Source: Ectocarpus siliculosus (lineage: Eukaryota; Sar; Phaeophyceae; Ectocarpales; Ectocarpaceae). From it: a stretch of DNA of 45,400 nucleotides. Positions 1 through 45,400 of the stretch are shown one piece after another; the stretch's first letter is position 1; the number at the start of each line of letters is the position of its first letter. The DNA lies in NCBI GenBank assembly GCA_000310025.1, contig FN649745.1, positions 1,624,977 through 1,670,376 on the forward strand. The letters run 5' to 3'. A program made the position numbers and the translations under genes. Below the pieces are notes generated by a model, which saw nothing but the letters and a program-made list of their open reading frames with translations, was not told where the DNA came from and did no database searches.

Positions 1-130
1 GGGGGGGGGGCGTACTCTTATGCTTTGCATGCCTTAGCGGTTAGACCATTGACCACGCGTCCTCGAGAGGACGGAGCATTGTTCCCACAGGACCGATCAC
101 CGATGGCCAATCGTTCCTTCCTACTTTGCC
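1..130 (+). repeat. Dispersed repeat family A, copy 1 (G-run edge)
   Basis: The window opens in a run of ten G followed by a cgtactcttatg...gcatgcc stretch that recurs in diverged form at 8510-8605 and 11909-12025. Shared blocks include the G-run plus gtactc (copies 1 and 3), tgcatgcc, accattgacc, and a tcct.gagaggacg core followed by gaccgat..ggcca (copies 1 and 2). No coding potential is evident in the shared part. The left boundary lies at or beyond the window edge. It is a non-autonomous dispersed repeat of unknown class. Confidence 0.5.
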
Positions 131-425
131 AAAGGTGGCTCAAAAATGTCTTCCCTAGTCTGTCTATCCTAACGATATCCCTTCTCGCCTTTTCAAACCA
201 CTTCCTACTCCCCAGTACAGCTACCGTCCTCTCCTCTCTATTCCATGCCTCAAACATCTCCCTGTACCTCCCTTCTATTTTTCCCAGCTCAGTCATGTAC
301 ACTTCCCTCTCCTCTTCGTACCACGGACCGCGACTACATGAACACGGTCTTCGCATTCAAGCCGCGATCACATGTGAACTTGTCGTCTTCGTCGTCTACC
401 GTCCTATGTCTTCGTCGGCGTTCTC
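18..425 (-). pseudogene. Decayed non-LTR retroposon (LINE-like) C-terminal fragment
   Basis: The minus strand encodes a charged helical segment (GPWYEEEREVYMTELGK, then a WNREERTVAVLGSRKWFE stretch). It resembles the region after the RT domain in endonuclease-reverse transcriptase retroposons, where a Cys/His knuckle is followed by C-P-x-Y-x-x-x-R. Just upstream, in another minus frame, the sequence reads LECEDRVHVV, which fits the knuckle, so a frameshift lies near position 340. No RT core is present, so it is a dead fragment. Family assignment rests on remembered pattern similarity only; a chance open frame is the alternative. Confidence 0.35.
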
Positions 426-2540
426 GAAGGCCTATGTCCCCGGTCCTGAATTTGACCTTAAGCTTTGTCCCTGCATCCGCCATCGGTGTATTCCGCCACT
501 TACTGCCCCCTCACCGTTGGTGCGTGGGGATGGTTTGACCCGCATTCCCTCAAAAGTGACGACTAGGGTGACGTTCCCAAAATATCGTCAGCAGACTACT
601 ACTACTGCTATACACTGCGAACTGGTATTCAAACGACCGCAGTGATTCGCGCGAACGTACGTGCGTGCTGAACACCTACTCTTTCCATTCATTCCCGAAA
701 ACTGTCACTTGGTTGGGAATCTCTGGTGAACACCATGTCGAATACTCCGCGATGATGAAACAATTCACAGTGTATCTGAGCATCGTGGGACCCCTTTCCG
801 AGTCATTTTTCAGGTCTCGCCTTCTTCACTTTTCACATGCATGCATGTGCCTTCTCCGTGTATTATAAAGGAGCTCCAGCTGTTGGAAGCAGCTGGGTCC
901 TAAGGTAAAGAAAGAGGTACGGTCGCTTGATGCCTTGTCTCCACGATTGTGTAGAAATGAGATGTTGCTTGAATTGAGAGCGAAGAAGGTCTGATTGAGG
1001 AGGGGATCCTCCTAGCAACCAGGGGGCACGCAGATAGCTGAGTCCTGATGTGGTATGGTCCCTGAGAGGTATACCTCACGGACATCCCACATCCTATGCT
1101 AGACCAAGATATACCCTATCTAGGCCCTACAGCAGCAACACTCCTTAACAGTATGTCACTACTTCGACACCACCTTCGACTATTCCCGGCCTCCTCTTCT
1201 TCTACCATATATTCGTCCCGGGTTATTATTTCGCGCTCTTTCTTTCTCATCTTTGCGGGGTATAACTGCGGTAGGACGACGTTCTGTACATAGCATATGA
1301 CGGAATTTCGGTATTCGCTCTCGATTTCTTTTAAGGATTGATGATGTGCTGTTGCAACCCGTCACGCGACAAAATAAAACAGTAAAGCCACGTCCGAAAT
1401 GCAGAAGATACTACTACTGCTGTGATATCAAACATTCACTGCTGCTTTGACTACATATAACTATTGGCTACGTGCCTCTCATACGGACGGGCACCTTTTT
1501 CGTTTGATATGTTGCATTGCGCTCAAGGGCACAGACAGGTTGTTGCCCGGTTTTTCGTTTCTCAGTTCGGGTTTTTTCGCGCTGTATGCATACGTACAAT
1601 GTTTGCCGTATGCAATTAGATCGCCGACTTCGAGACCGCGTGATTGGACAGTTCATCTTCCTATTTTCTGGAGATAGATGTGCATCCACTCCGCGCAGAC
1701 ATTTCCCCGTCCTGGGACGGGAGTCTGGTCGCCCGCCCCGTTGGGGCGCGGGGGGCCAATCGTTCCCCCTAGTACAAGTAACCACAAGAAGAGAAGCCTC
1801 AATTCAAGCGATTCTCCCCGACGGGTTGCTGGGCATGACACAACGCAATCGGTTGGCGGCTTTGGACCGGATGGGCTGGATGGATCCTGTGTTGGTGGTC
1901 CGTTTTGATGGGCTCATATCCTGGTCAGTAGGTTGATAGTAGGCCGGTGGGGTGGCGATGCAAACTGACGTCCGCATCATGTAGAGCAGGGAGAGCAGCA
2001 CGGTCGAAGATGTCAGAAGAGGTTGAAGGCCGTCTCTACCCCGTACAGGACACCGTTTCTTTCTCTCATGTTGGGAATGAATGCCGTCCTCAGACGTTCT
2101 TTTCCTCGCTGTCCTGAGGTCATATTATTTGCAGAAGACGACAGGACGTCCTGAATGACACGCAAAGCACTAGCTTCCGCGATCAGTCTCGAGGTACCCA
2201 TCAGTACAGAGCGAAAAACAACAAGGCGGTAAAATGCAGCATGTCTCAACTGTCTTGATCCGCAAGGGTGAAGTCGGGCATTCTAGTGCCCTCCCGTGGG
2301 GGATGCGGATGAAAGTTCCACACACACGCGCACGGATATCGAGCGATGAGACTGAAGCTTAACAAAAATGCTTCCGATATGGTTTCATAGTTTGGAACGC
2401 ACCGAGACGACCTGAATATTTCTCCTGACCTTGTCTATCCACGACCGCATATATACACGGGGCCGTCAACGGTGCACGCCCCCATCAAGGGGTTAATGCC
2501 TGGAGCAGTTCGCTTACTGGAGGACATAAAAATACCACTC
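426..2540. other. Non-coding, repeat-bearing stretch
   Basis: Only short, overlapping open frames without recognisable domains occur on either strand. The one structured item is at 1700-1785, a GC-rich block that recurs in inverted orientation at 13018-13100. I see no RNA gene. Confidence 0.5.
1700..1785 (+). repeat. Dispersed repeat family B, copy 1
   Basis: A block reading cgtcctgg, then gttggggcgcggggggccaa, then cctagtacaagta matches the reverse complement of 13018-13100 (cgtcctgg, attggggggcggggggccaa, ccctagtacatac). The two copies have opposite orientations about 11.3 kb apart. Class unknown. Confidence 0.55.
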
Positions 2541-2690
2541 ATCTGTGCGCGGTTTCACCGCGGTATATCAAGCCAGAAACGGAGGAGCATCTGTGCGCGG
2601 TTTCACCGCGGTATATCAAGCCAGAAACGGAGGAGCCGTTCGTCGCGGTTTTCACCAGGGTGTTGATAGAAAGAATTATGCATCGTCAGT
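2541..2690 (+). repeat. 48-bp tandem repeat, 2 exact copies plus a decayed third
   Basis: The 48-bp unit beginning atctgtgcgcggtttcaccg and ending ggaggagc occurs at 2541-2588 and again at 2589-2636 without differences. A weaker third copy follows (gtcgcggttttcaccagggt). Identity of the first two copies points to a recent duplication. It is also translatable, but there is no sign that it is coding. Confidence 0.85.
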
Positions 2691-4006
2691 CGTGGTCGTC
2701 GAATCTCCTATGCTGAGCCGAAGCAGAGGGTAGAACTCAAAAACCTAAGTGTTGTCTGAAGGACGGCGGTCGCTTCTATCCCCGTACCAAATTCACGGTG
2801 GGCATCTCGGCATTGTCATGTTTTGGAAATGTTTCAAAACGTTTTGGGAATATGACACCACAACTCCAAAATTTACTTCACCAATACATACATGAGCTTG
2901 CGAGCATCAAATCACCTTGTAAACACAGTACGGGTAAGAAAACGAGTTCCAACACAACACTCTACGACCCCCTGAAAGACCGAGCCGAGTGACCTACATA
3001 AGGCGCGAACGAAACAAATAATGTCGAAATACTCCTGCACAGACGCCTCCTGCGTCCAAGCGCCTTGCGTCTTTCATCACCAGGCTTGCGCTCGAACAGC
3101 AAATCGCTCGAGAGCTATCAGCTTTTGTTCCCGCCCAACCAATCTCCTGAAGCTACGATGTAGACAAGTACAACACATAACGTGGCATGCATATTGTTAC
3201 AGAACTACTGTTTCATTCCACGTTGAAACGTAACCATGCGGTGACACCTTTCGCGTCGCGCTTCACACAGTGCAATTCACGGAAGATCACCACTGGCAGA
3301 GTAATACACAACAAAAAGTGGAGAATGGCGTATGGCGGGCTCTCCGACGAGCAAATCGGTTCTCCGACAAGAAGAATTTCAACCGATCGTACTAGCACAG
3401 CGCAGACAGGGAAGACTGCATAACCTACACAAAACACACATATACGCCCCGCAACACGGATATTACAGTTCCAGTACATAAATCCTGTCATACAGAGCGT
3501 TCAAGACGGCACACCAGCACTCGGATGTATTTGCAAAGCAGCTACGATGGCCAGCTATGATGGGCCTTTCGCTAGCGACCAAGAATTTAGCACGACCTCT
3601 ATGATGGGCCGATATCTATCTTCTCTGTTGCGCTAGGGCCGAAAAACTGTGTTTTCCAGAAAAAAACGAGCTGCTATAATTTGGTGTTACCCTCCACACC
3701 CCAACAGACAGTGCACTACCCCAACTAAAAAAACGCAATTTTCGAACGGTCGTCCAACTCCTTGCGAGGCGACCCGTCTGAGCAATAGAAGTGCGCGTGG
3801 GTACCAAACTAAAAAAACATGCACGTTCTGCGCGGTGCTAGGTGAGGAAGTAAAAATCACCGTGACCGTGGGCTGAATACATGCAGTTTCATAACCTAGA
3901 GAATCAACGGCACCACAGGGGGAAAACTGCCGAACGCCTCCTACCGGCGAACAGGAAACCCTTGTCTAATTCGGACACGCCTCGAATGGTGCATTGAAAC
4001 GAATTT
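2691..4006. other. 3' flank of the glycosyltransferase-like gene
   Basis: AT-richer sequence with short A-runs and no coherent open frame. It should contain the 3' UTR and polyadenylation region of the gene ending at 4007, but I could not place a polyadenylation signal. Nothing else recognisable is seen. Confidence 0.4.
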
Positions 4007-7000
4007 TTATGGCTGCATGGCGATCACACCCCGCTCGCACGTTCCACCCATGGCGAAGAAATCAAGATTTCTTTGCAGGATATCAGCCACGTCGGATTCA
4101 TCTGCGCTGCTAACATGGTCCAACTCGCAGGTAAATCGGGGCTTCACGAGGGGGATTTCCCAGATGGATGCGGTCTGGAAAAGGTGGTTCGTAACCCACT
4201 CCTGCGGGTTGAAGAACCAGATTCCCGGGGCAGCGCGCTTGTACTGAAGCGCGGCAAGCATCTGTCACGATAACGCAAAACGCCAATTCCGTTAGACGAC
4301 GGTGAGAGGGGGGGGAGTTGAAAGTCAGTCATCAACTGCTACATTGTTTCACCTTAGCCGATGTGCTCCCGTCGCCTTGAAGTGGTTCGACTGCTGTAGT
4401 TTCTTTTGAGATTGTTGCTTCAAATGTAGTTCGCATGGTCCAACGGGCCCATGATTAGGTGTCGCGAAGAACATGAACATTGAAAAATAATGCACCAGCC
4501 GAGGCACCCTACAGGTGTGCAATTCGTCAACTTGCACTTGATGTACCTCCGAGCTCAAACTCATAAATCACCTGCGGAACGGCGGCGGTGTCGCCGAGGT
4601 CGAAGACGTCCTCGATCGCCCCGACCGCGTCGTTGACAGTTTTCTCCGACGCCAAAGCTGCCCGAAGGTCAGCGTTGGCCCCGACCGGCAGAATCAGATC
4701 CGTACCGGTGGTAAACGGTGGCGCCTCGAAACCGAGCACGTTGGCTGTTCGATCTGCGAGGTCGCCGCTGTGGCCCTTGCCGAACACAACAAGGAGATCC
4801 CCCTGGGGTGAGTGGGTGTCCTTGGAGGTGAATGATCTGGAGACAACAGATCCGGTCTTGAGGTAGTAGATCAGGGTGGTGTTGGCTACGCCGCAGTACT
4901 CGTCCGCGAAGAAACTTGCGGTGAAGACACTCTGCGTGCTGGACACGCTCACACCGGGCAAGCCTCCGACCGCTCTGCGAAATTGGTTTGCAACAAAGCG
5001 ATTGATGGCGATTGATGGAGCTGGGGTCAAGACACCGCAGCCAAAAGCTCCCCAAAATGACATGTGAAGTTACCAACAAAACTATCAGGACGCGCGGACC
5101 CGTTACCTTTGCACAGCACGAAACGCAAATTTATTAATAATATCTGGTCACACCCTAGACGCTGCCAACGGTGTTACCGATGAGCCGCACCTTTCGTACG
5201 CATCCACGGCGTCGACCTCGGCCGCGACCACGACGCGCATGCCAGGCACGAACTCAAGGACGCTCGAAACAGTCACTTCAATCTGGTCCACTTGAGAGGC
5301 CGTCCCGGCCACAAACGCGCACACCCTGTTGCGTTCGACGTCTTCCGCGAAGGGACGTACGGATTCCATTTCGAAGAAGCGGGACACCTCCACCCGGTCG
5401 GCAGACGCGGCGAAAGTGGGGGTCTCCACCAGACGTCGGCGGGTGTACACGTCCTCGCTGTCGGCCTGCAGCTCACGCGAGACCTTCGGGACGCTTTCGT
5501 CCTTCGCGGTCTCGGTAGTCTCCCACTTGTTCTTCCCCGACTCCTTGTTGGCGTCCCTCCACTTCTGCAGCTTGCGAGCCACCTTCGGGGCACTGCCGTC
5601 CTGAGTGGCGGTCAGGCGGCGGCGGTCGTACACGTCCTCGCTGTCGGCCTGCAGCCTACGCGCCGCCTTCGGGACGCTTTCGTTCTTCGCGGTCTCGGTA
5701 GTCTCCCACTTGTTCTTCCCCGACTCCTTGTTGGCGTCCCTCCACTTCTGCAGCTTGCGAGCCACCCTCGGGGGCACTGCCGTCCTGAGTGGCGGTCAGG
5801 CGGCGGCGGTCGTACACGTCCTCGCTGTCGGCCTGCAGCCTACGCGCCGCCTTCGGGACGCTTTCGTTCTTCGCGGTCTCGGTAGTCTCCCACTTGTTCT
5901 TCCCCGACTCCTTGTTGGCGTCCCTCCACTTCTGCAGCTTGCGAGCCACCTTCGGGGCACTGCCGTCCTGAGTGGCGGTCAGGCGGCGGCGGTCGTACAC
6001 GTCCTCGCTGTCGGCCTGCAGCTTACGCGCCGCCTTCGGGACGTTTTCGTTCGTCCTTGTCTCGCTAGTCTCCCACTTGGGCTCCTCGAAGGTCTTCCAC
6101 TTCTCGTTCTCCTTCCAATTCTGCAGCTTACGCACCACCTTGGAAGCGCCACCGTTCTTGCCGGTGCCGTTGGCCTCGTTGACCTTCTCGACAGATAAGT
6201 TGCTCCCCTCGTCGACGTTCTTACCGTGGATGAACAGAGTCTGGCCTGCGATGGCGTCTGTGACGGTGCCGTGGTCTACGTGCGCCTTTCCGACGTATGC
6301 AATCTGGGGGTGGACATACAGATTCCAGAGCAATCACAGAGTGGAGTGAGTTTGTCGCGAGATTTTTTTGCTAACCGAGCGCGTTTAGGGCGCGAAGCGT
6401 TGTCGAGTACATGATGGCTATATCGTCTACTTTGTGAACATACGCGACAACGAGAAAGCATATTTGAGCCGCGAAGCAAATGCTCCTGCAGGGATGAAGG
6501 CGAGTTAAATATTGTTGCCTGTTACCCCATGCTTCTCATTGTTGGAAAACATGCCCCAAAGAGCTTGAGCTGGATAACTTTTCAAAAAAGTTCAAACAGC
6601 CAAGCACCGCGTTTTGCGACGCTTGCGAAATTGGGTGACCAGTTTTGTAATATCAAGATACGATCAGCGCATCGACAAAGCGTGCGGGCTCTTACCAAGT
6701 TGGTGGTGACGAACTTGTTCGAGAAACGCTGGTAAAGGGGCCAGCTGTACGGGAAGTCTGAGATGGTTAGCCACAGGGCCACGTCGTACGGGTAGTTGTC
6801 CTCCCAGCGGGCGCGCGTGTAGTCCACGTACTCAACGAAAGCCTGGTCATTGTTATTGTAGATGGCGTTGCCGTTGATGTGGCCGAGGACGTGCCACATA
6901 TCCGACATCATGGAGCTTGAGTGGAAGTTTGTGCCTTCGAGATTGCTGCCCTTCACCCAGAACTCTTCGTTCACGCGGAAAGCGGCGTGGTAAAGCTCCT

Positions 7001-10000
7001 CGAAGGAGCGGTCGGTGGCGACAAGTACGTCCCACTCGATGATGGCCAGGGCGTCATACTCAGAGAAGTTGGAACGAATGCGTTCGTCGAGGAACAACTT
7101 GTAAAACATCACGGAAGGTCCTCTCGGGTACACGTCATCCTGTGTATTTTAAATATAGCGGCAAGAACGTTGAAGGGAAACGCAGGAGTGAGTGTCGGCC
7201 GGGGAAGGAAACAAAACAATTGAGGGGTTGGCCCTCGCCCGCTCCTGGGGCAGGACGTCCACCGACATCACGCTACCATCTTGGCGTTAAGGTACATCGG
7301 TTTGGAAGTAAACCTGTGGGCGGTACAGTATTTCCGTATTAGCGTGGGAACCCCTCACGTTTCGTGGAGGGGTCTTGTTGTTGGGTGTTGTTGTTGTCTT
7401 CACATTAAAAACCGTTCCGATCTCTCCTACCCAGTACCTTCGTATGTCCGTACTGATCCAACACTCGACGCGGTCGATTCCCGTGGTCACAGGTTAACTT
7501 ACCCCCAAAAGGTGAAGACTCAAATAAACTGGCCCCGAGGGGTCCGCAAGTCAATAGGAATCAACGACAGATATTCTGGGGTCCTCCACTCCCTCTGCGC
7601 GCTATGCGAGGTATCCACTGAGACTAGGAGTCACTATCACGGGCCGGGGTCTTAAGAGTCATTCGGTTTCAGAGGAATCCCTTTCTTTCATAGTTCATTA
7701 GAGAGAGGGCGACAGCAATCGTGTGAAGCGGTCCAACTGCTGTTATCAGTTCACGATAGACGAGCAGCAGACGGGTGTGTTGGTGTTCATTGGCAGCAGG
7801 CAGCGGGCGTTGGTATGCAAGCTGCAACAGAAGAGGGCATTCCATCCTCAACCCAACTGAACCGCCTTCGCGCGATGATGTAATAAGTTCATGAAGAAAA
7901 TAGAACAGGGAGGGGGGATGCAGATCGGTTCGTCCAACCGTCACAAGACCCTGCAGCATCCTAACCCTACCCCTACGCCAAATTCCCCGATAGTGGTTTA
8001 TCCAATCTGTTTTCTGAATACAAGAAACCTGTAAAGCCTACTGACCTAACTTATAGTGACTGAAGTGTATGTGACATCGTACCTCTCTAAGTATGGGTCA
8101 AACAGGGATGATGCGCAAACCAGGGAATAGGTAGAAGTTGGATGTGTCGAGAATTTTTTGTCTTAACGGACGTGCCCCACCGTCTTCTCGCCAACGAACG
8201 CGACAGAAGCATGTGCTTGACGCTGTACGGGCAACGGTCATCAGCATATTTTCATTCGCCGGAATGCCGTATTCGATAATAATCTCGAAAAAACACAAAA
8301 AGCGCAACCCCATCAAAACGGAATGAAAAAGAATATGACGAGTTTCTTTCAAATTTCTTGAAAAAAGGCACATAATTGAGTGATTTGTATTTTATCCTGA
8401 TCAAATAAAGTATTGGCTTCAAGGGGCGAAGTCAAGACGTACGCGTCGTAAGTACAGGACATCCCTTTTGCCATACAGGACTACTGAAAAATATGTGAAG
8501 GGAAGTAATCAACCATGTTTTGCATGGCTTGGCCGTACGTCTTTGGTATCGTGTCCTAGAGAGGACGACGCCTTGTTGCAACATGACCGATGGCCAAATG
8601 TGTAACTATTTTTCTGCGCCAATGGTGACACGTCGCCGGGTGAATCATTATTAATGTTGTACAAGCTGGTCTGACCAAGAAGCTTACTTTCGTTCTTTCA
8701 TGTCCCACTCTGCTGTTTCAACGAATTTAGACTTCAAATTTGGCGGGTGCTCGTATAAGACCATAGGGGATGCGCGGGTGCCGGAATTTTTCGGATCTGA
8801 GTTGATTTTAGGTATATAACTATCAATTGGCGGCATAGTTGGGATACTTCCTGTACTGAAATCAGCATGAAAAAAAGTTTCTCAGATCAAGCTGAAAATT
8901 GCTGTGCATGTACCTGGGAACATCGCGAGAGCAAAGATGGTAGTTTCAAGGCTCACGGCATCTTCCATCAGAAGTTATGGCCTATTAAAGAATCCGATAC
9001 AACACACGAGATACCTGAGGCAACGTAAGGATCTCGCGATTCCCACGCTGTTTTTTCGAATTAGAAGCTGAAATTTCGACACATCCCCATGAGTACAACA
9101 AACAAAAAAGCCACTGCGCCATTTGACTTTTTTCTTTGTTTCTGCGACTTTTTGGCATAGCAAATATTCCCATGAATACTAATATCAGCCCAACTTACGA
9201 AATAAAAAAATAATCCAAATGGCGCAGTGGCCTTTGTGTTTATAGTACTCATGCAGATGCCGTGTCAAAATTTCAGGTTCTAACTCGAAAAAACCGCGTG
9301 GGAAATCCGCTCCAAGCTCCAAATTTGCGTCTTGGTCAGACCAGCTTGTACTTCGTATCCAGTCTTGATCACTTCTGGCATGTTGGGCCACTATTTACCT
9401 TGCATATAACACAGACAGTCAGTCATGAAGAGCAATCCAATGGAGCAGCAACAGTTTGATTCTCATTATTTGGTGTCTGGAACCCAGATTTTCGTATGGG
9501 TTTCTGTGGGCTTTTGAAGTCATGAACCCTCTATTCATTTTCGACAATCGGACACTCACGATTGCAAAGGGCAGGCATGTATCGTACATCAGTCTGGTAA
9601 TATTGAGCTAAATACACACGTAACCTCAACCTTGTGTTCGTCTCCGCTCCCAAATATCTGTCTATACTACAGTATGTTCTCAAAGGTCACGGTCCCTTGT
9701 CCTGCATCGGATCCTCGACTTTGTTTTTGCTGAACCCCATTAGTTCGTCAAACATTCCCTGTGCGTGCTTGCTTCTCCGTAGAGCGAGGTCTCTAGCAAA
9801 AGTAACTGAGCAGGGGCGGGGTGAAACTGAAAACGTAAAAGGACGGCAATAGAGAGACTCATCAGCAGGGGACGAGAAAAAAATCTGGATACATAGGATG
9901 TGATTGGCTTACATTCCATGATCCTGTGTCCGGATATATTTCGTGTGCACACCGTTTCCCATTCCTTGACTCTAATAAAACAACGAAGAAGCAGGACGTG

Positions 10001-13000
10001 AAACTGGACTGTCGTCATGATAAAAAGAGTTACCACACATCAATGAAAAAAGAAAGAGCAACGACAACGCTTTTTTTCCATCACCGTGCACACAAATAGA
10101 AAATCCAAAACCATCCAAACGTTTTTTCGCACGCGGCCAAGTGTGGGGGTAGGTATTTGACAAGTGCTTCAAGGGCCTCGCGTGCTCTCGAAGAGGGCAT
10201 GCGTGTAGATGATGTGCTTGGGTCTAATTCCGAAATCAACTCTAATTTCGAATCCAACAGCGACCGATCATGAGAGAAACTCGTATGTTTGTCGTGGTGG
10301 TCTCGGCACTTTTGGACTACAGCATGCAGGTCGTCGTATGTATGTTGAGATTTACTCGGAGTATGCATATGGGGATACTCAAGCGTGGGGTAATATTTCA
10401 CAAATCTACACAACAAAATTTAATGGAATAAGTAGTGTATTTAGGTGGGGTGTCTTTGTTGGTTTGGTATTTTGTATTTTTTAATACAGGGTCCTCGGAA
10501 AAAAAGATAGCGCCAAGGAGAATCGAATCGACTACCGTACAGGTTAACTGCTTTCTCTTCAAGTTAGAATACAGAAGCCAGTCATGTAGAACGTGACGGG
10601 TCACCGTGGCACTTGCCGAGCCGATTTCAAGGAATTCGGGCAGGAGGTTTCGTCAACGGGCACGGGTGTGAAGGTGCTAATGTCGTATGCCCGTGTCTAA
10701 AGGCAGAGTGTTCGACCACTTTATCCACGTGTTTGAGGCTGTCCAATGGAATTGCATGATATGTCTCCCCCTCCTGCTTCACTTTCCCAGTGGCTACCCG
10801 CTTCTTGTACGCTGTGTGTCTATCATCTACATTTATCCATATCCTACCACGGTGCTTGTGGTGAGATTTCATGTCTTGAAAGGCGAGCTACAGGTGTTCC
10901 AGTATGTATGTACTACACGAGTCCCACCACCGGTGGGGCGCATGCGGTATTCCCCAACCGGCCACGTCAACAACTGGCCACGTTAAAACGTAAACTGAAC
11001 TCTTTGGCTTTTATGGTGCGGCCCGCGATAGCCATGCAAGGCAGTGCGTCCCCAATGTTGAATGAAAAACCTCTCTACGAAGAGAGAAGGCCGTAGTTTT
11101 CGGCTGCCACTTGATCGAGCTGTTGGATGCTGTGCGGCGGGATTTCAGTGCCAATTGCCCCCCTGAGCCGCTGGCGACCTACGTGTACATCAACAACTAC
11201 TCCTACCGTTGCTCGTGAGTCGATCGGAGTATTGTTGAGCAAGATCAAGCAGGTGGGGTAAAGCAAGGCTTTTTCCCCGTCCCTTGAGGTACCTGCGACG
11301 CATTGCGGTATTTGCCCCCATCGGCCGTGGCAACACCATGTGTACTTGTACTTATGATTTCGGCGGCTTCATGACCGGTTCCACGAGAACCGTCAACGCC
11401 AAAACACCCATTCATTCATTCATGCCCTGTGTTGATTGGAGTTTATTATAGATAGCGACCGCAACTAAGAAACGCTTATTTTTGTGTGGCTGTAACATAA
11501 ACTCAGCGTACTATGTCGTTCAATTTATGACGTCAAGCTTCATATTTTTTTGTGCCGCCAAATCCTGCTGAATTTCTTTAATCGGCAAATTTCATATATT
11601 CTGTGCTTGCTTACTACTTCCACGCACGTTCAAAACGAAGAAATGGTTTGCACTGTCTTCCTCGCCTCCCGCACTCAACCCCGATTCTCACTGCCGACGG
11701 CTGTACACGAGCCCACTCCCTAGAAGCGAAATGTAGAAGCGAAATGTTTCAGCGGTGGTAACGTCTGTGGCTATCGCTACAACAAGGTCCTGTACCCCCC
11801 TCCTCATGAGTGAGGGCTTAAACTAAACAAATGCTTAATTAAACGCCGCATGATGCCTCGCCCTCACGCTGACATGCCAGCAACAAAAATCGCCCATCAT
11901 CCACGTGAGAGGGGGGGGGGTGTACTCATAGTCGTGCATGCCGTAGTCGTTTCACCATTGACCTCGCATCCCTACAAAGCCGGGACGGAGCACGCCGGGT
12001 TCTCACCGGACCAGGCTCTCACATCACCAAGCGCGAAGCGCCGTGAGGTATTTGGCGAGTCGCATGAAGGGTGAGCTGCATCCTGCTAAGGGTGTTCGGC
12101 ACCTTGTGCTTACTTCCTTGCGTACGGATGACAGCTACGTATGACTTAATTTATTTTCTGGTGCTTTCACTTCCAGAAACAGTTGTAAGCACTGTGTAAC
12201 TGCCTCGAGGAAGCTTGACCATTTTAACACAACGTGGTGCGATCATCCCCCGTTGCGCGGAGTGAGGTTTCTCGACCCCGCACAACATGATTTACTCGCC
12301 CCCCATTATGGTTACCGCAAAAAAAAAAAAACCGAGGAAAAAAAAAAAAAAACGGTAACCTGGTTGACGAGTTCACGAAGTGAAATTGGCTTGTTTTACA
12401 AGGTCGTTGCCAAGCGAGGAAAACCCAATCCGGATGGCAAACACCGAGGGGGGGGCTTTTTTTACAAGGTGGTTCCCAAGGGAGGAAACCCCAACCCCCG
12501 AGGGCAACCCCCGGGGGGGGGGGGGTAGTGATAAAAGGGGAAACGAGCCAGAGGTAGGAGCTATTAGTTATTATGTGTTTCTTATTCGCCACACTTCCGC
12601 ATAACCCCTCGAATATGGCAGCGGTCCCCGATGTTTCTTGTTGAGACATTTCTTATCGTTATTGTGTGACCCTGACTGAGCTATGTTTCTTAACCCTATT
12701 TTCTTATTTTTCGTGGAAAAGTGAGCCTCTAATGCGTAAAAAAATATTTCAAAACTCGGGCGCTAACTGTAGGGCGGCGTCTACCTCGTGGGGTAATTAC
12801 TGTAAGGCTTTCTTATCCCACCGGTAGGTTATTATTTCTTGCGGCGCCGAAGAAAATAAGATGCAATAAGACGTCCCGATCTCGAGTTCACACGTTCCCA
12901 CATGCATATGCATACAACCTTTACATACAGCAGTATCTTGAAAGATTAGTTAGAAACTATATGGAGTTGCCCGATCGCGTGCCCACCTACTGGACTACAA

Positions 13001-16000
13001 CTTAAACGTGGCGATACATCCTGCGAGTATGTATGTACTAGGGTTAAGGATTGGCCCCCCGCCCCCCAATGGGGCTGTGGGCCAACATCCAGGACGGATG
13101 GTGGTGAGTGTCCGGGAGGACGGAAAGAAGAAGAAGAAGGGGAGAGGATTTGTAAGGGCGGGAAGAAGGGACGGTGTTGGGAGAGGCAAGGAAGTGATGA
13201 AGAATTTCGGCACTCGACGAGCGCGCGGTCCCGTCGGGGGTGAAAGGAACATGTCAGTCCGTAGTCTTGTCTATCGGAATCGAAAAGCCGAAAAATCGAG
13301 GTACATTATGTACACAACGACGGAGAAGGCCGACGAGGAAGGTAAGAAGAGAGGAAATTGCACCCCACGTTCGAACTCGGGATGAAAACCCCCGCAAGGA
13401 TGGAGTGCGAAGGGAACAAAAAAAAAACGGAGACGTCGACGTTTGCGTCGTGGAGCGATCCTTCTGTATATCGCAGGTACTCACCAACGCAAGACAAAGA
13501 GGTAAAATACCCATCGTGAAAGTCAAAGCGCCGGTCATAGCTGCATATGACTCATGCGCGGAGAAGTTACCACACGGAGACTTATCAACAAGAAGTTTGA
13601 AGGCCGGCTGAGAAGGTTTGAAGACACAAACACTTAGGCGGCGACGATGGCAAGCGCAACGTCAAAACTTCACAAGAAGAAAAGTGCATACACAAAAAGA
13701 AAAGGCCGGATGGCGACCTATGGCTCTCTCTCTCAGAATGAAGGGATTCCCACCTTCCAACAGGGTAGTCCACAAGTAAGTCGAGGAGGACGTCGGAACG
13801 GTTTTTAATGTGGAGACAACAGCAACAACAACAACGATGAAGGTCGACCCGTCCTGCGTCGTTCAGTGTACAATGACAAATGCAAGAGGTGGACTGCGTA
13901 AAGATCCAGTGGTCTTTTTCGGCAGTGGCAAAGAAATATGCGACCACATGCATGCCGCGAAAAAAAAAAAAGTTGAGCGGGATACTCTATTATAGTAAAT
14001 AGAACACCGCCTTCTCTGTTGTTGCAGGCAGGTTTGCTTCCACAACCCGGGAGTCCAACCCACTCTTGTATTTCGGCCTACAAGACTCCAATCGACACAA
14101 GCACCGGTAGGAGAGTGCGTGGGAGATGCCGTGACAGCACAACTCCACTCTCCTACGACATCTATGTACAGTAGTACTGCTGTCGTTGTAGCACCATGTG
14201 GAACATCTCCGAGGGGTCCTCCTGCGCGGTAACGACAACATGGCGAGAGCTGTACGTGTACCTGTCGTCGACACATGTGGCAGCCGCGCGACACACGAAC
14301 GGATGTTTGCATCGCACTGCACTATGCTTCGCCGTGGCAGGAAGTATCCCATCCCGTTAGGTCGTTGCGGTACTTGTAGCACGCGGACGTCGTTCGGCGT
14401 CTAGTCCATACTGCTGTAGCAAAAACACACCAGCAGTAATCGAGCTATGCATGAAATTTTTTGCTCTGGTTCACTTTTGCCTCCACAACCCGAGAATCCC
14501 ACTGCTGTATCTCGACCTACAAGACTCCAATCAACAAACCAGCACTGGCAGAAGTGCGTGGAAGATGCTGTGACAGCACAACTAAGTCGACACTCGTACG
14601 ACTTCCATGTAAAGTCGGCGTCTGGTCCATACTGCTGTAGAAATTCAAAAATCGAGCGATATTTTTTTTACTTTTTTCCATACTAATCACAAGAAATGTA
14701 TCACGTCACGACGACCATCCTGAAAGTATATATATAACATGATGTAGACAAACATGATAGCACCATCATCATCATAGTTCGGCGCGAAAAATCCGTTTTG
14801 CAAATTGCTCTCCCAAAGCAGTAGATACCGTGGGGGGATGAGGAGGACAGGTAGGCGTAGATGTTGTAACCGTTGTTATTGTACGAGGTAGGAGTAGCGT
14901 ACAAACTATCGTACAACAAAGCTCAACACGAGATAAACATGAGCGGAGGGAAGATGCGAGCAGTATTGAAAATTACGCTTGAGCACCAGACGTGTGCCAC
15001 GACCATGGGCGCGAGGAGTCAAGCGCTGTTTGTATGGGCGGGGAGGGTAATAAAGCAACAAATGAGCAGAAGGTATACGTTGGATGGCATGTCGTACTGG
15101 CTTGCGAACAGACAGAAAGCAACCTTTACTGCTGCTGTGTATTGGACTCTTCCCAAAGCCACCTGCTGCGGAGATTGTTGAATAGGGAATGAATGGCGGT
15201 CGAGTGGAAGTTCTCTCGGACGCCGGTCGAGTGGAAGGTCTCTCGGACGCTTCCTGCTTGATTGAGCGCGGAAACCTGCACCTGCACCTTGTTCCGCTGC
15301 TGTAACAACAGCAGCGTCAGCAGCATCTTCACCGCCCTCGATCATTGCAGTGTGACACGTACTTTTCTTTTCGGTACAAACCATTTTCGTGTCGGCATGA
15401 ATTTCCTCAGAAAAAACGTCGGTGTGTGCTGTCTAATATCATATGCATATGTAGTCTGTGGATACGCGCAATGTGAATTCACACATTGTTGTTGTTGTTG
15501 TTGTTGTTTTTCTTCACATTAAACTCGTGACACATATAACAACCCGAGGATCAAATATAACTTATTCTGCTACCGCGAACGATGGTTGCCGCACAAGAAC
15601 ACCCCGTGGCAGGAATTTTTGCCGGCCCTGCCCTACCGATCGCCCCGGTGGTCTAGTAGTGGGGAACTCGGAACCGCTAGATAGACTACTCTCAGTGGCG
15701 AAATTGCAAAATCGTGAGTTCGAATCCCCATGGCGTGAAAAAATAAAACTTTGCGGGTGAAAGTCCAAAAGCTGAAAAAGCTCGTAAGTACCAAACTTCG
15801 ACGTTAGCACCGTCGACGAGGGAAAGGGACAGCTAAACCCTTCTCGCGATAAAAAATAAAATTCAGCACGCACCGCGGGAGGACGGTGGGGCAAGAAAAG
15901 AGAAAGAAGAAAATAACAGCCCCCGTGTTACACCCTCCTGTGTGACCCTTGATCGTTGAATGCTAACCACCCTTCGAGGACAACTTGCCCCCTCGTTGAA

Positions 16001-17928
16001 AAGTGCAGACAGACTAGACAATACACGAGAAAATACACTGAGAGTGATGTTGTACTCTACAGTACGTACATGCGCTGAGCCACGTGCGTGCACGGTAGAA
16101 CACGTCTCACCACGAAAAGTAGGGGGATTGTCGCTACAATAAATAGAACGAAGGCAAAAAAATAAAAAAAATGCACACACAAAGCGAGACAGCCTCCAGT
16201 TGCGGAAGGAAGAGCCCCTAACGGGTAAAAAGCTACAAGAACGAGCAAGGAAGGTAGAAAAACTTGAGCTTCGTAACAACATACCTCGACTACATGCAGC
16301 AGTAAATAAAGCGTACCGTTAGTACTGTGGGCTACAGTTAGCGAATGCAACCTCGCACGCACAACAAAGGTGCAGAGACTCAAGCAACACCGAAGGTGGA
16401 TGGATTCATGCACAGGTCAAACATTCACAGGAGGCGTCATTTACATCGCTGACGTTGCTTCCCTGGTGGGAAAACATTCCCTGGTGGGAAAACATCGCAT
16501 CATTATTAATGGCGCTTTTTGCTGTTCTCACATCAAATTTCAGCGCCCACCAGCGAGCGACAGCGAGCGGCTGTTTACAGATGCCTACAATCATACTAGA
16601 TCCCTTTCCCGTGAGAAAAGACCGTGTGCACATGGTTCTACTCCGCTGCGGGTAGAGGTTGGATTCAAAATTGTCGGTGTTTGTGATTCGGACCGGTCGG
16701 GGGTAGAGCAATGTGTAGTCGAGGTTTAGTCTACACCAAGCCAAGAAATGGCATGCCAGAAAAATAGTCCGACGCTCATGTATTTTCGTTGCAACTGCTC
16801 GCAAGGGAGACAAATTGCCGGATGGCGAATGGGTTACGGCCAACTGAACACCAGGATGGTGTTATCCCCGCCGCCCCCATAGACAAATATACACGCGACG
16901 AAAACAAACGTGTCTGCAGCATGCACTCCTCTGGTCTGCCTTGGTACGTCATGTTTGTTTCTGCATTTATCCGGGCTTGATTCTCCGGTTTCCAGATACT
17001 GACTTTTGTCGAACACGACATTTCGAACCAGATGTTTCGTCGCCCAACTGCTGTACACATCTGCTTTGTGGGAAGGTTTTGTGTGTCCCACTGATTGATC
17101 AAAGAGATCGTCGTAGCGACGAAGAACTGGGGCATAGTCAGTCGTAGGTACTGTGCGTGTCGACGCGGCGACAGGGAAGGGCATATTGGTGGACTGGGAT
17201 CCATCGTCGACAAATACAGATGGAAGCTGGTTGGGATTTAATGACACGTATCGGTATTTACATAGTACATAGACTGGCTGTGGAAGGCACAAACATCAGG
17301 ACCCACCTGCGAGAACAATACATAGCATAGCAGACGGACGGAAGAGAACCAATGCATGACTCAAAACACTCGAACGTACATGCTTGACATAGTTGGGGAG
17401 TGTGCGGGTAGCGCCCAACACGATAATAATCTGCTCGATTAAGCGCGCAGAACATGTTCTACGTGGATATAGTGTAAGTACCCTCTCGCGCACCACTCGT
17501 GTCTGCTGTAGTTGATACGGCAAGGTATGGTGCGTACGTGTTCTAGACCGTTTGCTGATTGATTTTCTCACCTCTTCGCTGAGGTGGGCATAAACCGTTA
17601 GGGTCTTGGCGAAGCATCGGCCGGCGCTCTCGGCGAGAGCAGTGGCAGCGGCGTCGACGGAGGCCGCGTCCTCTTCCCCTTCGGCGTAGTAAAGAACAAG
17701 ATCGACGTTTTGCTGGGTCACGGATGAGCAGTCAGTAGGCCATCGCCCGAGTGAGGCCACGGCCCTGTCGAGGTCACCCTTGTACGCTGGAACTACAACA
17801 GCGAGACGCTGCTGCTCTGTCTGTGCTCGAAGGTCAGTTGTTGGTGGTGTGGCAGTCGCGGGAGACAGAAGCGCCGTCGCTGTCAGCGTGGCGGCTAATA
17901 GGTAGCCTCGACAATAATAGTAAGGCAT
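4007..17928 (-). CDS. Secreted/Golgi glycosyltransferase-like protein with internal 61-aa repeats (5 exons, one frameshift)
   Basis: Exons (minus): 17928-17572, 7139-6696, 6303-5191, 4974-4572, 4261-4007; all introns are GT-AG with matching phases. About 856 residues result if one extra base is ignored. Residues 1-26 form a signal peptide (YLLAATLTATALLSPATA), so the product enters the secretory pathway. A GT-A-like start follows (LAVVVPAYKGDLDRAVASL), then YPRGPSVMFYKLF, an EWD triad in ALAIIEWDVLVA as possible metal site, and WHVLGHINGNAIY. Exon 3 carries the 61-residue repeats, then a second globular domain (DAYER/AVGGLPGV seam, FFADEYCG, TSKDTHSPQGDLLVVF) ending in PGIWFFNPQEW. Activity and substrate are unknown; wall polysaccharide or glycoprotein synthesis is a guess. 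The frameshift near 5770 means this copy is disrupted, or the assembly has an error. The exon structure is my own splice reading. Confidence 0.75.
5440..6145 (-). repeat. 183-bp (61-aa) in-frame tandem repeat in exon 3
   Basis: The motif ctgtcggcctgcag starts at 5458, 5641, 5825 and 6008, giving spacings of 183, 184 and 183. In protein terms the unit runs from LQADSEDVY(D/T)RRRL through GSAPKVARKLQKWRDANKES to KNKWETTETAK(N/D)ESVPK. It is Lys/Arg/Glu-rich and probably helical. Outer copies are more diverged (the 5' end of the tract reads ENEKWKTFEEPKWETSE). The one 184-base spacing marks a single extra base. Confidence 0.93.
7374..7430 (+). repeat. GTT-run repeat family, copy 1
   Basis: A GTT-rich run followed by cttcacattaaaaaccgttc recurs at 13785-13838 (minus) and, shorter, at 15487-15523 (plus). 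The GTT runs may be a simple-sequence tail of a retroposed element, with the shared block as its 3' end. No open frame is conserved. Confidence 0.6.
8510..8605 (+). repeat. Dispersed repeat family A, copy 2
   Basis: Shares gttttgcatg, cgtgtcctagagaggacga, gccttgttgcaacatgaccg and gatggccaa with the copy at the left edge of the window. It lacks the G-run. Confidence 0.45.
9036..9307. repeat. Foldback (long inverted repeat), arms about 90 bp
   Basis: The left arm 9036-9124 contains tcccacgctgttttttcga, agctgaaattt, catgagtac and gccactgcgccatttg. The right arm 9213-9307 contains their reverse complements (caaatggcgcagtggc, gtactcatg, aaaatttcaggttc, tcgaaaaaaccgcgtggga) in mirrored order, with scattered mismatches. 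The AT-rich centre is about 88 bp. A further inverted match, cttggtcagaccagcttgta at 9331 and its complement near 8664, suggests a longer, partly deleted palindrome. MITE/foldback remnant. Confidence 0.8.
10930..11345 (+). repeat. Short diverged direct repeat pair
   Basis: The block gcatgcggtattccccaacc, continuing into ggccacgtcaacaac near 10940-10975, resembles gcattgcggtatttgccccc, continuing into atcggccgtggcaacacc near 11298-11338. No class can be assigned. Confidence 0.35.
11909..12025 (+). repeat. Dispersed repeat family A, copy 3
   Basis: Begins with a run of ten G and tgtactcatagtcgtgcatg, then accattgacctcgcatcc and gggacggagcacgcc, matching the left-edge copy over its first half. 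The shared G-run edge suggests that the run belongs to the element. Confidence 0.5.
12308..12530 (+). repeat. A-run hairpin followed by a 66-bp tandem pair
   Basis: ggttaccg and cggtaacc flank two A-runs (12 and 15 A), forming a hairpin of about 8 bp with an A-rich loop. Next come two diverged copies of a unit beginning ttttacaaggt at 12394 and 12460 (66-bp spacing), each ending in a G-run, the second with 12 G. No open frame is credible here. Confidence 0.6.
13018..13100 (-). repeat. Dispersed repeat family B, copy 2 (inverted)
   Basis: Reverse complement of the 1700-1785 block, keeping cctagtaca, ggccaa and the cgtcctgg edge. Confidence 0.55.
13785..13838 (-). repeat. GTT-run repeat family, copy 2
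   Basis: Reverse complement reads a GTT-rich run, then gtctccacattaaaaaccgt and tccgacg, matching 7374-7430. Confidence 0.55.
14027..14645 (+). repeat. Tandem pair of ~190-bp repeats, the first interrupted
   Basis: Copy 1 (14027-14420) and copy 2 (14440-14645) share ttccacaacccg/ctccacaacccg, cctacaagactccaatc, gtgcgtgg(g/a)agatgc, gtgacagcacaact and the closing ggcgtct(a/g)gtccatactg and ctgtag. Copy 1 has about 210 extra bases (roughly 14175-14388) between the acgac..c.atgta block and the closing block, absent from copy 2, as if something had inserted there. Confidence 0.7.
15197..15250 (+). repeat. 27-bp tandem repeat, 2 copies
   Basis: cggtcgagtggaag(t/g)tctc then tcggacgc repeats at 15197 and 15224 with one mismatch. 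No coding context. Confidence 0.85.
15487..15523 (+). repeat. GTT-run repeat family, copy 3 (partial)
   Basis: A GTT run of seven or more units, then tttttcttcacattaaa; it matches the first half of the 7374 copy and then diverges. Confidence 0.45.
15630..15860 (+). mobile_element. tRNA-derived SINE-like element
   Basis: The head carries a tRNA-like A-box (ggtggtctagtagtgggg) and, about 70 bases on, a near-perfect B-box inside gtgagttcgaatccccat, so it looks like an internal pol III promoter. A tRNA cloverleaf cannot be completed (the T-stem pairs poorly), arguing for a tRNA-derived retroposon rather than a functional tRNA. A non-tRNA body with A-rich patches follows (gaaaaaataaaac, gataaaaaataaaattc), ending near 15860. 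The right boundary is approximate and no target duplication was identified. Confidence 0.5.
16461..16496 (+). repeat. 18-bp tandem repeat, 2 copies
   Basis: ccctggtgggaaaacatt is repeated at 16461 and 16479 with one terminal difference. Confidence 0.85.
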
Positions 17929-20269
17929 CTTCGAGGTTCCGCGCCTGTGGCGGCCTTCTGAGGCCGCTGGCGCTTCTCGAATGGCTTCTGGGGCTAGGGT
18001 GGTGGGTGGGTGTGCGGGGCGGTAAGAAAGCACAGGGCTGGAAGCACAATTTGGATCTGGAAAAAAAGTGATTCTCAATGTCTGCAGCCCATATAAATAA
18101 CGTATAAATAGTAAAGATGAGACCACCGTTTTTTCGGGATAAATACCCTCCCCTGTGCAACATCGGCAGGTTAGGTGTGTATCAGCTGAAGATATATTCG
18201 CGCTGCTGCCGTTTCGCATGTACTGCTGTACCGCATACGTCCGCGACGAGGTGGGACTGATACGATCAGGAGCTTGTTGTTGAGCATGGTTACAGCTCTC
18301 GAAGCTGGCTGGCGCATTGGCACATACATCCTTTGCGGGTCTGCATGTAGTAGCAGAGATCGCAATCCACAACATTCACTCAGCACTCACTCACAGCAAA
18401 ATAGAAATCCCGCAGGTAGTTACTGTGTGAGTAGCACTACTGCAGCCCGAATCACTATAGTTATTTGCTTAACCTACACACAATCACATCCAAAGATTCT
18501 TTTTAGGGCGGACTTCCTACGGAGTATCTTCCATTTTTGATCGTTGGCCAGGGGGAACCAAAGATGTATCCTTTGTTAGAAAGGCTTACCCATTAGGCTA
18601 CTCAGGGTTAGGTATAGACTACGCTGCATGATTTTCTCTTTTCAATAGTAGTTCTACATGTGATAGAGCCTATGTACCTCGCGAATTGCCTTGGTCCTCC
18701 ATCATGAATAACAGATCCCCTCCTCTGTATTCTAAGTAGGTGCAGAACAGGGTTACACGTTCACATAACGCGTCAAAACTCTCTAACCTGTTCCGTCCCA
18801 TCCAAATGCACCATCTCCAAACACTGCTGCGTCTTGTGGATGGAGCACGATACCCAAGGTACAGCAATTGCATGTATGTATGTGTGTATGCCGTATCTAA
18901 CGATCACGAGGAACACAGAAAGGTTAAGGTTTTACATCATGATACCACACAAATCATGAATCCTCGCGACTCTATCCTAGACTTTCAGTCTACAGACTAC
19001 AGATCCGACGCGGTGCGCCCGAAAATCTGCCATAGATGGCCGACGCCAGATGTATGCGTTCTTATAGAACAAAGAACTCATGATGGGATGAATAAGCACT
19101 CAATGTTGGGTCTGCTCCACTGCTCGCTCCAGTATGACGTCAAAAGCTACCGTAAGAGGCAGAGAGATGGCACCCTCCCTAGACCGACTTTCAAACCTCG
19201 ATTGTTGCACAACCAAGTGAGTGGGAAGAGAGCCCGATACAGAGGGGGTCCCTGTTTAGTGCCGGCATATGCGCAGAAAATTCACCGGAACCACGCATGG
19301 TACGCATACACCGGACCCACTCTATTCAAAGTACTGACAATATAACTTGGATTTTCAGTGCGTGCTCGTCGAAAACACCGGCACTACATATGATATCGCT
19401 TTGTTTGGCACTATTCAACCGGCACCAAACAGGGACCCCCTCTGTACGTCAACGGAGAGTCGCCGACGAGATGCTTCCGAAACCACCGTTATTGGTGGTG
19501 TAAGCTTGAGTTGTGAAGAAGTTGTATTGATCGGTCTACATGCATATTGTAAATAGGGGGGTGCCATCTCCTCCACCTCTCTCTTGCGGTATCTTGGCCG
19601 TATGTACATATATATAGAGCAGTACGCATATATATGAGATTGCCAGGTGTGGTCAGGCGCGTGGGATGCGCCGAATTTTAACAGGAGTGTATACCCCGCG
19701 AACAATGTCAACCGGAGGTAGATAGTTATGCATCACACATGGACTCTCCGGGCGCAACAGGAACCAGCAGGCATGGTGGGGGCGGAAGAAATCTCTCTGA
19801 TGAATTTGTCGTTCGTGCGGAAACAAAACATGCATGTGTTCCAATAAACTGCTCGGTGTGTCGTTGTGGACACGTTTTGGGGTCGCGCTGGGTTGTTTCA
19901 TCCCTCGGTTCTTTCGGGAGCAGGCAGAGCGAGCCACACACCGAGCGTGCGTAGGTGGCCCCGTAACCGCTTGTGGCACTCAACAACAACGTCAAACCGG
20001 TTTGGGGGGATTGCAGCTGGCTGTGGTTGCCTGTTTGTGGTGTGGGTGACCCGGTTAGACAAACTCTCCGCTTTTTATATTTGCAGGAAGTTTCGACAAA
20101 AAACTTGAAGTATTTTCTTCTTTTTTTCAAGTTTTTTTGGAGCGTGCGGGGTATGTACACAGAAGGAGTTGCAACCATTTTTCTCCACACTCACGATACC
20201 TCAAGGCATCTACCCTGGTACCAGAAAGATGCTGGGTTGGAGCTACATTGCTGATGTTGCCTCCTCTCA

Positions 20270-20660
20270 TCACACTATTCCTTCGAAAAGTTGTCGCTGG
20301 AAAAACCAAACCATGACCATGCAATCCCCGCAAACTTGAACCAATCGCTCTCTGACGTGGGTATTTTATATTTTAAGGGTTATAACCAAACCATTTTCCC
20401 AAAGGGTAGGAAACCCCACGGCATCAAACCTTGGGCATGAAAGATGGAGCAGACAGCTGCCTCCCGTCAGGTGGCCTCTCTGTTGCTGTTGCTTCCTCCT
20501 TCGGGAAGTTATCAGTGGAAAACCAAACCCGTGGTGGTCAAAAACACGAACGTTGAATTAACTACTTACTAACCGCTTTTCGCGGCCGTTGACGGTCGTT
20601 GCGTCAGCACAAACTTTTTTTCCCCCGGCGCATTCGGCACCTCACGGCGCCAAACCTTCG
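20270..20660 (+). repeat. Diverged ~210-bp direct repeat pair
   Basis: tgatgttgcctcctct and a later ccttcgaaaagttgtcgctg, gaaaaaccaaacc (from about 20250) resemble tgctgttgcttcctccttcg, ggaagttatcagtggaaaac, caaaccc (from about 20480). In both cases a cccacggcatcaaacc-like or ctcacggcgccaaacc block follows downstream. Heavily diverged. Confidence 0.45.
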
Positions 20661-21049
20661 CGATGCCCAACAGCCCATGGCATCACCTCCTTCCAGATAG
20701 CATTCATGATGCAGCTCGTTTATACCCTCTAGAGGCATACGCTGGGAAAGAATCCGGGACTATATGAATGCGGACCCCAGAAGATGCGCTTGCTTTTCTA
20801 GAGTAGATTTCCTCTCCGAAACGAAAGAAACGGACGGGAGAGAGGGAAAAAAGAAAAGAGAAGAGGCGTAGTACGCGTTCCCCGTCATGGACATTCAGTA
20901 AGAGTCGTATTGTGGTAGTGGCAGGAACCTCTCTCTCTGCGATCAGGTCAGAAGGCCACCAGTCCCCGGGGCTCTTCTGTTGCACCCACCCATGGACGGA
21001 CGCAGCAGTAGTAGCGCATGTCCTGACTAGACAACTAACTACTGCTGAG

Positions 21050-23000
21050 AATATTGGAGATCACGAATCAAACCGACAGGTGTGTCGTGGGTGGGCGGGG
21101 GACCCAGAGAAACAGCCAGACTCAGCCAGTTTACATCCTCACAGTTTCTTGCAAGCAAGAACGAAGGGTTATAAAAAAAGAGAGACCGCCAGCGACAGGA
21201 AACAAAGAAGTAGAGGAGAGCAGAGCTAAGAAACAAGTGAAGAAACAAGGCCCCCTTGCCGCTCTGACCCACCGGAAGCTTTCCATGTACCGCAGCAATC
21301 AGCAGGGGCAGCACCCACTACCTCACAACATGCATACCTGGGTACACGAACTGGTACGTATTGTAGTTGAAGTTTAGTAATAACGCCCGGGCGAACTTGA
21401 ACTTGTAGTCACAAGAAATAGCGTCATGACGACGTACTTCATTCTGCTTGCCGTGGGAGATGCGCATCGTTACGCGAGGAAGGCGTTAACTCCTCGCACA
21501 GAATAGTATGCTGCGTAGACAGACCCTATCCCTCAAGCTCAACCACAGCTATACCCGATAGATACATGGTAGCATCATATCCAGCTGTAGAAGAATCGAA
21601 AAAAAAACTGTCTTCTTGGTGGCGAAGCGGACCCTCTTTACTTTATTGTGACTCTCTCCAACTGCTTGCTGTTCGTGGATGGCCACATGGCGACACAGAC
21701 AGACAAAATCTAGGGTTTGACGTCGGTCTTATCCGCCGCAGGAGGTTGAAGCTATACTCAAAGTCGGGGAGGGGTCGTAATTTGCAATTCCCTACGGAAC
21801 CGTACTTGAGGCGCCATGAAATTTGCACTGCAGTAGCCGAGGTTGTTAGTCGGCAGGGAAACACAAAAAAAACTACTTTTCTGACGCTATGAATCCATTG
21901 CTAATCTGTCTCAGACTCTTTTCTATGATGGAGATGGCTTCGTGGTGTCATATTAAGAAAAATAAAAAATAAAAAAAATCATGGGTGGGTTGGGTGAGTG
22001 GGGGACCCCAAAACAATGAAACAATCGCGGTTCGCGTTGTTCTGGGGCCCTACCGGCGAAAAACATCGTCGCCGCTCTGAACCGCTGGAAGCTGATACAC
22101 AACAGTGCATGTGCGGCGAACCGTAGGGGCCATGTGCATTGCTTGACGGAAAGAGGCGGCGCCCATCGCCTCACATGCAGCAACCGGGTACACGGGTAGC
22201 CTCCTACTCAGCAAGATGCAAAACGATTGCCGTTGACGTTCGATGTTACTGGGACCCTAACGGCGAAAATGCAACAGAGAGAGAGAGAGGTAGACTAAAG
22301 GAAGGGAGACTCGAGAAGACAAGGCATGAACTCTAGAGAAGACACCCACTCTCATCCCTCTGGCCCACCGCAGGCTTGAACACGTGTAACGAACGGCGAC
22401 ACCCGATGTGCGCTCAGCAACAACAAACACGACAAAAGAAAAATAGTCTAGTCGTCGTTTCCAAACTGCTGTAGGAGATGCTGTAAGTTGGTGGAGACCT
22501 TCTTTCTTTTCTGGTATGAAGTGGCAACAAAGAAGAACACGCCTGTAGACTGGAAGCACGACGGACGAACAATTATCTCAACGCGCTTGCTTGCCGTCGC
22601 GATAGATGTGCACCGCTACCGCTATACGAACGAGCAGACTGTTGTCAAACCTGATTACGATAACCGTACGACCATTGCAGCACATTCCGAGAATAACAGC
22701 AGCAACCGCAGCAGCAGCCGCATGTGCACAGTGGTCACTCAAGAATAAACGCAAAAAATAAAAAAAAAAAGAGTGTGGCGCGCAGCACGCTGGACCCTCT
22801 ATCGTTGTTCAACCGGCCGTTCTCATGGCGAAACAGGGCAAGGAACAGTCAAGGTCGACTCTTGCCGGCCACAGGAGGCGGAAGCTGCTCAAACTCGGGG
22901 GCGCAACGAAGTTTGCGATTCCACACCGAACCATACTCCAGGCGCCACGAGATTTACACTGTAGCTCGAGATCGGCATTTGAGGCAGGGTCGGGCAAGGG
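21050..23000 (+). repeat. Old tandem duplication of ~0.9 kb (two diverged copies)
   Basis: Copy 1 (about 21080-21870) and copy 2 (about 21980-23000) share, in order: gtgggtgggcgggggaccc versus gggttgggtgagtgggggac; gccgctctgac..accggaagct versus gccgctctgaaccgctggaa; the tgcatacctgggtacacg versus gcaaccgggtacacggg block; and a 3' block with tggaccctct or cggaccctct, catggcgacac or catggcgaaac, cgcaggaggttgaagct or cacaggaggcggaagct, cggaaccgtacttgaggcgc or cgaaccatactccaggcgcc. A-runs precede the 3' block in both copies. Non-coding repeat of unknown class. Confidence 0.65.
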
Positions 23001-23124
23001 GTGGGCTATGCGAATAAAAGTTCCACGGATATTGAAAGATGCAGAATTATTGGCAGTGGAACTTGCCTCGCGGGCAACCGTGCCGGTCCTGTATGATATT
23101 TTCGTATTTTGTGTCGCTGTCATG

Positions 23125-23385
23125 ATGCGGGACGGTGCGTAACGCCGATGGCTTTGTCACTAACAAAGTGCAGTAGCACGACGGACAAGCATTGCTACCG
23201 TGGCAGTGTGTGTTATGGCACCGGAGTGCGATCTACTTTGCATCATTCCCATCTTGGTTTATCGCACCCCGGTGCGTAACACCGATGAGTGCCATAACAT
23301 CGATACCGGTGCGGAAATGCAATTTTATCATTTCGTTCACTGTAGATTTCCCAACACGCCCCCGGTGCAATGACACCGATGGGTG
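23125..23385 (+). repeat. Cluster of ggtgc-n-accgatg motifs
   Basis: cggtgcgtaacgccgatgg (23131), cggtgcgtaacaccgatgag (23269) and cggtgcaatgacaccgatgg (about 23363) are three variants of one 19-20 bp motif in 260 bp. Isolated caccggagtgcg and taccggtgcgg also occur, plus an inverted gttatggcac/gtgccataac pair. It may be a decayed minisatellite or a set of protein-binding sites. Confidence 0.45.
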
Positions 23386-24103
23386 CTCCATATTCTAAAG
23401 AAATCACATGTGGCCATTTTTGAATCTTTTCTACGTGAACACCTGCTGCATTACTGTTCATCACCTCCCCTACTAATAAACTCCTTCCTATTCTTCGCTC
23501 AAATCCTAGCAATTCATTTCTCCTTTATACGTGTCACTGTACGATTCTGTCCCGTTCCACCATTCCCAGTTTTTGCCTGCCTAAACTTGTTTCTGCTCGT
23601 AAATCTGGAGTTGCTCAACTGTTTTCGTGGGACCTCCATGACTTCATCATGCCACACTAGCGTGTCTCTGTCCCTGCTCAAACCCAACGTGAACGAAACA
23701 CGAACGTGACAACACATGTATGTGCCCCTGTCCGAAACGACACCCCAGTCAGGCCAATGCAGGCCCGGGACTTCCACCAAAGTCACGCCCCGGCTTCTAG
23801 GGCAACAGGAGAGAAGAGAGACCCGTTGACGCATCGGCACGGGCCCATGGTGGCGTACACATGTCGGGAACCAGTAGACGAAGCGCTGGGACAGAGAGGG
23901 GACATGCGGGAATCGACAAGGCGCCAGGAAGCACTACGCTGAAACACGACCGCACGTTCGTTTCCTTCCGGCAAAGCAATAAATACCACTCACGTTCTCC
24001 GCTTCGTTCAAATTTATTTTTTGAGCTAGACTGCATAGCAACACTATTATGCAAGACACACCGCTGGCTTCCCCCGTTTTTCTTAATCTTTGCCGTCGTC
24101 TAT

Positions 24104-24295
24104 TTAGCTGAGCTCCCTGATGGGTGCCTCCTTTTCCCACAGTGAGTGCAGAAAGTCATGCAGACCTTCGCTCACGGACACCTGATGACGACAAAAAACA
24201 GAGCAACAGAACGGGGTTGGAAGGGCGCATGGGAAGTTTCGCGTATGTCCAACCGCATCAGGGTGTGTGCTACCAACAACAAGCCCTCTTGCAGA

Positions 24296-24363
<68 letters not shown>

Positions 24364-27300
24364 TGTGTGTGATGTTTGTCTGTGTCAAACCAGCTCTCAC
24401 ACCAGGTGCTTTCAAAGAGTTTCCGTTCACGACGGTCCGCCTTGCTGCCTGTACAAACCAGGATGGCACGGAGTCGTCCTATTGAACACAGCGTGTGCGC
24501 GCGCGCCAACTCAACGAAAGTTGCTGAAAGCAAACCGGAAGCCGCCAACGGCGAAACCGTCCATCCACTGGGCACAGAAAAATACTCGAAAATGTACGTC
24601 GCCGAATGAATAGCGTTCAATAGTTCGTTCGGAGCTTGCATTTACTGTCCGACACACCTTGTACGGCGTGGGGTTGAGCCTCTGGAGCGTGTCCTGCCGA
24701 ATCTGATCATGCGAGAATTCAGAGGGAGAAAACAAGGAACAAACGCCACACAACAAGCACACGTACGCAGCACACAGGACACCGAAAGAGCAGAGGTTGA
24801 GCGAAAGTCACGCCCACTGGAGCTTCTCCCCGGTGTGAAAAGAAAGACAAGCATGCTAAAAGCCGTCAATCAATCTAGGCTAGGCACCCAACTCTGGCCG
24901 GTGTAGGCGCTCTGATAACTGAGCAAAATCGTGCCCTAGTTGGTATTATAGTAACATATCGGGGCACAAGAGCACCGTGCAAGCGGAGACAGTCTCGTCT
25001 TCTCTCATCTCGCTGTTGTGAGCCCGATCGCAGACAACGCCGCTGTACGGTCAACACCCGGACTGATCACCAAAGGACTGGAAAGCGTGAGAGCGCGGCG
25101 TCGTCTTGGCTTCAGATACTGTCCGCCCGTTTACGCGACGCCAGAGCTTCTGCCGCAGCTCTGAACGCGTACACGTTTTTCTTGGTCAATTGTAATTCAC
25201 TACCGATGGCACAGTTACACGTCAACCCGCCCGTCCAGCCGCAACACCATTTCAACAAATGATCGGCGCAGAACCTCCTGTTGTCGAGTCAAAAACCTTG
25301 AAGCCAGTGAGGATGACAATATCTATGCGATCTCGGATACGGAGCGGAATTACATCAGCAGGTATATTCAGCTACAGCGGAACGCGTATCCCAGGCACAG
25401 GGTCTCCTTGGTCTTCGTCTCACCTCTTTCAACCCCTTTGCCACCGTCGCTCGCACCTTTCCAAAAGCGAAACAACGAAAAAGGAAAACGCGCACAACAA
25501 GGAAAGGTGTTGTCTGCGGGTAAATACAGGTGTTGGGACGACAGAAAACGAGAACATTCGTGGGAAGCATTCCTCCTCCTCCTCCTCCTCCTCCTCCTCC
25601 TCCTCCTCCTCCTCCTCCGCACGTGGCGATACTGTTCAAATGACATCGCCTTTGGCTGTCCCATCACCACCAAGCAAGCATCCCAGTACGCGTTTTCGCC
25701 CGACCGACTCCTCATCAAAGTGCACCGTGCTACTGGAAGATATGCATGCATTGCTGGAGCCGTGCGCCTTTCTGCCATGGCCATGCACCGTAGTGCTGAA
25801 GGGATGAACTAGCAAAACCACAGAACGTAGTCCACTCCTACCCTAATTAGGTGCGCTTCACGTTTCACGACCGTGTGTCTTTCGTTTTGCACTAGTTCGT
25901 CGGTGCATGCACCTACTCTGCGCTGGTGCCCCTCTTGAGGAATCCCTCGACCTCGCCAACATGACAGAGTGTTGGGAGAGCTGGTATCCACCGCCCTCCC
26001 AGGAGGTACTGAATAACAAGCGAATTAGTATGTGTACAAGCGTTTATCTCATCCATACTGGGGGAAAGCCAACCAGGGGTCAACAATCGCCAAGACTATT
26101 GTTAGTGTTGACTGTGCGTTGAGAATACACGGAAAGTGATGTCGAGTCTTCACCGGGGGTCAACCGAACACGGTTGGCTCCTGGCCTATCCATACATGTA
26201 CCTCGTGGATGGTGGGCATGTCCGAGGTTGCACCTCCAGCTTGGCCATCCCACACCATCTCCTGCAACCGGACTACCTGGGTCGGTGTCACCCTCGCGCG
26301 CTTAGTTGCCACGAACGGGTGTCTGCTCAAGTTTGAAAAAAATTATTACAGCAGAAGAAGCAGCGGTGGCAGCAGTAGCAGTAGCAGCAGCAGCAATATA
26401 TTCAGCAGGCGGAAGAGATTACTAGTTGCGCTGTTGTACTTCCTCACGAAACGTCAGCAGAGCAGCAACCAGCCTCCGTGATTCATCAACTGTTACAAAG
26501 CACGGAGAAATCCCCCGCCGCTTTTGCTTCATGTATACCAAGTGTACCAAACCGCTTCATCCCGCGCGCACCAATGAGAACCATGTTCTCTGTGCACACC
26601 TCAAAGGTAGACGGAAAACGGTCTGACGTCCGCAGCATCTCAAAGACACAGGAGTCCCAACAAATTCTCAGGAGCCCCAACAGCATGTCACGAGCCCCAA
26701 CAACATGTCGGGAACAAATGAGGGCCTGAGATTCCGGAGTTGCTACCGCATCGCGTAATGCTGTGCTGTGACATGTGATGCTTCCTACGGCAAAAAAATG
26801 CATGTTTCTTTTTACAAACGAAAAGCAACAAAGAAAGGAATCACGATCCGAGAGGTACAGTAATTGCCCGAGGAACGGTCAGATGCTGTGCACGAGATCC
26901 CTAATTCCACCAGAAGTTTCACTCCATACATATCTGTGTAACCTACTCAGCTCCATTCTGCTGTTGTGCTTCCAGGGTTCGAATTGTTGTTCCAGTACAG
27001 CAAATTGGAGCTAAGGGCATCGTCATATTTTTAGGGGGCTCTTGGCGACGCTCAGCAGACCATCGGCAAAGACTGGAGTCTAGAGTTAGTTTGTATCTTT
27101 GACCGACGTTTGCGGGTCAATCTAGATCGCCGTGGTGCCAATCCCTAATTCTACATAACATGTTCTCCTTCCAGGTCCTACATCTCTCCACCTCCATGCA
27201 TATCACGGTGAAGTATGAGCTGCATTGGGGTTCTTTATCGAGGCGACGAAACATTGGCACTAAAGGCGAGCTGACCAAGTCGCGTGCACCAGCGGGAAAC

Positions 27301-30300
27301 GGCTCCAAGTCAGATGTGGTAGCGCGGCATTTTTCCCGTTCAAAGCAAATCCATGGGGTACATATCAACAGCTTGCGGACGGAGGGTTTGGCGTGCTTCA
27401 GACGCCCCTCTGCTTTCATGGAACGCCGATGCCCGTGGAAGGAGCACGAGGTCGCGGCCCCGCTGAGCTCAACCGCGTCTAGACTGGACAGGGGCTTAAA
27501 ACGTTGCCTATCCTTCTTGTGATTCCCTATAGGGAGCAACACCTGCGGTAACCCTGGCAGTCAACATCTGTTGGCGCTGAAATAACAGTCATTATCCAAG
27601 CGCTGCTCCACCGCCGTTCACAAAAATAGTACACCATACAAGGCCCCTCACACCGAGAGATGGTTGAGCATTTGAACGCGGAAGGTGATGAAAGAATTGC
27701 GTGTGAGGTTGGTCTCGAGAGAAGGTGGTGACACGCTCAAATATGTTTGCAGCATGCTAACTGGCAACCCACACCTGCCGTGTTGGAGAAATTCCGAGAA
27801 AAATTGCAAATTGCTCTCCAGCAAACACACCCAGATTTAACCGAACGTGCACAGAAAGTAAGCAGCGGGAAAACAAACACCAACCTCCGACCACATAAGT
27901 CTGTGTATAAGCCTGAAAAACCAAGTTCGTATACCTCCATTCCTGGCTTCAGATGGAGCACGCCTCAAAGTGCTGTAAGCGTGGCGAGGACTGTAAGCCA
28001 TTGCTTTCGCTTGCATATAGCATAGAGCAAGACATCTCAAGGAAACGTGAGAATTATCGACGCACCTCACGCAGTAAATACAACCCAATCACGCGCGGGA
28101 GAGCACCAGGTGCCTGGTTTGCCAAATCGACTTCCTCTTGAGGTGGCCGTTTCCTTTACCCGGACTATCTTGATGACTCAACCTAATGATTAATGCTGTT
28201 CACAAAGTGTTGAGGCCAAGAGTGAACGAGGCCCTTTTCGTAATATCTCCAATGCCCTGTCGGTACCTTAGCAACGAGTTCAGAGTTGTACCGCAACGTA
28301 GCAGTGTGTTTCAGTTTATCGGCAAAGTTGAAAGCGCACATTGGCCCCATAGTATGTATCGGTTTCCTGTAGCATGCATTCGTCTGAGTGCCCTACTTTC
28401 CGAGCGAATCGAGGATGGCTCGCTCCATGCGGTGGTCTCCCTCACCAGACAACTCTCTCGCAATTAACAGAGCCCTTCAACCACGCCGTCTACGATAAGC
28501 GCCCAAGGTACCATCGATGTGCATGTACCTCGCGAGTATGGGGACTCCCGGCTGCGGCGGCTCCTCCCCGTCTTTGAGCATGATGTCCAAGATGGGAACT
28601 CTGTCGGCGCCCAGTAATCTGTACACCGCCTTGCGGCCCGGAATGGTAATCTTAGACGTCGTCTGACTCCCGTTGTGCCCAAAATACCGTTGTGCCGCAG
28701 GTCGACCGGGCGCGTAGCAAAGCGTAGAGGCAGAGGGAGGTGAGAGAAAGGCAGCTTTCTTCATTCAGGAGATTATTTTAGTCATGGAAGTGGCTTGGGA
28801 GGCATGTAAGACATAAAAACACAGAGCGGTGGCTTCGAGCCAAGACCGGACGGAAAGGATGTCCCAATGCATGCTTCGTCTGGTCGTCGGTAGATTGAAT
28901 ATCAAAACGACGTTGCGGTGGGAAACTTCTCGTGCTGTCCAGAAACTAAATCCAGTTTTTCTTTTCGGTCTCAGGATGAAACTGGTACTTCGGTAAGAGG
29001 ACGAAGGAACCGAGTACGTGGGACAAGATTTGGCTACAATTGTATCAGGTCGAGAAACAAGAAACGCTGGCTTGAAGGATTTGGATGCTGTCTCTTTGCT
29101 CTGTTATTCCTCCGACCAGGCCCAGCAGCCTGGCACATCTTGTGTTCCGCCCGGGCAACAGTTTTTAGGTGATGGTCTCGTGTGCCCGAGTCGTTCCGGC
29201 CGGCGATAGATGAACTCTGAACTGATCCCATGTCGCTCCCTCACCGTACCAGGGGCAGCCCAAGAAACACCCGGAGGCACAACGCCCACGAAACGCGATG
29301 ACGGTGCGCGTGCTGCTACTAATATCCGATCTCCGCTCGGCTTGACTCGAAATGGACCAAAAGGTGCTCGCGGTCGAAGACGCTGCATATACAAATCATT
29401 GGAGCATTGCAGAAGGCCGGTGAACGATTCGAGGGCAACGGGGCGGGGGTTCACCTGCGACAGCTTTATCCTGGGCACACCCTCGATGGAGACCAGCTTG
29501 TACACACAGCCGAGGGCCGGCTGCGCCTGGCACGTCACCAGGTTCGTCCCGATGCCGAAGGTGTCGATGGCGTGGCCCTGCACGAGTGAGCGATGTGCGC
29601 GTGTGGAGCCAGACAATCAGGACAGCGAGGTCATGAGCAGATTCATGTTGACCCCTGTTCGCCCACGAGAGTAGAGGCGGTACTCGATGGCAACGAGTGA
29701 AATAATCCAACGTGGAAGCGCGTGAGAGACGGGTTCCCCCTGCCGCAGGCATCGGTGAAGAAACACATACCCGTCCCTAAAGGCAGTGAGTGAGCGGGTG
29801 ATACGGTGGAGCCGCGCTCAAGAACGCCCGTAGAGCACACCGCCAAAAGCAAACGCATCCGTAGGAGAGCAGAAAAGAACGGATCTCGTTCCCCCCTGCT
29901 CTTCTCGATGCTTTTCGAAAGAGGACACAGAAAAGGGGAAGTGCGTCCTGTCGTGGTCAAAGGCAACAAAACACCTTCGGACAGCAGAGCCCGTCCGAAG
30001 AAAAGCAAAGAAACAAGACGCATACAAGTAGAACACGTGAGAGGAACCACACCTGGTCAGCGAGGTAGTGCAGACTTTCCTCGTTGATGTCGTTGCTGGC
30101 CACGATGTTTGTGGTGGCAAGGAACGGGCGGTTGAAGGTCTTCGCGGCCTCGGTCGTCATTTTTCGCACCTCTTGGCTAAGGTAGCTCAGGTCCCCGGAG
30201 TCCAGCCGGCACCCCAGCGCCCTTCGAAGTAGTAGTAGTAGTAGTCCCATACACAGGGGAGGTGAGCAATCGTGCGTCAAACTATGCCTACGTCAATCTA

Positions 30301-33300
30301 TGGTCATGGCAGAAATTGTGTTGATTTTATATTTCCATTTGTGTCCCGGTTGGGTACAAGCCCCTTCATGAAGCACGCTAAATGCCTGTTCCGAGTGTTC
30401 GATACGCTCAACCCAACTTCAAGTCAAGCTACGAATACGTGTTGGCTTGTCTCACGGAACGCGTGCTATTCGTACGAGCCGGCTACCCACACGCCGAAAG
30501 CACTTCGGCGTTCGTCTTTGCCGAGTCAAAAGCACGTATCACGATGTCGGGTTCCATCGGTTCGAGTGGTGACCGCAAGCGCAAAAATACGGCGCGACAC
30601 ATCTTTTCGGCAACAGCAACCTCGCCATCACTGCCGTCACCCCCCACCACCATCACCGTCACCGCTCCAACAGCGACAGAGACAACAACAACCTAGACCA
30701 CCGCGAACACAGCCGCCACCGCCACCACTACCACTACCAACCACACTAGCCGAGCGCACCTGTGCCCCAGATCATCCAGTGCCAGCGCCACGCACAGGAA
30801 GTTGGGTACCCCGGACTGAAGCGTGTCGTACGTGTCCACGAGCGCGACGAAGCCGTCGGGGAACGCCTGGGCGTACGCGGTGAACGCCGCGAGCTCGCCG
30901 TCGTTGCTGCTCCCGGAGCCCTTACCGCAGACCGGGCGGTCACGGTACCCCTTGACGATCGCGACGAAGTCCTTCCCGTCCAGGGTGGGATCCTTGATCT
31001 ACGTGTGCGCGCCAACCAAAAAGGAAAACGCAGGAGGCATCATCGTACCCACCAAAACACAAGCTATGCATCCGCGAAGAAAAACGTAGACAGCTTTGCG
31101 CCCGAGCAAACGAGGTTGCCGGCGCACAAGTTTGTGAGAGATAAACGCCTGAGGGTGCAGAGGGGGATCGGGGAGTGTGGTATCAATCAAGACACAAGAA
31201 GAGACGGCGAGCCTCGCCTCTTGCGTCTTGGTTTTGTCACCCCTCACCCCGGCGAGACACAATCCTGAGACATGAAAGACACACAAACTAACGCGAACAC
31301 CTTGCCCAAGTAGGACTGGTAGCTCCGTGCAAAGATAGATGCATATGAAATGTGGGCTTTGTACGGTATGGGCAACAATCTTAGTAAGGTGCCGGTGGAA
31401 TGCAACCAGACAAGACCGTTGTTGCTTGACGACCCCAAGTGAAAAAAACAAGGATCGCCAAAAATATGGTACGGATTTCCCCTTCCCTTCTTGTCCAACC
31501 ATTACTGACAAAAAAAACGAACAAGTTCAACTGATACAAGGTGCTCTCCCTCCGCAAGCGCACTGCTGTAAGGCCTTGTGGCCGCCTCGTGGGTGCTAAA
31601 TATTGCCGCGGGCACCTGTTCAAAGGAAGTGTAAGATTGCACGAATGCGTGGGCGTGCGTGCCTCGGATATCAACGCCAATCAGTTTCCCCGCGAGAACA
31701 TTGCTGGTGCCGTTGAACCCCCCGATGTACGAGTAGCGAGAAGCGGACAGGGCTCCGTCCGGACCCTGCCACAGTCAAGGGGAGACAAGAGCACTTGATC
31801 AACATCAACAGAACAGAAGTCAACCATGGAAACCCCGCAGAACGTTTGTCTAGCTGCCATGTGTGTGCCTTCCGTCCAAGGTGAGCCCCTGTCACCGTGC
31901 TTGATATGAATGGAGTCATCGTTTTCATCACACGCCACGGTCTTCGTATGGCCTACATAATTGCGAAACCGTGTGCGTGAATAATACATCTCATGAACCC
32001 CGGCGGCATAATGTGGTACCTCGATTGTACCAGCTCGTTTTTTCCCTGCGACGAAACCAAGTACCGATTAATCTTGAGAAAACAGTTCGATACTGCAAAA
32101 AGCAAAGCATGGCCTACACGACTATATTCCTCCCCGAGGGCGCCTCATTTGTCAAACAACCGAAGGGTTTCTACCACTGTTCTGCTGAAACCGTCGCAAA
32201 TATCAAGTACAGAAGTAGTGGCAGAGACCGCCTACTACCATCGTTTCCCAGCACGAAAACAAAAACTGCGACCCACGGAAGGCATTCCCTATCGTACCTG
32301 TGCCCGCCGCAGCCCAAACTCCAAAAGCGTTTTGTCCGCCCCGGCCGCTAACCTCAGCCTGGCCGCATTTGTGGCGATGAGCGACGGGTAGTTGATGAGG
32401 TTCAGCAACGGGGTTTCCAAAAGCTGGGCCACAGCCAGCGGACCCTGTTGTTTCAGCATAGTCCGTGCATCCAGGTACGAAGCACAACATAGGGGCAGGA
32501 GCAGGACGGAGGAGAAACGACGCACATTGAGACGTCCAGGGTTTGAAGCTCGTGTCTGCGACCATCTACGAATAAAAGCGTTTGGGGTAGGAAGGCTTTC
32601 CGGTCCACCAATGAGTAAGAGGCGCAGGCGGCATATCGAAACGAAATGCAGGGAAGAGGAACACAGGGTCGCCACAAAGAGTCAGAAAGGTAACCTTGCT
32701 TCCAATAAGACGCTTTGACACGAAGGTTTGGGCATTGGGAGAGTCCGAGAACTCACACAAGAACGCAACGAGCGTACCGTAAGTCCATTCGTTTCTAAAG
32801 GACTGCCTGTTTTTCTGCCACATCACCACAATTGCATCACTCCGTGCGCACCATCACTTCTCATGCCGTACCATCACCCACCTCAACCCGGATGAGCGGT
32901 ATTCGGGGGAAGCAGAGCGAGCCCTCCTCCAGAGCGTACAGGCGCACGTTTCGGCAGTCGAGCTGCCCGAGCCAGTCGAAAAATGCCTCCTCGCAGTGAG
33001 GGAGAACCGTCCGCAGGTAGGCGATGTCGCTGGGGGAAAAGGTGAAACTGTTCATCAGTGCGATCACCTCGCTCAAACCTGGACGGTCGTGCGAATGGCG
33101 GAGCAAGAGTGGCGCCCTCATGACGTACGGTGCTTGGGGTACACAACATGGTAAATCGTTTGGAAACTACAGCAGAACAACGGCGAGACGGCCGGCGCTT
33201 GCCTACACAGAAGGCGGTGAGATCCCAAAACAGAAAATCAGCGCGGTCTATGTGTGCATTTTGGGGTAAACACCACGTCTCCCGCACTTGATCAAATTCT

Positions 33301-34368
33301 GAGGATACTCCAATGGGTGGTTGACTTTCGCTTATGTATAACGGAGGGTGTGGCAAACTACAGGGCGCAGTTTGAGGAGCCCACCCGGTAACGTAGAATG
33401 TACCGCACCTGCGAAGATGGCGAACTGGCCCTTGAAGGGGCACTTGCGGAAGAACAGGTCGAACACCGCCTGGACATACGCGGACCGACAGTCCACAAAG
33501 AGAGAGGGTGGAGGCAGCGGCCGTACAAGCATTGAACAATGTTCTACACGTAAATGCTGTGCAAGACTACCGCAGTTTTTATGCGTAGGCTAATGTAGAC
33601 AACAGTATGTATTATTGTGGAAGTACGTACTGTACAAGGCTAGACCATTCACTATAGCATAACCCTAAGTCTTGGAACATTGTGAATGGGCCCTGCTACT
33701 TTTGTCTTCTCACATTCTCGTTGTGCCGCCCAGCTTTCCAGTACGCGTACGACATCGTAATCTGATACATGTCCGTCAGTAACGCCTGAAACAGCAAAGC
33801 ACGTGTTTATAAAATGCAGGCGGGGATGCGATGCTTGATTGTGCCGGATGTTTTGCATTGGGAGTCGCCAGCAGCAGCAGCAGCAGTTCACCCCTACACT
33901 GATTCGTAAATGCTTGCTAAATGAAGGAATAATAAATACACGCACAGAAAATGCTTGCTAAATATTACTTCGTAGACCGCAAGCTCGTGGGCTTGATTTG
34001 GTTCCGAAAATATCGAACCGGCAACAACTGATGCTGTGCCGCTGTTATTTGCAAACCCTACCAGATGGCAGCCAGGTGCATGGTAAATGTAGCCTGCGAC
34101 GCGCAAAAACATATTACCAGCAGCTTAAAGGGTTTGGTGTCTGGCTGCAGCGCAGATGGCACACCAGCGCCACAGCCCCACAGGAGATGAAGCGCTACTA
34201 CAGGAGGGAAGTACAACGTCGGAGTGCATCTTCAACCTTTTGAGTTGGAACATGAACGGAACGTACGCGTACATTCAACCAGTTGCAATATTGATCTCCA
34301 TCCCAACTCACCGACACCAAGATGTTGAGTGGGACGAGCCCCTTTACATCTTCCCTCGAAGTCGGCAT
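24104..34368 (-). CDS. NAPRT: Nicotinate phosphoribosyltransferase (13 exons, 530 aa)
   Basis: Makes nicotinate mononucleotide from nicotinate and PRPP, the first step of Preiss-Handler NAD salvage, presumably cytosolic. Exons (minus): 34368-34312, 33785-33714, 33469-33409, 33078-32882, 32444-32298, 31765-31616, 30998-30760, 30221-30053, 29577-29455, 28662-28529, 26322-26202, 24702-24658, 24181-24104. All introns are GT-AG and every junction is in phase. Family blocks follow in order: [93 protein letters not shown] (the active-site His region), [80 protein letters not shown]. It ends at TAA 24104. Length fits the family (about 540). Exon 1 is the least certain: ATG plus 19 codons to a gtgagt donor. 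Introns average about 720 bp and occupy about 85% of the gene. Confidence 0.93.
24301..24370 (+). repeat. (CT)23(GT)12 compound microsatellite in NAPRT intron 12
   Basis: Uninterrupted CT then GT dinucleotide tracts, read as (AC)n(AG)n on the transcribed strand. The tract starts about 120 bases upstream of the acceptor of the last exon. It is probably length-polymorphic. Confidence 0.98.
25571..25618 (+). repeat. (TCC)16 microsatellite in NAPRT intron 11
   Basis: Sixteen exact TCC units. The poly-Ser, poly-Leu and poly-Gly frames it creates are artefacts of intronic simple sequence. Confidence 0.98.
26360..26396 (+). repeat. CAG/AGCAGT simple repeat, NAPRT intron 10
   Basis: An imperfect run of gcagcagtagcagtagcagc followed by agcagcagcaat, about 40 bases upstream (in transcription) of the acceptor of the exon at 26322-26202. 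Confidence 0.85.
33870..33886 (+). repeat. (CAG)5 run in NAPRT intron 1
   Basis: Five exact CAG units, about 85 bases upstream (in transcription) of the exon 2 acceptor. Confidence 0.8.
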
Positions 34369-34883
34369 TGCTAACAGAGCGAAGGAGGGGCAGAGGAGAG
34401 CGTGTTGGCACTACAGCATTTGGCACGTTGGCACAGCTGCGTTTGCAGTAGAAGTGTATGCAGTTCCGCCGCATTTTTAGGAAACTGTGGGCGTGCGTGG
34501 TCATCTCTCCGGTTATTCTTTCGCGGAGCCCCCCCTTCTTTTTTTTTCGCATGTTTCCTGCCTCCACACGCTCTGTCTGGTGTCTGGCCTCTGCTGTTGC
34601 TGCCATGCGTGTTGTGTGTGCGGATACCTCAGTCCCGCAGGCTGCCCCGTCCTGGCGCTAGGCATAAGGAAAAACGGTGAGAGCGAAGAATGATAGCGTT
34701 ATGGGTACCTTATAACAGCTCGGCATCGTGTAGACTGCATACAACGGGACTACATACAGCAGTTACCGCCCGAACCTCTGGCAGTCACTTGTGGCCGTTA
34801 AGGGGGTGCAGAAAAGGGGTTTTTACGCTGGCTCTTTTCCCATACTTTAATCCTATACAGAGAAAGAAAACAACCTTCCCGCC
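34369..34883 (-). promoter_or_regulatory. Presumed NAPRT 5' UTR and proximal promoter interval
   Basis: The 515 bp between the proposed NAPRT ATG and the foldback element should hold the 5' UTR and proximal promoter. A T-run on the plus strand (34536-34550) is a poly-A stretch on the transcribed strand. No convincing TATA or initiator element can be named. No gene is recognised here on the plus strand. Confidence 0.35.
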
Positions 34884-35346
34884 AGGGTTAGGTTAGGCAT
34901 TCTGTTGTCATCAGTAGAGGACACCATGAAGAGGCGTTGTGCATGCTGGCACATTAAGGTTTGCTACTGGAGCGGAAATATCGAAGGTCGCAGCAGGCTC
35001 TGAAAACAGTCCAAAATCTGCGCTGGAACCAAGCGGCATCCAACATTTGTCACAGCCATGCTCGCCGCCACGGACCGTAAACCCCTGAACGGAGGGGTGT
35101 CAGCGGTAGCTGTGGCATCAGCTACTGCTGTAAACTTGTAGTTCAGGAGATTGGGGTCGGTGGCGGCGAGCATGGCTATGACAAATGTTGGATGCCGCTT
35201 GGTTCCGGCGCAGATTTCTGACTGTTTTCAAAGCTGTTGCGACCTTCGATACTTCCGCTCCAGTAGCAAAACTGAACATGCCAGCACGCACGACGCCTCT
35301 TCATGATGTCCTCTACTGATGACAATAGAATGCCTAACCTAACCCT
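34884..35346. mobile_element. 463-bp foldback/MITE-like element with ~190-bp inverted arms
   Basis: The left arm 34884-35076 begins agggttaggttaggca; the right arm 35155-35346 ends with its complement tgcctaacctaaccct. The arms mirror each other over almost their whole length: gaggacaccatgaagaggcg against cgcctcttcatgatgtcctc, tggaaccaagcggcatccaa against ttggatgccgcttggttccg, catgctcgccgcca against tggcggcgagcatg. Only scattered mismatches are seen. The loop is about 78 bp. No transposase is encoded, so mobilisation would need one in trans. No clear target-site duplication is visible. High arm similarity suggests recent activity. Confidence 0.9.
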
Positions 35347-36943
35347 CAAAACTGACCTTGTTTGAGCGCCTTAGGCTCTATTGACTTGAATTTAGAATAG
35401 TGTGAATTTTTATCTTGATTTCAAAGTGGGCCTGTGGAGGAAGACGCGTGAAATGTAAGTTTTGAGCAGCCTCTACTGCCGCCCTGTTCGAGAATCAACG
35501 ATTTCTGTTTTTCGCGGTGTGTGACGAGATGTGACGATCTCTGACGCGGGTTTAGTGTGGAGCTAGTCCGACCACTGTGTGCAGGTTGGAGCCGCTTCGC
35601 TTCTTCAGCCTGTTTCCTTCCTTATCCTTCCTTTCTCTCTCAGTCGCTCGCTATCGCTCACTCCCAGGCAACACCAGGGAACACCAGGCAAAACACTGAG
35701 CAAGGTGGAACGGTTGCACTCGCTTGCTACTGCTAGTAACCATTGTACTGCTACCTGCCTAAAGTCGGAATACTGGGAACCTGGGCAGGTGGTCGGGATA
35801 TTCCTGAAAGATATACCCGCCCAGATGGTATCTTAGTCCAAGGGTCCAAATACCGTAACACTAGCCCACCCTGAGGGGACATATACGCAGAGGCTAGAAC
35901 CTGAAGAGGGGGAAATAACAATCCATCTGAGGCATCTACTCTAGACTCGAGGATACGGAGCCTCACAAACCTCTCCCACACCTGTACGTGGATTTCAAGA
36001 GAGCTACGCTCTCGGCTAGCAAAAGGGCAGAATTGAAATAGGAGAAAGCTGGGGCAAGCAGCGTGCAGGCTGACAGTGGCTATGAAAGCTGAGCAAAGAA
36101 GTGCGGAAAACGTCCAAAGATAGAAGCAGGGGCAGAGCTACATAAGCAAGCAGATAAAGAGAGAAGAAATGGCCGGGGGGTCTATCGATTGCAAGGGGGT
36201 CACGAAGAACGACGGTTTGACGCCAGGATAGTTCCGGATACGCAAGAAAAGCACAAGAAAAATGCTCAAATTAATACAAAAGCAGAACAAGCAAAAATGG
36301 TCAGAGACAGCGGCGCAGCGGGAGCGGGCTATAAAGCGAGAGCCAGTACGTACGGTGCTCCGCGCGCGGTCCAATAAATGGGGGGGGGCGACAAACAGGC
36401 GGCGGTTGTCGGAGTGGACGCTGAAATATAAAAAATGGAAATATAGTGGACCAGGCCCAAGATCAATGTCACTCGAAAGCTCAAAACGGGGGTGTCGATG
36501 TCGTAGGCTACGGGGGTCGACGGTAGAAGACACGAGCTGCGGGGGAGCAACAATAGTACGTGCTCGCAGGAGCTCAAAAGGTAGCGGAAGAAAAACACGG
36601 TACGGCTACAGAGGAAAGTAGGCAGCATGGTCGAGCGCCAAACACAAGAGCGTAGGCCAAGACTTATCACGCCAGCAGACGGCTGTAAGAGCGAGGTGTT
36701 TGGGTGGCAACGGTGTCCAAATAGAAATGAGGCAATAGCGTCAGATGCGCAAGAAGTAACACAGAAAAAAAAACAAACACAAAAAACGATATAAAAACAA
36801 ATACAAGGTACAAACCAGCGCCAGGGTCGTAACCAGCCAGGGGCAGATTGCACCATGGTGGAAAGAGCTGCTGACATGGCGAGGGAATGTATTCAAACAA
36901 GAAAACAAGAACAGGCGGTCGCCGGTGTCCCAACAACGTATTT
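35347..36943 (-). other. 3' non-coding region, possibly including the 3' LTR, of the retroelement
   Basis: The pol frame stops at 36944 and the following 1.6 kb carries no recognisable domain. The 3' LTR is expected here, but the 5' LTR lies outside the window, so its ends cannot be defined by comparison. A purine-rich stretch on the minus strand, opposite 35622-35660 (gagagagaaaggaaggataa in part), could be a polypurine tract, placing the LTR to its left. A run of eight G occurs near 36380. Boundaries are unresolved. Confidence 0.4.
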
Positions 36944-39900
36944 TCACCGGGCAGTGGCTGAAGGCGGTGCTGTTGTTGCTGAAGCGGGCGCCGTTGTGGC
37001 CGAAGTTGGAGCTGTTGTGGCTCCTCTGGATTCGTCGACGTTCCTTCGGATGCCACGCACGAAGGAGCTGTTGCGATGTACTTGCAGACACCAGGAACCG
37101 CAGACGGCGTGATGTTCGGAGCTGTAGTGGCCGGGGGCGAGGGAGATCTTGATCGGCCCGGGGTCGTCCAGGAAGCGGACGATGTAGAGGTCAGCAGTGG
37201 TGGTGTGCCGCGATATTTTGCCCAACCACCAGAGCGCGTCTTTGGCTTTGTACCAGAAGTAAGCTCCTACGGGTATGGCGGTGGCGCTGAAGCGGCGAAT
37301 GTAGGTGTCGCGGGGGACATAGGTGTAGCCGGGTGAAGACGCACGTTCTCCTTTGGAGCGGGAGAGTTCTCGAGCAGCGGCTCCTATGCGCATGTTGCGG
37401 TACAGACGGTTTTGTTGGCCGTGCTGATCCGGTGTGCCACACCAGTAGCGAAGGATGTGGTGACGCGAGTGTTGTAGGTCGATTTCTCGTTCCCAGGAGG
37501 GTCGAAGCAGGCCTGTCCAGTGTGTTTGGTAGAGAGCAGCGAGTACTCCGCCGCGTCCGCGGACAGTTTGGTGTCCTGTGATTTTCTCTACTTCAAGGCG
37601 TTGAAGGGGCGTGGAGACGTCATCCGCGGTGACGTGGTACGGAGGTGATTTGTTGGTGTAGTTGTTGAGGACGTATCTTGTAAGGCCAGCAGGCAGGAAG
37701 CGGGGTATGTCAGTGTCGTGGGCGTGGTGGCACGGCTTGCAGCGTACTACGGAGACGCGGTTTTTGGCGTCGGCGCCGGGCATGTCGTTGGGCAGGTCCA
37801 AGTAGAGGAGTTTGTCGGCGATCGGACGCCCATCTGGTGCTTTGTCGCTAGGGCCTACGGCAAGAATTTTGAAGGGCCCAGTCCAGTTTAAGGAGAGCTT
37901 GGCTTTGAGAACCTGCGAGTCCGAGGCGGAGGCAGAGGCGTTGGTGGAAGCTCCTTGGCGAATTGTCGATACCTGATTGTAGACCCAGACCCAGTGTCCT
38001 GTCTTGTAGACGGGTCGTCGGTGAAGTGCATCCGATAGTGACGAATTCCTGCGCTCGATTTTGTCGACGTTGAGCGCGTGTTGCTCTCGAACGAGGTCGT
38101 AAGCGGGCCGTTGTCTGTCCACATCGAGGTTGTGGTATTCAAGTTGATCCTTAGCCAGGCTTTGGTGTCCGCGAGCGTAGATGTTGTCGAAAACGGTCAT
38201 GGGGAAGCGGGCGAGTCGGCCGATGTGAACTTGGTTGGGTGCTAGCCCTGTGGCGGCGCTCACGGTGTTGTTGTAGGCAAATTCCACATGCGGGAGGTGT
38301 AGATCCCAGTCATCTTGCCTCTCATTGACGGATACAGCTAGCGTTTGAGCCATTATGTGGTTGACGCGTTCCACGCCGCCGTTGCCGCAAGGGTGATAGG
38401 CGCTGGTGGTGATTTTGCGTACGCGGAGAAGTTTGAAGATGGCGTCAGAAAGCTGCGAGGTGAAGTGGAGACCATTGTCGGAAAGAAGGCTCACTGGACA
38501 TCCCCAGAGTGGAATGTATTGATTGACGAAGATATTGGCGGTCCCTTCGGCCGTGTATTTCGCAGGGGAGACTGCGTACATGTCGGCGCGCCTGCTAAAG
38601 CGGTCGGTGAAGAGTAAGATGTAGGCGTTGCCGTGTGGAGTAGTAGGGAGCGGTCCAAAGTAGTCCACGCTGACGGCCACACCTGGCCCTGATGGCAGGG
38701 GAATGGTGAGGATGGGCCATCGTATAGTTTGTCGTGCTGATTTGCGGCCTTGGCATGTGTAGCATTGTCGAGTCCAGAAGCGGGCGCAAGAGCTCATGCC
38801 AACCCACCAGTAGAGTTGTTCCAGAAGGCTGATGGTTTTGGCGGTGCCAAGGTGGCACAGAGTGTTGGAGTGGCATTGAAGCATTACCCAAGGACGCATG
38901 TGTACTGGCACATAGATGCGCGTGGGTTCATTGTCGAGAAGGCGAGCAGCTCTACCGCTAGGACGATCGTTGTCGGAGTTTGGCGGTTTGGTAAATTGTC
39001 GAACCAAGAGCGGATTGCCGTCGTCATCGGTGATGATGCGACCTTTGATGGCCAATTCCTTGATGTTGGTGAGGGAAGGACGCACGTGTTCTGGGGTGTC
39101 GCCGTAAAAGTCTGTGGGCAATGCCAAAGGTTGCCCAAGTTGAATGCAGTGAATGGCGGAGTTGCAAGTGACGTCCTTTTGTTGTTCCTCATGCCAGTCG
39201 GCGTGTGTGAAGCGCGCTATAGAGTCCATGAAGGATATCTCAGCCGGAGAAGGTAGTGGCGCTGGAAGTGACGAAGAAGCTGAAGTGGAGGGGGTCCCTG
39301 TGGATGGTGTGTCTGCAGCTTCCGGCAGAGGTTCTGCGGTTGGTACGGTGGGCACGAGTTCAGCGGTGGTTTGCGCAGGTGGCGTAGAAGGGTTTGTGTG
39401 CGGCCTGCGTGGCGGTGCAGCAGGTGCTGGTGCCGCAGTGGCGGAAATGTCTGGGCTGAAGCGGTAAGTTACTTGAGGCAGAGGATTCCCCGATGTTGCA
39501 GCTGCGCGGCGTCGAGTGCGGGTGGATATCAAATCTGATGGATCCAAAGAACGCGGGCGCAACCGAGAAGGAGAGAGAGGCCGCTGAAGTGCAGGTGCTT
39601 CCAGGATGTCTGACCTGGAGAGAGCTGCAGTTGCAGGGGGCATTGTTGAACTGGCAGGTTGTGCCGGAGATTGAGCGGCAGACTGTAGTGTGCCGGGATG
39701 GTGTTGAAGATTTGAGGACGGGGGACGTACTGTGGTAGGGTCCTTGCTATGATGGTCCAAATGTCGAGGCAAAGCCGATTGATGCACTGTGTTGATGTCG
39801 CACAACGCAGGAGAGTCGCGAGAGCGGAGACGTGAATTGTTGTTGGAGACTGACAGAAAAGCACGAGCTGCGAATACTCCGGGAGGAGCGTCGAGGTCGT

Positions 39901-41314
39901 CAATGCTCATTCGGAGCCCGTGCCGGCGAAAATCCTGGAAATCCGCTGGTGTCAGTGGGGAGCCACTCAAAGTGTCGGTGCCGTTGTTGGGTACTAGCCC
40001 ACCCAAAGCAATACCCTGTGGAGAAGGACCAGAAGGAGTGTTGCCGGTGGCGCGAATCATGTAGACACCCACATCATCTGGCATGGTGATGCGGCTATCT
40101 CCTGTGATGTCCTGCGGAGTGGCGGGTATGGGTAGTCTAGACAGCATGTCGGCGTTGCTGTTGGAGGAGCCCGGGCGGTGTTTGAGCGTGTATTGATACG
40201 CTGTGAGGAACTCAAGCCAACGCTGCACGCGTGGGCTGTGGTCTCCCACCTTGGAGATGTTCTCCAGTGCCTGATTGTCGGTCCAAATTTGGAAGTGTGT
40301 GCCGCGCAAGTATCCACGCAAGCGTTTGATGGCCCAAACGATGGCGCCACCTTCCAAGTCGAGTGGTGTCCAGTTGCGCTCAGCGTCAAGTGTCGATCTG
40401 CTGATGAAGACGATGGGGCGAACAGAGCCATCCGCTTGTTCTTGTTCTAGTGTCGCGCCCAGACCATCGAGGCTTGCGTCGCAGTGAAGGCGGAGAGGTC
40501 TGGTACCGTCTTCGATGGCCTTCCAGTCGGGGAAGACAAGAATTGGCGGTTCGGAGAGTTCTTTAAGGATTTCTCGGACGATGTCTTCCATGTCGGCGGT
40601 GAAGGTGAAGGAAGAGTTTTTCTTGAGAAGCGTCGTGACGGGGCGTACTCGTTTAGACAGGTTTTTGACGAAGCTGCGGTAGTAGCTCAGACCACCGAGA
40701 AGGGAGCGAAGTTTCTTGAGGTCGGTTGGCATTGGCATAGCTGCGAGTGCAGCGACTTTGTTGGCGTTGGGCCTAATGCCGTCGGGGGTAATGGTGTGTC
40801 CCAAGAATGCAGAGTGTGTCGTGCCGATGGTTGCCTTGGGCGGTGAAAGCTTAAGCTTGTGCTTACGCAGCCGTTGCAAGAAGGCGCGCATGGTGCGGAT
40901 GTGATCCGCCGGTGTTTTGTCGTAGAGCACCACATCGTCAAGGTACGCGTCGACGCCTTCGAGGTTTTTTATGACCTCATTGATGACCTTCATCCACCAG
41001 CCTGAAGATTGGCTGGCACCCATCGGCATTTTGAGCCACTCGAAAAGGCGAGTCGGTGTGGCGAACGCAGTAAGCGGAATTGTGTCTGGGTGCACGGGAA
41101 TTTGGTGGAAGGAGCCTGTGAAGTCGAAAAGCGAGAAGATGGAGCCCTGGTTCAGTTTGTTCATGATCTCATCCACACGAGGAACAGGTAGTTGGCTGAA
41201 GCTGCTGATGCGGTTGAGTTTCTGGTAATTGACGGTGATGCGAAGCCCACCAGATTTCTTGGGAATGACGACGATGGGGCTGCAGTACGGAGAAGTGGAG
41301 TGTTGGATTAAACC
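36944..41314 (-). CDS. pol: Reverse transcriptase - RNase H - integrase - chromodomain-like - Tudor-like (Pol)
   Basis: Copies element RNA to DNA and integrates it. The frame starts after the shift near 41315 (SPYCSPIVVIPKKSGGLRIT). Numbering from ATG 41176: RT with FDFTGSFHQI (Asp18) and YLDD at 78-81; RNase H 229-347 with D233, E275, D300 and D343; Pro/Ser/Ala-rich spacer about 350-645; zinc HHCC with H769, H775, C805 and C808; integrase core D838, D900, E936 (exact 35-residue spacing between the last two). C-terminal: a chromodomain-like segment about 1195-1245 (YQTHWTGLLRPSWEREIDL), a Tudor/agenet-like segment about 1300-1365 (VGAYFWYKAKDALWWLGKI, DLYIVRFLDD), and a tail of three ATTAPxSA repeats. 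All catalytic residues are intact. ATG 41176 is internal and not the true start. Confidence 0.93.
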   Translation of the reverse strand, partial: GLIQHSTSPYCSPIVVIPKKSGGLRITVNYQKLNRISSFSQLPVPRVDEIMNKLNQGSIFSLFDFTGSFHQIPVHPDTIPLTAFATPTRLFEWLKMPMGASQSSGWWMKVINEVIKNLEGVDAYLDDVVLYDKTPADHIRTMRAFLQRLRKHKLKLSPPKATIGTTHSAFLGHTITPDGIRPNANKVAALAAMPMPTDLKKLRSLLGGLSYYRSFVKNLSKRVRPVTTLLKKNSSFTFTADMEDIVREILKELSEPPILVFPDWKAIEDGTRPLRLHCDASLDGLGATLEQEQADGSVRPIVFISRSTLDAERNWTPLDLEGGAIVWAIKRLRGYLRGTHFQIWTDNQALENISKVGDHSPRVQRWLEFLTAYQYTLKHRPGSSNSNADMLSRLPIPATPQDITGDSRITMPDDVGVYMIRATGNTPSGPSPQGIALGGLVPNNGTDTLSGSPLTPADFQDFRRHGLRMSIDDLDAPPGVFAARAFLSVSNNNSRLRSRDSPALCDINTVHQSALPRHLDHHSKDPTTVRPPSSNLQHHPGTLQSAAQSPAQPASSTMPPATAALSRSDILEAPALQRPLSPSRLRPRSLDPSDLISTRTRRRAAATSGNPLPQVTYRFSPDISATAAPAPAAPPRRPHTNPSTPPAQTTAELVPTVPTAEPLPEAADTPSTGTPSTSASSSLPAPLPSPAEISFMDSIARFTHADWHEEQQKDVTCNSAIHCIQLGQPLALPTDFYGDTPEHVRPSLTNIKELAIKGRIITDDDGNPLLVRQFTKPPNSDNDRPSGRAARLLDNEPTRIYVPVHMRPWVMLQCHSNTLCHLGTAKTISLLEQLYWWVGMSSCARFWTRQCYTCQGRKSARQTIRWPILTIPLPSGPGVAVSVDYFGPLPTTPHGNAYILLFTDRFSRRADMYAVSPAKYTAEGTANIFVNQYIPLWGCPVSLLSDNGLHFTSQLSDAIFKLLRVRKITTSAYHPCGNGGVERVNHIMAQTLAVSVNERQDDWDLHLPHVEFAYNNTVSAATGLAPNQVHIGRLARFPMTVFDNIYARGHQSLAKDQLEYHNLDVDRQRPAYDLVREQHALNVDKIERRNSSLSDALHRRPVYKTGHWVWVYNQVSTIRQGASTNASASASDSQVLKAKLSLNWTGPFKILAVGPSDKAPDGRPIADKLLYLDLPNDMPGADAKNRVSVVRCKPCHHAHDTDIPRFLPAGLTRYVLNNYTNKSPPYHVTADDVSTPLQRLEVEKITGHQTVRGRGGVLAALYQTHWTGLLRPSWEREIDLQHSRHHILRYWCGTPDQHGQQNRLYRNMRIGAAARELSRSKGERASSPGYTYVPRDTYIRRFSATAIPVGAYFWYKAKDALWWLGKISRHTTTADLYIVRFLDDPGPIKISLAPGHYSSEHHAVCGSWCLQVHRNSSFVRGIRRNVDESRGATTAPTSATTAPASATTAPPSATAR

Positions 41315-41315
41315 T

Positions 41316-42878
41316 GGCCGCGAGGTATTTATCCAAAATGGCGTCCACTTGTTTGGCGACCAGAGGGTTCATGCGGTAAGGCTTGGTTCGCACCGGTGGG
41401 GAGCCGTCCGGAATGTCGATTTTGAACGGCAGCAGCGGGCAGCAGCCCAGGTCCGTTGGTGAAGTGGAGAAGACGTCCCGGAAGTTGTGTAAGACATCAG
41501 CGAGTTCATCTATGACGGCAGGCGTCCAGCCTTCGCCGTGTAGATTGAACGTAATGGCTCGCATGTGCGGTGGTAGGCGGTCCCAAAGAGATAGGAAGCT
41601 TTTCTGTTGAGCGGCATCTAAGCGGTCCAGAAGCTCCTGTGGTGGAAGTGTCGGTGGAGACGGATTGTTGTGAGGGGGAGGGGAGTGCTGTGCAGGTCCC
41701 CCGATATTGCCGGTAGATACGTTGCCGATGAAGGGATCATCACAGTGTGCCGCATCGGCAAAGTGTGTTGGCCCTGGCACTTGGAAGTGATTTGACTGTT
41801 GCCTGTCGCTAAATTGTTGGATAGTGTCGATAGATACACGCATGAGAGGGGCGGCTGCTGTACCTAATATGTCGCCCGGCTCAAGCTCTGCGCATCCTGC
41901 GAGAGATAGAAATTGGCGGCCGTGAGACACGAAGAGTTCGTCTGAAGGGGACAAATCTGCAATAGTGTCGACTATGTAGTGGCCTTCCAGAGCAGGATAT
42001 CCATTGGCGCGGACGAGGTTGACTTCGACCAATTGGTGATTTGACGAGAGAGAGATTCCAGATTTTCCAGCGTATTTGAGGTGGAATCTTCCTGGAGCTG
42101 CAGAGGGATCTGGAATGTAGGCTGATGCGCCGCAGGCTTGGTGGTGAGAGAAAGCATATTCTCCCAGCACGCGTTGTGTTGGAGAAGGCGTAGGTAGCAC
42201 GGTGTAGGTGCGGTTGGTATAGCGCATGAAGCTGTCGCGTCCTAGTAGAAGTGGCTGTCGCATGGTGTTGGCTGGAACTACGTGAGCCCAGACGGCGAGT
42301 GAAGCAGTGGGTTGGTCCTTGTGATAAAATTGAACACTGAGACGTACCATCTGATTAGTGACGAGTGGTCGAGCGCTACCGAATCCTCCCCAAGAGCGAG
42401 TGTTGTTAGTGGCGATGCAGTCTTGTGTCGCGCATCCTGTGGCTCGCATGGTGCCGAGAGCATTGCTGTTGATGAACGTGGCTGGAGAGCCGGAGTCCAG
42501 GAGAGCGCCGCAGCGGTAACCTGAAGTTGCGGAACCTGAGTGTATGCGCACTTTGGTGGATTGTGAAGCGTCGTCAACGGTGACAATACCGTCAACGAGA
42601 CTTGGTCCATTTTCAGCAAGTACTTTGGGGTGATTGTCGACGTGGAAACTGGCGGCCGCAATGTGGAGAATGTCGTCGTCGTAGTCGGGAGGCGCATCAG
42701 AGGGCCACAGAGCGTTGATACCCGTTGGCTCTGGGGGTGACTGTGAAGTTGGATTGATCGCTTGCTGATTGTCGGTGTTGATCTCGTGAATGCCGTTATT
42801 GTCGAGTGCGGAGTCGGTGGGGTCTTCCAGTGGCGGCATCGGTAGTGGTGCAGAGGAGCGAAGCAAGTCTCTAACCGA
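41316..42878 (-). CDS. pol: Retroelement protease region (Pol N-terminus)
   Basis: Continues the NADAR frame directly after the TAA; the first residues SVRDLLRSS look like the end of the NADAR C-terminal helix. A retropepsin-like aspartic protease follows with catalytic D-S-G in YRCGALLDSGSPATFINSNA (about 120 residues in) and a hydrophobic strand plus flap region (PLVTNQMVRLSVQFYH, MRQPLLLGRDSFMRYT). It processes the polyprotein. The C-terminal part (VIDELADVLHNFRDVFSTSP, DGSPPVRTKPYRMNPL) is the usual lead-in to Ty3/gypsy RT. The frame is lost at one extra base near 41315; the original open frame runs on to 41169 without RT homology. Confidence 0.85.
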
Positions 42879-44378
42879 TTAAAGTGCCTTACCAAGTAAA
42901 TTTTTGCCTGTCCAGTTGGAGGGGTTGGCTGCCTCGGGGTGATCGGCTCTCATGCCGATGCCCCATGTATTGTCGAAAGGGCTGGCTTCGGCTAGAATGC
43001 TGCTGCCTGTATTGAGAAGATATTGACGCATGGCAGGATTTTGGGAGAATTTCTCGAAAGTGCCCACAAGCACGATATAATCTCTCACCTTTTCCCATTC
43101 CTGTTGCGTGAAGCCACGCACTTGTCGTCCGTAGCGCTTGTGCATTGTTGGGTCTGAAGAAAGCATGATGTTGTGAAGCATGCTTTTGTCGCCGAAGTGC
43201 CGTGCCTTGAATGCCGCGAAGAATTGTTCGGCACAGGAGTATTCCACTCCATCGACCGAAAATGTCGAAGGTGTCCATTGAGAAAAAATGGAGGGCGGTT
43301 GCCAGAAAAGAATGACGTTATTATTGACGTACTCTTGTGTGGCATCAAAGGCAGTGTCGTGAGGCTGTCGGTGTTTCCGAGAGCTCTGAGGAAAGTGCCT
43401 GTATTGTCGTTGCTCAGTTGATGGCGCTGTTATAGTCGCTGAATCAAGTGGCGGACAGTCGGAGGTCCGCTGGCTCCGAGTGTCGTCATCGCTTGGAGTA
43501 GACGTTCCTGGTAGTAGTCGATTCAGTCGAGTAGAAGCAGGTGGCTCTGGTCTAGTCCACCCTGACGGGGGGCGCGAGCTTCCCATTCTTTTAGCGGGGT
43601 TCTGTCCAAAGCGTCCTTCGGAGAGTGTGGGGTCAGCACCTTCGCGGGTACGGGTAGAACTCTGGGTTAATACAGTAGAACTAGCGGTAGCGGCGGCGTA
43701 ATTTTCTGGAGGTCGCTGTACATCTTGTGAAGAGCTTGGTCCATGCACCGGTTCGAAAATTGTCGAAAGTGTTGCACTGCCAGTGTCTGCCGGTGGGCCC
43801 GCTGCAGGAGCCACCTGCTGAGGTCCTAGGACATTACTGGTATGTGGAGCATTGCCGGTGTCGCATGATGATGCCGAATGAGGTTCTGGCGATCGTGCAG
43901 TGTACCCACGCCTCAAAGCCATCGTCTCTCCAGGGGGGCGAATCCTTGGAGTGGCGGTTGACTGAGCTGGCGGGAGAGAACTGTAATCATACGTGGCGGT
44001 AGTGCGAGGCGGAGCTGACCTCGTAGTGCCGCTGTTGCGAGAGCCGGTGGAGATACCGGTTGTCGAAGACGGTGAGGGTATTGTCGGAGCAGAGGCGTGA
44101 TTGGCGTGTGCTGCGCGAAGTGCAGGTGTGCCTGTGGCAGACGGTTGCAGTTCCCCCTGTTTAGTGTCGGCAGTACTAGGCTGTGCATTGCTAGCAGTGC
44201 GAGGATGGCGAGGGCCGGTTGTAGTGTCGGTTGTCGGCATGCGTTGTTTTATTGACGTGTCCGAAGTCGAATTGTCGTGTGTTGCGCGAAGTGCGTGTGT
44301 GCCGGAGGCAGAAGTGTGCAGTTCTCCCTGTGGTGCTGTCGGCGGCACGGGGACGGAGGGCGTACCGCCGCTGCGGAG
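42879..44378 (-). CDS. Ser/Thr/Pro-rich region plus NADAR domain of the retroelement polyprotein
   Basis: This is in frame with Gag after one TGA, up to TAA at 42881-42879. No ATG is evident at the front (first candidate GTG 44348), so expression as part of a Gag fusion is plausible. The first ~340 codons are low-complexity and include a 57-residue duplication (QGELHTSASGTHALRA / QGELQPSATGTPALRA). Codons for 43331-42882 form a NADAR domain: VILFWQPPSIFSQWTPSTF, the Y-x3-E-x-F motif in EYSCAEQFFAAFKA, VGTFEKFSQNPAMRQYLL, ASPFDNTWGIGM, NWTGKNLLGKAL. All family-defining positions I know are present (Glu, the D-x2-WG-x-G loop, the N-x-LG end). NADAR enzymes cleave N-glycosidic bonds of riboflavin intermediates or remove ADP-ribose from guanine. 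Domain recognition is strong; the role here is inference. Confidence 0.85.
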   Translation of the reverse strand, partial: LRSGGTPSVPVPPTAPQGELHTSASGTHALRATHDNSTSDTSIKQRMPTTDTTTGPRHPRTASNAQPSTADTKQGELQPSATGTPALRAAHANHASAPTIPSPSSTTGISTGSRNSGTTRSAPPRTTATYDYSSLPPAQSTATPRIRPPGETMALRRGYTARSPEPHSASSCDTGNAPHTSNVLGPQQVAPAAGPPADTGSATLSTIFEPVHGPSSSQDVQRPPENYAAATASSTVLTQSSTRTREGADPTLSEGRFGQNPAKRMGSSRPPSGWTRPEPPASTRLNRLLPGTSTPSDDDTRSQRTSDCPPLDSATITAPSTEQRQYRHFPQSSRKHRQPHDTAFDATQEYVNNNVILFWQPPSIFSQWTPSTFSVDGVEYSCAEQFFAAFKARHFGDKSMLHNIMLSSDPTMHKRYGRQVRGFTQQEWEKVRDYIVLVGTFEKFSQNPAMRQYLLNTGSSILAEASPFDNTWGIGMRADHPEAANPSNWTGKNLLGKAL

Positions 44379-45400
44379 TCATCCGCGTCCGTTTCTGGTG
44401 CCGGTGGCGTTGGACGACTGATTGCCGTGAAGGCGTGCATCTTGAGAATTGACGGTATTGATGGATTGTGCCGAGGCAGCAGATTGGGCCGGTTGATAAA
44501 CGGTGAGAGAGCCCTGTTGTTGGCCGTTGTAGGCATTGGCGTTGTTGTTGCCGCTGGAGTGGGTGTGGTTACCATTGCCGTGGTTGTTGTAGCTGTTGTA
44601 GCCGCGATTGCTGTTGCGCCGGTTGTTGGTGCGACGGTTCGAGTTTTGGCGGTTGGACTGCTGCCTGTTGGGGCCACGGGTCGTTCTATGGCATCGTAAC
44701 CGCTGAAGCCAGGTTTGGAATGTGTCGTCATTGTCGTTGAGGTGGCGGAGATCTTCGTTGAGAATGCCAGAACGGTTGGTGAAAGGCTGATCACAGTTGC
44801 GCATGGAGTGTGCCGTCGAATGGCAGTTGAGGCAAAGTCGTTGATTGTCGCGGAAGGCTTGTTCTCGTTCGTGTCGTGATACTAGTGGCGTCCAAAGTGA
44901 TGGCAGTTTTCTGGATGTGAAACTCTCAGAAACCTGGAAGACCGTGTACCAGTGGTCATCGCTAGCTAAAGGCCACGCATTGTAGTGTTGATCAAAAACA
45001 TCCGAGTGCGAGTTGGATCGAACGTTCATGACTATTGGGTTGCGTGATGAGCCTGAGGCATGCGATTGTTGTGACGAGGATGAGCGGTTGCTCGACCTGT
45101 GCCCTTGTGATGGAGTAGAAAGTGAAAGATTCCCAAAGGCAGCAGACACAGCACCATGGCCTGGGCCGTTGACAGCTGCAGTCTTGTTTGACGAAAAATT
45201 GTCGAATGCCACCCACATATCGTCTAGTGTCGCATATGGCGAAACAGCATTTGCTAAGCTACCCGGGAAGCAGCTAGTCATCATGCTCGGAAATTGATCG
45301 TTGATCTTATTCCGCGTGACTTCTATGACCCAGCGTGCATCCGGTGCCAACAAACTGGAGTAGTTGGTGACGTTGGATACAGCTACTCGGTACTGCTGCA
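44379..45400 (-). CDS. gag: Gag (nucleocapsid part), 5'-truncated by window edge
   Basis: The structural protein of the retroelement particle. The frame is open to the window edge, so the N-terminus lies outside; counted from 45353, a TTG inside the frame and not a start I endorse, the CCHC knuckle is C174-x2-C177-x4-H182-x4-C187 in CLNCHSTAHSMRNC. It should bind the element RNA. Upstream are a Ser/Gln/His-rich stretch and a Trp-containing region (DDHWYTVFQVSESF). Downstream is an Asn/Arg-rich tail (NNRRNSNRGYNSYNNHGNGN) typical of RNA-binding. It ends at TGA (44381-44379), directly followed by CTC, and the same frame stays open into the NADAR region. Confidence 0.85.
   Translation of the reverse strand, partial: QQYRVAVSNVTNYSSLLAPDARWVIEVTRNKINDQFPSMMTSCFPGSLANAVSPYATLDDMWVAFDNFSSNKTAAVNGPGHGAVSAAFGNLSLSTPSQGHRSSNRSSSSQQSHASGSSRNPIVMNVRSNSHSDVFDQHYNAWPLASDDHWYTVFQVSESFTSRKLPSLWTPLVSRHEREQAFRDNQRLCLNCHSTAHSMRNCDQPFTNRSGILNEDLRHLNDNDDTFQTWLQRLRCHRTTRGPNRQQSNRQNSNRRTNNRRNSNRGYNSYNNHGNGNHTHSSGNNNANAYNGQQQGSLTVYQPAQSAASAQSINTVNSQDARLHGNQSSNATGTRNGRG

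Follow-up and report, generated by a model that had tools for sequence, protein, structure and literature searches.

A YbiA-type NADAR domain is a regular module of Pol in one Ty3/gypsy lineage of Ectocarpus and may be expressed by stop-codon readthrough

A YbiA-type NADAR domain is a regular module of one Ty3/gypsy lineage in the genome of Ectocarpus siliculosus. The domain family, its fixed position in Pol, its conservation across copies, the selection acting on it, its descent as one clade and the stop codon context upstream of it were all observed, and the last of these suggests readthrough. The pairing of NADAR with Gypsy elements is already known (PMC12477816, 2025); the probable mode of expression and a second retroelement-like protein with NADAR look new. 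Because the position in Pol is regular, the active site clean and the junction conserved, the enzyme and its mode of expression can each be tested directly.

The NADAR domain and the element that carries it

The window (the whole stretch of DNA analyzed, 45,400 nt) holds one copy of the element (Table 1). The Gag piece contains a CX2CX4HX4C zinc knuckle, CLNCHSTAHSMRNC, recognized by eye. The Ty3/gypsy (Metaviridae) order PR-RT-RH-IN was found on one strand, with PR placed by its retropepsin-like motif alone, read by eye in a piece that matched no Pfam family. Pfam matches on Pol were RVT_1 (3.7e-22), RT_RNaseH (2.4e-29) and Integrase_H2C2 (1.7e-12); rve (3.7e-6) scored 27.6 bits, under its cut-off of 32.6, and the region ends in a chromodomain-like tail (by eye). 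No repeat pair that could represent flanking LTRs was found in the DNA examined.

Table 1. Parts of the element copy in the window
Feature	Positions	Strand	Evidence or remark
Gag, C-terminal part	44382..45400	-	Open frame to TGA; extends beyond window edge
In-frame gag stop TGA, followed by C	44379..44381	-	Alignment of copies
Stem-loop starting 8 nt past TGA, proposed readthrough signal	44340..44370	-	Similar placement in five subfamilies
Ser/Pro/Thr-rich linker, start of Pol	43308..44378	-	Open in frame in window copy
NADAR domain, C-terminal helix cut short in window copy	42882..43307	-	PF08719, E = 1.3e-43
TAA inside NADAR C-terminal helix	42879..42881	-	No stop there in the other 46 aligned domains
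Protease region (LLDSGSPATF ... LLLGRD, by eye) and spacer	41169..42878	-	Retropepsin-like motif
Reverse transcriptase, RNase H, integrase (H2C2 and core)	36944..41368	-	Pfam

The minus-strand frame 44378-42879 encodes 499 amino acids, with NADAR at residues 358-499. A preliminary description of this DNA had placed a complete NADAR domain, motifs intact, between Gag and protease in the same frame, and had proposed a profile search. That search gave a significant match (149.5 bits vs. a curated cut-off of 35.1), and the location between the Gag zinc knuckle and PR-RT-RH-IN was borne out. The three motifs quoted are present, but the last helix is cut by the TAA in the window copy; the frame is indeed shared with Gag, but an in-frame TGA common to the copies stands between them. 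The window copy is defective: its frame stops at the TAA within the final NADAR helix, and near 41.3 kb Pol is broken again; related copies are open at the site of the TAA.

Solved NADARs matched by the window domain were 8bau (4.7e-11) and YbiA 2b3w (1.8e-7), and the catalytic E, K, E and W are all present in it. Residue roles in catalysis and binding follow PMC11543638. Among 67 domains, E43 was kept in 67, K50 in 66, E125 in 66 and W133 in 67, and every one of the catalytic and ADP-ribose-binding residues (E43, K50, E125; K75, R79, W89, R93, D130, W133) was kept in 64-67. The element domains have F in place of Y84, and D86 is not conserved. Glutamate at the E125 position, which marks the YbiA subfamily, was found in 66/67 domains, the remaining one having a stop there; this position is Asp in BC4488 and His in phage NADARs (PMC11543638).

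Copies, selection and origin

The genome search scored 150 NADAR matches among 230 candidates, and 67 of the 150 were read and compared, with 83 falling outside that set. Two more copies (L220 and L222), both frame-shifted, lie outside the match list. The protease piece adjoins NADAR in 42/42 copies with flanks and the RT piece is present in 41/42, the window copy included in both counts; the Gag piece matched in 36/42, the match in L018 covering 21 residues only. The distance from NADAR to RNase H was 2.3-2.5 kb in 67 of the 74 RNase H matches with a NADAR within 6 kb. Eight RNase H matches without a listed NADAR were chosen for reading: two have a NADAR where one is expected, in a shifted frame, and the other six showed no NADAR in the 800-900 bases read. 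The preliminary description had named a one-off capture and loss of active-site residues across copies as outcomes that would count against it; the 150 matches, the 42/42 flanked copies and the kept catalytic residues rule out a one-off capture or a degenerate module.

The NADAR domain is under purifying selection, as comparison across copies, also proposed beforehand, made clear. In three pairs from subfamily C, NADAR had 0, 0 and 2 non-synonymous vs. 8, 5 and 5 synonymous differences, and the linker of the same pairs had 12, 20 and 20 vs. 2, 6 and 5. The corresponding counts in subfamily D were 4 vs. 9 for NADAR and 21 vs. 10 for the linker. Between subfamilies, pN/pS was 0.27-0.45 for NADAR and 0.24-0.39 for RT (10 pairs each) and 0.38-0.51 for the PR piece (6 pairs).

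The phylogeny likewise suggested at the outset placed the element NADARs in one clade (SH-aLRT 100 with 120 rows; bootstrap 100 and SH-aLRT 99 with 80 rows), beside bacterial NADARs of the Planctomycetota/Nannocystis type. A viral or phage origin was rejected, with no viral row in the clade or among the 12 nearest outside rows.

Three database proteins (P0035, P0037 and P0038) are single chains in which NADAR precedes RT and RNase H, and their NADARs form a separate clade (100/100). Their RT-RNase H is only distantly like that of the Gypsy element (hhalign probability 90, 23% identity), and the family may be DIRS-like. A tree joining both groups as a single capture was worse by 20.3 log units (AU test, P = 0.032), a modest rejection for a group that was named after the first tree had been seen. 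No relatives of P0037 were found in viral contigs. These proteins would mark a second capture of NADAR, by a different RT/RNase H family, which looks new; no earlier description of it was found in the literature searched.

The junction between Gag and Pol

TGAC was found at the end of gag in 37/37 copies with an alignable site (of 42), in all five subfamilies. Of the 37 TGAs, 26 are in frame with NADAR, and for 20 of these the frame is open all the way to NADAR (at least two per subfamily); 11 are displaced from that frame by an indel, and 6 more are followed by a further stop. A stem-loop lies 8-9 nt downstream of the UGA-C in five subfamilies, with C-G/U-A and G-C/G-U/A-U exchanges; it is weak taken singly in subfamilies D and E, and a stem pair is broken in one subfamily C variant. 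The 34-nt folds of subfamilies A to E ranked 0, 7, 37, 132 and 378 among 1737 background windows, with a joint P of 9e-6 at a width picked after looking at the data. At a width of 40 nt the subfamily E fold ranked 691 of 1719, and 80-nt folds past the stop were no better than shuffles (z from -1.85 to +1.37, 7 copies). The 50-nt junction alignment is gapless and leaves the 3′ stem arms of subfamilies D and E out of register, their partner offset (3 nt) being set by hand after the folds had been seen.

Since an in-frame UGA-C followed by a stem-loop at this spacing recurs in five subfamilies, the sequence suggests that stop-codon readthrough may join Gag to NADAR-Pol. No earlier description of such a UGA-C split with a stem-loop was found in the literature searched, and the terms readthrough, stop codon and frameshift are absent from the main text of PMC12477816. 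Pol could instead arise by internal initiation or from a separate transcript, which we consider unlikely. In its favor, a Met occurs in the linkers of the A, B and E copies examined no more than 47, 14 and 37 codons from the TGA, respectively, and an internal promoter is reported at the gag-pol junction of Tca2 (PMC2194720). Against it, the C and D copies examined show no Met until 386 and 220 open codons have passed, the C after the TGA is shared by all five subfamilies, and stem pairs are exchanged.

Possible function and relation to known systems

In the account that we propose, and to which we give an even chance, a bacterial YbiA-type NADAR would have been acquired once and retained as the N-terminal domain of Pol. 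Gag would end at a leaky UGA-C with its stem-loop, a minority of ribosomes would pass it to make Gag-linker-NADAR-PR-RT-RH-IN, and NADAR would enter the particle in Pol-like amounts. There, if it is an N-glycosidase like its tested relatives, it may take ADP-ribose off guanine of the element RNA or nascent cDNA and so keep the template copyable. A guanine-ADP-ribosyl hydrolase carried with Pol is the most likely function by analogy, because tested NADARs cleave guanine-ADP-ribose of DNA and RNA (PMC11543638, PMC11833690); they are inactive on phosphate-end ADP-ribose (PMC11833690). Should NADAR act on the RNA or cDNA of the element, then ADP-ribosylated guanine would pose a genuine barrier to reverse transcription in some eukaryotes, and a writer of that mark would still have to be found.

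Other roles seem improbable to differing degrees. It has been argued that viral NADARs target small ADP-ribose compounds or macromolecules of the host (PMC9503650), and in Arabidopsis a stress-induced Ectocarpus NADAR protein, Esi0017_0056, increased tolerance of salt and heat (PMC7922944). The element domain might target soluble ADP-ribose compounds or ADP-ribosylated host proteins, not element nucleic acid, and so dampen the stress or immune response of the host; we think this improbable, as the fixed place in Pol favors a particle role and tested NADARs act on guanine-linked ADP-ribose (PMC11833690). NADAR might also serve Pol structurally or by binding nucleic acid, with its catalysis dispensable, and DarT1-linked NADARs have a possible DNA-binding groove (PMC11543638), but that groove depends on an extension absent from YbiA-type NADARs and the catalytic and binding residues are almost invariably kept, which makes this role very improbable.

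The preliminary description had proposed that the domain may counter a host ADP-ribosyltransferase defense or repair cDNA in the particle. Defense against retroelements by a guanine-ADP-ribosyltransferase would recall the way bacterial DarT-NADAR pairs work (PMC11543638), and the active site and selection pattern fit. However, searches that ignored introns found no partner: DarT (PF14487), which a DarT-NADAR toxin-antitoxin system would include, had 0 matches in the genome (the positive control matched in 1/14 genomes), Scabin-like transferases had none (no control matched either), and KptA had none; PARP gave four weak exon-sized matches. DarT was also unmatched, introns again ignored, in 7/7 bacterial genomes with near NADAR relatives (several of them draft MAGs), suggesting an orphan YbiA as the donor type. 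We rate counter-defense below a soluble or host-protein target and above a structural role.

A broader idea, which we hold as tentative and somewhat doubtful, is that retroelements have repeatedly gained ADP-ribose removal as an accessory function, guanine ADP-ribosylation of template RNA or cDNA limiting reverse transcription in some eukaryotes. Brown-algal Gypsy Pol, oyster Tx1 LINEs (published) and the second RT/RNase H family would then be independent captures, and Esi0017_0056 would be either encoded by such an element or a domesticated relative of one. A second capture would argue for a general benefit.

The element NADAR shares its domain family and catalytic residues with DarT-NADAR (DarTG1), orphan YbiA and the P. 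nicotianae NADAR; it differs in being part of Pol, and no transferase partner was found in the searches, which ignored introns. We know of no NADAR in Tca2 of Candida albicans. Tca2 does have a UGA between gag and pol and a possible 3′ RNA pseudoknot, and its junction around the gag UGA gave no readthrough in S. cerevisiae (PMC2194720). The preliminary description knew of no retroelement with this module, a view overtaken by PMC12477816, which reports NADAR at the Pol N terminus in a Gypsy lineage of Ectocarpus sp. 7 (e.g., Gypsy-12_Ec32), in all families of that lineage and with blastp relatives almost only bacterial; the account of it given there is without an active-site or selection test in the text available to us. 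NADAR is likewise part of a retroelement protein in the Tx1 LINEs of Crassostrea gigas (PMC12477816), but these are non-LTR elements that carry a divergent NADAR in ORF1. Positive-strand RNA viruses also have NADAR in a polyprotein with the replicase (PMC9503650), but they are not reverse-transcribing elements.

A NADAR module in Ty3/gypsy elements

On the minus strand at the right end of the window, a Ty3/gypsy element includes part of Gag (CCHC knuckle) and, after an in-frame TGA, a 499-aa frame whose end is the NADAR domain. A protease-like region, RT, RNase H, and integrase come next; the last three are read in another frame than NADAR. The domain scored 149.5 bits in the Pfam profile search (cut-off 35.1) and matched two solved structures, E. 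coli YbiA (2b3w) and the oomycete NADAR described in PMC11543638 (8bau), which, with Gag upstream and the other domains downstream on the same strand, bears out the preliminary description of NADAR within such an element. The window copy is defective, because a TAA truncates NADAR within its C-terminal helix and, near 41.3 kb, the reading frame of Pol is broken.

Coordinates of the features considered
Feature	Location	Strand	Description
Window copy of the element (Gag runs off the window)	36944-45400	minus	Subfamily A
Nested inverted repeats (two)	34884-35346		Beyond the 3' end of Pol; compact, hairpin-like; arms of 113 nt (91% complementary) and of 116 nt (84%)
Open frame	17296-18375	minus	359 aa; zero Pfam matches
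L018, an element copy elsewhere in the genome (G000)	G000:C10:3693021-3698270		NADAR of type A (96%), but RT divergent (70%)

The genome (189.5 Mb, 492 contigs), in which the window occupies G000:C20:1624977-1670376, contained at least 150 NADAR matches, the scored ones among 230 candidates. When pieces of the window element were used as queries, the 42 copies with flanks (window copy counted) showed the PR piece in 42/42, the RT piece in 41/42, and the Gag piece in 36/42, so NADAR is a recurrent module and not the one-off capture considered previously. Related NADARs were found in 15 long database proteins, eight of which come under the name Ectocarpus sp. CCAP 1310/34 and combine NADAR with domains of RT, RNase H, or integrase; the best two were 94% and 91% identical to a genomic copy over the searched part. 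The host is therefore likely a brown alga belonging to Ectocarpus or close to it. A listed same-strand NADAR lay ≤6 kb upstream of 74 of the 150 listed RNase H matches (411 candidates), and 76 had no listed NADAR there. None of the 33 top-scoring RNase H matches had a listed NADAR within that distance. Among the matches listed, this suggests that the genome's other Gypsy lineages are without NADAR, but it falls short of proof, since two of eight inspected RNase H matches with no listed NADAR had a remnant.

The 42 copies were sorted manually into five subfamilies. NADAR and RT identities dropped in parallel, as expected for joint inheritance. The exception was L018, perhaps a recombinant element: its linker (the Ser/Pro/Thr-rich stretch between the gag TGA and NADAR) and NADAR were 89-96% identical to the window copy, its protease and RT 62-70%, and its TGA junction was not alignable. 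In copies L051 and L052, a pair of indels flanks the NADAR centre and shifts its frame, leaving the frame open and the domain scrambled.

Properties of the five subfamilies. Identities are best-segment values to the window copy, leaving out L051 (47%) and L052 (43%), whose NADARs are frame-shifted, and an RT match of 48 residues in copy L019; linker lengths are from one copy each; ratios (non-synonymous to synonymous) are within subfamilies; fold ranks are for 34 nt against other stretches of that length in the same copies, of 1737.
Subfamily	NADAR identity (%)	RT identity (%)	NADAR ratio	Linker (codons)	Basal stem pairs	Fold rank
A	96-97	96	0.41	349	C-G, G-C, G-C	0
B	63-65	70-75	0.54	375	C-G, G-C, G-C	7
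C	59-61	65-68	0.07	436	First pair U-U mismatch; A-C mismatch in one variant	37
D	57	60-61	0.12	292	U-A (once U-G), G-C, G-U	132
E	53-55	56-64	0.25	283	U-A, G-C, A-U	378

The NADAR-Gypsy link is already known from PMC12477816, which likewise reports NADAR in Tx1 LINE ORF1, superseding the earlier statement that no described retroelement with this domain was known to its author; beyond that paper, the titles listed among open-licence papers suggest no other NADAR/YbiA-retroelement report. A stress-induced Ectocarpus NADAR protein, Esi0017_0056 (391 aa, two predicted introns), improved salt and heat tolerance in Arabidopsis (PMC7922944). A relationship between this protein and the elements is possible; the text of that paper contains no word with 'transpos' or 'retro'.

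Active site, constraint, and likely chemistry

Using residue roles from PMC11543638, we observed that the active site was largely kept across the 67 NADAR domains compared (E43 in 67, K50 in 66, K75 in 64, R79 in 65, W89 in 65, R93 in 64, E125 in 66, D130 in 66, and W133 in 67). Losses of K75, R79, W89, and R93 were confined to decayed copies L051, L052, and L053 plus one stop (L231); K50 was lost once (L239) and E125 was replaced by a stop once (L233). Position Y84 was F in 65/67, and position D86 was variable (47 domains).

Three subfamily C pairs showed 0, 0, and 2 non-synonymous vs. 8, 5, and 5 synonymous changes in NADAR, whereas their linkers showed 12, 20, and 20 vs. 2, 6, and 5. The subfamily D counts were 4:9 in NADAR and 21:10 in the linker. 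Thus, the comparison of substitutions across copies, suggested in the preliminary description, revealed constraint on NADAR far above that on the preceding linker within the same copies. The subfamily A linker gave 5:4 (ratio 0.46, one pair), and four further subfamily D linker pairs had only 1-2 changes. Changes in dead copies may account for the raised NADAR ratios in subfamilies A and B. Between-subfamily ratios (NADAR, 0.27-0.45; RT, 0.24-0.39) are weaker evidence because synonymous sites are near saturation.

Assayed NADARs strip ADP-ribose from guanine in DNA (PMC11543638) and in RNA, leaving phosphate-end ADP-ribose untouched (PMC11833690). Because tested NADARs do so and the active site is kept, guanine-ADP-ribose removal is our best guess for the element NADAR; carried in Pol, it would have template RNA or cDNA as likely targets. 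Intron-blind searches of the genome identified no writer enzyme: DarT (control rang in 1/14), KptA (control 3/14), and Scabin-like (no control rang) gave 0 matches; PARP gave four matches, all weak and of exon size (control silent here too), and Macro one. DarT also had no match in seven bacterial genomes carrying near relatives of the element NADARs.

Origin of the element NADARs and a second NADAR-RT family

Outside relatives were the best 80 of 547 from bacterial genomes and the best 80 of 277 from viral contigs. A first tree was built from 14 of 47 element NADARs, 36/39 database proteins, and 45 and 25 loci out of the 80 bacterial and 80 viral ones, respectively. All 14 element NADARs grouped with 18 database rows in one clade (32 rows, SH-aLRT 100). 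A second tree had 80 rows, including 30 bacterial and 12 viral; P0012, P0015, P0016, P0018, P0020, P0033, P0034, P0039, L150, and L159 were omitted as long or short rows and L019, L025, P0010, and P0032 as near-copies. Its 25-row element clade, labelled after the first tree had been seen, had bootstrap 100 and SH-aLRT 99 and was united in 200/200 bootstrap trees. Within this clade, we infer that database proteins P0001, P0002, P0004, and P0009, in which NADAR alone is visible, belong to elements. The closest outside rows were Nannocystis/Polyangia and Planctomycetota NADARs (99/90 for all together). In this phylogeny, of the kind proposed earlier, the order of nearness among these bacterial groups was uncertain (85/52). 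One clade with bacterial nearest rows supports a single acquisition from bacteria, and bacterial acquisition was suggested earlier from blastp in PMC12477816.

Two other database entries, P0031 and P0032, combine Macro, SseB, and NADAR in one chain, bringing together two unrelated ADP-ribose-processing domains; their NADAR sits beside Lachnospiraceae locus L065 in the first tree. P0034 (592 aa, 13 members) begins with NADAR, and its remainder matched nothing in Pfam.

Protein P0035 was recovered with the Pol piece query, and its NADAR then retrieved P0037, P0038, and P0039 (NADAR alone). RNase H of P0035 scored 28.5 bits, above the Pfam cut-off; P0037 RNase H (20.5) and P0038 RVT_1 (20.8) were below theirs. 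P0035 and P0037 were 45% identical across nearly all of P0035, and P0035, P0037, and P0038 alike had [YF]xDD-type motifs. In profile comparison, the part after NADAR matched the element RT-RNase H (probability 90, E 1.6e-6). The NADARs of this family formed a clade apart from the element clade (100/100, 80-row tree). We report P0035, P0037, and P0038 as a putative second NADAR capture, by a NADAR-RT-RNase H family outside the Gypsy clade that may be DIRS-like. With 14 and 9 member sequences, its clusters could represent repeats or a single gene sampled several times.

The gag-pol junction

Gag terminates at TGA followed by C, and TGAC was kept at 37/37 alignable sites; 5/42 copies had no alignable stop site. 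The TGA was in the NADAR frame in 26/37 copies and the frame was fully open onward to NADAR in 20/37, each subfamily contributing 2 to 6 of these. Among the 37 there were 10 distinct sequences, in which a stem started 8 nt past the TGA (subfamily C, 9 nt). The 34-nt folds gave a joint Fisher P of 9e-6, with the width picked afterwards; 80-nt folds after the stop were unremarkable vs. shuffles (z -1.85 to +1.37). Known readthrough signals take this form, a UGA-C with an RNA structure close by on its 3' side. By analogy, ribosomes reading through the gag UGA-C would produce a Pol with NADAR as its N terminus. The 'N-terminal region of Pol' is already stated as the NADAR position in PMC12477816; the main text of that paper never mentions readthrough, stop codon, or frameshift. 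Readthrough is proposed here for the elements of this genome.
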